DNA of 64,000 nt from Phenylobacterium sp. (GTDB taxonomy: Bacteria; Pseudomonadota; Alphaproteobacteria; Caulobacterales; Caulobacteraceae). Under the pieces are notes generated by a model. The model searched no databases. It had not been told where the DNA came from and saw only the letters and a program-made list of their open reading frames with translations. Positions within the stretch are counted from its first letter, which is position 1. Every line of letters begins with the position of its first letter. The stretch spans positions 89,415 through 153,414 of the forward strand of contig JADBYZ010000012.1 of assembly GCA_020402745.1 (NCBI GenBank), in the 5' to 3' direction. The position numbers and the translations under genes were made by a program. This document shows, one piece after another, positions 1-64,000 of this stretch.

Positions 1-980
1 ACGACAGCCCCAATGCCGACCAGACGGCGCTCGATTTCTGGGAGTTCGTCTGCGCCTCGCTGGAGTTGCACGGCAATGCCTATGCCGAGGTGGTGCGGGC
101 CCGCAATGGCCGGATCATCGCGCTCGGCGTGCCAATCACGCCCGAACTGGTCACGGTCCGCCGCCTCGATACCGGGGCTCTGGAATATGAGTGGGTCGAT
201 CAGGGCCGGCGCATCATCGCAGGCCAAGACCGGGTGCTGCACATTCGCGGCTTCGGCGGAAATCCGCTGGGCGGGCTCTCGACATTGAGCGCCGGCCGCC
301 AGAGCTTCGGTCTGGCCCAGGCTATCGAGCGGGCCTCGGGCGACACCTTCCGCAACGGGGTGCGCCCATCAGGACTCCTCAAGACCGCCGACACCCTGAC
401 CATCGACCAGAGGAAACAGGCCGAGGAGCTGCTGCAGGAGAAGTTCGCAGGCGCGATCAACGCCGGGCGGCCGATGCTGCTCGACCGGGGCATGGACTGG
501 GTCCAGCTCTCGATCAGCCCTGAAGACGCCCAGATGCTGCAAAGCCGGGCCTTCTCGGTGGAGGAAGTCTGCCGGTTCTTCGGCGTGCCGCCCTTCATGG
601 TCGGCCATACCGAAAAGACCACCAGCTGGGGCACCGGGCTCGAACAACAGACCCTGGGGTTCCAGAAGTTCACCCTGCGCCGGCGTCTCAAACGCATCGA
701 ACAGGCGCTTGAGAAGCAGCTCCTTTCGGTCGCCGACCGGCTGGCCGGCATCACCATCGAGTTCAATCTCGAAGGCCTTCTGCGCGCCGACAGCGCCGCC
801 CGGGCCAGCTTCTACCAGCTGATGCTAACCAACGGCGTCATGACCATCAACGAGGTGCGCAGCCTCGAGAACCTGCCACCCGTCGAGGGCGGCGATGAGC
901 CCCGCATGCAGATGCAGAACGTGCCGATCACCCAGGCCGGTCAGCAACAGATCCAACCCACGCCCGGAGGTCCCCAATGA
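1..980 (+). CDS. Phage portal protein, HK97 family (5' truncated by window)
   Basis: The open frame is already running at base 3 and ends with TGA at 978-980, giving about 325 C-terminal residues of a family that is usually 380-450 long. The portal forms the dodecameric ring at one capsid vertex through which DNA enters and to which the tail attaches. Typical features of the family are visible: the segment FFGVPPFMVGHTEK, the following run starting TLGFQKFTLRRRLKRIEQAL, and a Gln/Pro-rich tail. The stop overlaps the start of the protease gene by 4 bp (ATGA), as expected for a head morphogenesis operon. The true start lies left of the window. Confidence 0.92.
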   Translation, partial: DSPNADQTALDFWEFVCASLELHGNAYAEVVRARNGRIIALGVPITPELVTVRRLDTGALEYEWVDQGRRIIAGQDRVLHIRGFGGNPLGGLSTLSAGRQSFGLAQAIERASGDTFRNGVRPSGLLKTADTLTIDQRKQAEELLQEKFAGAINAGRPMLLDRGMDWVQLSISPEDAQMLQSRAFSVEEVCRFFGVPPFMVGHTEKTTSWGTGLEQQTLGFQKFTLRRRLKRIEQALEKQLLSVADRLAGITIEFNLEGLLRADSAARASFYQLMLTNGVMTINEVRSLENLPPVEGGDEPRMQMQNVPITQAGQQQIQPTPGGPQ

Positions 981-1603
981 GCGAGCTGGACTTCGTCCTG
1001 GACGCCAAGGCCCTGGCCGATGACGGCGAGATCGAAGGTCTGGCCGCCGGCTACGGCAATCTCGACTTCGGCGGCGACGTGATCCTGCCCGGCGCCATTG
1101 CCGCTTCGATTGCAGGCCGAAAGTCGGTGCCGATGCTGATGTACCACGACCAGAAACGCCCCGCCGGCGTCTGGACCGGGTTCGAGGAGACCAGCGATGG
1201 CCTACTCGTGAAGGGCCGGTTCTCCATGTCGACCCGCACCGGCCGCGAGGCCCACGGCCTGGTCAAGGACGGCGCTATCGGCGGTCTTTCGATCGGCTAC
1301 CGCGCCATTCGCGAGCGGCTGGTGGGCAAGGCTCGCCACCTGATCGAGGTCGCCCTGCACGAGGTCAGCCTGGTCACCATTCCAATGAATGAGAAGGCGC
1401 TGATCACGTCGGTCAAATCCATCATCGAGGCCGGCCAGCTGCCGAGCCTCTCCCAGTTTGAGGACTTCCTGCGCGAGGCAGGGTTCTCGAAGTCTCAGGC
1501 CGCCGCGATCGCCGGCAAGGGCCTGAGCTCTCTGCTCCGGGGCGAGCCCGGCAGTCCCTCCAACGACTTCCTATCGGCGCTCGCCAGATCCGTCCGCGCC
1601 TGA
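977..1603 (+). CDS. HK97-family prohead protease
   Basis: This 208-residue serine protease (U35 type) trims the scaffold part of the capsid protein and itself during maturation. The probable catalytic residues are seen in order: His in MYHDQ (about residue 55), Ser in GGLSIGY (about residue 100) and an acidic residue in LHEVSLV (about residue 136). The C-terminal 60 residues look like a self-removed tail. ATG at 977 overlaps the portal stop by 4 bp, so translation is probably coupled. It sits between portal and capsid genes exactly as in HK97. Confidence 0.92.
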   Translation: MSELDFVLDAKALADDGEIEGLAAGYGNLDFGGDVILPGAIAASIAGRKSVPMLMYHDQKRPAGVWTGFEETSDGLLVKGRFSMSTRTGREAHGLVKDGAIGGLSIGYRAIRERLVGKARHLIEVALHEVSLVTIPMNEKALITSVKSIIEAGQLPSLSQFEDFLREAGFSKSQAAAIAGKGLSSLLRGEPGSPSNDFLSALARSVRA

Positions 1604-1626
1604 CCCCCCAACATCCGGAGACATCC

Positions 1627-2856
1627 ATGACTGATACCAAGACCGCCGAGCAGCTTGCCGGCGAAGTGAAGGCTGCGTTCGACGCCAAGCACGACCAGGT
1701 CAAAGCCCTCGCTGAAGAAGCGCTGGGCAAGGCCCAGAAGGGCGAGGACCTCTCGGCCGCCACCAAGCAACTGGCCGATGAGGCCCTTGTTGGCATGAAC
1801 GAGGCCAAGGCCCGGCTCGACGAGCTGGAGCAGAAGATCGCGCGCAAGGGCGCGGACGATGAGACCCGGCCCCGCTCGATCGGCGAGCAGGTTCTGGCCG
1901 CCGACGAGATGAAGGCCTTCCTGGCCTCTCGGGCTTCGCGCGGCCGGGCCAGTGTCGAGGTCAAGGCGATCATCACCTCCCTGACCACGGACGCGATGGG
2001 CTCTGCCGGCGATCTGATCGTGCCGGACCGGCTGCCGGGCATCCTGGCTCCCGGCCAACGCCGCCTGACGGTGCGCGACCTGCTCACCCCAGGCCGGACC
2101 TCCAGCACCTCGGTGCAGTACGTGAAGGAGACCGGGTTCACCAATGCCGCCGCGACCGTTTCGGAAACGACCGGCGCGCTGAAGCCGCAGTCGGACATCA
2201 AGTTCGACATCGCCACCTCCAGCGTCACCACCATCGCCCACTGGGTCCTGGCCACCCGCCAGATCCTCGATGATGCGCCGATGCTGCAGTCCTATATCGA
2301 CGGTCGCCTGCGCTACGGCCTGGCCCTGGTCGAAGAAAACCAGCTGCTCAACGGCGGCGGCACCGGCACGGACCTCAACGGCATCTACACCCAGGCCACA
2401 GCCTTCACCGCGCCCATCACCATCCCAGCGCCGGTAACCCGCATCGATGTCCTGCGCCTGGCGGTCCTCAAATCGGCTCTGGCGGAACTTCCGACCACGG
2501 GTGCGGTCCTGCATCCGTCCGACTGGGCCAGCATCGAGCTCCTGAAGGAAACGACCGGGGCCTATCTGATCGGCAATCCGCAGGGCGCGCTTGCGCCCAC
2601 CCTGTGGAGCCTGCCGATCGTCGCCACCCAGGCCATCTCGCAGGGCAACTTCCTGGCCGGAGCCTTCCGGCTCGGGGCCCAGATCTTTGATCGCTGGGAT
2701 GCCCGCGTCGAGGTCTCCACCGAGGACGACCAGAACTTCCGCAAGAACCTCGTGACGATCCTTGCCGAAGAGCGACTGGCGCTCGCGGTCTATCGCCCCG
2801 AGGCCTTCGTGAAGGGCGCCTTCGCTGCTGCCGCCACTGCGGCGACCGCTCCTTAA
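1627..2856 (+). CDS. Major capsid protein, HK97 gp5-like
   Basis: The 409-residue protein has the two-part architecture of HK97 gp5. Residues 1 to about 85 are charged, helical and coiled-coil-like and should be the delta scaffold domain cut off by the upstream protease. The rest is the shell-forming fold, with the family-typical stretches SAGDLIVPDRLPGIL and VEENQLLNGGGTGTDLNG and the C-terminal NFLAGAFRLGAQIFDRWDAR. Length matches the family. The protease stop is 23 bp upstream, and an AG-rich sequence (CGGAGAC) precedes the ATG. Confidence 0.93.
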   Translation: MTDTKTAEQLAGEVKAAFDAKHDQVKALAEEALGKAQKGEDLSAATKQLADEALVGMNEAKARLDELEQKIARKGADDETRPRSIGEQVLAADEMKAFLASRASRGRASVEVKAIITSLTTDAMGSAGDLIVPDRLPGILAPGQRRLTVRDLLTPGRTSSTSVQYVKETGFTNAAATVSETTGALKPQSDIKFDIATSSVTTIAHWVLATRQILDDAPMLQSYIDGRLRYGLALVEENQLLNGGGTGTDLNGIYTQATAFTAPITIPAPVTRIDVLRLAVLKSALAELPTTGAVLHPSDWASIELLKETTGAYLIGNPQGALAPTLWSLPIVATQAISQGNFLAGAFRLGAQIFDRWDARVEVSTEDDQNFRKNLVTILAEERLALAVYRPEAFVKGAFAAAATAATAP

Positions 2857-2875
2857 ATCCTGCAAGGAGAGCACC

Positions 2876-3070
2876 ATGCTGATGAAGGCGATTGATACGC
2901 TTCATGTGAGTGCGGTCGGGCCGGACAATATCCAGCCCGGCCAGACCTTCGAGATCAACGAAGGCGACGGCGCCATCCTGCACGAACGCGGCCTGGCCGT
3001 GCCTGTGGAGGGTGGGTCTGTTGAAGGTGATCCCGAGCCCGCGCCGACCCCCAAGGCCCGCGCCAAATGA
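2876..3070 (+). CDS. Small phage protein of unknown function
   Basis: Sixty-four residues, between capsid and connector genes, with SD-like AAGGAGAG 8 bp before ATG; an alternative ATG is two codons downstream. The core VGPDNIQPGQTFEINEGDGAILHERGLAV resembles small, beta-rich proteins that many phages encode at this position, followed by a Pro/Lys-rich tail. Its stop overlaps the next start (ATGA). I do not recognise a named family. A minor head or head-decoration role is possible from position only. Confidence 0.7.
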   Translation: MLMKAIDTLHVSAVGPDNIQPGQTFEINEGDGAILHERGLAVPVEGGSVEGDPEPAPTPKARAK

Positions 3071-3603
3071 TCACCACGCTCACCGCTCCGGCCTGCCGCG
3101 CGGTGAGCCTGGAGGAAGCCCGCCAGCAGCTGCGCCTCGACGGCGACGACGAGGACCTGCTGCTGGCTGCCAAGCTCGATGCGGCCCAGGCTGAACTGGA
3201 GCTGCTGACCGGCCTTCGCCTCTGCCCCCAGACCTTGAGCCTCGAGCTTGAGGACTGGGAGGACGAGATCGCGGTGCCGGTCAGGCCCTGTGCGGTCACC
3301 CAGATCCAGTATGTGGGTCTGTCGGGAGCGGTCGTGACCCTGGCGGCCAGCGACTATGTCGTGCGCCGCCGGCACGGCCTGACCCGTATCCGCCCGGCGA
3401 CGGGCAAGGTCTGGCCGACGCTTGGCAATGACGGGCTGATCACCATCACGCTGGCGGCGGGTTTTGCCGAGACCGACCCGGACTTCCTGATCGCCCGGGC
3501 CGCCATCCTCGTGAAGGCCGCCTCCGAGTTCCAGAACCGGGAGGGCGGCGCATGTCTGGCGTTCAACACCCTGGCAAGCCAGCTGGCCGCCCGATGGATC
3601 TAG
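3067..3603 (+). CDS. Head-tail connector, HK97 gp6-like adaptor
   Basis: A 178-residue protein starting CRAVSLEEARQQLRLDGDDEDLLL, the characteristic opening of the gp6-like adaptor family, in which a helical bundle docks beneath the portal ring. The middle part (VQ/YVGLSG, DYVVRR, ITITLAAGF) is the usual beta region. It overlaps the preceding gene by 4 bp, and its 3' end overlaps the next gene's start by 10 bp. Position after the capsid gene and before the stopper gene agrees with the assignment. Confidence 0.85.
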   Translation: MITTLTAPACRAVSLEEARQQLRLDGDDEDLLLAAKLDAAQAELELLTGLRLCPQTLSLELEDWEDEIAVPVRPCAVTQIQYVGLSGAVVTLAASDYVVRRRHGLTRIRPATGKVWPTLGNDGLITITLAAGFAETDPDFLIARAAILVKAASEFQNREGGACLAFNTLASQLAARWI

Positions 3604-3941
3604 CCTCAAAGCTCGACACCCGCGTGCGGATCGAGCGCAAGACCGTCACCCTCGATCCGGCCTATGGCACTCAAGAAGCCTCCTGGTCTCTGTTCGCCAA
3701 TGTCTGGGGCGAGGTGCGCGATGTGCTGCCAAGCCGTGCCGAACGGCTGGCCGAGACGATCACCATCGCCAACCGGCCGGCCCGGGTTCGGGTCCGCTAC
3801 CTCCCGGGCCTGGCCGCTGACATGCGGCTGATCATCGGTGGTCGGATCATGCAGATCATCTCGGGGCCAGCGATGCTTGGCCGGCGCGAGGCGATGGAAC
3901 TGATCGTGGAAGACCACTCCACCGAAGGAGACGCGCCATGA
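3594..3941 (+). CDS. Phage head-tail adaptor / head closure protein
   Basis: A 115-residue protein starting MDLASKLDTRVRIERKTVT, with WGEVRDVLPSRAERL and the later RYLPGLAADMRLIIGGR, the signature of the head closure (SPP1 gp16/HK97 gp7-like) family. It plugs the connector after packaging. The frame is open back to 3552, but ATG at 3594 places the conserved region at the N-terminus and still overlaps the upstream gene by only 10 bp, so I prefer it. It overlaps the next gene by 4 bp. Confidence 0.85.
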   Translation: MDLASKLDTRVRIERKTVTLDPAYGTQEASWSLFANVWGEVRDVLPSRAERLAETITIANRPARVRVRYLPGLAADMRLIIGGRIMQIISGPAMLGRREAMELIVEDHSTEGDAP

Positions 3942-4504
3942 CCATCAGACTGTCAGGCGGTCCTGAGCTGCTCGCCCTGCTGGACCAGCTGCCCAAGAAC
4001 CTTGAGCGCAACATCATTCGCGGCGGTCTTCGCGCCGGGGCCAAGGTCATTCAGCAGCAGGCCCGGGCCAATGTGCCTGTGGAAACCGGCCAGCTTCGCC
4101 GCGCCATCGGCATTGGCACGCGGACCGAGGGCGCGCGCCTGAGTTCCTACGTCAAACTGCGCGGGCCGGGCTCGTATCTGGGCCCCTTCATCGAATACGG
4201 CGTCTCGCCCCACCTTATCAAAGTAGCCGAAGAAGCCAGACCCATCCGTAACACCCGGCGCGGTCCGCGGCGATTGAGCATGGGCACGATCAACAAGATG
4301 GTGGCGCGCGGCAGCCTGGTGATCGGCGGTAATTTCGTCGGGCCCATGGTCCATCACCCGGGCCATGCCCCCAAACCCTTCCTGCGTCCGGCGCTGGATC
4401 AGAAGGCGCAAGAAGCGGTCGCGGCCATGGGCGCCTATATCGCCCAGCGCTTCCAGATCGGCGACCTACGCGCACCGACGCTTAGCGTGGACACCGAGGA
4501 ATGA
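3938..4504 (+). CDS. HK97 gp10-like head-tail joining protein
   Basis: A 188-residue protein with the hallmarks of the gp10 family: an N-terminal helix (ELLALLDQLPKNLERNI), then GLRAGAKVIQQQARANVPVETGQLRRAI, and C-terminal HPGHAPKPFLRPALDQKAQEAV. The family helps join the connector to the tail. About 40 residues in the centre (roughly 90-125) are longer than in short homologues. It overlaps both flanking genes by 4 bp. Confidence 0.88.
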   Translation: MTIRLSGGPELLALLDQLPKNLERNIIRGGLRAGAKVIQQQARANVPVETGQLRRAIGIGTRTEGARLSSYVKLRGPGSYLGPFIEYGVSPHLIKVAEEARPIRNTRRGPRRLSMGTINKMVARGSLVIGGNFVGPMVHHPGHAPKPFLRPALDQKAQEAVAAMGAYIAQRFQIGDLRAPTLSVDTEE

Positions 4505-4905
4505 ACGGGGTCGTGGCGGTCCGCTCTCTGCTGACCGGGAACGCCGCGCTCACCGCCCTTGTGCCCGAGAGCCGCATCACCGCCGGCAACCTGCCGCAAG
4601 GCTCTAACCTTCCCGCCATCGCCCTGATGAGCATCAGCGGCATCGACCGCAACATCCTCAAACCCGGCAGCCGCCGGCAGGTGACCGAACGGGTCCAGGT
4701 CAGCGTTCTGGCCGCCACCTATCCTGCCACCAAGGCGCTGATGAGGGCAGCTCGCGCCGCCACAGCCGACCAGATGCCCACGGTCCCAGGTATCGAGAAC
4801 GTGGTCGTCCACACCGACGCCGCCGGCCCTGACTTCACCGATCCTGAGACCGGCATCTTCATCCAGACCCAGGACCTGCGCGTCTCGTTCCTCGAGACCG
4901 TCTGA
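4501..4905 (+). CDS. Tail terminator / DUF3168-like protein
   Basis: A 134-residue protein with features of the DUF3168 / lambda gpU-like tail terminator group: an N-terminal helix (VAVRSLLTGNAALTALV), then RVQVSVLAATYPATKALMRAARAA and the C-terminal beta strand IQTQDLRVSFLE. Such proteins cap the tail tube and bind the head. ATG overlaps the gp10-like gene by 4 bp. The next gene is the tail tube, the usual order. Confidence 0.8.
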   Translation: MNGVVAVRSLLTGNAALTALVPESRITAGNLPQGSNLPAIALMSISGIDRNILKPGSRRQVTERVQVSVLAATYPATKALMRAARAATADQMPTVPGIENVVVHTDAAGPDFTDPETGIFIQTQDLRVSFLETV

Positions 4906-4934
4906 ACAACCCCCGACCCTAGAAGGATATCCAC

Positions 4935-5396
4935 ATGACGGTTCGCACCTCCGCGGGCACGACGCTGAAAGTGTCGGCCGCTACGCCCGCTACCTTTGAC
5001 ACCACCGGCTACAACGCCCTGACCATGACGCTCATTGGCGAGGTCACTGATCTGGGCGAGTTTGGCCGGGAATATGCCCTGGTGACTTTCAATCCCGTCG
5101 GCAGCCGCGGCGTGGTCAAGAAGAAGGGCAGCTTCAACCAGGGTACCATGACCATCGGTCTGGGCCTCGATACCGACGATGCCGGCCAGATCCTGCTCAA
5201 GGCCGCATCGCTGGCGGACGCTGACTACAGCTTCCTCGTCACCACCCAGAACGGCGACAAGTACTATTTCCAGGCCCAGGTGATGAGCTTCAAGGTCAAC
5301 ATCGGCTCGGTCGATCAGATCACGACTGCCAGCGTCACCCTGGAACTGACCACCAACTCCGCCGGTGTCGGCGTGGTCGAGGTCCTCGCCCCCTGA
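4935..5396 (+). CDS. Phage tail tube (major tail) protein
   Basis: A 153-residue, beta-rich protein that should polymerise into the tail tube. It begins MTVRTSAGTTLKVSA, has the mid-protein segment LVTFNPVGSRGVVKKKGSFNQG common in tube proteins of this type, and ends in alternating hydrophobic strands. SD-like AGAAGG lies upstream of the ATG. A strong perfect hairpin starts a few bases after its stop, which may set its expression apart from the downstream chaperone. Confidence 0.86.
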   Translation: MTVRTSAGTTLKVSAATPATFDTTGYNALTMTLIGEVTDLGEFGREYALVTFNPVGSRGVVKKKGSFNQGTMTIGLGLDTDDAGQILLKAASLADADYSFLVTTQNGDKYYFQAQVMSFKVNIGSVDQITTASVTLELTTNSAGVGVVEVLAP

Positions 5397-5401
5397 TGAG
5401 C

Positions 5402-5432
5402 GCTGATCACCGCAGGATTTGCGGTGATCAGC
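5402..5432 (+). terminator. Perfect 13-bp hairpin after the tail tube gene
   Basis: GCTGATCACCGCA (5402-5414), a 5-base loop, then the exact reverse complement (5420-5432). No run of T follows, so it may be a partial terminator or an RNA stabiliser for the abundant tail tube message rather than a full stop. Confidence 0.6.
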
Positions 5433-5472
5433 TGCGTCTTTCCCCGCATCCCTCCCATTCGAAGGACACCAG

Positions 5473-5889
5473 ATGTTCGACATCACCAAACTCTCCGCCA
5501 ATGAGACCTCCACGGTTGAACTGGTCGGCGGCGACGACGAGCCCCTCTATGACGACAAGGGCGCTCGCCTCTCGATCACCGTCTATGGCCCGGGCACCAA
5601 GGTCTATCAGCGCGCCCAGGCCCGTCAGCAGAACCTGATCATGGACAAGCTGAAGAAGCGCGGGCGCATGGACCAGTCGGCCGAGGAAAAGGCTCTGGAA
5701 CAGGCCGAGTTCCTTGCCGCCTGCACGGTCAGCTTCAACGGCTTTGCCTATCCGCCCGCCAAGGGGCTGGAGGGCGCGGCCTATTTCCGCAAGGCATATG
5801 AGGACCCGACCATCGGCTTCATCGCCGCCCAGGTCGGGGCCCATATCGGCGACTGGGCAAATTTTACGAAGAGCTCGGCCGCGAGCTGA
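5473..5889 (+). CDS. Tail assembly chaperone, short form (gpG-like)
   Basis: A 138-residue acidic protein located between tail tube and tape measure genes, the place of lambda gpG. The N-terminal part (FDITKLSANETSTVELVGGDDEPL) and the helical remainder are of the kind seen in chaperones that coat the tape measure before tube polymerisation. Near its 3' end lies A AAT TTT in the correct phase for -1 slippage, so a minority of ribosomes should continue into the downstream frame to make a G-T fusion. ATG follows GAAGGA. Function is assigned mainly by position and the frameshift. Confidence 0.82.
   Translation: MFDITKLSANETSTVELVGGDDEPLYDDKGARLSITVYGPGTKVYQRAQARQQNLIMDKLKKRGRMDQSAEEKALEQAEFLAACTVSFNGFAYPPAKGLEGAAYFRKAYEDPTIGFIAAQVGAHIGDWANFTKSSAAS
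5859..5865 (+). promoter_or_regulatory. Programmed -1 ribosomal frameshift site (A AAT TTT)
   Basis: Heptamer AAATTTT fits X XXY YYZ, with zero-frame codons GCA AAT TTT. A -1 slip re-pairs as AAA TTT and continues TAC GAA GAG CTC. That new frame has no stop until 6341 and contains the ORF otherwise beginning at 6024. It lies eight codons before the zero-frame stop at 5887-5889. Confidence 0.8.
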
Positions 5890-6341
5890 TCCTATACGTC
5901 CGCCAGCTTGCCTGGCTGGGCGCAGCGCCGACAGCTAAGGCGCACAAACACCTCAAATCAGAACCGAACCCTGCGCCTCGGTCCCGTCTCCAGCGGCTTG
6001 CCGCCGACGGGCTGGAGCCAGACATGCCGCCCGTCTCCTGCCCATGGGTGGTCGACTATCTGATGGAGGTCGGCCCCACCGAGGCCGGCGCCATGGGGCC
6101 GGTTCCGGTGTCCTGGCGCGAGATCGACCACTGGCAACAATGCCTCGGCATCGCGCTCGACCCGTGGGTCACGCGCCTGCTGCGGCGCCTGTCGCTGGAG
6201 TTTGTCGCTGAGAGCCACAGAGCCCGGGAGGCGGATTGTCCCGCGCCCTGGAACAGTCGGCCCACGGACTTTGATCGTGAGGCCCTGTCCCGAAAGGTCA
6301 CTCAGACCTTCCGCGCCATTGCCATGTCCACATCGACCTGA
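5859..6341 (+). CDS. Downstream part of the frameshifted tail chaperone (gpT-like)
   Basis: Read in the -1 frame after the slippery site, this segment continues the chaperone for about 158 residues, opening YEELGRELILYVRQLAWLG and ending near KVTQTFRAIAMSTST. Without frameshifting its only plausible ATG is 6024, with no convincing SD, and this would leave roughly 135 bp of open conserved-looking frame unexplained. In lambda-like phages the T part of gpGT recruits the tube protein while the G part binds the tape measure. The stop is 14 bp before the tape measure ATG. The fusion would be about 290 residues when counted from 5473. Confidence 0.75.
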   Translation, partial: KFYEELGRELILYVRQLAWLGAAPTAKAHKHLKSEPNPAPRSRLQRLAADGLEPDMPPVSCPWVVDYLMEVGPTEAGAMGPVPVSWREIDHWQQCLGIALDPWVTRLLRRLSLEFVAESHRAREADCPAPWNSRPTDFDREALSRKVTQTFRAIAMSTST

Positions 6342-6355
6342 AGGGAGCCCAGACC

Positions 6356-9300
6356 ATGAAAGCGGGCACACTTGAGATCGAGATGATCACCAACATTGCC
6401 CGGCTCCAGAAGGAGATGGGCGACATGCGCCGCGCTGTTGGCGGGGCCATGGGCGATATCGAGGCCTCGGCCGGCCGCGCCGACCGCGCCCTCAACGGTG
6501 TCGGCACAGGCGGGCTGACCCGCATGGGCGGCTCGGCCCGGCTCGCCGGCCATCAGGTCCAGAACCTCGTCTACCAGCTCAACGACATGGTGGTCGGGCT
6601 GTTCTCGGGCCAGAAGCCGATGACCGTCTTCATGCAGCAGGGCTCGCAGATCGGCCAGATTGCTATGCAGGCCGGCCTTGGCATCGGCGGCATGGCGCGT
6701 GCTCTGGTGGGCCTTGCTGCCAGTGCAGCCATGGTGGTCCTGACCAACCCCTATCTGCTGGCTGCCGCCGCTGCCGCCGCTTTGGCATTCGGCGCCTTCA
6801 AGATGTTCCAGTCGAGCGTGCGGCAGTCAGGCGAGCTTGACCGCTATGCCGCCAGCCTTGGCCTGACCGCCAGGGAGATGAGAGAACTGGGCCCGGTCGG
6901 CATCACCGTGGGCGATGTGTTCAAGGGCCTGTGGAAGACCATCAGCGATGGCCTGAACCTCGGCCCGGTGTTCACGTCGATCAAGGAGTGGACGGTCGCC
7001 GCCTTCGGCAAGGTGATGGAGGTCGGAAAGATCGCGCTTGCGGTCATCTACGCGGCCTTCGTCGGCGGCTTTAACGCCATCCGCGTGGTCTGGAATGCTC
7101 TGCCGGGCGTGATCGGCGAAGCGGCGATCGGGGCTGCCAATCTGCTGATTGCGGCGGTCGAGACCATGGCCAACCGCGCTATCGCCTCCATCAACGCCCT
7201 GGTCGCAGGAACCAATGCCGTCCTTGAGGTCGTGGGCCTGCCGCTGCTGGCCCAGATGGACCAGGTGGTGCTGCCGCGCCTTGAGAACCGATTTGCCGGC
7301 AGCACAGGCCGGATGGCCGATGCGGTCCGGGGCGAGTTCACCTCGGCCTTTGCCGATGCCGAGGGCATGCTGGACGCCTTCTCCGAACGCTGGCGCCAGA
7401 ACGCCCTGGACGCCGCCCGCACGCGCATCGCCGCCCGCGCCAGCGAGATCCGCGGCGACCGGCCAGATCGCGCCGGCAGCCGGGGGCGTGACAGCGCATC
7501 CGACGAGGCCGAGCGCGCCCTGCAGGCAGCCCGTGACTATGCGGCGGCCCTCGTCATGGAGACCGCCAAGATCGGTCGCACCGCCATCGAGATCAAACGT
7601 CTGGAGGTCGCCATGGCGGCCCTGCGCGCGCCGACCGATGAGAGCCGGATTGCGATCATTCAGGCGGGGCAAGCCTGGGAGGACGCGACCCGCGCCCAGA
7701 ACGCCGCCGAGTTCGTGCGCAATACCGTCACGCCCCTCGAACTCCAGATCTCGCTGCTCGGCCAGTCGGCGAAGGCCCAGGCGCTGGCGACCCTTGAAGC
7801 CGAGCGTGAGCAGATCGTGCTGGAGCGCGGGGTGGAGGCCTGGAACCGCTATCACGCCGCCCGCGCCGCCCTGATCGAGCACGACTTTGGTCTGGCCCAG
7901 CAGCAGCAATATCTCGAAACCCTGCAGGAGATGGCGAGCCTCACCCAGCAGGCCGCGCAGGGCATGTCCGACGCTTTCGGAACCGTGGGCGCGGCGATTG
8001 GCGGGGTGGCGTCAGAGTTCGCCCGCTATGCCGCCCAGCAGACCGCTGCGGCCCAGCGCATCGCTGATGCCGAGCGAGAATACGGCAAGACCTCGTTCCA
8101 ATATGCCGCTGCCCGAAACGCCATGACGGCTTCGGAGATCAACCACTATGGCAACCTCGCCAGCGCCGCGAAGGGGTTCTTCAAGGAAGGATCGAAGGGC
8201 TACAAGGCGCTGGAAGCGGCTGAGAAGGCCTTCCGCGCCTTTGAGCTGGCCATCGCCATCAAGAATGCCGCGGTCCGCATCGGCCTGATCGGCGGGGTGA
8301 CCGCCGCCAAGGTCGGTAGCGATACCGCCCAGGCCGCCTCCGACACCGCCCGCGCCGGGATCGAACAGGGCAACAGCCTGATCGCCACGGGCATCAAGGC
8401 GGTCGAGGCGGTGATCAACGCCATTCGCTCCATGCCTTTCCCGCTCAATATCGCCGCGGGCGCGGCCACCGCAGCCGTGGTCGCCTCGCTCGGCGTCGCC
8501 ATCGGCGGGGCCTTTGGCGGCGGCGGTAAGGCCGCGGCACCCACCAACACAGGGACCGGCACCGTCTTTGGCGATGCAGACGCCCAGTCCAAGAGCATCT
8601 CCAATGCGCTGGAGCGCCTGCGCGAAATCGACACCCTGACCATGCGCTACTCGTCGGCCATGCTGGCCTCGCTGCGTAACATCGAGGCCAATCTCGGCGG
8701 GCTGACCAATCTGATCGTGCGCACCAATGGCGCGGAAAGCTCCGCCGCCGGTGTCGTCACCGGGTTCAAGTCTGATCCGATCGCGGGCTCCATCTCCAAG
8801 GCTATGCAGGGCGTGGGCAATGTGCTGGCCAAGATCCCCGTGATCGGCGGCCTCCTTGGCGGGATCACCGGCCTGCTTGGCAAGCTGATCGGTTCACTGT
8901 TTGGGACCAAGACCTCGATCACCGGCCAGGGCATCTTTGGTAAGGCCCAGTCGCTGGGCGATGTGCTGGGCGGCGGCTTTGACGCCAGCTATTTCAGCGA
9001 CATCAAGAAGACCAAGAAGTTCTTCGGGATCAGCGTCGGGAGCTCGACCAGCACCCAGTTCTCCAACGCCAGCCCTGAGCTCGAGCGCCAGTTCTCGCTG
9101 ATCTTCTCGGGCTTCTATGACGCCATCTCGGCCGCCGCCGGGCCGCTCGGCCTTTCGCTCGACGAGGTGCAGAACCGGCTGAAGAGCTTCGTCATCGACA
9201 TCGGCAAGATTGATCTCAAGGGCCTGACCGCCGAGCAGATCCAGGAGAAGCTGGCCGCGGTATTTGGGGCTGCCGCCGACCGCATGGCGCAGTACGCCAT

Positions 9301-10483
9301 TGGCGGGCTCGAGCAGTTCCAGAAGGTCGGAGAGGGCTATTTCGAGACCCTGGTGCGGGTCGCCTCCAGCGTCGAGGCGGTCAGCGAGGCGCTAAAGCTG
9401 CTGGGCCATCAGGCGAGCGCGCTAGGCGTCGCGGCCTCGCTGGATCTGGTCGATCTCTTCGGCACGGCCCAGGACATGATCTCGGCCACCAACGACTATT
9501 TCTCCCTCTACTATACGAGCGCCGAACAGGCCTCGGCCCGCACCGCCCAGATGAGCGCAGCGCTCGAGGCGCTGGGCCTATCCATGCCCGGCAGTATCGA
9601 AGGCTTCCGCGCCCTCGTCGAAGCCCAGGACCTGACGACACAGGCCGGGCGCGCGGCCTATGCAGCGCTGCTGCAACTGGCCCCGGCCTTTGCCGACCTG
9701 ATCGGGGCAGCCCAGGACGCCGCCAGCGCCGCGGCCATTGCCGATGAGCGGCTTGGCCTTGAACGCCGGCTGATGGAATTGCGCGGCGATACCGCTGCGC
9801 TTCGGGCTCTGGAACTGGCCGCGCTGGATGCGTCCAACCGCGCCCTGCAGACGCAAATCTGGGCGCTCGAAGATGAGGCCAAGGCCGCCAGCGAGGCCGC
9901 AGCCGCAGCCGAGAAGCTGCGCACTGCCTGGACCCAGATCACCGACGGTCTGATCAGCGAGGTCAAACGCATCCGCGGCGTTATGGGCGGCGGCTCGGTC
10001 AGCTACAGCGATGCCCTGGCACAGTTCAATGCGGCGACTGCCGCAGCCCGGGCCGGCGACCAGGAGGCCGCACAATCCCTACCGCGCCTGTCGCAGGCTC
10101 TGCTCACGGCCGCCGGCAATATGGCGACCAGCGCCGAGGGACTGGCGCGCATTCAGGGCCAGACCGCCGGCAGTCTCGAAGAGACGCTGGCGATCATTGC
10201 GGCCATGGCCGGAGCCGGCGAGGCGACAACCGCTGCCGTCTCCCAGCCCGGCTGGTGGGATCAGTTCGCGGCCGGCCAGACGCCGGGCGTCACGACCGCC
10301 GCCAATGACAGTGGGCTTGCCATCATCGATGAGCTTCAGGGCCTGCGCCAGGAGCTGAGCGACCTGCGCGCCGAGCAGATGACGGCCTCGGCCGCGATTG
10401 CCTCAGGCACCGGCAAGACCGCCCGTATCCTCGAGCGGGTCACGCCGGACGGCGACGCCATCGCAGTGAGGACGGCCGCATGA
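6356..10483 (+). CDS. Tail tape measure protein
   Basis: At 1375 residues this is the largest gene of the phage. It has the TMP_2-type N-terminal signature NLVYQLNDMVVGLFSGQKPM followed by TVFMQQGSQIGQI, then hydrophobic segments around residues 115-145, long Ala-rich helical regions, a second hydrophobic stretch around 680-720 and a helical C-terminus. Tape measures set tail length at roughly 0.15 nm per residue (established for siphophages), which would suggest a tail near 200 nm; that figure is inference. SD GGGAGCC precedes ATG. The stop overlaps the next start (ATGA). Confidence 0.93.
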   Translation: MKAGTLEIEMITNIARLQKEMGDMRRAVGGAMGDIEASAGRADRALNGVGTGGLTRMGGSARLAGHQVQNLVYQLNDMVVGLFSGQKPMTVFMQQGSQIGQIAMQAGLGIGGMARALVGLAASAAMVVLTNPYLLAAAAAAALAFGAFKMFQSSVRQSGELDRYAASLGLTAREMRELGPVGITVGDVFKGLWKTISDGLNLGPVFTSIKEWTVAAFGKVMEVGKIALAVIYAAFVGGFNAIRVVWNALPGVIGEAAIGAANLLIAAVETMANRAIASINALVAGTNAVLEVVGLPLLAQMDQVVLPRLENRFAGSTGRMADAVRGEFTSAFADAEGMLDAFSERWRQNALDAARTRIAARASEIRGDRPDRAGSRGRDSASDEAERALQAARDYAAALVMETAKIGRTAIEIKRLEVAMAALRAPTDESRIAIIQAGQAWEDATRAQNAAEFVRNTVTPLELQISLLGQSAKAQALATLEAEREQIVLERGVEAWNRYHAARAALIEHDFGLAQQQQYLETLQEMASLTQQAAQGMSDAFGTVGAAIGGVASEFARYAAQQTAAAQRIADAEREYGKTSFQYAAARNAMTASEINHYGNLASAAKGFFKEGSKGYKALEAAEKAFRAFELAIAIKNAAVRIGLIGGVTAAKVGSDTAQAASDTARAGIEQGNSLIATGIKAVEAVINAIRSMPFPLNIAAGAATAAVVASLGVAIGGAFGGGGKAAAPTNTGTGTVFGDADAQSKSISNALERLREIDTLTMRYSSAMLASLRNIEANLGGLTNLIVRTNGAESSAAGVVTGFKSDPIAGSISKAMQGVGNVLAKIPVIGGLLGGITGLLGKLIGSLFGTKTSITGQGIFGKAQSLGDVLGGGFDASYFSDIKKTKKFFGISVGSSTSTQFSNASPELERQFSLIFSGFYDAISAAAGPLGLSLDEVQNRLKSFVIDIGKIDLKGLTAEQIQEKLAAVFGAAADRMAQYAIGGLEQFQKVGEGYFETLVRVASSVEAVSEALKLLGHQASALGVAASLDLVDLFGTAQDMISATNDYFSLYYTSAEQASARTAQMSAALEALGLSMPGSIEGFRALVEAQDLTTQAGRAAYAALLQLAPAFADLIGAAQDAASAAAIADERLGLERRLMELRGDTAALRALELAALDASNRALQTQIWALEDEAKAASEAAAAAEKLRTAWTQITDGLISEVKRIRGVMGGGSVSYSDALAQFNAATAAARAGDQEAAQSLPRLSQALLTAAGNMATSAEGLARIQGQTAGSLEETLAIIAAMAGAGEATTAAVSQPGWWDQFAAGQTPGVTTAANDSGLAIIDELQGLRQELSDLRAEQMTASAAIASGTGKTARILERVTPDGDAIAVRTAA

Positions 10484-11373
10484 GGCTGATCCGGCCTACA
10501 ACCCTGACCGACGCCATGCTGACCAGCAGCACCGCGCCCGAGACCGACTATCCCGCCTGGTCGTCGGCCACCCCCTATGCGGTTGGCGCCCGGGTGATCC
10601 TTACCGCTACCCACCGGCGCTATGAGGCGCTGGCGGCCTCTACCAATGTCAGCCCATCCACCGATCCGACCAAATGGCTGGATCTGGGCCCCACCAACCG
10701 CTGGGCCATGTTCGACGCCCGCGTCGGCACCGCCACCAGCAGGGCCGCCTCGCTGCAGGTGGGTCTGGCCCCCGGCGCGATCGACGCCCTGGCTCTGATC
10801 GACACTGAGGCGGAAAGCGCCACCGTGACCCTCACGGCAGGCGGCGTGCAGGTCTATTCGCGCAGCCAGACCTTCAATGTCGGCGGCGTTGCCATCGACA
10901 ACTGGTTCTCCTGGTTCTTCGAGCCGCTGGGCCAAAAGACCTCGATGCTGTTTCTGGATGTACCGGTCTATGCGGCCGGCCAGCTCAGCGTGACCCTGAC
11001 CCGGGATAACCCGGCCGACAGCGTCTCGTGCGGCACGCTGCTGGTCGGTCGCCAGCTGTCGCTCGGCGATACCGAGCACGGGGCCGACATCGGCATCATC
11101 GACTACAGCCGCAAAGAGACCGACCAGTTCGGGGTGACCTCCGTGGTCGAGCGGGCCTTCGCCAAACGCATGACCGCCAAGGTGGTCATGCCCACCGACG
11201 CCATCGACGACATTCACCGAAGCCTGGCAGCCCTGCGCGCCACGCCCGTTCTGTGGATCGGCTCGGAGAGCTTCGAGAGCCTCACCGTCTACGGCTTCTA
11301 CAAAGAGTTCTCGATCGACATCGCCTATCCGACGGTCAGCTACTGCAGCCTGACCATCGAGGGCCTGACCTGA
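10480..11373 (+). CDS. Distal tail protein of unknown family
   Basis: A 297-residue protein directly after the tape measure, with a 4-bp overlap. Residues about 25-70 (DYPAWSSATPYAVGARVI, then HRRYEAL and DPTKWLDLG) look like a small carbohydrate-binding (CBM5/12-like) module. The C-terminal half contains paired strands and DIGIIDYSRKETDQFGV. Position argues for a distal tail or baseplate component that may bind a surface glycan. I do not recognise a closer family; the DUF2460 protein that follows the tape measure in gene transfer agents is not evident. Confidence 0.75.
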   Translation: MRLIRPTTLTDAMLTSSTAPETDYPAWSSATPYAVGARVILTATHRRYEALAASTNVSPSTDPTKWLDLGPTNRWAMFDARVGTATSRAASLQVGLAPGAIDALALIDTEAESATVTLTAGGVQVYSRSQTFNVGGVAIDNWFSWFFEPLGQKTSMLFLDVPVYAAGQLSVTLTRDNPADSVSCGTLLVGRQLSLGDTEHGADIGIIDYSRKETDQFGVTSVVERAFAKRMTAKVVMPTDAIDDIHRSLAALRATPVLWIGSESFESLTVYGFYKEFSIDIAYPTVSYCSLTIEGLT

Positions 11374-11389
11374 GTTTTCAGGAGACCCC

Positions 11390-12475
11390 ATGCCCATCAC
11401 ATCCCTGCCAACGCCCCCGTCCCGGACGGATGCGGCGAACTTCAACGCGCGCGCCGACGCCTTCCTGGGCGCGCTGCCGACCTTTGCGACCGAGGCCAAT
11501 TCGCTCGCCACCGAGGTCAACGGCTATGTAGTCAGCGCCTCATCCAGCGCCGCCACCGCCGTCAATGCGCCGGGAACCAGCGCAACCAGCACCACGAGCC
11601 TTGCGATCGGCACCGGCTCCAAGTCGCTCACCGTCCAGACCGGCAAGGCCTTCGTCATCGGCCAGTGGGTGACGATCACCAGCACAGCCAGTCCTGCCAA
11701 CTGGATGCACGGCCAGATCACCGCCTATACGAGCGGAACCGGCGCTCTAGTGGTCAATGTCGGCCTGACCAGTGGCAGCGGCACGATCGCGGCCTGGACC
11801 GTGGCCCTGAGCGCGCCCAGCCAGGGCGGCAACTCGGTGCTGACCTCGGGCAGTTATGCCGACCCGGCCTGGATCACCTCTCTGGCCGCCGCCAAGCTCA
11901 CCGGCCAGACGGCCATCGCCAATGGCGGCACCGGTGCTGCAACAGCGCCTGATGCCCGCATCAGCCTTGGCCTCGTCATCGGGAGCCAGGTGCAGGCCTA
12001 TAACGCCGCCCTGGATCAATGGGCGGCCAAGGCGGTCCCGGCCGGCGTCGCGGTTGGCACCACCGATACCCAGACCCTGACCAACAAAACCCTGACCGCC
12101 ATGGCGTCGGCCTCCACGGTCAGGGACAGCGCCGGTACGAGCTATTCCATCGGCTACCGCGAGGTACCGCAGAACGGCCAGAACGGCGCCTATACGCTGA
12201 GCCTCGCCGATGTCGGCAAACACATCTTCAGCGCCAATGCTGGCGCCCAGACCATCACTCTGCCGACCAACGCGGTGGCGGCGTTCGCGATCGGCACAGC
12301 CATCACCATCGTCAATGCCGGCACAACGCCCATCATCCTCTCGGCGGTTGGCGTGACCCTCTATCAGGCTGGCAGCAGCAACACCGGCAACCGCACGATC
12401 GCGGTCCGGGGCGTGGCGACCCTGCTCAAAGTCGGGACCGATGTCTGGTTCATCTCCGGCGCCGGGATCAGCTGA
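11390..12475 (+). CDS. Phage tail / structural protein
   Basis: A 361-residue Ala/Thr/Gly-rich protein opening MPITSLPTPPSRTDAANF and FNARADAFLGALPTFATEANSLA, a start I recognise from many tail-associated proteins in prophages. The central region is repetitive and low in charge (TSATSTTSLAIGTGSKSLTV), and the C-terminal 100 residues form a beta-rich module (ADVGKHIFSANAGAQTITLP) typical of fibre shafts. SD CAGGAGAC precedes ATG. The stop TGA overlaps the next ATG. Confidence 0.8.
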   Translation: MPITSLPTPPSRTDAANFNARADAFLGALPTFATEANSLATEVNGYVVSASSSAATAVNAPGTSATSTTSLAIGTGSKSLTVQTGKAFVIGQWVTITSTASPANWMHGQITAYTSGTGALVVNVGLTSGSGTIAAWTVALSAPSQGGNSVLTSGSYADPAWITSLAAAKLTGQTAIANGGTGAATAPDARISLGLVIGSQVQAYNAALDQWAAKAVPAGVAVGTTDTQTLTNKTLTAMASASTVRDSAGTSYSIGYREVPQNGQNGAYTLSLADVGKHIFSANAGAQTITLPTNAVAAFAIGTAITIVNAGTTPIILSAVGVTLYQAGSSNTGNRTIAVRGVATLLKVGTDVWFISGAGIS

Positions 12476-12906
12476 TGAGCGGGATCATGGGCATGCTGCT
12501 GGGCGCGGGCGGCGCAAGCCTCACGGTGACCCGCGGCAGCTACGCTGAGATTGGCAAACTGAGCACCTATTACTGCGGCTACGACGCCTCGGTCGGGCTC
12601 TACGTGGACTTCGGGTCCATCGCCCCGGTCCCAGCCCTGTTCAATGGGGCGACAGTCAAGGCGGTCTATTCCTATGGCTTCGCCCCCAATGAGGCCATGG
12701 CCTACACGGTCATCGTCTCGGGCAACCGGGCCGCCGGATTCGTCACCGGCCTGACCATCAATGGCACCGTCGTCGACGGGACCATGAACGCCCCCAGCTA
12801 CGACGCCCCCAACAACGAGACCGCCTTCACGGTCTTTGCCACCGTCACGGGCGAGACCCTGTTTGGTCTCTCCGACGGCCTGACCTCAAGCGTCTCCCTG
12901 AACTGA
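12475..12906 (+). CDS. Phage protein of unknown function
   Basis: A 143-residue protein starting MSGIMGMLLGAGGASLTVTRGS. Short hydrophobic Gly-rich N-terminus, then Ser/Thr/Tyr/Asn-rich beta sequence with little charge, which is typical of small tip or receptor-binding accessory proteins in this part of siphophage genomes. It starts inside the previous stop (TGATG). No family recognised. Confidence 0.7.
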   Translation: MSGIMGMLLGAGGASLTVTRGSYAEIGKLSTYYCGYDASVGLYVDFGSIAPVPALFNGATVKAVYSYGFAPNEAMAYTVIVSGNRAAGFVTGLTINGTVVDGTMNAPSYDAPNNETAFTVFATVTGETLFGLSDGLTSSVSLN

Positions 12907-12917
12907 AGGCCTTACCC

Positions 12918-13073
12918 ATGACCGATGAAACCACCCCCACGCCTGCGGACCCGCAGGCGCAAGACGCCGTGCCTGATGCCCCGATTGAACCTCGTCCGCC
13001 GCGTCGACGGATCGGCGAGATCGACGGCGTCCGGGTCGAGCTGGAACTGCACGATCAGCCGGAGGAACTGTGA
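12918..13073 (+). CDS. Very small acidic phage protein
   Basis: A 51-residue reading frame, ATG at 12918, Pro/Asp/Glu-rich at the N-terminus (TPTPADPQAQDAVPDAP) with a short RPPRRRIGEIDGVRVELEL motif and stop TGA at 13071-13073 overlapping the next ATG. The tight overlap with the next gene and the lack of any other frame in the interval support its being real. Function unknown. Confidence 0.6.
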   Translation: MTDETTPTPADPQAQDAVPDAPIEPRPPRRRIGEIDGVRVELELHDQPEEL

Positions 13074-13534
13074 TGAAGAACGTCAGCTACCGTTACAGCG
13101 TCTGCCACGCCGATCGGGTGACGCTCGATGTCGGCGAGACCCTGACCTTTCCCCGCGGCTCGGCTGCGCGGTCCCTCGGCGTCCTGGTGCTGCAGGGCCG
13201 GCTGGAAAGCACCGAGATTGAGACCGGCGATGTACTGCTGCGCGAGCCCGAGCCCATCGGGTTTTTGAAACGGTTCTCAGGAACCTCACCCATCAGTGTG
13301 TTTGCGCCCGACGGCGCGGAGTGGTTCTGCCTGTCGCGCAACGACTCCGGCGACCGCGAGGTGGCCTGCCAGACCATCGACGGCGAGTTCACCCTGGCGG
13401 CCGGCTGGGGGCTGATCGTCGCGCAAGGTCAGGTCGTCATCGACGGGGTCGAGGTCGCGCAGGACCGGTATTTCAAGCCGCGGCTGACAGACCTCACTGG
13501 CACCGGATCTGGGATCATTCTCCTTGTCCGCTGA
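13073..13534 (+). CDS. Phage protein of unknown function, cupin-like beta fold suspected
   Basis: About 153 residues starting MKNVSYRYSVCHADRVTLD; a GTG directly before the ATG is an alternative start. The sequence alternates strands and turns, with GDVLLREPEPIGF, a run after FLKRFSGTSPISVFAPDGAEW, and a late GWGLIVAQGQVVIDGVEV. That pattern suggests a small beta-barrel such as a cupin, but no metal-binding His cluster is visible. It sits between tail and lysis genes. Function unknown. Confidence 0.65.
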   Translation: MKNVSYRYSVCHADRVTLDVGETLTFPRGSAARSLGVLVLQGRLESTEIETGDVLLREPEPIGFLKRFSGTSPISVFAPDGAEWFCLSRNDSGDREVACQTIDGEFTLAAGWGLIVAQGQVVIDGVEVAQDRYFKPRLTDLTGTGSGIILLVR

Positions 13535-13766
13535 TCTGTCGCCGGCGGCCGTGGCCGCTCCGCGCCCAGAGACCGATCATGCCGAAATGAAGCGGGAGCT
13601 GGCAGAGGTTCGCGCCGATATCCAGGCGCTGCGCACCGATGTGCAGGACCTGGTCTCGGCCTGGAAGACCGCCACGGGCGTCGTCAAATTCGTCAAATGG
13701 CTGTCGACCCTGATGGCAGCGATGGCGGTGATCTACGCCACCATCAAGGGCCTGGCTGGCCGCTAA
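13524..13766 (+). CDS. Small coiled-coil membrane protein of the lysis region
   Basis: An 80-residue protein with TTG as the likely start, overlapping the previous gene by 11 bp. Residues about 20-48 (EMKRELAEVRADIQALRTDV) form a heptad-like coiled coil, and residues about 55-75 (KFVKWLSTLMAAMAVIYATI) one membrane span. This is the architecture of XhlA-type holin helpers and some spanin or holin proteins. The next gene is a cell wall hydrolase, which fits a lysis role. The start codon is uncertain; an internal Met is available at the coiled coil. Confidence 0.6.
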   Translation: MSADLSPAAVAAPRPETDHAEMKRELAEVRADIQALRTDVQDLVSAWKTATGVVKFVKWLSTLMAAMAVIYATIKGLAGR

Positions 13767-13781
13767 CCCCCGGAGACATCG

Positions 13782-14318
13782 ATGCCCCAGCTTCCTCCAG
13801 CCTATCGCTGGATCGACGAGGTGCGCCCGCTGCCCAGGATGGTGGCTGAGGCTTGCCGTCTCTTCGGCACGGTCGAGACGCCGGGCCCCGCCGACAACCC
13901 GGTCATTTTGGACTGGGCCAAGGAGGCTGGGCTCTCCAAGGCATATTCATCCGACGCCGTGCCCTGGTGCGGTCTCTTCATGGCGCTGATCGCCAAGCGC
14001 GCCGGCAAGGCCGCGCCGGCCAAGCCGCTGTGGGCCCGAAGCTGGAGCCGGTTTGGCATTGCCTCACCGCAAGCCGCGCTGGGCGATGTGCTGGTGTTCG
14101 CCCGGGCCAAGGGCGGAGGTCATGTTGGCCTCTATGTCGGCGAGGACGAGACCGCCTTCCATGTGCTGGGCGGCAACCAGTCCGACGCGGTCAGCGTCAC
14201 CCGCATCGCCAGGAGCCGCTGCATCGCCATCCGCCGGCCGACCTACCAGGTCCAGCCAGCCAGCGTGGCGCCCGTTCACCTGGCCGCCTCGGGCGTGATC
14301 TCGACCAACGAGGCCTGA
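13782..14318 (+). CDS. Phage lysin, TIGR02594-type CHAP/NlpC-like peptidase
   Basis: A 178-residue protein matching the TIGR02594 pattern: DNPVILDWAKEAGL, a catalytic Cys in AVPWCGLFMALIAKRAG (about residue 65), ALGDVLVF and a probable catalytic His in KGGGHVGLYVG. Such cysteine hydrolases cut peptide or amide bonds in peptidoglycan and are used for lysis or as tail-associated hydrolases. No signal peptide is seen, so export would rely on a holin; two small membrane proteins flank it. SD CGGAGAC lies 7 bp before ATG. A terminator-like sequence follows. Confidence 0.85.
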   Translation: MPQLPPAYRWIDEVRPLPRMVAEACRLFGTVETPGPADNPVILDWAKEAGLSKAYSSDAVPWCGLFMALIAKRAGKAAPAKPLWARSWSRFGIASPQAALGDVLVFARAKGGGHVGLYVGEDETAFHVLGGNQSDAVSVTRIARSRCIAIRRPTYQVQPASVAPVHLAASGVISTNEA

Positions 14319-14347
14319 TCTCGACCCTCATCACTGTTCCCAACCGT

Positions 14348-14371
14348 CCGCGCTCCTGCGGGCATTTTTTT
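14348..14371 (+). terminator. Rho-independent terminator candidate after the lysin
   Basis: CCGC (14348-14351), a 6-base loop, GCGG (14358-14361), then seven T at 14365-14371. The stem is short but the T run is the clearest in the phage region. Confidence 0.55.
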
Positions 14372-14384
14372 ATGGAGAAACGAA

Positions 14385-14579
14385 ATGGACGATCTCAAAC
14401 CCTGGTGGACCTCCAAGGCCATCTGGACCGGCCTGATCGGCAGCGCCTGGGGCGTGGCTGGCACGCTTGGCCTGCTGCCCGACGGCCTCAGCCAGGCCGA
14501 TGTGCTGACCGTGGTCCTGGCCATCACCGGCATTGGCGGGGTGGTCTTCCGCAAGACCGCCCGCGCTCGCATCGGCTGA
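14385..14579 (+). CDS. Small membrane protein, holin candidate
   Basis: Sixty-four residues starting MDDLKPWWTSKAIWTGLIGS, with two hydrophobic segments (about 12-30 and 40-57, VLTVVLAITGIGGVVF) and a basic tail RKTARARIG. SD GGAGA 8 bp upstream of ATG. The topology and the place right after the lysin suit a class II-like holin or a membrane protein of the lysis cassette; I cannot name a family. Confidence 0.65.
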   Translation: MDDLKPWWTSKAIWTGLIGSAWGVAGTLGLLPDGLSQADVLTVVLAITGIGGVVFRKTARARIG

Positions 14580-14583
14580 TCTC

Positions 14584-14613
14584 GCTGGCGCAGGCCTTGT
14601 GGTCTGCGCCAGC
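14584..14613 (+). terminator. Perfect 10-bp hairpin between the holin candidate and the next gene
   Basis: GCTGGCGCAG (14584-14593), a 10-base loop, CTGCGCCAGC (14604-14613), followed by CCTCATTTCC. Strong stem with a weak T tract; either a terminator or an RNA processing signal. Confidence 0.55.
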
Positions 14614-14637
14614 CCTCATTTCCGAAAAGGTGCAGGC

Positions 14638-14949
14638 ATGACCAGGCTGACGATCCGCCGCGGCGGCACCAAGCGCCTGCGCGCGACCTATTTCACCGAT
14701 CAGCCGGCGGGGATCGTCCGGAACCTCTCCGGCCTGTCGCTGATCATCATCGACCAGAGCGCCAATATCGCCGCGCCCACGGTTTCGATCCTGACGCCGG
14801 CCAGCCTCGGCCAGATCCAGATTCTCTGGACCGACGACCAGACCGCCGCTCTCAACCGCGGGCTTGGCCGGGTCTGGCTGACCCTCGGGCTGGAGAACAC
14901 CAGCGGGGAGCGTGAGGTCCTGCCGACCCTCACGTTTGATGTCGAATGA
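14638..14949 (+). CDS. Phage protein of unknown function
   Basis: A 103-residue protein starting MTRLTIRRGGTKRLRATYF. It looks like the small beta-sandwich proteins that precede fibre genes in many prophages (NLSGLSLIIIDQSANI, RVWLTLGLENTSGEREVLP). ATG at 14638; SD AAAAGGTG upstream. The stop overlaps the next start by 4 bp. Function unknown; probably structural. Confidence 0.65.
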   Translation: MTRLTIRRGGTKRLRATYFTDQPAGIVRNLSGLSLIIIDQSANIAAPTVSILTPASLGQIQILWTDDQTAALNRGLGRVWLTLGLENTSGEREVLPTLTFDVE

Positions 14950-15239
14950 CCGCCGCGCTCCAGATCCTGGAGACGGTTCAGTCCCTCGTCGTTGAAACCG
15001 AAGACGGCGCCTTGACCCTCCTCATCGAAGGACAGGGCATCGCCGGGCCCGCAGGCCCCACAGGCCCCCAAGGGCCAGCGGGACCGCAAGGGCCTGCAAC
15101 GCCGGCCACCACGCTCACCCAACTTGGCGATGTCACCGTCTCGGCCCCCGCGGTCGGCGACGTGCTGATGTTCACCGCCCCCCAGAACCGATGGACCAAC
15201 TCAAACGCGACCGGGCTGGTCGACGGAGGAAATTTCTAG
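14946..15239 (+). CDS. Short collagen-repeat tail-fibre-associated protein
   Basis: Ninety-seven residues: an N-terminal strand-rich part (TAALQILETVQSLVVETE), then Gly-X-Y collagen-like triplets (GPAGPTGPQGPAGPQGPA) and a C-terminal AVGDVLMFTAPQNRWTN element common in phage fibre proteins. Collagen triplets in phage proteins trimerise fibres (established). It overlaps the upstream gene by 4 bp and its stop directly abuts the ATG of the next fibre gene. Confidence 0.75.
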   Translation: MTAALQILETVQSLVVETEDGALTLLIEGQGIAGPAGPTGPQGPAGPQGPATPATTLTQLGDVTVSAPAVGDVLMFTAPQNRWTNSNATGLVDGGNF

Positions 15240-16781
15240 ATGGCCAACACACTTCGCATCAAACGCCGCGCCTCGGGCGGCTCAGCCGGAGCGCCAGCCT
15301 CGCTGGCCAACGCCGAGCTTGCCTTCAACGAGCAGGACAACACCCTCTACTACGGCACTGGCACTGGCGGCGCTGGCGGCACGGCGACGTCCGTCATTGC
15401 GATTGGCGGCCCGGGTGCTTTTGTCGGGTTGGCGGGCGATCAGACAGTCGCCGGCATCAAGACCTTCTCCAGCACCATTGGCGGCTCGATCACTGGCAAT
15501 GCCGCGACCGCCACCAAGCTGGTGACGGCCCGGTCCCTGGCCCTTTCGGGGGATGTCTCAGGTTCGGCCAGTTTCGATGGATCGGCCAACGCCACCATCA
15601 CGGCGACCCTCGCCAATAGCGGCGCGACCGCCGGGACCTATGGTTCGGCCACGCAGGTCTCCCAGATCACCGTCGATGCCAAGGGCCGGGTTACCCTGGC
15701 AGCCGGCGTCGCCATCAGCTTCCCGGTGGCCTCCGTGGCCGGCCGCACCGGCGCCATCACCCTGACCACCGCCGATGTGGCCGAGGGCGCAAACCTCTAT
15801 TTCACCGACGCCCGGGTGCGCGCCAATCGGCTAGATCAACTGGCAGCGCCCACCGCCGCAGTGGCTATGAACGCCCAGCGGCTGACCGGCCTTGCCGAAC
15901 CGACGGCCGCCCAGGACGCGGCCACCAAGAACTATGTCGACCTGACGGTTCAGGGGCTCGATCCCAAGGCCTCGGTCAGGGCGGCCTCGACCGGCAACAT
16001 CGCAGCGCTGACGGGCACGATGACCATCGACGGCGTGGCGCTCATCGCGGGCAACCGGGTATTGGTGAAGGACCAGACCACGCCAGCCCAGAACGGCGTC
16101 TATATTGTCGCTGCCAGCACCTGGGCCCGGGCAGATGATCTGTCGACCTGGGACGAACATGTGTCGGCCTATCTGTTCGTCGAGCAGGGCACGATCAACG
16201 CTGACGTCGGCTTCCTCTGCACGGTCGACAGCGGCGGCACGCTGGGGACCACAGCCATCGCCTTTGTCCAGTTCAATGGCGCAGGTCAGGTGGTGGCCGG
16301 CGCGGGTCTGACCAAGACAGGCAACAGCATCGATGTGGGTGCTGGCACGGGGATAGCGGTAAGCGCCGACAGTATCGCCCTGAGCGGCCAGGCTCTGGCG
16401 CTGCACAACCTCGCCACCAGCGGCCTGGTCGCGCGCACCGCGGCCGATACGGTGACCGGGCGCACGCTTACCGCCGGTTCGGCCAAGCTGACCGTCACCA
16501 ATGGCGACGGCATCGCGGGCAACCCGACCCTCGATGTGAACGAGGCCAATCTCACCCATAACAACATCGGCGGCACGCTGGGCGTGGCCAAGGGCGGCAC
16601 CGGAGCCACCACCCTGACCGGCTACATCAAGGGTGCGGGCACAGCCGCCTTCACGGCCTCGGCCACCATCCCCAGCACCGACATCACTGGGCTCGGCACC
16701 ATCGCCAGCCAGGCTGCCAGCAATGTCGCCATCACCGGCGGCACGATCGACAACATCACTCTGGATGGCGGCACCTTCTGA
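15240..16781 (+). CDS. Tail fibre protein
   Basis: A 513-residue protein starting [20 protein letters not shown] with [19 protein letters not shown], the N-terminal motif that recurs in the next gene. The middle holds strand repeats ([51 protein letters not shown]), as in the long tail fibres of siphophages and prophages. It ends in low-complexity Gly/Thr sequence without an S74 domain; that domain is carried by the next gene. The stop overlaps the next ATG by 1 bp. Confidence 0.85.
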
Positions 16782-17332
16782 TGCCCAACACCCTGCGCCA
16801 CAAACGATCGACAGCTGCGGGCGTGGTTCCGACGACGGCTGCCCTGTCGCTCGGCGAGCTCGCCATCAACACCTATGACGGCAAGCTGTACCTCAAGAAG
16901 AACGTCTCGGGGACCGAGACCGTGGTTGAGATCGGCGCGATCACGTCTGGTGGGGTTATCGCGGCGCTCGGCTACACCCCGGCCAACAAGGCGGGCGAGA
17001 GCTTCACTGGTGCGATCTCGGTGGCCGGGTCGATCACGGCGACTGGCGACGTGACAGCCTATTCCGATGCGAGATTGAAGACCGATGTGGCCGCCATCGC
17101 CGGTGCGCTGGAGCTGGTGCGGCAGATGCGCGGGGTCCGGTATCAGCGCCTGGACACCGGCGCGGCAGGCATCGGGGTCATTGCCCAGGAACTGCGCGTG
17201 GTGGCGCCTGAGCTGGTCGCCGAGAACCCGGACGGCCTGCTGTCGGTCGCCTACGGCAATCTGGTCGGGGTGCTGATCGAGGCGGTCAAAGAACTGGCCG
17301 CCAGGGTCGAGACGCTCGAGACGCGCCCATGA
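16781..17332 (+). CDS. Tail fibre/spike protein with C-terminal S74 self-cleaving chaperone
   Basis: A 183-residue protein. Residues 1-45 ([20 protein letters not shown], then LSLGELAINTYDGKLYLKK) repeat the start of the preceding fibre. Residues about 88-180 are a peptidase S74 domain: YSDARLKTDVAAI with the Ser-Asp of the family, GIGVIAQEL, VAYGNLVGVLIEAVKEL and a terminal coiled coil. S74 domains fold the trimeric fibre and then cleave themselves off (established). It is short compared with usual fibres, so it may be a tip module used with the upstream protein. It overlaps the next gene by 4 bp. Confidence 0.88.
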   Translation: MPNTLRHKRSTAAGVVPTTAALSLGELAINTYDGKLYLKKNVSGTETVVEIGAITSGGVIAALGYTPANKAGESFTGAISVAGSITATGDVTAYSDARLKTDVAAIAGALELVRQMRGVRYQRLDTGAAGIGVIAQELRVVAPELVAENPDGLLSVAYGNLVGVLIEAVKELAARVETLETRP

Positions 17333-17790
17333 CCCTGCAGTCCTCCGGCGCTATCTCGCTGTCGAATGTATCCGTGGAGCTGGGGCGCAGCACGTCTGCG
17401 ACCACATCCCTTGGCGAGGCCGCGGTCCGCACTCTGGCCGGCGTCGCATCCGGCCCGATCTCGCTGTCGAACCTCTATGGGAAATCCAACGTGTCGTTCA
17501 CGCCAGCCGGCGGCATGTCAGCTGGAACAGCTGTGGCTCTGGAAGATGTGCGCTCGACTGGGTCTACGATCACGATCAGCTGCTCTCAGCCTGCAACATG
17601 GACCCACAGCAGGACTGGAGGCTTTGCCGGGGCGGCAAACGTCGCGTCCGGTGGCACCGCGAGCTCGATCCGGTTCAATCTCAACAATACGACCTTCGCG
17701 CCGCGGACTTCGCAGTGGACGGTGTCAGGAACAGCCGGTGGGGTGACCCGACACTGGCTGGTGACGCTGACAGCGGAAGGGCTGGCTTGA
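17329..17790 (+). CDS. Phage tail-tip-associated protein
   Basis: A 153-residue protein opening MTLQSSGAISLSNVSVELGR with SGPISLSNLYGKS, a signature I recognise from the last structural gene in many siphoviral and prophage genomes. The C-terminal 90 residues are Ser/Thr/Gly-rich strands of an immunoglobulin-like type (TWTHSRTGGFAGAANVASGG). Last + strand gene of the phage block; it faces the converging operon 12 bp away. Confidence 0.75.
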   Translation: MTLQSSGAISLSNVSVELGRSTSATTSLGEAAVRTLAGVASGPISLSNLYGKSNVSFTPAGGMSAGTAVALEDVRSTGSTITISCSQPATWTHSRTGGFAGAANVASGGTASSIRFNLNNTTFAPRTSQWTVSGTAGGVTRHWLVTLTAEGLA

Positions 17791-17802
17791 GCGTCGGACG
17801 GC

Positions 17803-18762
17803 CTAAATCGCTCCGCCCGTCAGCTCCTCATCCTCGATCGGGATGGGCGAAGCGTTTTGCCCTTCCTCCCATTCGGCATAGGTACGGCCATCCGGCAGAC
17901 GCCATGAAACGCGCCCGTTGGCGCTGGCCCCGGTCACCGCCGCAGCAGCTGATGAAACCGATGGGAACATGTAGTCCGAGGTAAAGACTAGGGCGTCCTG
18001 CTGCTCGAGCAGTATGCCGCTCGTGACCAGGTCAGCCCTCAGTGCAACAGTGCCCTTGGGAATGGTGGGCGTTGTCTTCAGCCTGGCCCGAGACCCTTTT
18101 TTGACAACGATTTCGCCGCTGGGAGTCACCGACATCTGTCCTGCGAACCCTTGGCCGCGGAACTCAAACTGCACGCTTTCCGCCCAAGACGGCGAAGGGG
18201 TGGTGCTCTTGGGCAGGCTGGAAATGTCCCCCGAGACGACCTTGAACAGGTCGCAACCCAGCGCTCCAACCAGGGTCTTGGTCTGATCAATGAACTCTTC
18301 CATGGCCGCCCTGTCAGGCAGCGGGAGCTTGCCCTCCTCGCCGGCCTTCTGGGTGTTCTGCAACTGCCAGCGGGGGTTCAGGCCGGCGTCCGCAATCAGG
18401 CGCGCTTCCACGTAACGGGCGTGCGACTTGGTGAGGTTCTCGTCCTTGCTGACCATCGCAATGGTCTCGACCCAGAAGGGCTTGCCGCCTTTCCCCTTGT
18501 CGTTGCCGGCGTGGTATTGGAGCCGGTCGGCAACGCATTCGGACTCGCCGATATAGGCAAGGAGCCGATCCGGCTGGGTCTCGTCAAAGCCGAGCAGCAT
18601 GTAGACGCCCGGCCGCGCTAACTCGGGAAAGGTGCCGCGCACCTGCTTCATCTGCAGCTTGCGGAAGGCGATAGCCTGGATCGTCGACATCGAGATCTGA
18701 GCGACCCGGATGCCATCGGGGTCGCCGTCGAGCAGGAAGATGTTGATTGAGCGAGGCCTCAT
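17803..18762 (-). CDS. GIY-YIG nuclease-domain protein with DUF4357
   Basis: A 319-residue protein. After about 45 residues comes a GIY-YIG module: GVYMLLG (residues 52-58), YIGES (70-74), an Arg in ADRLQYH (about 80) and a downstream Glu in [13 protein letters not shown]. The C-terminal 55 residues ([19 protein letters not shown], then the Trp-rich end) match DUF4357, often found on nucleases next to restriction genes. ATG overlaps the Res stop by 4 bp (ATGA), so it is the last gene of the six-gene operon. Likely a DNA-cutting accessory subunit, by inference from fold and neighbours. Confidence 0.82.
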
Positions 18763-21700
18763 GCCGTCTGTCCCGCCGACGCTGACCGGCTTAAACCGAC
18801 CACCTCCATCAGCTTTCCGTAGTCCGTGACGACGTCATACCGAACCGGGTCGGTGGATGCGCGCTGCCCGATTTCGTCGAAGAACTTCCGCGCGCAGGCG
18901 ATCTTGGTGGACTCTATCTCGCGCAGCTTGAGCGAGGACATTGTCCCCTTGGTCTCGGCAACGAAGTAGACGTGCTTGACGGTGCCGACCTTGAACGAGA
19001 TCGCCCAGTCCGGGTTGTAATCGCCGACAGGGGTCGGAATCAGGAACCCGCGAGGAAGCTTCGCATAGACGACGACCTCGTCGCTCGTATCAAGCTCCTC
19101 CACGAACCTCCGCTCGATATCTGAGTCCGTGACGACGTAGTCGTAGACATGGTTTTTCAGTTTCGAGCCGACCTTGGAGAAGTCCTGACCTGACTGGTTG
19201 GCCGTGAATATGTCGACCTCGTATCTGTCCTCGACACCGTCATAGGCCAGGCGCTCGATGACCATCGTGGCCTTCTGTTCGGAGATGATTCTGGAAGCCT
19301 CGGCAATGAAATGCTCGGGGTTCTGGCGGAACTGAGCAAAGATGCTTGGCTCCATCCCGGTCAGGATTTGCGCAACGGTCTGACGGGTGAGATGGGCGTT
19401 TTCGGCGACCTTGCCCAGCAGGTCGTACTTCACCTGCGAATAGACGGACCCACCGCTCTCGGTGGTCGTATTGGTCACCTTAAAGCCGTCGCCCGCCTTG
19501 AGCTGATCGTCCGTGATCTCGTCGCTCTGAATGCCTGTTTGGACAGTGTACTGCAGCGGCGTGACCCGGAGCTGGCTATCGAGCGCACCGACGCATTTGC
19601 GAACGAGCTCGTCGGAATCAAACTCCACCCGATAAACTGCTTTGCGGTTGATCCGGCCCCAGAGCTCCTGGAATTCCTTCTTGTCGAAGTTGGCATTCAG
19701 CGGATTGGTCTTCGGCTTCCGGCCGTCTTCAACCTTCGGCAATTGGGCGTTGCTGAACACGCTGTCGATCAGCTGGAAGACCTGATCGGCATAGGGCTTC
19801 AGATCATCCGGAAGCGCCGCCAGCGTGCCTGCGGTCTTGGCCTCATGGTAGCCAGCCGCGATCTGGTCAGTGTCATCGGTGTAATCGTTCTTCACCAGAT
19901 ACCGGTAGATCTGCTTAGCCAGGGCCGGAGTGATCTGGACCGGACCATTATCGGTGGCGACCGTCTTGCCGGTGAAGTAGGCCTCCGTTGCCTTCCTCGG
20001 GCGCGACGACAGGGTATCGGCAATCTCCTTCTGGAGCCCCCCGACAAAGTCCTTGTAGCTCTCGCTGGCCACAACGGTCAGAACGTTGATGTCGTGTACC
20101 ACCGCAGGGTGGTCCATGCGATCGCCATCCTGGTTGACCGACAGGCGTAACCCGCGACCGACTTCCTGCCGCCGCGAGATCATGTTGTCGCTGTGCTTCA
20201 GCATGCACATCACGAAGACGTTCGGATTGTCCCACCCTTCGCGGAGCGCGGAGTGGGAAAAGATGAACCGAGTCGCCTCGGCGAAGGACAGTAGCCGCTC
20301 CTTGTCCTTCAGGATCAGATCATAGGCATCCGTGTCGTCGGAATCGACGGACTTCGCCCCTACGTCAGGATTCTTCAGTCGGTTGGTCTTCTTGTCGATC
20401 GAGAAGTAGCCATTGTGGGTCTTGGTGGCGTCGATGCCGGCCAGGTGCTTGCGATAGGCCTCGTTGTCGATCGCCAGCTCCGACAGGTATTCCGTCTTCA
20501 GGAGCTCATATTCCTCCTCGAAAACGCGGGCATACTCTCCCTTTTCGTCCGCCTGATCGTAGTCGCGGTACTTGGCGACCTCGTCGATGAAGAACAGGGA
20601 CAGCACCTTGATCCCTTGGGAAAAGAGCTGCTTTTCCTTGTCGAAATGCGCCTTGATCGTCTCCCGGATCTGGATGCGACGGATATCCCGCTCGGACACG
20701 TCACCGGTGGCCTCGCCGGCCGACAGGATCACGCCATTGGTGAATTCGACGGTGTCGTTGTTGTAGTCGATCTGGGAGATGGTGAAGCCGCGGTACTGAT
20801 CGAGGTCACCGGACAGAGTGAACAGGTCGTCGCGGAATTCCAGCCGGCGGACCTGACGCTTGATCTCGCCGGTCTTGAGCTTGACCTCCAGCTCGATGCG
20901 GGCGACCGGCGCCTTCTTCGAGATGTCGATCCCTTCGAGATAGAGGTAGGCATTGGTGCCAGCCAGGCCGCGGGTCTGGATGCCGCGCACGGAGATCTTC
21001 TTCACCAGCTTCTGGTTATAGGCGTCCAACGCATCCAGACGGTGAACCCGGTTGTGCTGGGTCTTATGGGTCGCTGAATAGCGCAGGATCATCAGCGGCT
21101 TGAACTTCGGCAGGGACTCCGTCGTCGCCTTGCCCTCCATCTTCTGCGGCTCGTCCAGGATCACGATCGGCCGGTTGCTGGCGATCACATCGATGGGCCG
21201 CCGAGACTGGAAGTCGTCCAGCTCGTCGTAGATCCGGCGGTTGTCAGCACCCCTGGCGGCGAACGCCTGGATGTTTATGACCATGACGTTGATGCCGGCG
21301 TCAGACGAAAAGCTCTCTAGCTCGTGCAGGCGCTTTGAATTGTAGATGAAGAAGCGCGCCTTCTTGCCGTAGCTTTCGGTGAAATGGTCCGCGGTGATCT
21401 GGAGCGACTTGTAGACGCCCTCTCTGATCGCGATGCTCGGAACCATGATGATGAACTTGGACCAGCCATAGCGCTTGTTCATCTCGAACATGGTCTTGAT
21501 GTAGCAATAGGTTTTGCCGGTGCCCGTTTCCATCTCCACGTCGAGGTTGAATTTGCACCCCGCGCTGGCGACCAGGCCGTCGGAGATGGGCAGGTTCTGG
21601 CGACGCTGGATGTCCTTGATGTTGGCCAGGACCTGAGGCTCGGTCAGCTGAAGGTCGGCGTTCTTGAAGCCTTCCTCAAAGGCGCTGGTCTGCGCCTTGC

Positions 21701-21815
21701 GGCCGGGGTCGATCCTGTAAGCGATGCCACCTGTCATCAGCTGCCCGGCAAAGCAGTCGACGACTGCCTCCACAGCATCAGTCTGATAGGGCTGGACCTT
21801 GAACTTGAGCTTCAT
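18759..21815 (-). CDS. Type III restriction enzyme Res subunit (helicase-nuclease)
   Basis: About 1018 residues starting [23 protein letters not shown] at 21815; the frame is open further upstream but would run into the Mod gene. Walker A is [15 protein letters not shown] (near residue 97), the DEAD-like box is LDEPQKMEG (near 220), and a C-terminal helicase part contains [15 protein letters not shown] and [13 protein letters not shown]. Near residues 935-955 NPDWAISF and AETKGTM give a PD-(D/E)xK nuclease site. This is the complete Res layout: ATP-driven translocation and cleavage with Mod. It lies 10 bp after Mod and overlaps the GIY-YIG gene. Confidence 0.93.
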
Positions 21816-21825
21816 GCCGAGCCCC

Positions 21826-23805
21826 TCAGATCGACTTGATGTCGGTGGCGGGAGAGAGCTGGCGGAAGATCTGTTCGACGTTGATCTTAACAGCGTCCGA
21901 TACAAAGCCGTTGTCGCGGAAGACCACACGCAGTGGCTCGTGGCCGGCCAACGCCTTTACAAGCTCCTCTGTTACGCCGGTGTCGAAACATGCTGCCAGG
22001 GCGTTGTCGTCGACGAAGAACACGGTCTTGCCTTGCACCGTCTCGCGTCGGATCGGCAGCGTCAGGTCCACGCCCCAATCTACCAGCACCTGGAACAGCA
22101 TGTCCTCGGCGGTGCGGCCTTCCTTCACGTTGTCGACCATGTCGAGCAGGTCCGCACGCTTCAGCTCATCTGGGCGGTAATAGACGTCCTTCATGTTGGA
22201 CGTGTCCACCTTGAGCACTCGGAAGCCGACATCGCGGTTCCAGTCAGGGTGGCATTCACCTTCGAGAATTTTCTTTCCGGCGCGACGGATGCGGTCCTTG
22301 CAAAGGTCAGCGATGGTCGAGTAGCCGGCCGCCCGAGCCAAGCTTTCGTCTGCAGTATCTTCCGGAATTTGAACACTTATGCATTGGCGGTTTCCACCTT
22401 GCGTGGCGTTTGCGTAGAAAACTCCATGCGCAGTCGATCCAGAACCGGCGAAGAAATCCATTATGATATCGTCGGGTCCAGAGAGATAATTCACTAAAAG
22501 GGAAATATCTTTATAGTTCTTCGGGTTCTCAAAGACACGAGATCCATCGAATAACTGCTCAAACTCCAGCGTGGCTGTTTGGGCATAGCTATATCTTACA
22601 GAAGTTAATACCTGATCATTATTTTCAAACAGGTTTGTTCGAACCCTCGGAACTGTAGTTTCATCTTCCCCAAAGACAATGCGGCCCCTCTCGACCTCTT
22701 CGTCAAAGCGCTTTTTGGTTGGATACCGCCAGCCGCTCTTGGGCAACTTGCATGGTTTTCCTGTGACCGGGTGCAGCACTTCGTACGTCGGTCCGCCTCC
22801 GCCAGGCCAGTTGATGTTACCATCATCCCGATATGGGCCCTTTTCATCTACCTTGGTAAAACGGGCTAACGGGAGTCTGGCGTCATCTTCATCAAATGTC
22901 CTGTAAAATTCTCTCAGGGCAGCGGAAATGTTAGACCAGTCCTCACCGTGCTCTTTCCGTAGATCGGAGAATAAATCCCTTACCTCTTCGACGCCTACTT
23001 TCGGTGCTCGGAGCTTAATGTCGTGATCCTTAAGCTCTTGGAGAGATTTTACATAAACGAGCATGTACTCGTGACCTACTGAAAAATACTTGGCATCATT
23101 CTTACGGTTTCGGTCCCAAACCAAAGCAGCGACGAAATTTTCCTCTCCAAATATCTCGTCCATAATCCTCTTGAGAGAATGGCATTCGATATCATCGATG
23201 CTGACTGCAATGAATCCATCATCCCGCAACAGATTTCGCGCGAGTTTTAGGCGCGGATAAATCATCGACAGCCAGTCAGAGTGAAACCGGCCGTTGGACT
23301 CAAGATTCGCAACGAGCTTGTTTCCGCCAATGTCAGATTGCATCGACCTTTGGAAAAAGGTGCGCGTGTCTACTGAGAAGTCGTCGTCATAAACGAAGTC
23401 GCCGCCCGTATTATAAGGCGGGTCAATGTAGATTAACTTTATAGATCCCAAGTACGAGACCTGAAGAAGTTTCAGAGCATCAAGGTTGTCACCCTCGACA
23501 AATATATTTCGAGTGCCGTCGAAGTTGATACTCTCGTTCGCTGTTGGACGAAGCGTTTTGGCAATCGGCGCATTCGCTACGGTCAGAGACTCCCGTTTTC
23601 CCGGCCAGTCTAGCCGATACCGCTCTTGCGGCCCCTCTACGATTTGGTCACTCAACTCCTGACGTAGCTGATCGAAGTCTATCGCCAGACGTACTGCCCC
23701 CGTTGCCTCATCGCGCGCCTCGGTCACGCAGCCGGGAAACAGATCGCGGATCTTCGCGACGTTCTCGTCCGTCAGGTTCGGGCTGTGCATCTTGAGCTTG
23801 TCCAT
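21826..23805 (-). CDS. Type III DNA adenine methyltransferase (Mod)
   Basis: About 659 residues. Motif IV is [13 protein letters not shown] (near residue 128) and motif I is [12 protein letters not shown] (near 450), the order of beta-class N6-adenine methyltransferases, with a long variable target-recognition region between them and QEVGR-independent C-terminus contacting Res. Start: ATG at 23805 is preceded by GAGGGGA at good spacing; a GTG at 23826 overlapping the DUF4391 stop is possible. The recognition region (roughly 22500-23350) is less GC-rich than its surroundings, suggesting exchange of the specificity part. The recognised site cannot be read from sequence. Confidence 0.93.
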
Positions 23806-23818
23806 CGTCGTCGTCCCC

Positions 23819-24514
23819 TCACTCACTCGTGGCCGCCATCGGTGCGCTTGCCCGGGTGAGCCGTTCCATTTCCAGTTTGGCGTCGCGTAGCTCGGCGTTG
23901 ATCGCCACGCGTTTGTTGAATTGTTTCTCGCGGTTCAGCCGCAATGTGATCCGCTCGATTTCACGGGTTTGCGCCCGGACCGCTTCGAGCCGAGCGACAC
24001 GCTCCTGGATAGCGCCGTCCGTCCGGACCTGGGCTGGCATCATCGCCGTCAGGAGCTTGTCGTATAGTCCCCCGAGGTCGAGGGCGACGGGAAGCGCATC
24101 TCGCGGCGCACCTTCGCTGGTCCAGTCGGTCGAGAAATACTCGCTGATCACCCACTTCGACGCGTCGGCTTCGCTGGGTCGTTTGAAGGTGGCCGTCGCG
24201 CGCCGCTTACCGGACCAGGTCAGTTCGAAGATGATCGGGAACGGAATAGCCCGGTCGATCGCCCGCAGGATGTCTTCGTTCGGTGAGCCGGTCCGCAGGC
24301 TGATTTCGAAGATCTGGATTTCCGTGACTGCCGAGGTGGCGGCCAGGTTGATGGTCTCAGGGGCCAGCTTGAACCGCCAGACGATCTGGTCGACCTGTGT
24401 GACGAACAGCTGTTTCAGTCCCGCGCTTGCGCCGGCGTGTTCATAGATCTTGTTCTTTGGCAGAACCCGGCCGAACGCAGCACTCCTGGGATAGTCGAAC
24501 AGGCCTGCCGTCAT
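23819..24514 (-). CDS. DUF4391 protein of the restriction/helicase operon
   Basis: A 231-residue protein starting MTAGLFDYPRSAAFGRVLPK, ATG at 24514 overlapping the helicase stop (ATGA). The sequence KNKIYEHAGASAGLKQLFVT followed by QVDQIVWRFKLAPETINL, then EIQIFEISL and FPIIFELTW, matches what I know as DUF4391. The C-terminal 70 residues form a charged coiled coil (RVARLEAVRAQTREIERITL). Function is not established; genes of this family are regularly neighbours of SNF2 helicases and type III Mod/Res. The strand-rich core suggests an adaptor or nuclease-like fold, but I see no catalytic motif. Confidence 0.8.
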   Translation of the reverse strand: MTAGLFDYPRSAAFGRVLPKNKIYEHAGASAGLKQLFVTQVDQIVWRFKLAPETINLAATSAVTEIQIFEISLRTGSPNEDILRAIDRAIPFPIIFELTWSGKRRATATFKRPSEADASKWVISEYFSTDWTSEGAPRDALPVALDLGGLYDKLLTAMMPAQVRTDGAIQERVARLEAVRAQTREIERITLRLNREKQFNKRVAINAELRDAKLEMERLTRASAPMAATSE

Positions 24515-27500
24515 GGCGCGTCCTCGAGGATCACGACGAAGGCGACCAGTTCGAAGTCGCTGAGCCCCGCGATCGTGTTCGTGAGCGCTGTGGTGCTGCC
24601 GCCGCTGAACAGGCTGTCGAGGTCCTTTTCTTCCTTCACCTCGATCATCGACCGGATGGCCGAGCTGAGCAGGTCGGAATAGCCCGCCATGTTTCGGCCG
24701 TCCTGGGTTTGCTCGTTGAAGAGGCGGCAAACAGCCTGGATCGGCTCGTCCTCGCCCTTGCAGCTCGTGCGGACCAGATCGAGCAGCCGCTTGGCCTCTG
24801 TGTGGTCAGCGATGATCTCGCCGTCGCGGCCGATATAGACCAGGTAGTAGGGATGCAGCCGGTTCTGCTGGTTTGTGTTCACGCTGTCGTGGATGTTGCG
24901 CAGCGCAAAGATCACGCCTGGCTGCAGGCCTAGCTCGGGCTTCGCCGGCACCACGGCGTGCATGCCGCGAGGCACGTTTTCCAGCTCGCCATTGGCCTTC
25001 ACGTAATTGAGCAAGTCCATCCGGAAGTCGTTCAGACCAAGGTCGGTGATCGAGATCCCCGTCTTGACGTCTTCCAGCTCGATGACCTCGTCCTGCAGGC
25101 GCCGCAGTTGGTCCTTGCGGTAGGCGATCTCGCTGCTCTTTGCGGTAAGGACATTGTCGTCGCCCGTCGCCGTCACATCGGCGATCACCATCCGGTTTTC
25201 GACGCGTTCCTTCAGGTTGATGTACTCGTCGAGGGTGATGTCCGGCCAATAGTTCGCCAGCTGGATCTGGCTGTTCGGCGACCCGATGCGGTCGATACGG
25301 CCGAAGCGCTGGATAATCCGGACCGGGTTCCAGTGAATGTCGTAATTCACCAGGTAGTCGCAGTCCTGAAGGTTTTGGCCCTCGGAGATGCAGTCGGTGC
25401 CGATGAGAATATCAATCTCGGCCGGCTCCTCGGGCAGGATCGCGGCTTTTTCCTTCGATCGCGGCGAAAACAGCGTCAGCAGCGACTGGAAGTCATAGCC
25501 TTTGGCCAAGGTAGATTTCGGCCCATCGGAGCCGGTGACACGCCCTGTATGCAGACCCTTCGTGCGCAGCAGCTCGGCGGCGATGTTTTCATAGAGGTAG
25601 TTGGCGGTGTCGGCGAAGGCCGTGAAGATCAGGACTTTCTTGTTTCCCGGGTTCAGCGGGGCCTCGATCTTGCTCGCGATCAGGGTCTTGAGATGCTGGA
25701 GCTTGGTGTCGTGCTCAGGCGTGATCAGCTCCATCTCCCGGGTCAGCTCCTCGATCAGGAACAGGTCGGAGCGAAGGTCGTGCTGCCAGGACTGGACGTC
25801 CATGTCCGAGAGGCTGATCTGGATCTTGCCCCCGACCTTGAAGTCGCCCAGGTCCCCGAACTCATCGTCCTCGGGCTCCATGTCCTCAAAGTCTGCGGTG
25901 TAGTCCGACACCTTGAGGGAGCCGCCGTTGCGTTCAAACTCGGCGATAGCATCCAGGGTCTTGTTCAAATTGGCCTGAAGGGACTTCAAGGTCAGGCGGA
26001 AGGCCTCGACGGAGCTCTCCAGCCGCTTGAGCAGGTTCGTCGTCATGAGCGCCTGCAGGCTGCGCTCGCGGTCGATCTGTCGGAGCTTGCCGCGGCCGCC
26101 CTCGACCTGGGTGTCGTAGAGCTGTTCGTATTTGCTGAGGCGGCTGGGCAGGATGTAGCTGATCGGCGCGTAGACCGCGAGTTTGAGCAGGGTGAGCTGG
26201 GCCACGATGCCGTTCAGGTCCATCACGCCGGGGCGGCTGGTAAGCGGGCAGCGGAACGACAGCGGCTTACGGCGTTCCGGAAACTTCCCGATGTCGGTGG
26301 TGTCGTAGAACGTCTCAATGTGTTTGCGCGACCGGGCGATGGTGACGCTGTCGAGCAGCTCGAAGAAGTCAAAGTCCAGAGCCTGAAGAATGGCCTGTGC
26401 GGTGCGTTCCTCGTTGGGGAGCTTGGACCACGCGTTGAATGCAGCCTGGGCGCGGCGGAAGATTTCTTCGACGCTGTTTTTGCTCTTGAGCTTCTTGGTC
26501 AACGCCTCGGACTGGCCTTCATAGGCGAGCGCCAGCTGGTTGCGCAGGTCGTTGAACCGGTTGTTCACCGGCGTCGCCGACAGCATCAGCACCTTGGTCT
26601 TCACGCCCTCGCGGATGACCCGGTTCATCAACTTCTGATACCGGGTCTCCTTCTCCTTGAACGCATCGTTGTTCCGGAAATTGTGGGACTCATCGATGAC
26701 CACGAGGTCGTAGTTGCCCCAGTTTACCCGGTTGAGCGGGATGCCGTGGGAGACGCCCGAGTTCCGCGAAAGGTCGGTGTGGCAAAGGACGTCGTAGTTG
26801 AAGCGGTCCCTGGCGAAGATGTTGGTCTTCAGGTTTGTGTTGTAGTTCAACCAGTTATCCGACAGCTTTTTCGGGCAAAGCACGAGCACAGACCGGTTGC
26901 GAAGTTCGTAGTATTTGATCACGGCCAGCGCTGTGAACGTCTTACCCAGGCCAACGCTGTCAGCGAGGATGCAGCCGTTGTAGGTTTCCAGTTTGTTGAT
27001 GATGCCTGTCGCGGCGTCGCGCTGGAAATTGAACAGTTTGTTCCAGATCTGAGTGTCCTGATACCCGGTGCGGTCGTTAGGCAGGACGTCTTCATCGATG
27101 TCTTCGAGGAACTCATTGAAAATATTGTAGAGCATCAGGAAGTAGATGCGTTCGGGCGAATTCTCCTGGTAGACGGACTCGATGTGGTCGCAGATCGCAG
27201 CAGTGACATCCTCAAGCTTCGTCGGGTCAGCCCAAATCTGGTTGAAGAGCTGGAGGTAGGTTCCGGTGTGGACTGCCTCGTCGAACCGGTTGACGAAACT
27301 GGAGACGGCGTCGCCCCGCTGGTAGCCAAGATCCACTGCAGTGAAGCCGTTCAAGGGCATGTAGGCGACATCGTCTGCCGCACCGGTGACGCAGACAAAT
27401 TGCTGCATCGGGGCCTTTGATTTGTTCGACCGGAACTTGGCCTTCCTACGAATCCAATCCGCACACTCGCGGGCGACAGCGCGCTGGGTCAGCTTGTTGC

Positions 27501-27786
27501 GGAGCTGGATCTCGAATTCCGACCCGTAGAGGTTGCTCTCGCGGTTGGCCTTCGGGATGAAGAACTCGCGCCGCTCCTTGCTCACCTTGTCGGTCACTTC
27601 TGTCGGCACGAAGGTCGGGGCCGTGAAGATGAACTCCAGACCGTCGATCCGGGCGAGCTCAGACTTCAGGGCCTCGTAAGCATAGATGGAGAAGCATGAG
27701 GCTGCGATCTTGAGCTTCGATCCCTTGGCGAGCGAGCCCTTGAGATCATCGCCCAACAGCGAATTGACGTTATCAATGATCTTCAT
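24511..27786 (-). CDS. SNF2-type helicase with PLD-like N-terminal region
   Basis: A 1091-residue superfamily 2 ATPase. Residues 1 to about 150 (KLKIAASCFSIYAYEALKSEL, FIFTAPTF) look like the phospholipase-D-like domain found at the N-terminus of such helicases, but I see no intact HxK(x)4D motif. Walker A is ADSVGLGKTFTAL (near 278), Walker B DESHNF (near 364), motif III MLSATPVNNR, and the C-terminal lobe has GTDCISEGQNLQ and QRFGRIDRIGS (near 832). ATG at 27786 is 3 bp after the HTH gene stop. Probable motor of the defence operon, remodelling or sensing DNA. Confidence 0.88.
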   Translation of the reverse strand: MKIIDNVNSLLGDDLKGSLAKGSKLKIAASCFSIYAYEALKSELARIDGLEFIFTAPTFVPTEVTDKVSKERREFFIPKANRESNLYGSEFEIQLRNKLTQRAVARECADWIRRKAKFRSNKSKAPMQQFVCVTGAADDVAYMPLNGFTAVDLGYQRGDAVSSFVNRFDEAVHTGTYLQLFNQIWADPTKLEDVTAAICDHIESVYQENSPERIYFLMLYNIFNEFLEDIDEDVLPNDRTGYQDTQIWNKLFNFQRDAATGIINKLETYNGCILADSVGLGKTFTALAVIKYYELRNRSVLVLCPKKLSDNWLNYNTNLKTNIFARDRFNYDVLCHTDLSRNSGVSHGIPLNRVNWGNYDLVVIDESHNFRNNDAFKEKETRYQKLMNRVIREGVKTKVLMLSATPVNNRFNDLRNQLALAYEGQSEALTKKLKSKNSVEEIFRRAQAAFNAWSKLPNEERTAQAILQALDFDFFELLDSVTIARSRKHIETFYDTTDIGKFPERRKPLSFRCPLTSRPGVMDLNGIVAQLTLLKLAVYAPISYILPSRLSKYEQLYDTQVEGGRGKLRQIDRERSLQALMTTNLLKRLESSVEAFRLTLKSLQANLNKTLDAIAEFERNGGSLKVSDYTADFEDMEPEDDEFGDLGDFKVGGKIQISLSDMDVQSWQHDLRSDLFLIEELTREMELITPEHDTKLQHLKTLIASKIEAPLNPGNKKVLIFTAFADTANYLYENIAAELLRTKGLHTGRVTGSDGPKSTLAKGYDFQSLLTLFSPRSKEKAAILPEEPAEIDILIGTDCISEGQNLQDCDYLVNYDIHWNPVRIIQRFGRIDRIGSPNSQIQLANYWPDITLDEYINLKERVENRMVIADVTATGDDNVLTAKSSEIAYRKDQLRRLQDEVIELEDVKTGISITDLGLNDFRMDLLNYVKANGELENVPRGMHAVVPAKPELGLQPGVIFALRNIHDSVNTNQQNRLHPYYLVYIGRDGEIIADHTEAKRLLDLVRTSCKGEDEPIQAVCRLFNEQTQDGRNMAGYSDLLSSAIRSMIEVKEEKDLDSLFSGGSTTALTNTIAGLSDFELVAFVVILEDAP

Positions 27787-27789
27787 GGG

Positions 27790-27954
27790 TCAGGCCTCGC
27801 CACGCTCTTGCGCGGTGATCCACCGGTCGATTTCACTCTTTCTGAAACGCCAGGAGGCGCCAACCTTGAACCCGGGGATCTTGCCTTCGGCCGCCAGGCG
27901 ATAGGCCGTCTTTTCAGCCAATTTGAGGTACTCGGACACCTCCTTGATGGTCAT
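27790..27954 (-). CDS. Small excisionase/AlpA-like HTH protein
   Basis: A 54-residue protein, too short to be noticed by length filters. MTIKEVSEYLKLAEKTAYRL is followed by AAEGKIPGFKVGASWRFRKS and EIDRWI, the complete winged-helix DNA-binding motif of the excisionase family. ATG at 27954 with GGAGAG upstream; GTG at 27957 is an alternative. It is the first gene of the operon, 3 bp before the helicase, so it probably autoregulates the defence genes. A recombination directionality role is the alternative, but no integrase is nearby. Confidence 0.85.
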   Translation of the reverse strand: MTIKEVSEYLKLAEKTAYRLAAEGKIPGFKVGASWRFRKSEIDRWITAQERGEA

Positions 27955-28472
27955 CACGTCGCTCTCCAACTGCCGACTCCATCAGGAGGGTTGTCCGTAT
28001 TTGAGAAAATAGGGAAAACCTGGGTAGTCGGCAACTGCAATCAGAACAAGCGTGATGTGCGAGCTGCTCAATGGGTTGTGCCCGCCCGGTGGCCAAGGAT
28101 ATGCGATAGTTCGCCTTCAGGCTCTCTTCCACCGCCACTTCCCTGTTGCGAACCTGCAATCGGGCGTCCGAAGGGGCGCAAAGCCCCCAGTCGTCACGCC
28201 GCTCTCCGGATGCTATCAGAACCTTGGAGACCGGGGCGCTCGGCTGAAGCTGGCTCTTAGCGCAGTGTGTCGCTGATCACCCCAACCTCGCCCTCGGCGG
28301 TTCGGATTCAGAGCAGTCAGCGTTTACAGCGTTGCGGGCTGATAAAAGGTCCGGAAGTTCGCGGGCGTCGTTTCATCCAACGTGCAGATTGAAGAGCCGA
28401 AGCCCTTTCACTTGCCGGCCAGGTTCCTGCTCTTCAAGGTCTGCCGTCTGGTAGCCAGGTTCAGAGGGAGCC
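27955..28472. other. Intergenic region between the defence operon and the nucleotidyltransferase
   Basis: This 518-bp gap between divergent genes holds the promoter candidate described above near its left end. Short frames exist on both strands but lack ribosome sites and familiar content. I see no RNA gene or attachment site; it could nevertheless hide the right edge of the acquired block. Confidence 0.5.
28006..28034 (-). promoter_or_regulatory. Sigma70-like promoter for the defence operon
   Basis: On the minus strand TTGCCG (28029-28034), a 17-base spacer and TATTTT (28006-28011). The predicted start of transcription is about 45 bases before the HTH gene ATG. This is the best -35/-10 pair in the local, unusually A/T-containing segment. 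Confidence 0.5.
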
Positions 28473-29264
28473 ATGTCGCTGAGTCAGGACGTACTGGATC
28501 GCATCATAGAGCGCTTGCGCGCGGCGGAGCCGAAGCTGCAAGCGGTGGTGCTCTGTGGCAGTCACGCGCGCGGAGAAGGCGCGCCCTTCAGCGATATCGA
28601 CATCATGGCGCTCACCGATGGCCCTCCCAAGAGGCAAGAGAGGGCATGGTTCGAGATCGGGATGGAGGGGCAGATGCTCCACGTTTCGGTGGGCGCTGAG
28701 TCATTGGAGGATTTCGAGGAAGCGGAGACAGAGACGGCGAGTTGGGCCCTGGGCTTCCCTGTCGAGGACACCATGCGGCTCGCATGGGCAACGGCCAAGG
28801 GACGTGCCGTGCTTGGCGACGATCCGAGCGAGAGGTTGCCTGCCGGGACGCCGGAGCTCGAGGACTTCGTCGAATTCTACATGAAGGTGCGTCGCGCGGA
28901 GGCGACAGATGATCGCCTGCTTCTTCGCTGGGCGGCGCGAAACCTGGCCGAGTATGCCGCTGGCCTGCTGAGGCCATTCAATCCCGACGTCAATGTTCGC
29001 ACCCCTATCGAAGCGCTGAGGGTCGCGCTGAGCTTTGAGGAGGCGCCAGAGCACTTCCGCCACGATGCGGAGATTTGCATGGGCTTGTCTCCGACGTTGG
29101 AGCCGCAGATTGCGCAGGCGGCGAAGCGGCTGGTGGCCGAGACCCTGAGTTTCCTGCGCGAGCGACTGGGCGCCGAGGACTTCGCGAACGACGACATCAG
29201 AGCCGCATTACGGGATGGAACGCTGGAAGCCTACGTGTCGTCGCCTCATCCTGCCGCGCTCTAG
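28473..29264 (+). CDS. Nucleotidyltransferase-domain protein
   Basis: A 263-residue protein. Residues about 20-50 give VVLCGSHARGEGAPFSDIDI, the GS-x-D-x-D site of pol-beta-type nucleotidyltransferases that transfers NMP to a target; a third acid may be in LHVSVGAESLEDFEE. The C-terminal half is all-helical (residues 130-250, RRAEATDDRLLLRWAARNLAEY), resembling a HEPN or kanamycin-nucleotidyltransferase C-domain. It may modify a small molecule such as an aminoglycoside, or a protein or tRNA end as in MNT antitoxins. Here both parts are in one chain and no partner gene is adjacent. ATG after GGGAGCC. Confidence 0.78.
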   Translation: MSLSQDVLDRIIERLRAAEPKLQAVVLCGSHARGEGAPFSDIDIMALTDGPPKRQERAWFEIGMEGQMLHVSVGAESLEDFEEAETETASWALGFPVEDTMRLAWATAKGRAVLGDDPSERLPAGTPELEDFVEFYMKVRRAEATDDRLLLRWAARNLAEYAAGLLRPFNPDVNVRTPIEALRVALSFEEAPEHFRHDAEICMGLSPTLEPQIAQAAKRLVAETLSFLRERLGAEDFANDDIRAALRDGTLEAYVSSPHPAAL

Positions 29265-29335
29265 CGCCCAGGCACCCGCGCACCTCGGCCAAGTTCAGCC
29301 CTCCGGCCTTTGCCGGCGCTCAGACGGGCCGCTCC

Positions 29336-29353
29336 GGGGGGGGTGGGGGGGGG
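29336..29353 (+). repeat. Long G tract (G8 T G9)
   Basis: Seventeen G in 18 bases, downstream of the nucleotidyltransferase stop and outside any gene I accept. It could form a G-quadruplex and is prone to slippage and sequencing error. Confidence 0.8.
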
Positions 29354-29511
29354 CTTGAAGGGCCGGCTCCAGACCACCCGCCGGTCTCGACCCGTTGCGG
29401 ACCTTTGGCGCTCTGACTTTTTGGGCTCCCCGCGGACGCCTTCTGAAACCCACCGCAACGCAGGCTCAGATCAACCCGGGACGCTCGTTGTGGCAGGATG
29501 AGGAACGGGGG

Positions 29512-30036
29512 TCAGGTCTCACCCTTCTCCCGCGCCAATCTCTCTGCAAAAGAGATACCGATGGCGGAAAGCACAAAAGTGAAGTGAATGACGGCCACCA
29601 TAAGGACAATCTGAATACTTTCGAAAGTGAGGTCGCCACCCAAGTAAGTCTTCAACGCATGAACGCCCGAGATCGAGATTATAGCGAACGCAAGCTTCAG
29701 CTTGAGGTTGTAGGTGTTTACGTGGTCCAACCAGTCCGGCTTTTTGGCGTCCTCGTTGTCAAAGTGTCCGGTGGTCACGAAGAGAGACACACCCGCCAGC
29801 GCAACAACCCATACAAGTTGCGCCACCATCGTCATGTCGACCAGTTCAAGCACCTTGATGATCAAGTCGATCTTGCTGAGCTCGCCAAAAATCAAGGTGA
29901 GCATCAGTTTATACGCTTCCAGCAGGAACTTTCCCAGAATGCCAAGAATGATCGCAACCAGACCCACATAGAAAAACAGCATGGTGAATCTCATGCCGTA
30001 GAGCAGAGATCCAACCCCGGAAAGTAGTTTTTCCAT
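29512..30036 (-). CDS. YqhA/UPF0114 family membrane protein
   Basis: A 174-residue protein with four hydrophobic segments (about residues 12-38, 62-90, 118-135, 142-165). The conserved family pieces are readable: VLELVDMTMVAQLVWVVALAG in the second segment region, KPDWLDHVNTYNLKLKLAFAI and IHFTFVLSAIGISFAERL near the end. UPF0114 proteins are inner membrane proteins of unknown function. GC content is lower than that of its neighbours. ATG at 30036; monocistronic as far as I see. Confidence 0.88.
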   Translation of the reverse strand: MEKLLSGVGSLLYGMRFTMLFFYVGLVAIILGILGKFLLEAYKLMLTLIFGELSKIDLIIKVLELVDMTMVAQLVWVVALAGVSLFVTTGHFDNEDAKKPDWLDHVNTYNLKLKLAFAIISISGVHALKTYLGGDLTFESIQIVLMVAVIHFTFVLSAIGISFAERLAREKGET

Positions 30037-30501
30037 GTGAAATTACCTTCAAACGACCAGAGGAACACTTCAAGCAGCGCCCCCGTTACGGCGTCACCTT
30101 TCGGCGCTTCGTAAAACCCAAACCGCATAAGGTCCAACGACACGGGACGAAGATTGGCAATGGCGCATTTTGAGGGCGGCGTCCATAGGGCCAACCGGTG
30201 TTGTCAGCTTAACATGACACAGGCCGAAGAAGGCCCAACTCGAAGCACCGATCACCTCACGGCGGTTGCCGCCACCCAGGTTTGGTGGGCTTCGGTTCGG
30301 AACGGCCGGTGGGTGGAGCGGCGGATCAAATGCGCTTGCAGGCACTGTCAGTCCAAACCCGAGCCACTCGGTAAGCCGGTCCACGCTCGGGTCGCGGCAT
30401 CATCCAATCGACCGACCCGTTTCCCTGTTCTGACCCGTCGCCCGAGGTCATCCGGCTGGGGGTGAGGGTATAGGTCCGCGCCCCGCTGTCGAACGGCCTG
30501 C
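30037..30501. other. Intergenic region, no gene recognised
   Basis: The 465 bp between the UPF0114 gene start and the lipoprotein gene stop include the upstream control region of the UPF0114 gene. The frames present are Arg/Pro-rich shadows with no convincing start. Confidence 0.5.
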
Positions 30502-30966
30502 TCAGGTCGGTGTGTTGCAGGCGCGCATCTGGGGCGTCGACTCTCGGATTCCGGCGAGGAAGGCCCGCGTTCCCTCTTGCACGGCCATAAAGTCGCCATC
30601 CGCCGCGAGCGCCTGGTTAATGGCCGCGTAGGCCGCCGCCTTGGCGGCGAAAGCCCGTTGACACGCCTCCGCGCGCGGGCGCTCCTCAGAAGGCCGACCC
30701 GCCACGTCGATGAGCCGCGCCGTTTCCCCGCAGCGTTGGAGCCCGGTCCGGACCGCAGACTCCAAGGCGGCGTTCTCTGAGCCGGTGAAGAGGCCCGCCA
30801 TCCCGTCCACCACCAATGACTCCACGTCTACGCAGCTGCGCAGGGCTGCGGGGTCGATCTGCAGGAAGGCGATGGTCTCCGGCGTCGGGGCCACGCTCTG
30901 GACCGGCGATCCACCGCTGCAGGCGACCAGGAGCGCGAGCGGCGCCAAGATGACCCATCGCTTCAT
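30502..30966 (-). CDS. Hypothetical lipoprotein
   Basis: A 154-residue protein with a clear lipoprotein signal peptide, MKRWVILAPLALLVACSGGS; the lipobox is LVAC with Cys16 as the modified residue. The mature part is helical, with three Cys (CVDVESL, RCGETARL, EACQRAF) plus one near the C-terminus (MRACNTPT), enough for two disulfides in the periplasm. I do not recognise a family. GGAGAG lies 8 bp before the ATG at 30966. Confidence 0.75.
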   Translation of the reverse strand: MKRWVILAPLALLVACSGGSPVQSVAPTPETIAFLQIDPAALRSCVDVESLVVDGMAGLFTGSENAALESAVRTGLQRCGETARLIDVAGRPSEERPRAEACQRAFAAKAAAYAAINQALAADGDFMAVQEGTRAFLAGIRESTPQMRACNTPT

Positions 30967-31458
30967 ATACCTCTCCTGCTCGGTCGGACGCCGGGGGCGC
31001 CGCAGCCAGGGCCTGCCCGGGCTTCACCTTAGCGGGACGAATGTTCTGGCGAGAGCGCGTCCTGGGTAAAGATAGCACTGATGGCGGTCCTCCGCGACGA
31101 CAACCTTGAACTGCTGACATTCAGCAATCTGCAGAACCTGTGGTCCCGATCACGCCTGAGCTTAGGGCGGTCCCGGACCGAATGCGGCCTTGAGACGTCG
31201 CTCCGGAAGGCCAGGATCGCGGCGGGGAATACGGGCCTCCGCCGGCATGATGTCCTTGGGGCGAAGTGACGAGCGAGGAGCTCGTCTGCGGGCGAGGACC
31301 TCACTCCCCGCGCCAAAGACCGTCGCCAGAACCGCAAGACTGATCAGGCTCAAGCCAACCCGAGCGGTCGGGCCCCAGGGCCTGGAATGTGCCCTGGGAT
31401 AAGATCTCGCGTTCGCGATCATCCCATCCCACATGCTGGAGAGGTTCGCGGAATCTTC
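30967..31458. other. Intergenic region, nothing firm
   Basis: Both flanking genes are on the minus strand. Frames of 60-100 codons occur on both strands in this 492-bp stretch, but their Arg/Ser-rich products and weak starts look like high-GC shadows; one (31162-31434, minus) contains a single hydrophobic segment and cannot be excluded. Confidence 0.45.
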
Positions 31459-32094
31459 CTACCGCCGCCCAAACAGCCGCGCGAAGAAGCCGGGGCGGGA
31501 GGTCGCTTCCGTAGCCTCCGCCTGGGCCGCCTGCGCGGGATCTGCCGACAATCCGGGCTCGCGCATCTTCATCAGGTCCTTGCGGGTCACGGAGAGAACG
31601 GTCAGGTCCACTTCGCCCTCGTATTCGTGAGGATGGAAGCTGCAGACGCTGGCCGCCAGATCGAGGGGCGCGTCGAAGAGGGTGTCGGCTTCGTTGTCTT
31701 CCTGGAGGTCCGCCAGCAGGCGTTCGCGGATCGACGCCAGGGCGCCGGGCGGATCGCCCCAGACCTCCAGGTGCTCCAGCCCATGCTCGGGGTCGTGCTG
31801 GGCGCTCCAGGAGAGCTGCCCGTCCTTCGCGCCGAAGGCGCCGCTGATCATGACATGCTCTTCCATGTAGACGCCAATGGCCACCCCGCCCTGGGCAGCG
31901 GCGCTGACCCGCTCGCGGCTGGCGAAGCGGTGGTCATCGCTCATGACGATGCGCCAGCCCCCCAGGTCGAAGGCGACGAACTTGGCGGGCGGTGGCAGGG
32001 GCTCGGCCCTGAGGGTCTTGCCGTCGGCGGACAGGCCTAGGCGCTCCAGGGGATCCGGCCCCTGGCTGGCGATGAATGAAAGGGAGAGTCCCAC
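31459..32094 (-). CDS. Hypothetical protein
   Basis: A 211-residue protein beginning MGLSLSFIASQGPDPLERLG. It is an alpha/beta protein without signal peptide or membrane span: strands such as KFVAFDLGGWRIVMSDD, a helical segment (DPPGALASIRERLLADLQED), then CSFHPHEYEGEVDLTVLSVTR. The C-terminal end is basic and aromatic (FFARLFGRR) and might bind membrane or nucleic acid. I do not recognise the family. It ends 333 bp downstream of the toxin-immunity pair on the same strand, so it might be a further accessory gene of that locus, but this is a guess. Confidence 0.65.
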   Translation of the reverse strand: MGLSLSFIASQGPDPLERLGLSADGKTLRAEPLPPPAKFVAFDLGGWRIVMSDDHRFASRERVSAAAQGGVAIGVYMEEHVMISGAFGAKDGQLSWSAQHDPEHGLEHLEVWGDPPGALASIRERLLADLQEDNEADTLFDAPLDLAASVCSFHPHEYEGEVDLTVLSVTRKDLMKMREPGLSADPAQAAQAEATEATSRPGFFARLFGRR

Positions 32095-32428
32095 GGAATA
32101 TCCTTCCTGCTTCTGGCCCGACCCAGGGTCAGTAGCTGCCGGGGCGGGTTGGGAGATAGGTGCTGAAAATCACGGAAACGAAGGGACGGCCTTTTTATCC
32201 AGCCGTCCAGACCAAAGGTACGCGGACAGGAAGCCGGGCCGCGAAGGCGAATTCATGACGACGGCGGGGCGACAAGGGGGCGCTCCGGTTTGGCGGCGCG
32301 ACCTCGGCCTCGAGAAAGGCCCAGTCGGGCGCCAGGGTCTCGGCCTCGGTCCGGTGCCTCGAGCGGTGGAAAACGTTTGGGCCGGTTGGAACGTCCCGCC
32401 AAGGCCGGCCGACAGGCCGCGATCTGCA
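32095..32428. other. Intergenic region with one small hairpin
   Basis: This 334-bp stretch contains GGACGGC (32184-32190), an 11-base loop including five T, and GCCGTCC (32202-32208), a possible transcription end for the immunity gene on the minus strand. Otherwise no gene is seen. Confidence 0.45.
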
Positions 32429-32827
32429 TCAGTCGTCCGGTCTGAGGTAGGTGCAGGCTTCGTGCCAGGTGGCGTACCCAAGCGCGCCGTCGTCCATGAG
32501 GATTAGGCTCGTTGAAGACCCTTCCTCCTCGTTCCAGGGGAAGGTGATTTCGAGGTGGATCCGGTCCGCGTCGTGGGTCAGCAAGAGCTTGTCGAGATAG
32601 GGCCATGACTCGCCGGACCGGATGAACTCGCTTCCCCGGACGAGGAGTTCATCGCTCGGGTCCATTTCGTCGACCCATCGCCCCTGCAGAGCCTCTGGGA
32701 AGTCGGCCTCCCGACGCTCTTTGATTTCGTCGGCAGAACTCAGCTTGGCCTCTTCGCGCATGCTCTCGACCCAAGCCGCATAGGCATCGGCATCCTCTGG
32801 CGATGGCCTTTGATCATCAGACATCAT
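32429..32827 (-). CDS. Probable immunity protein for the Tox-REase-5 toxin
   Basis: A 132-residue acidic protein (MMSDDQRPSPEDADAYAAWV at the start; ATG at 32827 or 32824) beginning 5 bp after the toxin stop. It has alpha/beta character, with EALQGRWVDEMDPSDELLVR, DRIHLEITFPWNEEEGSST and a C-terminal GYATWHEACTYLRPDD. Acidic pI, small size and direct linkage downstream of a nuclease toxin are the standard features of polymorphic-toxin immunity genes. I suspect an Imm52-like family, which I recall with Tox-REase-5, but could not test it. It should act in the cytoplasm by blocking the toxin active site. Confidence 0.7.
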   Translation of the reverse strand: MMSDDQRPSPEDADAYAAWVESMREEAKLSSADEIKERREADFPEALQGRWVDEMDPSDELLVRGSEFIRSGESWPYLDKLLLTHDADRIHLEITFPWNEEEGSSTSLILMDDGALGYATWHEACTYLRPDD

Positions 32828-32832
32828 CTCGG

Positions 32833-33888
32833 TCACTTTCTCGGAGATGGCGGGGCGCCCGGTCGGGGCGAGGTTTGAATGACCCTCAGGGTGGAAGGGG
32901 TCTCGAGGGCTGTCCTGAAGGCAGGAACGACTTCCGGCTCGGCAATGTGCCATTCAACGACCCTGCCCCGGGCGGCGCGGTTCGGCCGTTGGGACTGGTT
33001 GTGGATTCCCTTCCACAGGAACTGGGCGAAATTCGACTTTCGGGCCCGTCGATCCAGGCCCGCATAGCCGGGCCCCTTCGCCTCCAGAAGTTGCCGGCGG
33101 GGGTCCCATACGGCGCACCCATCGAACCTCACCGCCTTCTCCTCTGGATTGCGCACGACATAGTCGAGGCCGGGCGCCCCGGTGATCTGGTCCTCATAGT
33201 CCTGCGTCCAGGCCTTGTATCTCGAAAACGTCGGATCCCGCTCCCAGCCGCCGTTGACGTGGCAGGTAGGGTCGATCTGGCGCTGGCCCGCCGCCACCTG
33301 TTCCGCCCTGGGAATGGCGCCGTCCTTCCACTGGTCTATCGAACGGACCTGGGCGGGGGGTTCGGGCTTGTCCTCGCCTGTCATCCGCAGTTGCTGTTCG
33401 GCGAAGAGCCGCTCGACCTCGTCGGCGCTCCGGACAAGTCGCCCGTCCCCGAGCTCGAACCAACCCCCCGCCCTGGGGGTCACCAAATTGAGGGGGCTTG
33501 GAAGGTCGGTAATGTAGGCGGGGCCCCGGATTGGGTTTGGGATCGGCGTGTGCGTATCGAAGAAGCCTCCGCCGTGCGCATCTGGCGGCGTCTGGCCGAC
33601 GGGGATCGGCATGGCGACCCGCATGCCGGAGGGCGTCGCTTGGACCGGCGGCTGATAGGCGAACTGGATGACGTTCGACCCAGGTCCCGCGGTCAGGTTC
33701 CGGGCCCCGGGGGCGTCTTCTTCCCAAGGCCCTGCCGACGGCGTCCCCTCGCGGGCGCCGAAAAAGGCGTCGTAACGCGCCTGCCGCGCCGCCTCCCGAT
33801 CCGCCCGGACCTGAGCCGGTGAACGCCGGAACCATCGGGCCAGGTCGTCGCCCTCGAGCTGGGAAGGATCGGATTGATATCGCCGCAT
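32833..33888 (-). CDS. Polymorphic toxin with C-terminal Tox-REase-5 nuclease domain
   Basis: A 351-residue protein. The N-terminal 230 residues are Pro/Gly/Arg-rich and poorly structured (FFGAREGTPSAGPWEEDAPG), without a classical signal peptide. From about residue 235 the sequence matches the restriction-endonuclease-fold toxin 5 domain: ITGAPGLDYVVRN, then FDGCAVWDPRRQLLEAKGPGY with the Asp and Glu-x-Lys of the nuclease site, and a C-terminal helix-rich end. It should degrade DNA of rivals. The secretion route is not encoded here; a type VI or other contact system elsewhere is inferred. GGAGG lies 6 bp before ATG. The immunity gene follows by 5 bp. Confidence 0.85.
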   Translation of the reverse strand: MRRYQSDPSQLEGDDLARWFRRSPAQVRADREAARQARYDAFFGAREGTPSAGPWEEDAPGARNLTAGPGSNVIQFAYQPPVQATPSGMRVAMPIPVGQTPPDAHGGGFFDTHTPIPNPIRGPAYITDLPSPLNLVTPRAGGWFELGDGRLVRSADEVERLFAEQQLRMTGEDKPEPPAQVRSIDQWKDGAIPRAEQVAAGQRQIDPTCHVNGGWERDPTFSRYKAWTQDYEDQITGAPGLDYVVRNPEEKAVRFDGCAVWDPRRQLLEAKGPGYAGLDRRARKSNFAQFLWKGIHNQSQRPNRAARGRVVEWHIAEPEVVPAFRTALETPSTLRVIQTSPRPGAPPSPRK

Positions 33889-34285
33889 GCAGGCCTCCGC
33901 GTTGGGAAGGGACCCTACCCCTCAGGCGGAGGCTTGGCAAGAACAAAACAAGAACAGCCCCCTGGGCCCATTGTGGGCTTGGGCGGGCGTCCGGGTTGAT
34001 GTCGCCGCCCGGAGGGCATGATCAGGCCCTCAGCGCTGAGGCGGCCGCCCCACATCGACGTCCGCAATCCCTGGCGCTCGCGCATCCTTTCGGCCGTCCT
34101 CTTCGACACGGTCGCCGTCTACGAGGCCTCCTGGTAGTTGAGAGGATCAGCGCCATGTGCGTAACCGCTGCGGCCTCACCTGCGATGTCCGCCCTGCCCC
34201 CTGTTCGCACCAATCTCTTCCAACTGTGACTGAACTGACATACGAACGCGCTAACGCCCGACCTTTAGAAAAAAGCGAGGTTGAA
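33889..34285. other. Divergent intergenic region, with a possible small ORF
   Basis: The region separates the toxin gene from the TonB receptor and must hold both promoters. A frame at 34018-34137 (+) has ATG with GGAGGG directly before it and 39 codons (MIRPSALRRPPHIDVRNPWR and so on, ending VYEASW); it may be a gene fragment or a real small protein. No operator was recognised. Confidence 0.45.
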
Positions 34286-36670
34286 ATGTTGCGTCGATCG
34301 GTTCGTGGGCTGGCTTTGTGCACGATGTGCACATCTGCATTGCTTCCTTTTTCCGGCGCAAGTGCGCAGGTCGCTGGAGGCCAAGCGCCCGCTGCGAGCT
34401 ATATTGAGGAACTGATCGTCACCGCACAGAAGCGCGAACAGCGGACCCTCGACGTCCCGATCGCCTTGACCGCCTATACCGGAGCCTTCCTGGACGAGAT
34501 CGGTGTCCAGGAGTTCGAGGAGCTTTCCCTCTTTGTCCCGGGTTTCGAGGTCCAGAACCAGTCGCCCAACAATCCCGGCTTTGTGATGCGCGGGATCACA
34601 TCCGATGACGGCGGCGCCACGGTCGAGCCCCGCGTGTCGGTCTTCCAGGACGGCGTTTCGGTCTCCAAGTCGCGCGGCTCGTACATCGAGCTGTTCGACA
34701 ACGCCCGCATCGAAGTCGCCAAGGGGCCGCAATCGACCCTGTTCGGGCGCAGCGCCCTGATCGGCGCCGTCAATATCGTCCAGAACAAGGCTGACCCTGG
34801 CGGCTTTGCCGCGGCGGCGAAGTTCGAGGCCGGGAACTTCAACTATCGCGGCCTCGAAGCGATGGTGAACGTGCCGCTGAGCTCCACCCTCGCCGTTCGC
34901 TTTGCCGGCCGTGTCAAGCAGCGTGACGGCTTCGTCGAAAATGTCCTCGGCGGCCGCGACTTCAATTCCACCGACACCAACGCCTATCGCGTCGTTCTCA
35001 AGTGGCAGCCGAGCGATAACCTCGATGCGGACCTGATCTTCAACTACGAGGAGAACAACCCGTCGGGAACCTCATTCAAGTCGCTGACCTATCTTCCGAC
35101 CGACCCTCTGACGGGCAAGGTCCTGGGCGACCTGGGGCGGAATTCCGGCGCGGCCCTTGCGAGCAGCGACGGCTTTGCCGGCGGTCGCGACCTTGGCCTG
35201 GAGCGGACCACCTGGGGCGTCACCGGTCTCGTGGACTACCGGATCAGCGACACGCTGCGCCTGTCCTCAATCAGCGCGTTTCGCCGCTTCAAGTCTCTGG
35301 AAGTGTTCGATGCGGACGGCTTCTCCCTGCCGCTCTTCGTCTTTGCGGAGGACGCGCGCGGCGACCAGTACAGCCAGGAATTCAGGATCAACTACGAGGG
35401 CGGCGAGCGCCTGAGCGCCTTTGCCGGCGTCGGGTACTTCTACGAAGATGGATCCCAGGCCGTTCCGCTTCAGTACAACGAGCGCGTGTTCGCCGCCCGC
35501 AACGCGCCCCTGGCCGGCCTGGTGGGGTTCACGCCGCCGAACGTGCCCTCGATCAACACCATCAACTCGGCGGCCGCCCTCAGCACGCTGAAGCTGGTTC
35601 ACCGCGAGACCTTCCAGAACTATGGGCGCACCACGTCGTATGATGTGTTCGCCGATGCGACCTACAAGGTCACCGACCAGTTCGAGGTCTCCGCCGGCAT
35701 CCGCTACAGCAACGACGACAAGCGCTCCGGGTACCGCGGCACGCTGGATAATGGCGGGTCCATCCTGACCAGCGGGTCGGCGGCCAACGCCGCCAATCCA
35801 GCCACCGCGCGTGGTATCTTCCTGCAGTCCACGCCGGGCGGGCTCGCCCAGTATAGGTCCTTCTCCGACTCCGGGGTGACCTACCGGGTGGTGGGCCGCT
35901 ACGCCGTCTCAGACGACATCAGCCTGTTCGCCACCTATTCGCGGGGTCGGCGTCCGGAGGTTCTGTCGCCGGCGGCGCCGGTGGCGCCGCAGGGAAATGT
36001 CCGCTTCACGGCGGTCGCCGCCGAAATCGTCGACTCCTACGAGGCGGGCGCCAAGACCCAATGGCTTGACCGAAGCCTCTCGCTTGAAGGCTCCATCTAT
36101 CGCTTCACCTATACGAACTTCCAGACAAGCATCCAGACAGCCCCGGGCGTCTTCCAGACGATCAGCGCCGGCGACGCCTCGTCCACCGGCTTCGAAGGCC
36201 AGTTCAACTGGAAACCCACTGGCCAGCTGTCGGTCTTCGGCACCTATGGCTACAATAATGGTCGGTTCGACAATGGTCGCTTCAAGGGCAACAGCTTCCG
36301 CCTCTCGCCTGACCATACGGCCTCATTTGGCCTCAACTTCACCGTGCCTGTTTGGGAAGGCGATCTGAGCTTCCTGCCGACCTATACTTGGCAATCCAGG
36401 GTCTTCTTCGACAACGACAACGACATCCCGGCGCTGCAGAGCACCGGGGACCTGATCCAGGATGAGGTGCAGGGGGCCTATGGTCTTCTGAACCTGCGCG
36501 TGTCCTACCAGCCGACCGATGCAAACTGGCGGGTTGAGGCATCTGCCTCTAACCTCCTTGACCAGGAGTACATCAAGGACGCCGGCAATACGGGCGGCGC
36601 CTTCGGGATTCCGACCTTCATCGCGGGCGAGCCCCGCTACTTCGGCGCCTCGTTCTCCATCAGGTACTAG
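34286..36670 (+). CDS. TonB-dependent outer membrane receptor
   Basis: A 794-residue protein. ATG at 34286 (GAGG 7 bp upstream) gives a signal peptide MLRRSVRGLALCTMCTSALL with cleavage after GASA; the frame is open further upstream but that would bury the signal. A TonB box-like EELIVTAQKREQRTLDVPI, the plug domain (residues about 45-160, with VSVFQDGVSVSKSRG and IEVAKGPQSTLFG) and a 22-strand barrel ending in PRYFGASFSIRY with terminal aromatic Tyr follow. The style is that of the large alphaproteobacterial receptor set taking up siderophores, sugars or plant compounds; the substrate cannot be read. Not linked to a regulator or transporter. Confidence 0.93.
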   Translation: MLRRSVRGLALCTMCTSALLPFSGASAQVAGGQAPAASYIEELIVTAQKREQRTLDVPIALTAYTGAFLDEIGVQEFEELSLFVPGFEVQNQSPNNPGFVMRGITSDDGGATVEPRVSVFQDGVSVSKSRGSYIELFDNARIEVAKGPQSTLFGRSALIGAVNIVQNKADPGGFAAAAKFEAGNFNYRGLEAMVNVPLSSTLAVRFAGRVKQRDGFVENVLGGRDFNSTDTNAYRVVLKWQPSDNLDADLIFNYEENNPSGTSFKSLTYLPTDPLTGKVLGDLGRNSGAALASSDGFAGGRDLGLERTTWGVTGLVDYRISDTLRLSSISAFRRFKSLEVFDADGFSLPLFVFAEDARGDQYSQEFRINYEGGERLSAFAGVGYFYEDGSQAVPLQYNERVFAARNAPLAGLVGFTPPNVPSINTINSAAALSTLKLVHRETFQNYGRTTSYDVFADATYKVTDQFEVSAGIRYSNDDKRSGYRGTLDNGGSILTSGSAANAANPATARGIFLQSTPGGLAQYRSFSDSGVTYRVVGRYAVSDDISLFATYSRGRRPEVLSPAAPVAPQGNVRFTAVAAEIVDSYEAGAKTQWLDRSLSLEGSIYRFTYTNFQTSIQTAPGVFQTISAGDASSTGFEGQFNWKPTGQLSVFGTYGYNNGRFDNGRFKGNSFRLSPDHTASFGLNFTVPVWEGDLSFLPTYTWQSRVFFDNDNDIPALQSTGDLIQDEVQGAYGLLNLRVSYQPTDANWRVEASASNLLDQEYIKDAGNTGGAFGIPTFIAGEPRYFGASFSIRY

Positions 36671-36693
36671 GACGGCGCGTCGCGAATAGCTCT

Positions 36694-36732
36694 CCCTGGG
36701 ATCGGCCCCGGTCCAGCCGGGTGGTCCCAGGG
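36694..36732. terminator. Bidirectional terminator candidate between TonB receptor and pyrC
   Basis: CCCTGGGA (36694-36701) pairs with TCCCAGGG (36725-36732), with further pairing inside (CCCCGG with CCGGG). It lies between converging gene ends; a short GGTTTGGG follows instead of a T run. Confidence 0.5.
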
Positions 36733-36814
36733 GGTTTGGGCGCACAGCCGCCTTCCTGGCTCCGGTCTCGGTGCGTCGACTCCAGTCCTGGAGGCTGCGC
36801 AGGCCGCCTGTTCA

Positions 36815-37897
36815 TCAGGCCTTGGCCAGGCTCCAGCCCAGGTCTTCCCCGGCGTGGAAGGGCACGAGGTCAGCCGCCGCCAGCTTCAGCACCTCGGGAA
36901 CCGGGGCCGGGCGGCGCTCGAGGGTCACGGACCCGGTGTTGAGGGGCAGGCCGTAGAAGCGCGGCCCGTTCTCGGAGGCGAAGGCCTCCAGCCGGTCAAG
37001 GGCGCCCTCCTCCTCGAAGACGGTGGCGTAGCTTTCCAGGGCGTAGGGGGCGTTGAAGATGCCCGCGCAGCCACATGAGGACTCCTTGTCGCCGACGGCG
37101 TGGGGGGCGGAGTCCGTGCCCAGGAAGAATTTGGCGGACCCCGACGTCGCCGCCCTGCGAAGGGCGAGGCGGTGTGGCTCTCGCTTGGCCACCGGCAGGC
37201 AGTAGAGGTGCGGCCGGATCCCGCCCTCGAACATGGCGTTGCGGTTGATCGCCAGATGGTGCGGGGTGATGGTCGCCGCGATGTTGGGGCCGGAGCCTTC
37301 GACGAAGGCGACAGCGTCGGCTGTGGTGATGTGCTCGAACACCACCTTCAGGTCCGGGAAGTCCGCAATGAGGCCGGTCAGGACCCGATCGATGAAGACC
37401 GCCTCCCGGTCGAAGATATCGACCTCGTGGTCGGTGACCTCGCCATGGATCAGCAGGGGCATGCCGATCCTCTGCATGGCTTCGAGCACGCGGTGAATGT
37501 GGCGCACGTCCGTGACGCCGGCCGCCGAGTTGGTGGTCGCATGCGCCGGATAGAGCTTGCAGGCGGTGAAGACGCCCTCGGTGAAGCCACGCTCCACCTC
37601 GTCCGGGTCCATCCCGTCGGTGAGGTAGCAGGTCATCAGGGGCGTGAAGTCCAGGCCGGGCTCGACCGCCGCAAGGATGCGCTCGCGATAGGCCCGTGCG
37701 GCGGCGACGGTCGTCACCGGCGGCTTCAGGTTGGGCATGACGATGGCCCGCCCGAACTGCCGGGCCGTGTAGTTGACTACCGAAGCCAGCATGGCGTCGT
37801 CGCGCAGGTGGACGTGCCAGTCGTCCGGACGCCGCAGGGTCAGACGCTCGAGGGCGGTCCCGGTGCGGCCGGGAAGGGTGGCGGTCTCAGACGACAT
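36815..37897 (-). CDS. pyrC: Dihydroorotase (PyrC, class II)
   Basis: A 360-residue zinc amidohydrolase that closes carbamoyl aspartate to dihydroorotate in pyrimidine synthesis. The metal site HVHLRD (His-x-His), the carbamylated Lys in [15 protein letters not shown], the His in LIHGEV and in FEHITTADA, and the Asp in LGTDSAPH are all present. ATG at 37897 starts [20 protein letters not shown]; the long open frame upstream to 38794 is a shadow of the opposite gene. Monocistronic, divergent from the TVP38 gene by 171 bp. Confidence 0.96.
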
Positions 37898-38068
37898 GGA
37901 CAGGACTCTCCGAAGTATTCCCCCAGCCGCCATGATGAACCAGAGGCCCGCTCGGTCCCAGCGGAATTGAAGATGTTTGGCGCTGTATTCCCCTTCTGAG
38001 GCGCAGGACCATGGATCGTTCTCGCCGACGCCGCTAAGACGGGCCTTCCACGCAGCATCGGAGACCGG

Positions 38069-38785
38069 ATGGCCCGCGCGAAACGCTTTTTGCCCTTGCT
38101 CCTGCTGCTTGCGGGCGCGGTCGCCATCTTCGCCAGCGGCGCTGGCCAGTATCTCAACCTGGATGCGCTCCAGGCGCACGAGGCCGCGCTCAGGGCCTTC
38201 GTGGCCGAGCAACTGCCCCTGGCGCTCCTGGCCTTCATCGCGGTCTACGCCCTCGCCACCGCTGTCAGCCTGCCCGGCGGGACCATCCTGACGCTTGCGG
38301 GCGGCCTTTTGTTCGGGACCTGGATCGGCGGTGCAGCGACCGTGGTCGGCGCCACCCTCGGAGCGATCCTGGTCTTCTATGCTGTGAAGACCTCCCTCGG
38401 GCAGACCCTGCGGGACCGGGCCGAGGCCTCCGGCGGCCGGCTCAAGGCGGTGATCGACGGCGTGCAGCAAGGCGCCTTTGGCTACATCCTGACCCTTCGG
38501 CTCATTCCGCTGGCGCCCTTCTGGCTGGTCAACGTGGCCGCCGCCCTGGCCCACGCCCCCCTGCGGGCCTACGCCCTGGCCACCTTCCTCGGCATCATGC
38601 CGGCGACCTTCATCTACAGCGGCATCGGCGCCGGGATCGGCGAGATCCTCTCCCGGGGCGGGACCCCTGACCTCGGGGTCATCTTCTCGCCCAAGGTTTT
38701 CCTGCCCCTGGTGGCCCTTGGCCTCCTGACCCTGGGCGCCACCGTCTACCAGCGCCTTCGCGCCCGCTCGGGGAAGACCCTGTGA
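38069..38785 (+). CDS. TVP38/TMEM64 family membrane protein
   Basis: A 238-residue inner membrane protein with about six hydrophobic segments and the VTT (SNARE-associated Golgi) domain: [38 protein letters not shown] and the re-entrant-type [18 protein letters not shown], then [23 protein letters not shown] proteins act in lipid scrambling or transport. Its stop overlaps the GTG start of the flavoprotein by 4 bp; the same pair is fused or adjacent in many bacteria, hinting at a joint membrane redox or export role. Confidence 0.9.
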
Positions 38786-40200
38786 CCCAGACAATCCCGG
38801 CGGACATCGCCATCATCGGCGCCGGTTCCGGCGGCCTCTCCGTGGCCGCAGGCGCAGCCCAGCTGGGCCTCAAGGTCGTCCTCTTCGAGAAGGGCGAGAT
38901 GGGAGGCGATTGCCTCAACTACGGCTGTGTACCGTCCAAGGCCCTGATCGCCGCAGCCTCCGCCGCCCAGGCGGCGCGCGCAGGCGGGGCCCTGGGCGTC
39001 ACGTCCGGCACGGTCAATGTCGACTTCGAACGGGTCATGGCCCACGTCCATGAGACCATCCGCACCATCGCTCCGGTCGACAGCCAGGAGCGCTTCGAAG
39101 GCCTCGGTGTCCAGGTGGTGCGGGAGGCCGCCCGCTTCGTGGACGCCCGGACCGTCGCCAGCGACAGCGTCCGGGTCGCGGCGCGCAAGTTTGTCATCGC
39201 CACGGGCTCCCGGGCCTCTGTTCCCCCGATCCCGGGCCTCGCCGAAACCCCGCACCTGACCAATGAGACCGTCTTCGAGCTCACCGCCCTTCCGGAGCGC
39301 CTCATCGTCCTCGGCGGGGGGCCTATCGGTGTGGAGCTCGGCCAGGCCTTCCGCCGGCTCGGGTCCGAGGTCGTCATCGTCGAGGCCGAGGACATCCTGG
39401 GCCGGGAGGACCCGGAGGCCGCCGAGGTGGTGCGCCGTCAGCTGCTTGCAGACGGAGTGGAGATCCTTGCGGGCTCACGCGCGCTCCGGGTCGAGCCGGG
39501 CCCCGTCGTCGTCGTGCAGTCGGGGGGGCAGGAGGTCCGGGTGTCCGGATCCCACCTGCTGGTGGCTGTGGGGCGCACGCCCTCCCTGGAGGGGCTCAAC
39601 CTGGAGGCTGCCGGGATTGCCTACGATCGGCAGGGCGTTCGCACCGACCGTTCGCTCCTGACCACCAACCGCCGGGTCTTCGCCATAGGCGACGCGGCCG
39701 GGCGGGGACAGTTCACCCACCTCGCCGGCGCCCACGCCTCCCTGGTGGTGCGCCGGGCCCTCTTCGCCCTGCCGGTCAACGCCGACGCCCTGCAGGTTCC
39801 CCGCGTGACCTACTGCGATCCCGAGGTGGCGGCGATCGGCCTCAGCGAGGCTGAGGCGCGCCGGCGCCATGGCGCCGATGTCCGGGTTCAGGTCTTCGAG
39901 TTCGCCGAGAACGACCGGGCCCAGGCCGAGGGCGATGTCCGCGGTTTTGGCAAGCTGGTGACCACGGCGCGGGGCAAGATCCTGGGCGTCACCCTGGTGG
40001 GTCGGCACGCCGGGGATCACATCCACCTCTGGTCCCTGGCCCTCGCCTCCGGGCTGAAGCTCAGCCAGATGACCGGGATGATCGCGCCCTATCCCACACG
40101 CGGGGAGATCAATAAGCGGCTGGCCGGCCAGTTCTACACCCCGGCCCTGTTCTCCGACCGGACCCGCAAGCTGGTGTCAGTCCTCAAGCACTTCGCCTGA
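38782..40200 (+). CDS. MerA-like FAD-dependent pyridine nucleotide-disulfide oxidoreductase
   Basis: A 472-residue protein with GTG start. FAD site [20 protein letters not shown], redox pair [15 protein letters not shown] (CxxxxC), second nucleotide fold [24 protein letters not shown]-binding AIGDAAG, and the dimerisation domain ending [11 protein letters not shown]. It resembles mercuric reductase and dihydrolipoamide dehydrogenase but has neither an N-terminal metal-binding domain nor a C-terminal CC pair, so mercury reduction is doubtful. It is translationally coupled to the TVP38 gene. Its 3' end overlaps the converging next gene by 24 bp. Confidence 0.9.
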
Positions 40201-41307
40201 GGCGGCCCGCAGGCCGTCAACGAAGCCCAGATCGAGCCGGCGCTTCAGCATGAGGGCGCCGCGCCCCAGGCTCCAGAACCGACCCCTCAGGGCCAAGCCT
40301 GTTCCATCGCCAAGGTCGAGGATGGAGAGCCAGCGGGACTGGGGCGCGTAGGTCGCAAGGGGCGCGCCCGTCCCCAGCGCCGCCAGGTTACGGGCAAGGA
40401 TCGGGGCGGCCCTCACCCCGAACACCCCGGCCGGAGGGCGCGGCGAGCCGGTGATCACCGCACAGTCCCCGACAGCGAAGACCCTGGGGTCCCCCGTCGA
40501 CTGGAGCGTGGGCCCGACCGCCAGGCGAGCGTCCTCGGAGAGGGGCAGGCCAAGGTCGGCGATCACGCCGGGCGCCCGCAGGCCGGTGGCCAGGACCAGG
40601 AGGTCGCAGGGCAGGGCTCTCCCATCGGAAAGCAGGACCTCTCCCGGCCGTCGGCTCGTGGCCTCGCCCGACACCTGCAGGATCCCGCGCCTCTGGAGCA
40701 CCGCAGAGAGCCTTTCCAGAGCCTGATCGGGCGCCCAGTCCGGCGCCGACCGGCCGAGGATCAGCACCCGGGGCGACAGGCCGGCCCGCTCCACCCGTCC
40801 GGCGAGGGCGGCGGCGACCTCGAACCCCGTGGGCCCGCCGCCGGCCACCAGGATGGACGGCGAGACCCCGTCTGCAAGGTGATCGTCCAGTCGCGCGCGG
40901 AGGCCGGCAAGGCCCGAAAGCGGCTTCACCGGCCAGGTCTCGCCCTCACCCGGAAGATCGCTCCCTGCGTCCGTGATACTGCCGATGTTGAAGGAGACGG
41001 CGTCGTAAGCGAGGTCCCGCCCATCGGAAAGATGCAGGCGCCGGGCGCCCCGGTCGACCGCCCTGACCTCCGCCGGCAGGTGCGGAACCCCGAAGCGGGC
41101 GGCGAGGGCGGCGACGTCCAGGAGGGCTCGTCCAGGCGGGAGGGCGCCGGAGAGCACGGCGGTCGCAAGGCCCGAATAGTGGAAGGTCGGTGGCGCGACG
41201 AGGATTGGCTCAACCCCGGCCGCACGCAGGGCGCCGGCGTGCTTCAGCACCCCGAGGTGGGCGTGTCCCGCCCCGGCCAGGACGACCCGGACGCGTGCGC
41301 GGATCAT
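40177..41307 (-). CDS. FAD-dependent oxidoreductase of the SelD-N-terminus type (TIGR03169-like)
   Basis: A 376-residue flavoprotein starting with the characteristic VVLAGAGHAHLGVLKHAGAL, followed by PPTFHYSGLATAVLSGALPP, ILVAGGGPTGFEVAAALAG and the FAD site VFAVGDCAVI. These match the NDH-2-related family that in some organisms is fused to the N-terminus of selenide water dikinase (SelD) and otherwise stands alone, as here. The electron acceptor is unknown. Last gene of a four-gene minus-strand group (nupC, CDP-alcohol phosphotransferase, DUF1499, this), 11 bp after DUF1499. Confidence 0.85.
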   Translation of the reverse strand: MIRARVRVVLAGAGHAHLGVLKHAGALRAAGVEPILVAPPTFHYSGLATAVLSGALPPGRALLDVAALAARFGVPHLPAEVRAVDRGARRLHLSDGRDLAYDAVSFNIGSITDAGSDLPGEGETWPVKPLSGLAGLRARLDDHLADGVSPSILVAGGGPTGFEVAAALAGRVERAGLSPRVLILGRSAPDWAPDQALERLSAVLQRRGILQVSGEATSRRPGEVLLSDGRALPCDLLVLATGLRAPGVIADLGLPLSEDARLAVGPTLQSTGDPRVFAVGDCAVITGSPRPPAGVFGVRAAPILARNLAALGTGAPLATYAPQSRWLSILDLGDGTGLALRGRFWSLGRGALMLKRRLDLGFVDGLRAASGEVLED

Positions 41308-41318
41308 CCGTTGTGCGG

Positions 41319-42128
41319 CTAGCTGGCCTCCGCCCGGACCTTCAGCCCCGCCAGGAAGGCCTCGATCCGCGCGGCGTTGGCGCCGATGTCGCTCAGGCCG
41401 ACCCGCGAGGTGGATCGGACGTCCACGACAGAGCCTCCGTTCGCCCCCGGCCGGATGCGGATGGCGACGTCGTCCTTGAAGCCGAACCAGAAGGTTTCCG
41501 CCGTCGCCTCAATGACGCCTCCGGCCGGGTCTGAGGTCGCAAGGGTCCAGCCCTGGGCCTTCGCCTCGGCCTCGGCCGCGGCGGCGACCCTGGCCGGGTC
41601 GGCGGACAGGGCCAGGGGACGAACGGCGGGATAGGCCTCATGCCCGACCTGCCCGAGGGTCTTGGCGGCCAGGGCGGCGAAGTCCGGGCCCTGGTAGGCG
41701 GGAAGGCTACCCATGGGAGCGTCCATGGCGCTCACAGGATTGGCCCCCACAGCCTCCCGGGCGGCCATGACCGCCGGGGAGAAGACCGGTGGGTCGGCGA
41801 TGTCGGTGGAGATGTCATGGATCGGCGGAATGCGCGCGGACCGAGACTGGACCTGGCCCACATAGACGAGAGCCAGGACGGGGACCAGCAGGCCGGCCAG
41901 AGCCATCCTCCACCCGGTGCGCGGCTTTCGGAAAAGGGTGGCCCCTGTCGCGACGAGGCCGAGCAGCAGGGTGAGCCCGAGCAACGGCGCCCCCAGCTGG
42001 GCGATCATGGTTACGAGCCCGGTCTGCCAGGACCAGAGGCCGAACTTCACGCCCAGCGCCGCCGCCATGAAGTAGAAGGGCAGGAGGAGGGACACGATCA
42101 GCGAGGCGCGGGCCAGCTTGAGTCTCAT
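41319..42128 (-). CDS. DUF1499 membrane protein
   Basis: A 269-residue protein. Three N-terminal hydrophobic segments (about residues 5-27, 38-62, 75-95) precede a soluble domain with the DUF1499 pattern: IPPIHDISTDIADPPVF near residue 105, then DPARVAAAAEAEAKAQGW, GVIEATAETFWFGFKDDVAI and VVDVRSTSRVGLSDIGANAAR at the end. ATG at 42128 with SD GGTTCCC poor; the frame extends ten codons upstream. Function unknown, cell envelope likely. Same-strand neighbours are within 50 bp. Confidence 0.88.
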   Translation of the reverse strand: MRLKLARASLIVSLLLPFYFMAAALGVKFGLWSWQTGLVTMIAQLGAPLLGLTLLLGLVATGATLFRKPRTGWRMALAGLLVPVLALVYVGQVQSRSARIPPIHDISTDIADPPVFSPAVMAAREAVGANPVSAMDAPMGSLPAYQGPDFAALAAKTLGQVGHEAYPAVRPLALSADPARVAAAAEAEAKAQGWTLATSDPAGGVIEATAETFWFGFKDDVAIRIRPGANGGSVVDVRSTSRVGLSDIGANAARIEAFLAGLKVRAEAS

Positions 42129-42176
42129 GTGGGAACCTTCAGGTCTGCGCGCCCCCAATGGGCGGCGTTCTCCGGG

Positions 42177-42779
42177 TTATCGAAACACACGCCGGGCGAT
42201 CACGCTACGCTGGATCACCGTAAGAAGGCACAGGCCTGCAAAGACGACGGCGATCTGCGGGAAGGCGGCGGGCCAAAGGCACATCAGGACGAAGGCCAGC
42301 AGGGTCTCGGCGCCCTCGGCCAGCCCCGTGCTGTAGAAGAAGCTCTTCGGCCCGTGGGCCGGGGTTTCCAGGCCCTGCTTGGCCGCCAGCGTCGCATAGG
42401 CCAGGAAACTGACCGCCGTCAGGGTGAAGGACGCGACCAGGAGGAGGGCGAAGGGCAGGTTCCCCGGCGCGGCGAAACCGAAGCCCAAGGGCACGGCGAG
42501 GTAGAAGACATAGTCGCAGACGATGTCCAGATAGCCCCCGAAGTCGGTGGCTCCACGGGCGCGGGCGATGGCGCCGTCCAGGCCGTCCAGCAGGCGGCTG
42601 GCGAGAACCAGGGCCAGGCCCGCCAGGGGGTGTCCGAGGCCGATCGCAAGGCCCGCCAGGGCGCCGCAGGCGGCGCCCGCCGCCGACACCTGGTTGGCGC
42701 TGACGCCCCGGCGGGCGAGGGCTGCGCCTATCCGGTCCAAGGCGGGATTGATCAGTGGGCGAAGGCGGGCGTCGAACAT
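42177..42779 (-). CDS. CDP-alcohol phosphatidyltransferase family protein
   Basis: A 200-residue integral membrane enzyme with the catalytic motif readable as SRLLDGLDGAIARARGATDF followed by GGYLDIVCDY, that is D-G-x2-A-R-x8-G-x3-D-x3-D. It joins a CDP-diacylglycerol phosphatidyl group to an alcohol acceptor in phospholipid synthesis; the acceptor cannot be told from sequence. Hydrophobic segments at both ends. ATG at 42779, 5 bp after nupC stop, so probably co-transcribed. Confidence 0.9.
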   Translation of the reverse strand: MFDARLRPLINPALDRIGAALARRGVSANQVSAAGAACGALAGLAIGLGHPLAGLALVLASRLLDGLDGAIARARGATDFGGYLDIVCDYVFYLAVPLGFGFAAPGNLPFALLLVASFTLTAVSFLAYATLAAKQGLETPAHGPKSFFYSTGLAEGAETLLAFVLMCLWPAAFPQIAVVFAGLCLLTVIQRSVIARRVFR

Positions 42780-42784
42780 TTCGG

Positions 42785-44065
42785 TCAGGCGATGCGGGTG
42801 ACGAGGCCGATCACCGCCCCGGTCATGGCTGAGGCCATGTTCCCGGCGACCCAGGACCTCATGCCGAGCGCCGCCGCCTCCGCCCGCCGGGACGGCGCCA
42901 GGGTCCCGATGGTCGAGACGAGGAGGCCGACGCTGGCCAGGTTGGCCACGCCGCATAGGGCGTAGGTCACGATGAGCTGGCTGCGGGGGTCGAGGCTCCC
43001 AGCAGGTAGGGCGGCCAGGTCCATGTAGGCGACGTACTCGTTGAGGATGGTTTTGGTCCCCATCAGGGCGCCCGCCTGGGGCGCCTGGTCCCAGGGCACG
43101 CCCAGGGCCCACATCAGGGGCGCGAAGACCCAGCCGAAGATCCGCCTCAGGGTCAGGGGCTCGCCCTGCACCGCGGGGGCGAGGGCCAGGACCTGGTCGG
43201 TCAGGGCCACCAGGGCGAAGATGACGATGATCATGCCGATCACCGCCAGGAACAGCTGCACCCCGTCCATGGTCCCGCGGACGATGGCGTCGATACTGCT
43301 GTCATAGCGCAGGTCCGTCTCCTCAACAGAGGCCTCGGTCGCGGCGTCGCCGGGCGCCATCAGCCGGGCGATCAGGATCGCCGCCGGCAGGGAGATCAGC
43401 GAGGCTGAGATCATGTGCCCCACGGCGTCCGGGACCGTCTTCGCCAGGGTCTGGGCATACAGGACCAGGATGGCGCCCGAGATCGTCGCCATGGCCAGGG
43501 TCATGACGGCGAACAGTTCGGACCGGCTCATTCGCTCGAAGTAGGCGCGAACGACGAGGGGCGCCTCGACCACGCCGAGGAAGATGCTGGCCCCGCTGCT
43601 CAGTCCCACGACACCGCTGACTCCCAGGGTCCGGCGCAGGGCCCAGGACAGGCCGGCGACGATCCTCGACAGGACGCCCCAGTGCCAGAGGAGGGCCGCC
43701 AAGGCCGAGTAGACGATGATCAGGGGCAGGATCTGGAAGGCGATGATCAGCGGCGCCGGGGCCCCCTCCTTCAGGACGAAGGGCGCGGGCGCGCCGCCGG
43801 TATAGCCGAACATGTAGCTGGAGCCGACCAGGGTGGCCGTCTCGATGGCCGCCACGGCGTGGTTGGCGAGGCCGATCACCGACCAGACGATGGGAACCCG
43901 CACCACCACCAGGGCGATCACGATCTGAAGGAGGAGGGCGCCCAGGATCCACCGGATCGGGGGCCGGGCGCGCCGGTCCTCCGACAGGGCCCAGGCGCCC
44001 AGCGTAATGATGGCGAGGCCGACCAGCCCCTGCAGCTGTTGGAGGATCTCCGTGACCACCGCCAT
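42785..44065 (-). CDS. nupC: Concentrative nucleoside transporter, NupC family
   Basis: A 426-residue membrane protein with about ten hydrophobic segments. The CNT signatures are present: SSGASIFLGVVEAPLVVRAYF, ELFAVMTLAMATISGAILVLYA and GTKTILNEYVAYMDLAAL. These proteins import nucleosides with H+ or Na+. ATG at 44065 preceded by GGGAGGAC. First gene of the minus-strand group leading through the CDP-alcohol enzyme. Symbol given by family. Confidence 0.92.
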   Translation of the reverse strand: MAVVTEILQQLQGLVGLAIITLGAWALSEDRRARPPIRWILGALLLQIVIALVVVRVPIVWSVIGLANHAVAAIETATLVGSSYMFGYTGGAPAPFVLKEGAPAPLIIAFQILPLIIVYSALAALLWHWGVLSRIVAGLSWALRRTLGVSGVVGLSSGASIFLGVVEAPLVVRAYFERMSRSELFAVMTLAMATISGAILVLYAQTLAKTVPDAVGHMISASLISLPAAILIARLMAPGDAATEASVEETDLRYDSSIDAIVRGTMDGVQLFLAVIGMIIVIFALVALTDQVLALAPAVQGEPLTLRRIFGWVFAPLMWALGVPWDQAPQAGALMGTKTILNEYVAYMDLAALPAGSLDPRSQLIVTYALCGVANLASVGLLVSTIGTLAPSRRAEAAALGMRSWVAGNMASAMTGAVIGLVTRIA

Positions 44066-44206
44066 GCTGTCCTCCCGTGTCCCTGCCTGCCTGCATACGC
44101 CCGACCGCCCTTCTTCGGGAATCGGAATCCGCAGGGAAGGTCCGGTGAGTCGGGCTTGATCTTCGGCCGCCAGGACGAGACTGTCGCCGGGAGCGCACAG
44201 GGAGGA

Positions 44207-45082
44207 ATGACCATGGCGGGCTGGGACGGACGGGGCCTGGTGACGACGGGATGGCTGGCCGACCACCTCGACGATCCCGGCGTGCGGATCTTCGACGCGA
44301 CGGTCCACCTGCGCCCGGCCCAGCCGGGGCCTTACCGGGTGGAAAGCGGGCGGGCGGACTATGAGTCGGGCCACATCCCCGGTGCGGCCTTTGTCGACCT
44401 GGCGCGGGACCTTTCGGACCCGTCCGCCCCCCTTGGCTTCACACGCCTGAAGGGTGTGGCCCTGGCGTCGGCCCTCGGCGCGGCGGGGATCGACCCCGGC
44501 CTGAAGATCGTCTGCTACAGCACCTCCACGCCCATGTGGGCCACCCGCCTCTGGTGGGTCCTGAGCGCGGCGGGCTTCACGGACGTGGCCGTCCTCGACG
44601 GCGGTTACGCCCGCTGGACCGCCGAGGGCCGCCCCGTGGAGACAGGGTCGAGGACATATCCCCCCGTCGAGGTTCGGATTGACGAGCGCCCGGGCGCCTG
44701 GGCGGATCGCCAGGATGTCCTGGCGGCCATCGACGACGGCGCGGTCTGCACCCTGAACGCCCTGCCGGCCGGGGTCCACAGCGGCGAGGCCGAGGTCAAC
44801 TATGGCCGTAAGGGTCACATCAAGGGCAGCCGCAACCTACCCTACGCCGCCCTGCTCGACGCCGACGGCCTCTACCGCAGCGACGCGGATCTGCAGGCCC
44901 TGTTCGAAGGCGTCGGCGCCCTCCAGCGACCGCGGGTCATTGTCTACTGCGGCGGGGGAATCTCAGCGACCATGGACGCCCTGGCCCTGATGCGGCTGGG
45001 TCATCCCTCCGTCGCCGTTTACGACGGATCAATGTCCGAGTGGACCCGTGACCCTGACCTGCCGATGGAGACAGGCGCCTGA
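44207..45082 (+). CDS. sseA: Thiosulfate/3-mercaptopyruvate sulfurtransferase
   Basis: A 291-residue protein of two rhodanese domains. The N-terminal domain (residues 1-135, with SGHIPGAAFVDLARDLSDPS and WWVLSAAGFTDVAVLDGGYARW) is structural; the C-terminal domain has the catalytic Cys in VIVYCGGGISATMDALALM, close to the CG[S/T]GVTA loop of 3-mercaptopyruvate sulfurtransferases. It moves sulfane sulfur from 3-mercaptopyruvate or thiosulfate to acceptors. GGAGG lies directly before ATG 44207; ATG at 44213 is two codons on and gives better spacing. Divergent from nupC. Confidence 0.88.
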   Translation: MTMAGWDGRGLVTTGWLADHLDDPGVRIFDATVHLRPAQPGPYRVESGRADYESGHIPGAAFVDLARDLSDPSAPLGFTRLKGVALASALGAAGIDPGLKIVCYSTSTPMWATRLWWVLSAAGFTDVAVLDGGYARWTAEGRPVETGSRTYPPVEVRIDERPGAWADRQDVLAAIDDGAVCTLNALPAGVHSGEAEVNYGRKGHIKGSRNLPYAALLDADGLYRSDADLQALFEGVGALQRPRVIVYCGGGISATMDALALMRLGHPSVAVYDGSMSEWTRDPDLPMETGA

Positions 45083-45171
45083 GTAGCCCCAGACCGCTTG
45101 ACGAACCCGGTTGGGATACACACCTCCCAGACTGACCATCAACTGGGGGCTCCGCCATTCCTAATCCCATA

Positions 45172-46017
45172 ATGATCCGTCGCCTTTCCGCCGCGCTTGC
45201 GGCACTGGCGCTCGTCCTCTTCATCGTCATCTCTGCGGGCAAGACCGTGGAGCCCGGCAACGTCGGGGTGAAAATCCGGACGCTGGGTCCCGCTGCTGGC
45301 GTCGATCCTCAACCCTTGCCGTCCGGCTGGCACTTCCGCGGCGTCGGCGAGCGGATTGTCGAGTTTCCGGTGATTCAGCGGACCTATAGCTATACCCGTG
45401 AGCCCGATGAGCGCGGTCCTCAGAACGAGGAGATCGCCTTCGCAGACAATACCGGCCTGCCGATGACGGCAGACGTGGCCATCACCCTGCAGGTCACCCG
45501 CGGTTCGGCGCCCAAGCTCTACGAGACCTATCGCCTGACCTTCGACCAGCTGCTTGACGGACCGATCCGCAATGACGTGCGCTCGGCCATCGCCGCCGAG
45601 GCTGAGAAGGTGAATGTCGACGCCCTCTACTCTGGCGGTCGCCAGGTGGTGATTCAGCGCGCCCTCGCCAGGGTCTCGGCCAAGTGGGCGCGGTTCGGGG
45701 TCGTGGTCAGCCAGCTCGACTGGATTGGGACGATCCGGTATCCGGACGTGATCCTGCAAGCCATTCAGGCCAAGACCCGCACGGACCAGGAAACGCTGAC
45801 TGCCCGCGCTCAGGTCGCCAAGGCCCAGGCCCAGGCCGAAGCACAGATCGCGGCGGCGAGGGGTGAAGCGGAGTCCATCCGGATCATCAACCAGGCTCTG
45901 GCCGCCAATCCGCGCTACGTGGATCTGAAAGCCGTGGAGAAGTGGGACGGCAAGCTGCCCCAGGTCACCGGGTCCGGCGGCGCACCCTTCATCAACCTGC
46001 GCGAGGACGCTCGCTGA
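45172..46017 (+). CDS. SPFH/prohibitin family membrane protein
   Basis: A 281-residue protein with one N-terminal membrane anchor (residues about 4-23, RRLSAALAALALVLFIVISA), then the SPFH domain (VEPGNVGVKIRTLGPAAG to about residue 190, with PDVILQAIQAKTRTDQE), and an Ala/Gln-rich coiled coil (AQVAKAQAQAEAQIAAARGEA) typical of oligomerising prohibitins. Such proteins form ring assemblies in the membrane and often bind proteases. No FtsH or NfeD gene is adjacent. ATG at 45172 lacks a strong SD. Confidence 0.9.
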   Translation: MIRRLSAALAALALVLFIVISAGKTVEPGNVGVKIRTLGPAAGVDPQPLPSGWHFRGVGERIVEFPVIQRTYSYTREPDERGPQNEEIAFADNTGLPMTADVAITLQVTRGSAPKLYETYRLTFDQLLDGPIRNDVRSAIAAEAEKVNVDALYSGGRQVVIQRALARVSAKWARFGVVVSQLDWIGTIRYPDVILQAIQAKTRTDQETLTARAQVAKAQAQAEAQIAAARGEAESIRIINQALAANPRYVDLKAVEKWDGKLPQVTGSGGAPFINLREDAR

Positions 46018-46108
46018 CCCTCTAATTCTTTCCCCGGGCGGCTCCGGCCGGCAGGCCAGCCAGCCAGTCGCTCGGGGGAGGAAGACGGCACAATCGGTTT
46101 ACAGTGGT

Positions 46109-46204
46109 TGAGAAGGCGCCAGTCTTTCTGGCCTTGCCGGGAGGCGTCTATCGGTTGGCCGCCTTCGGTCGCCACTCGTACTCCGTCTGCAGGAACCAGC
46201 GATG
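46109..46204 (+). repeat. 96-bp direct repeat, copy 1
   Basis: Base-for-base identical to 47297-47392 by reading. It covers the last 19 codons of the first tandem paralogue (minus strand) and 39 bp beyond its stop. Weaker similarity continues further 3' (both copies are preceded by CGGCCGGCAGGCCAG). Confidence 0.9.
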
Positions 46205-47017
46205 GATGTCGTCACAGGCGTTGGACGCCGCAAACGCCGCGATCGCAGCGTCGATGTCGACGTCCTCCTCAGGGGGGTAGAAGCGTGCCCAATCTGCAGT
46301 TAGGCTGGAGAATTCCAGGGCATAACCTTGGTCGCTGGACGTCAGATTGTCATAGGCCTCCAAAGGGTAGCCGAGACTCCCGAGGAAACGATCATCCACC
46401 GTTCCAACGGGTTGTTCAAAATCATAATGCTCTGGAACATCCACCATAAGAGGATGTCTGTGCAAAGCTTGGCACCTAATTCTCTCGGGCGTGATATCAT
46501 ATACGCAAGACGGCCACTCCCGAACGAACTTTCTGTAACCACCTCTTCTGGCTCTGAATAGAGTAAGTGGGTGTAGCACGGTCATGGCATTCTCTAGTAT
46601 ATTATCGTCAAATCTATCATATATTGAAAGAAATAAATCTTTCCATATTCTGATTCCTGGAAGTGTGATTACTTTGAATTCTGACTCCACGATTCTTAAG
46701 AATGCGCTCTTTGAGATCAGTGCATCAGGATTCTGATAAACAAATCTCCGAACTCCGGCCTGGTGCAAAGTCTTCGTCGCAGCCATATCGGCTGCTGAAG
46801 CGAAACGGTACTTGTTCTGACCGCTGTATGTGCCGCAGTCGAATATAATATCTACAAGACCGTCTAACTCTGAAACGTGCTCTTTCGTCGTTGAGCAAGC
46901 GATCGCGAATCCTGGAGGAAGAATTTCTCGAGTATATGGAAGTATATGCTCCTTATAGAAATCAATATACTCTCTACCCCAGACGGTAGTTACAATTACA
47001 TATGGAGGTTTTGTCAT
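46148..47017 (-). CDS. Tandem paralogue A, putative glycosyltransferase-like protein
   Basis: A 289-residue protein starting MTKPPYVIVTTVWGREYIDF. Strand VIVTTVWG, a helix, then FAIACSTTKEHVSELDG and LVDIIFDCG give a Rossmann-type start reminiscent of GT-A sugar transferases; FVYQNPDALISKSAFLRIVE, LFRARRGGYRKFV and YDNLTSSDQGYALEFSS are conserved with copy B. I do not recognise a family with certainty. It shares about 60 percent of positions with the next gene by eye and an identical C-terminus (RWFLQTEYEWRPKAANR). The gene is AT-richer than its surroundings except at the 3' end, pointing to transfer. ATG at 47017. Confidence 0.7.
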   Translation of the reverse strand: MTKPPYVIVTTVWGREYIDFYKEHILPYTREILPPGFAIACSTTKEHVSELDGLVDIIFDCGTYSGQNKYRFASAADMAATKTLHQAGVRRFVYQNPDALISKSAFLRIVESEFKVITLPGIRIWKDLFLSIYDRFDDNILENAMTVLHPLTLFRARRGGYRKFVREWPSCVYDITPERIRCQALHRHPLMVDVPEHYDFEQPVGTVDDRFLGSLGYPLEAYDNLTSSDQGYALEFSSLTADWARFYPPEEDVDIDAAIAAFAASNACDDIHRWFLQTEYEWRPKAANR

Positions 47018-47335
47018 TAGATGTCGCCCACAATAAAGCCCGCCGCCGCTACTCCGATTTACTTTGAACACCAACAAAATTGACGTCTTGGTGTGCTCTG
47101 TAAGTCCTATGTATTTCTGAACGAACCACTAGATAGACAGATTCTAGGGCAATTGTGAGCCTTCGGAAGGTCGATCAGATTGACGCACCATTGCCCCTTG
47201 CGCTTCCTTCCCTCTTCCCGAACCGCTCTGACTCCGGCCGTCGGCCGGCAGGCCAGTCGCTCGGGGACAAGTACGGCATTATCAGGTTAAACTGGCTGAG
47301 AAGGCGCCAGTCTTTCTGGCCTTGCCGGGAGGCGT
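47018..47335. other. Spacer between the tandem paralogues
   Basis: These 318 bp hold the AT-rich leader of paralogue A and the 3' flank of paralogue B. The B flank matches the A flank downstream of 46147, which shows that the duplicated unit includes some non-coding DNA. Confidence 0.6.
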
Positions 47336-47392
47336 CTATCGGTTGGCCGCCTTCGGTCGCCACTCGTACTCCGTCTGCAGGAACCAGCGATG
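47297..47392 (+). repeat. 96-bp direct repeat, copy 2
   Basis: Identical to 46109-46204. It covers the final codons of the second tandem paralogue and its immediate 3' flank. Confidence 0.9.
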
Positions 47393-48205
47393 AAGGTCCT
47401 CACAGGCGTTTGAAGCGAAAGCGGCGATCGCAGCGTCGATGTCGACGTCCGCCTCAGGGGGGTGGGCCTCCACGATTGTTGGAATCGTTCCTGAAAACTC
47501 AAGGGCATAACCCTGATCGCTGGACGTCAGATTGTCATAGGCCTCTAAGGGATGACCAAGACTCCCGAGAAACCCGATATCGACCGTACTGCCTGGGCAT
47601 ACATCCCAATTGTAGTTGTCAGGAATATCAAACATGAGAGGGTGCCTGTGGAGGGCCTGACACCGAATTCTCTCTGGAGTGATGTCATAAACGACCTGCG
47701 GCCATCCACGACTGAACCTGCGGTATCCCCCCCTCCGCGCCAATGAAAGCGTCATAGGATGGAGCACTGTAAGAGCGTTCTCGAGCAGTTCTTCGTCAAA
47801 CTCCTTGTAAATTAAAAGGAACAGATCCTTCCAAATGCGAATACCTGGCAATGTGATAACACTTGCTGATGTATCTCTAATTCTTATCCAAGCTTCCTTA
47901 GAGAATACGGCATCGGGATTCTGATAAACAAATCGTCGAATCCCCTTTTCATATAGAATTCGCATGACCTGCTTATCTAAGGACCATACGAAATCGTACT
48001 TACTTTGACCGATATAATTTCCTCCATCGAACACTATGTCGACTGCGCCCTGCAGCTCTTCGACATGCTCTTTAGTCGTCGCAGACGCAATGAAGAATCC
48101 TTCGGGCAAGATGCTCCGCGTATAGGGAAGGACATGATTTTTATAGAATTCGACATAATCGCGACCCCAGACCGTTGTGATGATCGCTATAGGTAGTTTT
48201 TCCAT
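47336..48205 (-). CDS. Tandem paralogue B, putative glycosyltransferase-like protein
   Basis: A 289-residue protein, MEKLPIAIITTVWGRDYVEF at the start, same length as paralogue A. Shared blocks include TTVWGR, LPYTR, STTKEHV/ATTKEHV, RRFVYQNPDA, VITLPGIRIWKDLFL, TVLHP and ERIRCQALHRHPLM. Differences are scattered through the N-terminal two thirds, whereas the last 19 codons are identical in DNA, suggesting gene conversion or recent repair of one end. A glycosyltransferase fold is inferred only. Oriented like A; it lies 318 bp upstream of it. Confidence 0.7.
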   Translation of the reverse strand: MEKLPIAIITTVWGRDYVEFYKNHVLPYTRSILPEGFFIASATTKEHVEELQGAVDIVFDGGNYIGQSKYDFVWSLDKQVMRILYEKGIRRFVYQNPDAVFSKEAWIRIRDTSASVITLPGIRIWKDLFLLIYKEFDEELLENALTVLHPMTLSLARRGGYRRFSRGWPQVVYDITPERIRCQALHRHPLMFDIPDNYNWDVCPGSTVDIGFLGSLGHPLEAYDNLTSSDQGYALEFSGTIPTIVEAHPPEADVDIDAAIAAFASNACEDLHRWFLQTEYEWRPKAANR

Positions 48206-48548
48206 TTGCTATTGTTTCCTCAATCTCAATTCGTTCCTTTTTCGGCGCAAGAAGGCATGGTGCAGGGGGCGACGACTTTGATCCCAACGAATCGAAGTGA
48301 AACACGACCTTCAGCTTCGCCCGGGCAGGCGCCCTTGTCGATCAGGCGCGCGCAGGTTGGGATTCACCTCGCGGGGGAACCGCAGTCTCTCCGCGATCGC
48401 TGAGGCAAGGGGAAGGATCTTCTCGACAGTCAGGGCGCGCCTCTCCGAAAGCCCCGATTATGCTCACTGCGGGCCTTGATCTGCGTCGGGCCGGTCCGCC
48501 CAACGCTGAGCGCAGGCCTCCGCACCGGGTGTGGTGGGGCGCCCTTCG
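48206..48548. other. Intergenic region upstream of the tandem pair
   Basis: The 343 bp between paralogue B start and the ABC ATPase gene stop contain the promoter region for paralogue B, AT-rich near 48206-48245, and then typical high-GC DNA. No gene is recognised. Confidence 0.5.
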
Positions 48549-49607
48549 TCACCCGGCGCGAGCGCGCTCACTGAGGTTCGTATCTCCGGCGTCGCTGAAC
48601 ACCACGGCGCTCGCAGAATCCAGCTTCAGGGTTACGGTTTGGCCGTGCGCTGGCGGCGCGGCCCTCCAGCGGACTGTGGCTTCGACGCCCCCGAGGTCCA
48701 GGATCAGCCTGTGGCCGTCGCCCGCGAAGCGGGTCGCCAGCACCCGGACATCTGCGCCCTCCGCGGCGGGCTGCAGGGATTCCGGGCGTATGCCGACGCG
48801 GACCGGCCCATCGCTTACCCCTGGAGCCGAAAGATCGCCCACCGCTGTCCTTACATGGCCTGCGACCGCCTGCCCGGGGATGACCACCATCTCGCCGAGA
48901 AGTCGGGCGGCGACCAGGCTCACGGGCCGCCGGTAGAGGACTTCTGGACCGCCCGTCTGCAGAATTCGCCCCTCTGACATCAGGAAGAGATCGTCGGCGA
49001 TGGCCATCGCCTCCTCAGGGTCATGGGTGACCACCAGCACGGTCGCACCAATCCGCCTCAAATCCTCGAGGAGTGCGTTGCGCACGGTCTCCTTCAGAAC
49101 GCCGTCCAATCCTGAGAAAGGCTCGTCCAGGAGGAGGATGGAGGGAGCCCGCGCGAGGGCTCTGGCGATCGCCACCCTCTGCTGTTCTCCGCCGGACAGG
49201 CTGTGCGGCCATTCGGACGCCAGCTGCGTGATATGAAACTGGTCCAGGAGGCTGAGCACCTGTCGGCGCCGGTCGGCCCGGGACAGGCCGGTCAGACCGA
49301 ATCCGACGTTGTCCTCGACATTCAGATGCGGAAAGAGCGCATTGTCCTGGAAGACCAGGCCCACCCCCCTCGCCTCAGGCGGCAGGGCGCCTTTCGCGGA
49401 GGCGACGAGCTGGCCACCGATCCTGATCTCTCCCTCGTCCGGGTGATCGAGTCCGGCGATCATTCTCAGGAGGGTGCTCTTGCCGCAGCCTGAGGGGCCA
49501 AGGAGGCAGGCGATCCGACCTGGATTCAGCTCAAGGCTGACGGCATCGACCACGGTGCGGGATCCGAAACGGCGGGAGACCTCGAGGAGTTCCAGCAGGG
49601 GGTTCAT
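48549..49607 (-). CDS. fbpC: Ferric iron ABC transporter ATP-binding protein
   Basis: A 352-residue ATPase: Walker A LLGPSGCGKSTLL (residues 36-48), Q-loop LVFQDNALFPHL, signature SLSGGEQQRVAIARAL, Walker B ILLLDEPFSGLD, and the H-loop VTHDPEEAMAI. The C-terminal third is a regulatory TOBE-like domain (VRVGIRPESLQPA). Length and C-domain fit FbpC/PotA-type importers, and the neighbours point to Fe(III). ATG overlaps the permease stop by 4 bp. Symbol given by family context. Confidence 0.9.
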   Translation of the reverse strand: MNPLLELLEVSRRFGSRTVVDAVSLELNPGRIACLLGPSGCGKSTLLRMIAGLDHPDEGEIRIGGQLVASAKGALPPEARGVGLVFQDNALFPHLNVEDNVGFGLTGLSRADRRRQVLSLLDQFHITQLASEWPHSLSGGEQQRVAIARALARAPSILLLDEPFSGLDGVLKETVRNALLEDLRRIGATVLVVTHDPEEAMAIADDLFLMSEGRILQTGGPEVLYRRPVSLVAARLLGEMVVIPGQAVAGHVRTAVGDLSAPGVSDGPVRVGIRPESLQPAAEGADVRVLATRFAGDGHRLILDLGGVEATVRWRAAPPAHGQTVTLKLDSASAVVFSDAGDTNLSERARAG

Positions 49608-51163
49608 GAGAGCCTTTCCCTTCCGGCTGGCGGGGCCGCAGAGGCGATCCGTCCTGTCAGCCAGATCACGGCGGGCAGGGAGAGGAACAGGATCATCAGG
49701 GACGGCGCCCCGGCCTGCCCAAGCCGCTCGTCCAGGGCGTAGTTGTTGGCGATCACCGCCAGGGTGTCGAAGTTGAAGGGCCTCAGGATGAGGGTGGCCG
49801 GAAGCTCCTTCAGGATGTCCACCAACACGATCAGCCCGGCGGTCAGGAGCGAGCCGCCGGCAAGGGGAAGCCGGATCGACAGGGCGCTGGCGACCTCGCT
49901 GCGTCCCAGGGTCCGCGCCGCCTGCGGAAGGGAGGGGCGGATGCGGGTGAGCCCGGCGTCGATGGGCTCCAGGGCGGAGGCCATGAGCCTCGCCGCATAG
50001 GCCAGGATCAGCAGGACCAGGGCCAGGGCCGTTCCCGACCCGGGGAAGAGGCTCCAGATCACCCCTGCAGGGGCGAGGAGGCCGATGGCCATGACGGCGC
50101 CTGGCGTCGCATAGCCCAGGCTGGCCAGCCGCACGAGGCGCGGGCGCCGCTCAGATCCCAGCGCCAGCAGGGTGGCGAGCCCCACCGTCACCAGCGCCCC
50201 GGCGATGGCAAGGCCCAGGCTGTTCCGGGCGGCGATCGCAAGGCGGCTCCAGTCCGGGGACTGCGCCCCCAGGTGCGCCAGCAACCATCCGGCCGGGACC
50301 AGGAGGCCGGCGCAGAGCAGGAAGAGGCAAAAGGCGGCGGCGGCCAGGCCCGGTCCCCGGTCGAGGGGGACCGGTTCCGGGGACCGCCATCGCGTCTTGC
50401 CCGTCTCATGTATGCGGCCCCTCCGGCCCGCCCGTTCGATCCAGAGCAGCACGGCCGCCGCCGCCAGGAGGGGAAGGGCGAACCGGGCGGCGCTGACGGT
50501 CGAGCCATAGACCGACCAGGCCCGGACCACGCCGGTGGTCAGGGTCTGGACGCTGAGGAAGTAAACGGCGCCGTAGTCCGCCAGCGTCTCCATGACGGCC
50601 AGGGCGACACCGGCCCCCAGGGCCGGGCGGGTCAGCGGCAGGGCGACCTTGAAGAAGGCGGCGGCGCTCCCGAGCCCCAGCATCCGGGCGGCGTCCAGGG
50701 CCGAGCCGGGAAGGTTCAGGAAGGCGGCGCGCATGGCGAGGAAGACATAAGGATAGAAGGCCGCCGAAAGGACAAAGACCGCGCCGCCGGGGCTGCGGAT
50801 CTCGAAGGGCAGGTCCTGGCCGGTGAGGTCCCGGATCGCGCTCCTGAGGGGCCCTGCCACATCCAGCAGGTCGGCGTAGCCATAGGCCACGGCGAAGGCG
50901 GGCATGGCCAGGGGCAGGGCGAGGGCCCAGCTGAAGACCGACCTGCCCGGGAACCTGTGCATCACCACCAGCCAGGCCGCCACGGCGCCGGCGACGGCGG
51001 TGAACGCTCCGACCCCCAGGGCCAGGATAGCCGTCGTCGCGGCGTACCTAAGAACATCGGACAGGGGGATCCGTGCGGCGCCTTCGCCGAAGGCCGCCGC
51101 CAGGACACCGGACAGGGGCAGGAGGACCACGGCCGCCGCGCAGGCGGCCAGGACGCCGATCAC
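49604..51163 (-). CDS. fbpB: Ferric iron ABC transporter permease
   Basis: A 519-residue membrane protein with two repeated permease halves, about twelve spans; EAA-type loops are at ALDAARMLGLGSAAAFFKVALP (first half) and LPQAARTLGRSEVASALSIRLP (second half). Fused-double permeases are typical of FbpB/CysTW-like iron systems. The GTG at 51163 is uncertain: the frame is open upstream towards the fbpA stop and reads sensibly (SPRPSFGTPGSR), so the real start may be an alternative codon near 51200. Operon fbpA-fbpB-fbpC. Confidence 0.9.
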   Translation of the reverse strand: MIGVLAACAAAVVLLPLSGVLAAAFGEGAARIPLSDVLRYAATTAILALGVGAFTAVAGAVAAWLVVMHRFPGRSVFSWALALPLAMPAFAVAYGYADLLDVAGPLRSAIRDLTGQDLPFEIRSPGGAVFVLSAAFYPYVFLAMRAAFLNLPGSALDAARMLGLGSAAAFFKVALPLTRPALGAGVALAVMETLADYGAVYFLSVQTLTTGVVRAWSVYGSTVSAARFALPLLAAAAVLLWIERAGRRGRIHETGKTRWRSPEPVPLDRGPGLAAAAFCLFLLCAGLLVPAGWLLAHLGAQSPDWSRLAIAARNSLGLAIAGALVTVGLATLLALGSERRPRLVRLASLGYATPGAVMAIGLLAPAGVIWSLFPGSGTALALVLLILAYAARLMASALEPIDAGLTRIRPSLPQAARTLGRSEVASALSIRLPLAGGSLLTAGLIVLVDILKELPATLILRPFNFDTLAVIANNYALDERLGQAGAPSLMILFLSLPAVIWLTGRIASAAPPAGRERLS

Positions 51164-51198
51164 CCGGGAGCCGGGGGTCCCGAATGAGGGGCGGGGGC

Positions 51199-52224
51199 TC
51201 AGCGCCAGCCCGCCGCGCTCATGATGGACTGGGCCTCCGGTTGGCGGCGGGCGAAAGCCGAGGCGCTCATCGGGTGCGCCTTGAAGCCCGCATAGGCCCG
51301 AACCGACTCCGGCGCCTCCACCTCCGGCGAGACCGGGAACTCGGAGTTATTCGCCGCAATATGGGCCTGGGCCGCCGGAGAGGTCAGGAACTCCATGAGC
51401 TGGACCGCGTTCTCCCGGTTGGGCGAGGCCTTCGCCAGGCCGAGGCCGGCGATGTTCACGTGGGATCCCTGGCCGTCGAGGCTGGGGAAGGCCAGCTTGA
51501 CCTTCTCGGTGACGGCCCGGTCGGCCGCGTCCTCCCCTGACGCCATGCCCAGGTAATAATAGCTGTTGGTGATCGCGACCTCACAGACCCCCGCGGCGAC
51601 GGCGCGGATCTGGTCCCGGTCTCCGCCCTCGGGAGGGCGAGCCATGTTGGCGACGACGCCCTTCGCCCAGGCCTCGGCCTTCTGCGGCCCCCAGGCCTCG
51701 ATCAGGGCGCCCATCAGGGACAGGTTGTAAATGCTGTCCGAGGACCGGACGCAGATCTTGCCGCGGAAGCGCGGGCCCGCCAGCTCGGCATAGTCGTCGA
51801 CCTCCTCGGGCTTCACCTTGGCCGCGTCGTAGGCGACCACTCGCGCCCGTCGGGAGAAGCCGAACCAGGCGCCATCGGGTTCCCGCAGGGCGGCGGGTAT
51901 GCGGGCCTCAAGGGTTTGAGACTTGAGCGGCTGGAAGAGCCCCGCCTCCTGGGCCCTCCACAGCGCTCCGGCATCGGCGGCGATGAAGACGTCGGCGGGG
52001 CTGTTGGCGCCCTCGGCCTTCAGGCGGGCGACCAGCTCGTCGGCCTTGCCCTCGATCCTGTTGACCTTGATCCCCGTCTCCCGGGTGAACTGCTCATAGA
52101 GGGCCAGGTCGCTGTCGTAGTGCCGGGCGGTGTAGACATTCACCACCTTCTCCGCCGGCGGCGGGGCGGAGCAGGCCGCCATGCCAAGAAGGGAGACGGA
52201 GAGGAGTTTCAGGAGGGGTTTCAC
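51199..52224 (-). CDS. fbpA: Ferric iron ABC transporter substrate-binding lipoprotein
   Basis: About 341 residues. GTG at 52224 starts a lipoprotein signal peptide VKPLLKLLSVSLLGMAACSA (lipobox GMAAC). The mature protein is an FbpA/FutA type: VVNVYTARHYDSDLALYEQF, ADVFIAADAGALWRAQEAGLF and ITNSYYYLGMASGEDA, whose clustered Tyr residues commonly bind Fe(III). ATG codons further upstream exist but would extend the signal peptide implausibly. A Fur-like palindrome lies 47 bp upstream, so iron limitation should induce the operon. Confidence 0.9.
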   Translation of the reverse strand: MKPLLKLLSVSLLGMAACSAPPPAEKVVNVYTARHYDSDLALYEQFTRETGIKVNRIEGKADELVARLKAEGANSPADVFIAADAGALWRAQEAGLFQPLKSQTLEARIPAALREPDGAWFGFSRRARVVAYDAAKVKPEEVDDYAELAGPRFRGKICVRSSDSIYNLSLMGALIEAWGPQKAEAWAKGVVANMARPPEGGDRDQIRAVAAGVCEVAITNSYYYLGMASGEDAADRAVTEKVKLAFPSLDGQGSHVNIAGLGLAKASPNRENAVQLMEFLTSPAAQAHIAANNSEFPVSPEVEAPESVRAYAGFKAHPMSASAFARRQPEAQSIMSAAGWR

Positions 52225-52270
52225 GGATTGAGCCTTTCGGACGGCGGCGAGGTTCGGCGAGCAACTTGTT

Positions 52271-52287
52271 TTGAGAAGCATTCGCAA
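52271..52287 (-). promoter_or_regulatory. Fur-box-like palindrome upstream of fbpA
   Basis: On the minus strand TTGCGAA TGC TTCTCAA: two 7-base arms around 3 bases, 6 of 7 positions complementary. It resembles the TTGAGAATGATTCTCAA-type Fur site and is placed where a promoter for fbpA would be. Confidence 0.6.
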
Positions 52288-52376
52288 AACGGATGCACTG
52301 TGGGTCGTTGGCCGTCAAGTGCGGGGCCGTACCCCAGGGTCCCGATCTTTACGCCGTCCGTCCGAGGCGCGTGCGT

Positions 52377-53915
52377 CTAATCGAAGTCCAGGGCCAGCTG
52401 GGCGCTGTCCGTGGGCTTGGCCCGGCCTCGCCGCCTGTCGCCCGCCCCGGGCAAGCCGGACTTGCGGCTTCCGTGCTTGGTGGCGATGAGCCGGGCGGCG
52501 CCCTTGTGGCCGCTGTCCCGGCGCAGGGTGTGAAGGGTCTCGCGGGCCACGCGCATGGCCCCCGCGTTGTCGACGACCGGGGCGGGATAGTCGAGACCGG
52601 TCGCCCCCTCCCAGCGCCAGGGCTCCTGGAGGAAGGCGTCGGGGACGGCGGCGAGTTCAGGAACCCAGGCCCGGACGAAGGCGCCGTCAGGATCCTGGTC
52701 GTGACCCTGCTTCACGGGGTTGTAGATCCGCAGCGTATTGATGCCCGTCGTGCCGGACTGCATCTGCACCTGCGGCCAATGGATCCCCGCCTCATAGTCC
52801 ACGAACTTCCGCGCCAGGTGCAGGCCGCTTTCCCGCCAGGGAAGCCAGAGTTGGTAGCTGGCGAAGGACATCAGCATGGCGCGCATGCGGAAGTTGATCC
52901 AGCCATGGGCGTCCAGCGCCCGCATGCAGGCGTCGAGGAAGGGATAGCCGGTCAGGCCCCGGCTCCAGGCCTCCAGGCGGTCCGGATCGGCCTCGCAGGG
53001 GCGCACGCCGTCGTAGGCCCGGTGGAGGTTCTCGAACTCGATCCGCGGCTCGTCCTCCAGCTTCTGGACGAAGTGGCAGCGCCAGTGCTGGCGTCCCGAG
53101 AAGGAGGCCAGGGACCCCCGCCACCGTCCGGCGTCGGGAGCGGCCGACATCCGGAGCTCGCGCTGGCGCGCCCAGGTCGCCTGGGCGACCTCCCGCATGG
53201 AGATCGTCCCCCAGGTGAGGTGGGGCGAGAGCCGCGAACTGGAGCCATAGGCCGTGACCGGGCTCGACATCTCCCGGCGATAGTCGCGGCCGCGACCGGA
53301 CAGGAAGCTCTCCAGCACCTCCAGCGCGGCGGCGCGTCCGCCTGCCTGGCGATGGGGGCAGGGATCGGGCGCCAGGCCGAGCTCGCCCGCCGACGGAAGC
53401 TGCGCCGGCCAGTCTCCGCCAAGGGGAACAAGCCCTTCGGGCGGCGGCGTCGTCGGCCTGGCCATGTCCCGGTCCCAGGCCTGGGCCCAGCCGTTCCTGG
53501 ACTTCAGGCGGCGGATCACGCCGAACTGGCGTTCCTCTCGCCAGGGAAGGCCCGCCGCCTTCGCCCAGGCGCTGACGGCGAGGTCCCGGGCGTAGGTCCA
53601 GCCGTTCCCGGTTTCCTCGTGGCTCCAGAGGCCGGCGACGCCATGGCGCTCATGGATGCGGCCCAGCACCTTCACAGCCTCCCCGACCTCGACGCACAGG
53701 GGCTGGCCCAGCCGGGCCAGCGAAACGGCGAGTTCCTCGAGGCACTCCGCGGCGAAGGCCCACTGCCTTCCGGACGCGTCCCGCTGGGCCCAGAGCCCGG
53801 GCTCGACGATGTAGAGGGGAAGCACCGGCCCTGCGGCGGCGGCCAGGGCGAGGGGGCGGTGGTCGACGATGCGCAGGTCGCGCTTGAACCAGACCACCTG
53901 CAGGGGACGCCTCAC
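52377..53915 (-). CDS. Photolyase/cryptochrome family protein A
   Basis: A 512-residue flavoprotein with the usual order: an N-terminal alpha/beta antenna domain (MRRPLQVVWFKRDLRIVDHR) and a C-terminal FAD domain (SRLSPHLTWGTISMREVAQA, TGYPFLDACMRALDAHGWIN, then FRMRAMLMSFASYQLWLPW). Where classical photolyases have DADLASNTLGWQW, this protein reads DYEAGIHWPQVQMQSGTTGIN, an atypical active-site loop, so it may be a cryptochrome-like or divergent photolyase. The tail is basic (RDSGHKGAARLIATKHGSRK). ATG overlaps the upstream photolyase-like gene B by 4 bp; both lie downstream of selA. Confidence 0.88.
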   Translation of the reverse strand: MRRPLQVVWFKRDLRIVDHRPLALAAAAGPVLPLYIVEPGLWAQRDASGRQWAFAAECLEELAVSLARLGQPLCVEVGEAVKVLGRIHERHGVAGLWSHEETGNGWTYARDLAVSAWAKAAGLPWREERQFGVIRRLKSRNGWAQAWDRDMARPTTPPPEGLVPLGGDWPAQLPSAGELGLAPDPCPHRQAGGRAAALEVLESFLSGRGRDYRREMSSPVTAYGSSSRLSPHLTWGTISMREVAQATWARQRELRMSAAPDAGRWRGSLASFSGRQHWRCHFVQKLEDEPRIEFENLHRAYDGVRPCEADPDRLEAWSRGLTGYPFLDACMRALDAHGWINFRMRAMLMSFASYQLWLPWRESGLHLARKFVDYEAGIHWPQVQMQSGTTGINTLRIYNPVKQGHDQDPDGAFVRAWVPELAAVPDAFLQEPWRWEGATGLDYPAPVVDNAGAMRVARETLHTLRRDSGHKGAARLIATKHGSRKSGLPGAGDRRRGRAKPTDSAQLALDFD

Positions 53916-55111
53916 CGGGACCTCCCTTGGTCCAGCAAGGCCGGGATCTGTTTGCGGAAGGCGAAGAAGCCTGCCGTCGCATGGGGCCAGAAGCGGGAGT
54001 CCCAGTCCCGGCGGACCTGGATGAGCCGAAGGCCCTCGGCCTCAAGCGCCTGCGCGGCCTGCGCCAGGGCGTCCGCCGTGGGGCCAATGGGGGCGAAGGG
54101 GGTGACAAGGGTCCGCACCTGCGCCGCCCGGGCTGCGGCGACCAAGGCGTCGGAGTCGAGGCTGTCCATGAGGGTCACCGGCCCCTCCATCCGCCCCGCC
54201 AGGCGGTCGGCGGCGTCCCCTGCCGCGCCGGCCGCGAACCGGGCGGAGGCCTCGCCAAGGGAGAGGCGGGGATCCGCTGTGACGATCGCCGCGGCTGCGG
54301 CCGCAGGGTCGATCCCGCCAAGGTCGGGGGCCAGGTCCTCCGGCGTCGCCAGCAGCAGGAAGGGTCCAGGAGGCGGGGCGTCGGCGGCTGGCGGCAGGGT
54401 GGCTGGGGGTTCCGGCAACGCCTCCGCCAGGGCAGGGGCCTCCGTCGCCAGGCCGTTGGGGGCGAAGCGGCCGCCGGTGAAGCGGGCGATGTTCTCCCGG
54501 GTCGCCAGGTAGGTCTTCCCCGGGGTCTGCAGGCCCGCCACCCAACGCCAGGACAGGGTGTTGCTGGCCGGGTCGGCGTCGATAAGCTGGCGCAGGAAGA
54601 GATCCGCTCCCAGGGCCCAGGGCAGGCGCAGGGTGAAGATCCAGATCGAGGCGAACCACATGCGCGCGTGGTTGTGGAGGTAGCCGGTCCGGGCGAGTTC
54701 GTGGGCCCAGTCGTCGAAGCCCTCTATGCCCGTACGGCCCGCCTCGGCGTCGGCGAGGGCCTGCTCGTCAACCCCGCCGCCCCGCTGGCGGTCGCGGGTC
54801 TCCAGGAACCGGGACCAGACGGAAGGCCGCATTTCCAGCCAGCCCTTCCAGTAGGTGCGCCAAAGCACCTCCTGGATGAACTTGTCCGCGCCGGCGATCC
54901 CGTGGGTCTGCAGGACCTCATCGACCACCTCGGCTTCCGTGATCACCCGGTGGCGCAGGTAGGGGGAGAGCCGTGAGACGGCGCCGGGTTCGCCAGGTCC
55001 CGGGTCCAGGTTGCGGCCCTCTGCATAGGCGCGCCCCGCCGCCGGGACAAAGCCGGCAAGGCGCTCAAGGGCGGCCTGGCGGGTCGGCGGGAACATCCCG
55101 GGTTCTGGCAC
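53912..55111 (-). CDS. Photolyase-related FAD protein B with the FAD domain first
   Basis: A 399-residue protein that opens with photolyase FAD-domain sequence: AVSRLSPYLRHRVITEAEVV near residue 45, FIQEVLWRTYWKGWLEMRP, GYLHNHARMWFASIWIFTLRL and DADPASNTLSWRWVAGLQTP, ending in TYLATRENI. No antenna domain precedes it. Instead, after a Pro/Ala linker, residues about 230-399 look alpha/beta (FLLLATPEDLAPDLGG, LMDSLDSDALVAAARAAQVR) and end RRDWDSRFWPHATAGFFAFR, which is like the end of an antenna domain. This suggests a circular permutation of the photolyase order. Photorepair or light sensing is inferred. ATG at 55111, 74 bp after selA. Confidence 0.82.
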   Translation of the reverse strand: MPEPGMFPPTRQAALERLAGFVPAAGRAYAEGRNLDPGPGEPGAVSRLSPYLRHRVITEAEVVDEVLQTHGIAGADKFIQEVLWRTYWKGWLEMRPSVWSRFLETRDRQRGGGVDEQALADAEAGRTGIEGFDDWAHELARTGYLHNHARMWFASIWIFTLRLPWALGADLFLRQLIDADPASNTLSWRWVAGLQTPGKTYLATRENIARFTGGRFAPNGLATEAPALAEALPEPPATLPPAADAPPPGPFLLLATPEDLAPDLGGIDPAAAAAAIVTADPRLSLGEASARFAAGAAGDAADRLAGRMEGPVTLMDSLDSDALVAAARAAQVRTLVTPFAPIGPTADALAQAAQALEAEGLRLIQVRRDWDSRFWPHATAGFFAFRKQIPALLDQGRSR

Positions 55112-55185
55112 AGCGTCCCTCTGGTCCCGTCGTCGGCGCGGGGCGGCCTCCGCCTGTCCCCATGCCGGCCATATGTCGCCGCGCC

Positions 55186-56646
55186 TCAGGCGAGGGAAGG
55201 GGGCGCCTTCGGATGACGTCGCGGCACGCCGCCGATTTCTCCCGCCGCCGCGCCGATCGCCTCGGCCAGGGCCGGGACCTCGGCGTCCCCGACGGTCCGC
55301 ATCTCGAGGAGCACCCGGTCCTGTTCGATACGGCCCAGCACGCGGGTCGGGCCGGTGCGCAGGCGCAGGGCCAGGTCCTCGGCGCTGAGGCGCTCGCTCG
55401 ACAGGGCCAGGGCGCGGCCCGGCAGGGGACGCATGGGCAGGGCCCCGCCGCCGGCGAAGCCCTCGGTTGCGATGACCTCGGCGGAAAGCCCTGTCAGGCC
55501 TTCGATCCGCGCAAGCAGGTCCTGGGCGCGGGCGTCTAGGGCCTCGGCGTCCTGGGCCAGGCTCTGCAGGACGGGGATCCGGGCGAAGGGGTCCGAGGGC
55601 GGGCGGTAGAGCCGCAGGGTGGCCGCCAGGGCCGCCGCCGACAGCTTGTCCAGCCTGAGCGCCCGGGCCAGCGGGTGGCCCTCCAGCCGGTCCACCAGGG
55701 CCTTGCGCCCGGCGGCCAGGCCCGCCTGCGGACCCCCCAGCAGCTTGTCGCCGCTGAAGATCACCAGGTCGGAGCCCGCCTTGAGGCTGGACTGCACCGT
55801 CGGCTCGTCGGCCATGCCGAAGGGCGAGAGGTCGACGAGGGCGCCGCCGCCCAGGTCCTCGATCAGCAGGAGGCCATGGGCGTGGGCGAAGTGGGCCAGG
55901 CTCTCGAGGGACGGGGCGCTGGTGAAGCCCGAGATCCGGAAATTGCTGGGATGGGTCCGCAGGATGACCCGGGCGTCCGGATATTCGGCTAAGGCCCTCT
56001 CATAGTCCCGCAGGTGGGTGCGGTTGGTGGTTCCCACCTCGACCAGGCGTGAGCCGCTTTGGGCCACCACGTCGGGGATGCGGAAGCCGCCGCCGATCTC
56101 GACCAGCTCGCCGCGCGAGACGATGACCGGCGCTCCCTCCGCCAGGGCGGCCAGAGCCAGCAGGACCGCGCCGGCGCAGTTGTTGACCGCCAGCCCCGCC
56201 TCGGCGCCCGTCCGCTCAGCGATCAGGGGGGCCAGATGCGCCTGCCGCGACGACCGCCGGCCGGTGTCCAGGTCCATCTCCAGGTTGGCGTAGCCGGCGA
56301 CGGCCTGGATCGCCGCCACCGCCTCCGGCGCCAGGGGCGCCCGCCCGAGGTTGGTGTGGATCACCACGCCCGTGGCGTTGATCACCGGGAACAGGGTTTC
56401 GCGGACGCCTTCGGACAGGCGAGCTTCGGCCGCATGCAGGAGGTCGGCGACGGTGGGAAGTGAGTGGGGGTCGGCGGCCAGCCGCATCCGGGCCTCAGCC
56501 AGGACCGACCTCACCGCAGCGGTCAGGGCCGCGCCGCCGAACCGGGCCTTCGACGCCGCCGCGTCGGGAGCCTCGCAGACGACACCCACCGCCGGTAGTC
56601 GACGCCGGGGATCCTCTTGCGCGGCCTTGGGGGACTTCAGGGTCAC
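55186..56646 (-). CDS. selA: L-seryl-tRNA(Sec) selenium transferase
   Basis: A 486-residue PLP enzyme converting Ser-tRNA(Sec) to Sec-tRNA(Sec) with selenophosphate. Family markers: FPVINATGVVIHTNLGRAPL, AGYANLEMDLDTGRRSSRQ, the PLP Lys in FSGDKLLGGPQAGLAAG (near residue 299) and RTHPSNFRISGF. Length fits E. coli SelA (463) plus a short N-terminal extension. GTG at 56646 chosen because the frame upstream has no other good start and the conserved region begins soon after. It is divergent from selB across 127 bp and followed by the photolyase genes. Confidence 0.95.
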   Translation of the reverse strand: MTLKSPKAAQEDPRRRLPAVGVVCEAPDAAASKARFGGAALTAAVRSVLAEARMRLAADPHSLPTVADLLHAAEARLSEGVRETLFPVINATGVVIHTNLGRAPLAPEAVAAIQAVAGYANLEMDLDTGRRSSRQAHLAPLIAERTGAEAGLAVNNCAGAVLLALAALAEGAPVIVSRGELVEIGGGFRIPDVVAQSGSRLVEVGTTNRTHLRDYERALAEYPDARVILRTHPSNFRISGFTSAPSLESLAHFAHAHGLLLIEDLGGGALVDLSPFGMADEPTVQSSLKAGSDLVIFSGDKLLGGPQAGLAAGRKALVDRLEGHPLARALRLDKLSAAALAATLRLYRPPSDPFARIPVLQSLAQDAEALDARAQDLLARIEGLTGLSAEVIATEGFAGGGALPMRPLPGRALALSSERLSAEDLALRLRTGPTRVLGRIEQDRVLLEMRTVGDAEVPALAEAIGAAAGEIGGVPRRHPKAPPSLA

Positions 56647-56773
56647 GGGGGCGCTTCCTCTCGGGGCCGGACTATAGGGACGCCTTCCAAGCCCCGGCAA
56701 GCGAGGCGGATGACCTCGCCGCCGGTTCGACGTAGGGAGTCCCCATGCATCGCCCTTCCCAGGGACAGTTCCG

Positions 56774-58699
56774 GTGACCGGCGCCCCGCCTCCGCCCCTT
56801 GGCCTGGCGGTGATCGGCCATGTCAACCACGGCAAGACGGCCCTGGTCCGGGCCCTGACCGGCATGGAGACCGACCGCCTGCCGGAGGAGAAGGCGAGGG
56901 GGATGTCCATCGCCCTGGGCTTCGCCTTCCACGAGGATCCCACTGGTGACATCGACTTCCTGGACGCCCCGGGCCACGAGGACTTCCTCCGCGCCATGGT
57001 CATGGGAACGGCGGGCGCCCGGGCGGCCCTGCTGGTGGTCTCCGCCGTCGAGAGCTTCGCTCGCCAGACCCGCGAGCACCTGCAGATCGCCGGCCTCCTG
57101 GGCCTCAGGGTCGGCCTGGTGGCGGTGACCAAGGCCGACCTGGTCCCGCCGGACGCCCGCCCGGCCCTCGAGACTCGCCTGCGAAGGGAGCTCGAGACCA
57201 GCTTCCTGGCCTCGGCGCCCCTCGTCTTCTGCTCGGCCTTCACCGGCGAGGGGCTGGAGGCCCTCCACGGCGGGATCCGGGCCCTGGCCGCCCAGGCCCC
57301 GCCGCCCGAGCCCCTGCCGGGGGTCTTCCTGCCCCTCGACCGGGTGTTCAGCCTGGCGGGCGCCGGGACCGTCGTCACCGGCTCCCTGCAGGGTGCGGCC
57401 CTTCATGCGGGTGATGAGGGGGTGCTGGAGCCCTCGGGCCGCCGGGTGCATGTGCGTCAGCTCCAGGTCCACGGCCGGCCGGCAGCCTCGGCCCCGGCCG
57501 GTGGCCGGGTGGCGGCGGCCCTGCGCGGCGTGTCGCCGGACGAGGTCCGGGCAGGAGAGGTCCTCTGTACGCCCGGGGTCTTCCCGGCTTCCGCTCGCAT
57601 CGACATCGCCCTGACCCTCTCGCCGGACGCCCTGCGCCCCCTCCGCTCGGGGGACGAGGTCCGGGTCCTCTGGGGCGCCCGGCAGGACATCGCCCGCATC
57701 CGCCTGATCGGAGACGCCCCCCTGGCGCCCGGGTCGGAGGGACTGGCCCAGCTCCGTCTGGCGGCGCCCGCGCCGGTCCACGCCGGCCTGCGCCTCCTCC
57801 TGCGTCGTCCCTCGCCCGCCGCCACCCTGGGCGGAGGCCGGGTGCTGGACCCGGTGGCTCCCGAGCTGAGGGCCCGGACCCTGGAGGCGCGCCGGGGGCT
57901 CCTGGCGGCGGCCCTCGCCGGGGACATCGACGAGATCGCCGCAGGCCTGGTGGGACGGGACGGCGGCGCGGTGTCCCTCGCCGAGACGGCCCGCCTCGCC
58001 CGGCGGCCGCCGGCGGAGGTCGAGGCCGCGCTGGCCCGGTCCCTCATTCGCCTGGACGATGGCGTCTTCGCCCCCGAGTCCGCCCTGGCGGCGGCGAGGC
58101 AGGCCTATCTGGACCGGCTGGCCGAGGCGCACGGCCGCCGGCCCTTGAGGGCCTTCGTCCCCCTGGCCGCCTTCCGGAACGGACTTTCGCGCACGCTTGC
58201 CCCCGCGCTGATCGCCTGGGCCGAGGGACGACTGGCCGACGCAGGGAAGATCCGCCTGGAGCGCGGCCGGATCGCCCTTACGGGACATGACCCCTTCGCC
58301 ACCCTCTCCGCCGACCAGCTGTCCCGGCTGGCCGGGATCGAGTCCGACTTCCGGGATGGAGGCCTGAGCCCGCCGGACCCTTCCGCCTTCGAGGCGGACC
58401 TAATGGAGCTCCTCCTGGCGTCCGGTCGGCTGGTCGCCCTGCGCAACCACGCCCTGCGCCAGACCCTCATCTTCCACCTCGACGCCCTGGAAGCGGCGGT
58501 CGCGGCGCTGCATGAGGCCTTCCCCCCGCCGACGGAGTTCACGACAGGCGAGGCCCGGGCGGCCCTGTCCACCTCCCGCAAGTTCATCGTCCCGGCCCTG
58601 GAGTTCCTGGACTCCCGGGGCGATACGACCCGCCGGGGCGACGTCCGGCAGGTCGCGGCGCCAAGAAACCGCTTCGGTCCCGCGCCGGTCCCGCACTAG
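56774..58699 (+). CDS. selB: Selenocysteine-specific elongation factor SelB
   Basis: A 641-residue GTPase that carries Sec-tRNA(Sec) to UGA codons marked by a SECIS hairpin. G1 is GHVNHGKTALVRALTG (residues about 14-29), G3 DAPGHEDFLRAM, G4 TKADLV; then EF-Tu-like domains 2 and 3 with FSLAGAGTVVTGSLQGAAL, and C-terminal winged helices that bind SECIS RNA (last 170 residues; LEFLDSRGDTTRRGDVRQ). GTG at 56774 directly precedes the first strand. The gene ends 12 bp before tRNA-Sec, so both are likely one transcription unit. Confidence 0.95.
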   Translation: MTGAPPPPLGLAVIGHVNHGKTALVRALTGMETDRLPEEKARGMSIALGFAFHEDPTGDIDFLDAPGHEDFLRAMVMGTAGARAALLVVSAVESFARQTREHLQIAGLLGLRVGLVAVTKADLVPPDARPALETRLRRELETSFLASAPLVFCSAFTGEGLEALHGGIRALAAQAPPPEPLPGVFLPLDRVFSLAGAGTVVTGSLQGAALHAGDEGVLEPSGRRVHVRQLQVHGRPAASAPAGGRVAAALRGVSPDEVRAGEVLCTPGVFPASARIDIALTLSPDALRPLRSGDEVRVLWGARQDIARIRLIGDAPLAPGSEGLAQLRLAAPAPVHAGLRLLLRRPSPAATLGGGRVLDPVAPELRARTLEARRGLLAAALAGDIDEIAAGLVGRDGGAVSLAETARLARRPPAEVEAALARSLIRLDDGVFAPESALAAARQAYLDRLAEAHGRRPLRAFVPLAAFRNGLSRTLAPALIAWAEGRLADAGKIRLERGRIALTGHDPFATLSADQLSRLAGIESDFRDGGLSPPDPSAFEADLMELLLASGRLVALRNHALRQTLIFHLDALEAAVAALHEAFPPPTEFTTGEARAALSTSRKFIVPALEFLDSRGDTTRRGDVRQVAAPRNRFGPAPVPH

Positions 58700-58711
58700 T
58701 GTCCCTTCGCT

Positions 58712-58806
58712 GGAGGTGACTGGAGTCTGGTGGCTTCCCCGGTCTTCAAAACCGGTGACACGTCTTTGAGGCGTGTGGTGGGTTCGATTCCCATCCACCT
58801 CCGCCA
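58712..58806 (+). tRNA. selC: tRNA-Sec (anticodon UCA)
   Basis: A 95-base tRNA including encoded CCA. Anticodon stem CCGGT/ACCGG with loop CTTCAAA puts TCA at 58746-58748. The extra arm ACACG..CGTGT is long, as in tRNA-Sec, the T arm reads GTGGGTTCGATTCCCAT, and the acceptor GGAGGTG pairs with CACCTCC. The length and long variable arm exclude an ordinary suppressor tRNA. Position 8 of the acceptor (A against C) is an oddity worth checking. Confidence 0.95.
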
Positions 58807-58845
58807 ACCCGCCCCGGGATGAACGAAAAGGAAGAGGACGGAAAC

Positions 58846-60432
58846 ATGAGCCCGACCCCGCCTGCCTTCACCCTCCAGGACCTGGAGGGGACCCCGCGCA
58901 GCTATCCCACGGGCCGTCCCAGCCTGGTCGTCTTCGCCAAGGAGGACTGCGCCACCTGCAACCTCGTCGCCCCCCTGCTTGAGGCCTTCCACACGGCCTG
59001 GGGCGACAGGGCCGATGTCTGGATGGTGGCCCAGGCCCGGGACGGCGCCGAGATCCTGCGCGACCGGCACGGCCTCACCCTGCCCATCCTGGACGACGGC
59101 GCCCTGCGCACCTCCCTGGCCTGGGACTTCGAGAGCGTGCCGGCGGTCTTCTGGACGAGCGCCGACGGGTCGGCGGCGCCGGGGATGGAGGGCTTCGTCA
59201 AGGCCGAGTGGGAGGCCCTCGCCCAAAGCATCACTTCGGCCCTCGGCGGCTCCGGGCCTGAGATCGCCTGGGCCGAGCTGCCGGACTGGCGCCCGGGCTG
59301 CGGCTCCAAGCACCTGGACCCCGACATCCACGACCGCCTGGTCGCCGAGGCCGAGGGCAGCCCCATCCGCGCCCGACGGATCGAGATCGCCGCCTCCGAC
59401 GACATCGACGAGTTCCTGTTTGACCAGGGCTTCAGCGACGGCCTGCCCCTGGTCCCGCCGACCCCGGAGCGGGTGATCCGCATGCTGGCGGGCACGACCC
59501 GCGACCCCCAGGACGTCGTCGCCATCGTGCCGCCGAACCTGGCGCCCGCCACGGTGGAGAAGGTCGCCATCAACGCCGTGATGGCCGGCTGCCGGCCGGA
59601 ATACCTGCCCGTGGTCATCGCCGCCCTGGAGGCGGTCTGCACCGACGAGTTCAACATCCATGGGGTCAACGCCACCACCATGGGCGCCTCGCCCGTCCTG
59701 GTGGTCAACGGCCCGATCCGGCACCGGATCGGCATGAACATGAAGCTGGGCGCCCTGGGGACCGGCAACCGCGCCAACGCCACCATCGGCCGGGCGGTGC
59801 GGCTCATCATCCGCAACCTCGGCGGCGCAAGGCCGGGCGGCGTGGACCGGTCCACCCTGTCCAACCCCATGAAGTTCACCATGTGCTTCGCCGAGTGGGA
59901 GGAGGGCTCGCCCTGGGATCCCCTGCACGTGGAGCGAGGCTTTGCGCCCGAGGACTCGGTGGTCACCGCCTTCGCCATGACCAGCGGGCCGGTCCAGATC
60001 GTCGACCAGGAATCCCGCCGCCCGGACCAGATCGCCGGGACCCTGGGCCTGGGGCTGGAGGGCATGTTCCTGCCCAAGATCCGGCGCATGCCGGTGGACG
60101 CCCTGCTGGTCGTCTGTCCCGAGCACATCAACACCCTGATGGTGGACGGCGACTATCCCAAGGACCGGCTGCGGGCGCGGATCCAGGAGGTCACCGCCCG
60201 GCCCCTGCGGGAGATGGTGTCGAACGACATCTCCGGCGCGGGCATCCCCGTCACCTCCGCCGCGCGCATGACGCCCGAGATGCTGGACACCCCCACGCCC
60301 AAGTTCGCTGACGGCAAGTACATCCACATCGTCGTGGCCGGGTCGGAGGCGGGCAAGTTCTCGGCCGCCTTCCACGGCTGGGTCACCGGGGCCATGGGCT
60401 CAACGGTCGTTTCCAGGAAGATCGACTGCTGA
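58846..60432 (+). CDS. Thioredoxin-domain protein with large conserved domain, partner of the UGSC protein
   Basis: A 528-residue protein from ATG 58846 (AGAGGA upstream; ATG 58819 is less likely). Residues about 10-130 are a thioredoxin/TlpA-like fold with the redox pair in KEDCATCNLVAPLLEAFH (Cys35, Cys38). From about residue 185 follows a domain whose DQGFSDGLPLVPPTPERVIR, VEKVAINAVMAGCRPEYLP and GPIRHRIGMNMKLGALGTGN I associate with neighbours of UGSC proteins; it has no known activity. The C-terminus is SRKIDC followed by TGA TAG. It lies between tRNA-Sec and the selenoprotein, probably in one operon. A cytoplasmic thiol-redox role is inferred. Confidence 0.82.
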   Translation: MSPTPPAFTLQDLEGTPRSYPTGRPSLVVFAKEDCATCNLVAPLLEAFHTAWGDRADVWMVAQARDGAEILRDRHGLTLPILDDGALRTSLAWDFESVPAVFWTSADGSAAPGMEGFVKAEWEALAQSITSALGGSGPEIAWAELPDWRPGCGSKHLDPDIHDRLVAEAEGSPIRARRIEIAASDDIDEFLFDQGFSDGLPLVPPTPERVIRMLAGTTRDPQDVVAIVPPNLAPATVEKVAINAVMAGCRPEYLPVVIAALEAVCTDEFNIHGVNATTMGASPVLVVNGPIRHRIGMNMKLGALGTGNRANATIGRAVRLIIRNLGGARPGGVDRSTLSNPMKFTMCFAEWEEGSPWDPLHVERGFAPEDSVVTAFAMTSGPVQIVDQESRRPDQIAGTLGLGLEGMFLPKIRRMPVDALLVVCPEHINTLMVDGDYPKDRLRARIQEVTARPLREMVSNDISGAGIPVTSAARMTPEMLDTPTPKFADGKYIHIVVAGSEAGKFSAAFHGWVTGAMGSTVVSRKIDC

Positions 60433-60463
60433 TAGCCTCGTTTCCGGACTTCGGAGGAAAGTC

Positions 60464-60982
60464 ATGACCACCATCCTGGATCCGACCGACGAGCGCGTGC
60501 CCGTCGCCCGTCAGATCACCCCGCGAACGGGAAAAATCGAGGGGGTGATCGGCCTCCTCGACATCAGCAAGCCCCGGGGCAACGTGCTCCTCGACGAGCT
60601 GGAGCGCCTGCTGGCCGACCGCTTCCCGGACAACGAGATCCGGCGCTACGCCAAGCCGACCTTCACCAAGCCCTGTCCTTCGGACCTGCGGCTGAAGATC
60701 AAGTCGGAATGCAGCGTCCTGGTGGAAGCCCTCGCCGATTGAGGATCATGCACGACGTGCAGTCTGCACGACACTGTATGGTTCGAGATCCAGGGGCTCC
60801 CCGCCGTCTCCATCGCCTCGAGCGAGTTCGCCGAGGCCGCCGAGGTCCAGCGCAAGGCGCTGGGCATGGAGGGCGCGCGCTACCTGCTGGTCGATCACCC
60901 GATCCAGGACGCCAACGACGAGGAAATGCGCGAGAAGGCCCGGGAGGTCTTCGAAGCGGTCGTCGCGGCGATCACGACCTGA
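60464..60982 (+). CDS. Selenoprotein of the UGSC family (in-frame UGA read as Sec93)
   Basis: ATG 60464 follows GGAGG by 6 bp. The frame meets TGA at 60740-60742 but continues in the same phase to TGA at 60980-60982, giving 172 residues with Sec93. Around it the protein reads ECSVLVEALAD-U-GSCTTCSLHD, i.e. Sec-Gly-Ser-Cys plus a third thiol, then FEIQGLPAVSIASSEFAEAA and a helical end, all ordinary coding sequence. Such UGSC proteins are known mainly from sequence surveys, and their function is unknown; a thiol or selenol redox centre is inferred. A SECIS-like hairpin follows the UGA, and selA, selB, selC are adjacent. A gene caller would report only the 92-residue front part. Confidence 0.92.
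60756..60770 (+). promoter_or_regulatory. Bacterial SECIS-like hairpin for Sec93
   Basis: CGTGCA (60756-60761), loop GTC (60762-60764), TGCACG (60765-60770): a perfect 6-bp stem inside the coding sequence. The loop begins with G, 19 bases after the UGA, inside the spacing known for bacterial SECIS elements, and has the expected GU in the loop. An overlapping alternative stem at 60749-60761 is nearer to the UGA and less suitable. Confidence 0.75.
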
Positions 60983-60992
60983 ACCGCCCTTG

Positions 60993-61008
60993 ACCCCCTC
61001 ACCGGGGT
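60993..61008 (+). terminator. Weak hairpin after the selenoprotein gene
   Basis: ACCCC, a 6-base loop, GGGGT, then TA. It may end the sel transcript or belong to the palindrome that precedes the RAYT remnant (GGTGAC at 61012-61017 and GTCACC further on). Confidence 0.4.
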
Positions 61009-61075
61009 TACGGTGACACTGTATGAAATCCCGGTCCTGTGCGACTGAGTGCCGTCACCCGAGGGAGCTCCACTG

Positions 61076-61315
61076 ATGGCCAGACTTGCGCGCGTCGTTG
61101 TCCCAGGCCTGCCGCACCGCGTCACCCGGAGAGGCGATCATCGGGAGCCGGTCTTCGTCAATGACGCCGCCGGCGCCGCCGATCTCGCCCTGATCGGCAA
61201 GGTCGCCAGGGCCTCGGACGCCGAGATTCGGGCCTGGCGCCTCATGCCGAGCCCTGTTCACAAGTCGGAGCCATCGAAGAATCCGCGACGCTTCATAAAG
61301 CCTGGCTCAACTTAG
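61076..61315 (+). pseudogene. Truncated REP-associated tyrosine transposase (RAYT)
   Basis: The start MARLARVVVPGLPHRVTRRG followed by DHREPVFVND is the unmistakable opening of IS200-like RAYT transposases. The metal-binding motif, normally LMPNHVH, reads LMPSPVH here, and after this the similarity stops: the frame ends after 79 residues instead of more than 200, without the catalytic Tyr helix. The sequence 61011-61058 before it has the palindromic look of the REP region that such genes carry. The break at about 61260 coincides with the beginning of the acquired dehalogenase block. Confidence 0.85.
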
Positions 61316-62200
61316 CCCAAACGCCTTGAGCGCGGCTTTGGCAACCGGCTCGCCCCATTCCTGGACGAAATGACCGGCCTCTTTGAGAACCATGGGTTCG
61401 GGGCAATTGCGTATATCGGCGCGCAGCGCGTGCATGATCTCGGGAACCAAGACAGGATCGGCCGCGCCAATCGCCATGAAGGTCTGGCCCGCCCAATGAT
61501 CGCGGTACCAGTCGCGGCCGGCACGGCCATGGTCGGCGCCGGGCGAGTCGGGCGCGACGGGCATCAATTCAGGAAAGCGGCGGACGCCGGCCTTGTAGCG
61601 AATATCGGGGAAGGGCGCGCCATACGCATCCGCCTCGGCCTCGGACAGTACGGGGGTGCCGCGTCTGAACAGCGCCGACACGTTCAAATCGGGCTGTGAT
61701 CGGACAAAGGCCTTCCAGTTCTCAAATCCTGCGCCCAACGACTTTTCACCGGTTGGAAAAGCCGTGTTCATGACGATCAATCTCGCGAAACGACGGGGCA
61801 TCTGATATGGAATGGTCATGCCGAGCAAGCCGCCCCAATCCTGACAGACCAGAGTGATGTTGGTAAGATCAAGCGTATCGATCAGCTCGATCAATGAACT
61901 TCGGTGGAATTCAAACGTGTATACGTCATCCTGGACCGGCTTGTCAGATCGGCCGAAACCGAACAGATCGGGCGCGATTACGCGGCCATGGGGCGCAAAG
62001 AGCGGGATCATCTTGCGGTAAAGATACGACCAACTAGGCTGTCCATGCAGGCAGAGGAACACCGGCGCGGCGGGGTCCCGCAGTCCCTCATCAAGATAAT
62101 GCATCCGCAGACCGTTCTTCTGGACCAGATAACGCGGCGCAAAAGGGTAACCAGGTAAGTTGTCGAATCTTTCGTCGGGTGCGCGCACGAACTCAATCAT
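61307..62200 (-). CDS. Haloalkane dehalogenase (DhlA-like)
   Basis: A 297-residue alpha/beta hydrolase that would cut carbon-halogen bonds by water. Oxyanion segment LCLHGQPSWSYLYRKMIPLF, nucleophile Asp in VCQDWGGLLG (residue 121) with the halide-binding Trp next to it, acid candidate in IGAADPVLVPE, and base His in EAGHFVQEWG (about 277). Asp in place of Ser as nucleophile separates it from esterases; DhlA-type layout with a lid domain between. The HGQP instead of HGEP/HGNP residue may affect halide binding. Last gene of the TetR-SDR-GST-dehalogenase set; ATG at 62200. Confidence 0.9.
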   Translation of the reverse strand: MIEFVRAPDERFDNLPGYPFAPRYLVQKNGLRMHYLDEGLRDPAAPVFLCLHGQPSWSYLYRKMIPLFAPHGRVIAPDLFGFGRSDKPVQDDVYTFEFHRSSLIELIDTLDLTNITLVCQDWGGLLGMTIPYQMPRRFARLIVMNTAFPTGEKSLGAGFENWKAFVRSQPDLNVSALFRRGTPVLSEAEADAYGAPFPDIRYKAGVRRFPELMPVAPDSPGADHGRAGRDWYRDHWAGQTFMAIGAADPVLVPEIMHALRADIRNCPEPMVLKEAGHFVQEWGEPVAKAALKAFGLS

Positions 62201-62303
62201 GTTGCTGCTCCTTTATTATTTCCAACTGTCTAAACGGATTAATCTAAGGCCTACATCCAAATAGATTAGAGCAGGAGCTCAGCCGGATCTCCCTGGAATC
62301 GAC

Positions 62304-62906
62304 TTATGCCACAGTATTTGCGAAGGCAGGCAGCGCCATCGCACGTGTCGAAAGGGCAATCAGCTTGGGGAAACGCTCCACAGGAAGTTTTTCCTGCAGG
62401 ATGAACTGGGCGGTCTGAATCGCGATTACCGTTGCGATATCGGCGTGGGTCAGCCTTCCCTCGGCCATCCAACCCGAGCCCGCCGCGCGCTCCAATTCAT
62501 CTAGCCCTGCAAAGGCCTGCCCTGCCGCATCGACCCGGTCGAGCGCCGCTGCGCCGGGCTCATCCTTCGCGCTTTCGTAATAGATCGCCCCGGCTTTCTC
62601 GATCACGGCGAGCGCGCGCACAGTGAGCTGCTGGACCCGCCGCCGCGCCGCGCCCGATGGCGGAGTCAGCGCGCGCTCCGGCCCGACCAGCTCATCAAGA
62701 TAATCGGCGATAGCGGAGGAATCGATCAGTGTCTCACCATCGCCGAGCACCAGGATCGGCACCTTCCCCATCGCATTGAAGCGCTTGACTTCGTCTTTCT
62801 GCTCAAACGCATGGAGCGCGATGTGTTCGAACGGCATATTGAGCAGGTTCAGCGTTACGCCAACGCGACGGGTGAACGGCGAAAACCAGGGGCCAACAAG
62901 TTTCAT
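62304..62906 (-). CDS. Glutathione S-transferase
   Basis: A 200-residue enzyme starting MKLVGPWFSPFTRRVGVTLN, ATG at 62906. The thioredoxin-fold N-domain has NAMGKVPILVLGDGETLIDSS with the cis-Pro and the Glu/Asp-Ser that binds glutathione, and the C-domain is all-helical (GWMAEGRLTHADIATVIAIQ). The candidate catalytic Ser is in FSPFTRR. It may conjugate or dehalogenate the product or substrate of the neighbouring dehalogenase; this is inference. It lies 28 bp downstream of the SDR. Confidence 0.9.
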   Translation of the reverse strand: MKLVGPWFSPFTRRVGVTLNLLNMPFEHIALHAFEQKDEVKRFNAMGKVPILVLGDGETLIDSSAIADYLDELVGPERALTPPSGAARRRVQQLTVRALAVIEKAGAIYYESAKDEPGAAALDRVDAAGQAFAGLDELERAAGSGWMAEGRLTHADIATVIAIQTAQFILQEKLPVERFPKLIALSTRAMALPAFANTVA

Positions 62907-62934
62907 CTTTTGTCTCCAGTATCGAGGGGTGGGT

Positions 62935-63681
62935 TCAGAAATTTTCCTTGAAGGGACGCAGGTCGAGTTCTTGCGTCCAGGCGCTTCGGGGCTGGAGATG
63001 AAGCTGCCAGTAGGCCTCGGCAATGGCATCGATATCCAGCATCCCGTCCGCACCGAGCCGCGCCCTAAACTCTGGAAAGCGCAGCCGCAGCCGTTCGCCG
63101 TCGATGCCGCCATCGATCAGGGCATGGGCGACATGGACGCCCTGCGGCCCATATTCGCGCGCCATCGATTGCGCGATCATTCGAAGCCCCGCCTTGCTCG
63201 ATGCAAAATGGGCATAGCGCGCCATGCCTCGCAGAGATCCAGACGCGCCTGTGAAGATCAGGGTGCCGCCGCCCGCCACGACAAAGCGTCGCGCCACCGC
63301 CTGGGCCACCAGAAAGCCCGAGAGTGTGTTCATCCGCCAGAAACTCTCGAATAGCTCTGGTGTGATATCGAGGAGCGGCAGCGGCTGATTGTTGCCGACA
63401 TTGTGGACCACGAGATTGGCGGGCGAACCGCTGTCATCATCGGCCATGGCCAAGTCGAACAGCGCCTCGACTGCAGCGGGGTCGCTAGCGTCGGTCGGCA
63501 CTGCAATGGCGCTGCCGCCCGCCTGCCGGATATTCTCCACCACCAGATCAAGCTTTTCGCGCGTTCGCCCGGCGACGAGGACATGGCATCCATTCGCCGC
63601 AAACTTGCGCGCGACGCCACCGCCCAGCCCTTCGATAGGGCCGACTCCGACGACCACGGCTTTCTTGCGTTTTTGGGGCAT
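62935..63681 (-). CDS. SDR family oxidoreductase
   Basis: A 248-residue short-chain dehydrogenase starting MPQKRKKAVVVGVGPIEGLG. The cofactor glycine motif is GVGPIEGLGGG (atypical GxxxGxG), NADP-preferring Arg in AGRTREKLD, the NNQP element LVVHNVGNNQPL, Ser in FTGASGSL, and in place of the usual YxxxK the active-site region reads YAHFASSKAGL, with His-Phe after Tyr; Tyr and Lys are spaced by seven, so the catalytic Tyr may be displaced. ATG at 63681 (a GTG lies one codon before), 4 bp past the TetR gene stop. Likely oxidises an alcohol in the dehalogenation pathway. Confidence 0.85.
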   Translation of the reverse strand: MPQKRKKAVVVGVGPIEGLGGGVARKFAANGCHVLVAGRTREKLDLVVENIRQAGGSAIAVPTDASDPAAVEALFDLAMADDDSGSPANLVVHNVGNNQPLPLLDITPELFESFWRMNTLSGFLVAQAVARRFVVAGGGTLIFTGASGSLRGMARYAHFASSKAGLRMIAQSMAREYGPQGVHVAHALIDGGIDGERLRLRFPEFRARLGADGMLDIDAIAEAYWQLHLQPRSAWTQELDLRPFKENF

Positions 63682-63685
63682 CACA

Positions 63686-64000
63686 TCATCCTTCCGGTGT
63701 CATTGGGGGGCGCGCTAGCACGGTTTGATCGACCACGCGGCGAAAGCGCTGCAGCGGTTCGGGCGAGCGATCGACCTTCATGCGCATGATCGCCCCCTGC
63801 CAGCCCGCGAGCAGAAACTCAGCCAGATCCTCGGCATCAAGACCCGGCGCAATCTCGCCGCACGCGCTGGCGTCGCGCATTGCAGCGGCAAACGGCTGTT
63901 TCCACTGCGCAAAGATCTCGACCAGCCGCGTTCGCAGCAGCTCGCTGCTTCCCGCCGTCTCAATGCCGAAATTGCCCAGAAGACAACCTAGTCGCCAATC
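63686..64000 (-). CDS. TetR-family regulator, C-terminal part (truncated by window)
   Basis: The last 104 residues of a regulator, from base 64000 to TGA at 63686. The helices GCLLGNFGIETAGSSELLRT and EIFAQWKQPFAAAMRDASAC, with GEIAPGLDAEDLAEFLLAGW and QGAIMRMKVDRSPEPLQRF, are the ligand-binding domain of the YxaF/LmrA-like TetR group. The DNA-binding N-terminus is outside. It stops 4 bp before the SDR start, so it probably controls and leads the SDR-GST-dehalogenase operon. Confidence 0.85.
   Translation of the reverse strand, partial: DWRLGCLLGNFGIETAGSSELLRTRLVEIFAQWKQPFAAAMRDASACGEIAPGLDAEDLAEFLLAGWQGAIMRMKVDRSPEPLQRFRRVVDQTVLARPPMTPEG

Follow-up and report, generated by a model that had tools for sequence, protein, structure and literature searches.

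The gene at the centre of this work lies at 60464..60982 on the plus strand of the 64,000-nucleotide stretch of DNA that was analysed (the window) and encodes a UGSC family protein of 172 residues, with selenocysteine (Sec) predicted at residue 93. It was delineated by translation of the frame, by Pfam and NCBIfam matches and by 80 homologous loci. As the original prediction had described, the frame opens at ATG 60464, runs for 92 residues up to an in-frame TGA (60740..60742, plus strand) and continues through 79 more sense codons, beginning with GSCTTCSLHD, to a final TGA at 60980-60982. Mechanical ORF calling stops it at 92 residues. Reading the internal TGA as Sec yields U93 of the UGSC motif, a reading consistent with the conservation of the TGA and with Sec or Cys in distant members.

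The same prediction placed selA, selB and tRNA-Sec next to this gene, and all three were recovered. The tRNA-Sec gene (selC, anticodon UCA) is at 58712..58806 on the plus strand (Rfam RF01852, 78.2 bits), preceded on the same strand by selB, the selenocysteine-specific elongation factor (56774..58699; TIGR00475, 257.2 bits against a cut-off of 242.25). On the minus strand, selA, coding for L-seryl-tRNA(Sec) selenium transferase, occupies 55186..56646 with an approximate start (TIGR00474, 505.9 bits against a cut-off of 267.9). Between tRNA-Sec and the UGSC gene, a plus-strand partner gene (58867..60432) encodes an N-terminal thioredoxin-like domain with the motif CATC, followed by a second domain, here called PC (about 59359-60432), as delimited by profile comparison and by the homologous loci.

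Two family models recognise the UGSC protein. Pfam UGSC (PF24696) matches at 163.4 bits against a cut-off of 25, over positions 1-171 of 172, and the NCBIfam model NF041046, 'UGSC family (seleno)protein', which is able to name this protein, matches at 168.6 bits against a cut-off of 125, over positions 4-146 of 147. The TGA at codon 93 supplies the first position of [U/C]-G-S-C. The window protein is a member of an already known family and an ordinary one, with no trait found that sets it apart from other UGSC members. The original prediction spoke of a candidate for a new redox enzyme; the family itself is not new, having been in print since 2008. The Global Ocean Sampling selenoproteome contained 255 Sec and 21 Cys members of it, and it ranked fifth by number among the selenoprotein families in the part of the 2008 table considered (PMC2398784). 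The available text of a 2026 review calls nearly all computationally identified selenoproteins, UGSC listed among them, functionally largely uncharacterised (PMC13188914); PMC9312934, PMC1088965 and PMC8124441 were also drawn on in part. Family models, TGA conservation, the hairpin described below and the literature support the view of a UGSC-type selenoprotein of uncharacterised function.

Conservation of the UGA codon and a SECIS-like hairpin

We compared the window gene with the best 80 of at least 462 relatives in the genome collection, giving 81 sequences with the window itself. TGA stands at codon 93 in 80 of these 80 loci, and 79-81 sense codons stay open behind it in every one. Mean identity to the window protein in the same best 80 is 75.3% before the UGA and 77.2% after it; differences after the UGA number 0.139, 0.120 and 0.431 at codon positions 1, 2 and 3, so that third positions dominate. 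A lack of conservation beyond the UGA had been named as grounds for rejecting the prediction, and over these 80 relatives both frame and identity persist. Support, in turn, was expected from homologues whose residue 93 is either Sec or Cys: in the loci read, the TGA was confirmed at the Sec position in 45 distinct Sec rows, beside 3 distinct Cys rows.

Across 44 divergent UGSC members, the only invariant residues are 93, 94, 96 and 122. The idea of a centre made of Sec and two nearby Cys stands in part: all 44 members retain Cys96, but C99 is not conserved in the family, being replaced by Trp, Gly, Ala or other residues in some paralogues.

Just 3' of the UGA, within the coding sequence, lies a SECIS-like apical hairpin, CGUGCA-GUC-UGCACG (60756..60770, plus strand), at 14-28 bases past the UGA with 13 bases between. 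All six pairs (CGUGCA-GUN-UGCACG) are kept in 81 of 81 sequences (the window and the best 80 of 462 relatives); in this set the second pair is GC in 76, AU in 4 and GU in 1, and Ser100, which falls in the loop, is encoded by AGT in 81 of 81. Elsewhere in the same genes AGT accounts for 117 of the 2598 serine codons counted (4.5%). For distant paralogues we dropped duplicates (L094, L127, L135, L137 and L142) and repeated downstream DNA; in other counts L094, L127 and L135 were removed beforehand. At the same place, at least five of the six pairs form in 40 of 45 distinct Sec sequences and all six in 29, and none of 3 Cys-form sequences has five or more. In five of 50 sequences, TGG (Trp) replaces the second Cys codon and the facing strand of the stem has changed along with it (C-G to G-C); the RNA pair is thereby preserved although the amino acid differs.

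Over 50 divergent Sec sequences, 92.7% of cells are paired, a value reached in 0 of 500 shuffles; two of the five measures in this test were reached by 28-29 of the 500. Folding energies are mixed among homologues. The window fold (60737-60790) has a z of -3.44, and among 54-base folds of eight sequences, three (the window, L007 and L061) fall below -3 and the other five range from -1.14 to +0.38. RNAalifold predicted zero consensus pairs for the alignment of 50 divergent sequences, and of the 14 pairs in the window's lower stem, 7 are intact in all 81 sequences (the window and the best 80 of 462) and four in 35 to 42 of them. Sequence comparison gives good support to the apical hairpin; because of the RNAalifold result, the mixed z values and the partial conservation of the lower stem, it gives none to a longer stem.

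The decoding genes are complete. A selD gene outside the examined part of the window, at G000:C22:31558-32484 in the same genome (409.1 bits, over cut-off), has no internal stop in its frame, and selA, selB, selC and selD are all present. A genome without selD had been named as a refutation, and it fails because selD is there. The genome has one UGSC copy and 0 matches to PF07355, a search in which the control was silent. Formate dehydrogenase alpha was rejected as a second Sec client, its two matches both being below cut-off, with a 678-residue open frame without a stop. With FdhA, PF07355, SelD and further UGSC copies as the scope, this genome may have UGSC as its sole Sec client.

A true stop, or an error in the sequence, would mean that a 92-residue protein is made, as mechanical ORF calling has it. 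This is extremely improbable given a TGA and downstream frame kept throughout the best 80 of 462 relatives, a conserved hairpin with its fixed AGT codon, and Sec machinery next door. By these comparisons the UGA at 60740 is almost certainly decoded as Sec.

The partner protein, its spread and its neighbours

The thioredoxin-domain neighbour noted in the original prediction proved to be a thioredoxin-like domain fused to PC. An alternative start at ATG 58819 is thought less likely than 58867 because a purine-rich stretch, judged by eye, precedes the latter. In the PDB the N-terminus finds YkuV, ResA and thioredoxins by profile, at best with E 5e-8; of 138 matches, the 60 listed all lie within profile positions 1-134. 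PC, the C-terminal domain of about 350 residues, gave nothing better than E 0.04 when 37 members were searched against Pfam and NCBIfam, and 0 matches in the PDB. A kinship of PC itself with GrdB/PrdB found no support (hhalign against PF07355, E 0.28). PF09338 (PrdA/GrdE) matched 0 of 37 PC members and 0 of 190 class genomes, the control being silent in the latter search; against 44 UGSC members it gave one match at chance level (E 0.071). The 37 divergent PC members share 14 invariant columns, which include Cys, Arg, Asn and Glu; the invariant Cys is C258 counted from ATG 58819.

Among the best 80 of 462 loci, 77 have PC upstream of UGSC, and the three misses (L022, L025 and L031) start at a contig edge. 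In the same 80, edge-truncated loci included, 75 have the thioredoxin domain, 70 have selB and 66 selA; a cluster with a fused oxidoreductase-SelD occurs in 21, and one such fusion, scanned in a context locus, exceeds the SelD cut-off. Among 54 further UGSC places (overlapping stretches included), 52 have PC on the same strand within the stretch covered; L112 and L139 do not, and in L113 the PC match is weak and 0.9 kb away. When class genomes were searched with a profile built from PC beside UGSC, scoring 6 candidates per genome, PC was found in 36 of 362 (E up to 1e-10), and 36 of 36 are UGSC-positive. The UGSC loci of the remaining two UGSC-positive genomes, G801 and G804 (L145 and L113), show PC matches, and both genomes were probably left out of the 362-genome draw. 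We consider it likely that UGSC and PC act together. The 'Unknown_1' domain fused to UGSC in the 2008 paper could be PC (PMC2398784). Two tandem PC matches on the same strand were seen in L093, L132, L133, L136, L141, L143, L144 and L146, perhaps a heteromeric partner.

We searched for the UGSC family in genomes drawn from the class Alphaproteobacteria, from the phylum and from among close relatives. PF24696 is found in 38 of 385 Alphaproteobacteria genomes, with 97 matches, of which 92 contain one in-frame TGA and five none; one of these five is partial (profile positions 2-77) and ends before the Sec site. It is found in 7 of 397 genomes drawn from the phylum, 6 of them over cut-off, and in 7 of 60 relatives, all of them from the window's own genus, which accounts for 36 of the 60 with the window's genome counted. 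Gain and loss are suggested because the distribution is patchy, and transfer has perhaps contributed. Eight UGSC matches were found in one genome, eight also being the most that this search scored in most genomes. Between five and eight matches each, nearly all with an in-frame TGA, were seen in G640, G545, G647, G657, G804, G727 and G798; in G640 and G545 the neighbourhood differs between the copies.

Two candidates were set aside as members. L092 has a weak PF24696 match (E 7.9e-4, below cut-off) in a frame without the UGSC motif, which we take to resemble FtsZ. L090, with the overlapping L094, was rejected as a Sec member, being a Cys form with its TGA elsewhere in the gene; this minus-strand copy has the in-frame TGA where its relative L089 has Trp, and gene decay or an error in the sequence may account for it. 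The alignments held 48 partner rows (A1: 47 non-redundant of 71 partner frames, and the window), 49 rows (A2), 33 rows (A3), 44 UGSC rows (A4), 37 PC rows (A5) and 50 rows (A7).

For gene neighbourhoods we picked 6 genomes by hand and read 20 context loci in them; in two of these loci the contig ends less than 2 kb from UGSC. A thioredoxin reductase-like cluster appears in 4 of the 20, and the three members scanned match TIGR01292 below cut-off. Other neighbours include a TAXI-type TRAP solute-binding protein over cut-off and, below cut-off, a caprolactamase-like subunit and a sulfomuconolactone hydrolase-like amidohydrolase. With the others named by eye, these surroundings look catabolic, with no single substrate indicated.

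In the window itself, two adjacent cryptochrome/photolyase-family genes overlap by four bases on the minus strand (52377-53915 and 53912-55111), both with partial, below-cut-off model matches. An ABC transporter set (ATPase, permease and solute-binding protein; 48549-52287, minus strand) is nearest to 2-aminoethylphosphonate-type systems, below cut-off in the families shown. Beyond the UGSC gene, a short plus-strand ORF (61049-61315) resembles, by eye, a REP-associated transposase remnant; a haloalkane dehalogenase-like alpha/beta hydrolase on the minus strand (61307-62200; PRK00870, 336.9 bits, over cut-off) adjoins GST-like and SDR genes.

Many UxxC Sec proteins are peroxiredoxin-like (PMC13188914), and UGSC might on that ground be a stress or peroxide reductase instead of a catabolic enzyme. 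This has a slim chance of being correct: up to eight matches per genome in differing, catabolic-looking neighbourhoods fit substrate diversification better, and peroxiredoxin models are absent from the Pfam and NCBIfam matches of the 44 UGSC members. Paralogue expansion and these catabolic-looking neighbourhoods suggest that separate UGSC copies act on different small metabolites.

Similarity of UGSC to the GrdB/PrdB selenoproteins

An NCBIfam scan of the 44 UGSC members (E up to 10) placed five selenoprotein B models directly after the family's own. TIGR01917 (GrdB) matches 16 of the 44, with a best E of 2e-4, followed by NF040794 (GrdF) with 10, and TIGR04483 (PrdB), NF040795 (GrdH) and TIGR01918 with 7 each; no selenoprotein B model exceeds 16 of 44. 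Of ten members picked by hand, each has a match with E of 1 or less to one or more of these models. The matches fall in the C-terminal part of the profiles, for example 330-399 of 431 in the GrdB type and 120-189 of 238 in PrdB; the matched part of GrdB is, we assume, the one that bears Sec.

We then aligned the UGSC profile (A4) with 30 alphaproteobacterial PF07355 proteins (A6), of which 25 have TGA and 5 Cys at U-P-x-C; they came from 32 loci, two of which (L147 and L164) were left out as the motif pattern had no match. The hhalign comparison gave E 3.5e-5 and a probability of 71.6%, with the Sec columns aligned. It scored 38.6; the best of 60 column-shuffled controls reached 20.1, the reversed alignment 15.1 and a thioredoxin alignment 16.0, and a score of 27.8 is left after removal of seven motif columns. 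The similarity of UGSC to GrdB/PrdB selenoprotein B in the Sec region exceeds chance.

Single-protein matches are far weaker. Among ten members the best reaches 20.4 bits against a cut-off of 602.2; in the Pfam-A scan PF07355 is matched by 0 of 44 UGSC members, and the unrelated model MR_MLE_C is matched by 3 of the 44, with E down to 0.0047. The window's own protein matches UGSC_fam alone in NCBIfam and no selenoprotein B model. UGSC is probably a stand-alone protein distantly homologous to the Sec region of GrdB/PrdB. As judged from these profiles it would be a remote relative and not a member of that family, because single matches are weak and far below cut-offs and PF07355 is unmatched.

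GrdB, GrdF and GrdH (TIGR01917, NF040794, NF040795 and PF07355) and PrdB (TIGR04483) have, like UGSC, Sec in U-x-x-C followed by G-[IL]-[PA]. Glycine and D-proline reductases resemble the UGSC system in having a partner protein and, for glycine reductase, a supply of thioredoxin (PMC13188914, PMC9908766). UGSC, at about 172 residues, has no counterpart to most of the 431 positions of the GrdB model, and its hosts here are Alphaproteobacteria, whereas the reductases described are from clostridia and Eubacterium acidaminophilum (PMC9908766). The available parts of the UGSC literature do not make the GrdB/PrdB link or name a PC-like partner.

PF07355-like selenoproteins occur in the same class and also have an in-frame TGA, but they are longer, carry U-P-x-C and form a family separate from UGSC. 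They are found in 43 of 385 class genomes and 2 of 200 phylum genomes. PrdB-like examples were seen in L148-L176 (such as L149:733-2001, minus strand), with TGA at the site in 25 of 30 read, and they are probably the proteins named PrdB in metagenome papers. In a few loci such a gene is the next one after UGSC: it lies directly 3' of UGSC in L064 and L071 (2 of the best 80 of 462) and also in G782, probably the very genome from which L064 comes.

A UxxC motif is typical of thioredoxin-fold thiol oxidoreductases, and UGSC might be one of these, merely passing electrons or repairing oxidised thiols. A thioredoxin-like fold was indeed guessed for UGSC in the 2008 metagenome paper (PMC2398784). 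Profile comparison did not bear it out: hhalign of UGSC against the thioredoxin alignment of the neighbouring domain (one alignment) gave the score of 16.0 cited above, with E 0.089 and within the shuffled range, against 38.6 for the GrdB/PrdB set, and PDB searches with two UGSC profiles returned 0 thioredoxins. Profile similarity to this one alignment does not support a thioredoxin fold, and we regard the oxidoreductase reading as quite unlikely.

A proposed two-component selenol reductase

With modest confidence, we favour a reading in which UGSC and PC would form a two-component, thioredoxin-recycled selenol reductase, related to GrdB/PrdB and acting on a small metabolite. The adjacent selA-selB-tRNA-Sec set would decode the UGA at 60740, with the hairpin at 60756-60770 recruiting SelB. 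UGSC would then be one half of the enzyme and PC, encoded just upstream, the other, the two presumably in a complex. PC would bind or activate the substrate, and the U93 selenolate would attack it, breaking or, as we suppose, reducing a bond. Cys96 and U93 of UGSC would next form a selenenylsulfide, which the CATC domain fused to PC would re-reduce; other clusters have a separate thioredoxin reductase-like enzyme beside UGSC and PC, which may join this step.

Glycine and D-proline reductases combine a Sec protein (GrdB or PrdB) with a pyruvoyl-bearing partner (GrdE or PrdA), and both partners have been examined with hydrazine probes (PMC9908766). By analogy, UGSC may provide the selenolate U93 and the resolving thiol C96, PC may hold the substrate and the thioredoxin domain may act as reductant. 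The Sec codon, the SECIS-like hairpin, the PC partnership, the thioredoxin fusion and the similarity to GrdB/PrdB are the steps that the sequences support; complex formation, reduction and substrate binding by PC are those that we infer.

UGSC-PC could instead be a non-redox enzyme, for example a lyase or isomerase, in which Sec serves only as a strong nucleophile. PC does have invariant residues of its own, such as the Cys, Arg, Asn and Glu noted above in 37 members, and the neighbouring genes encode enzymes of many kinds, but Cys96 is retained in every one of the 44 UGSC members, and both the thioredoxin fusion and the thioredoxin reductase-like neighbours point to redox turnover. We consider a non-redox enzyme unlikely. 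For reductive chemistry with thioredoxin recycling, the chemical core of the two-component reductase that we favour, we put the chances at about even.

A broader view, which we offer tentatively, is that UGSC and PC may constitute an unrecognised class of two-component selenoenzymes: an alphaproteobacterial offshoot of GrdB/PrdB with a new partner family, which would amount to about eight substrate-specific reductases in some genomes and would travel in some lineages as a compact cassette (selA, selB, tRNA-Sec, Trx-PC, UGSC and sometimes selD). Membership of the UGSC family is in itself ordinary; what this analysis adds is the probable GrdB/PrdB link and the PC partner. A link to a studied selenoenzyme family, a partner and a built-in electron donor make the function of UGSC testable. 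If the proposal is true, Stickland-type selenol chemistry would exist in Alphaproteobacteria, beyond the clostridia, and may cover metabolites not yet assigned to it.
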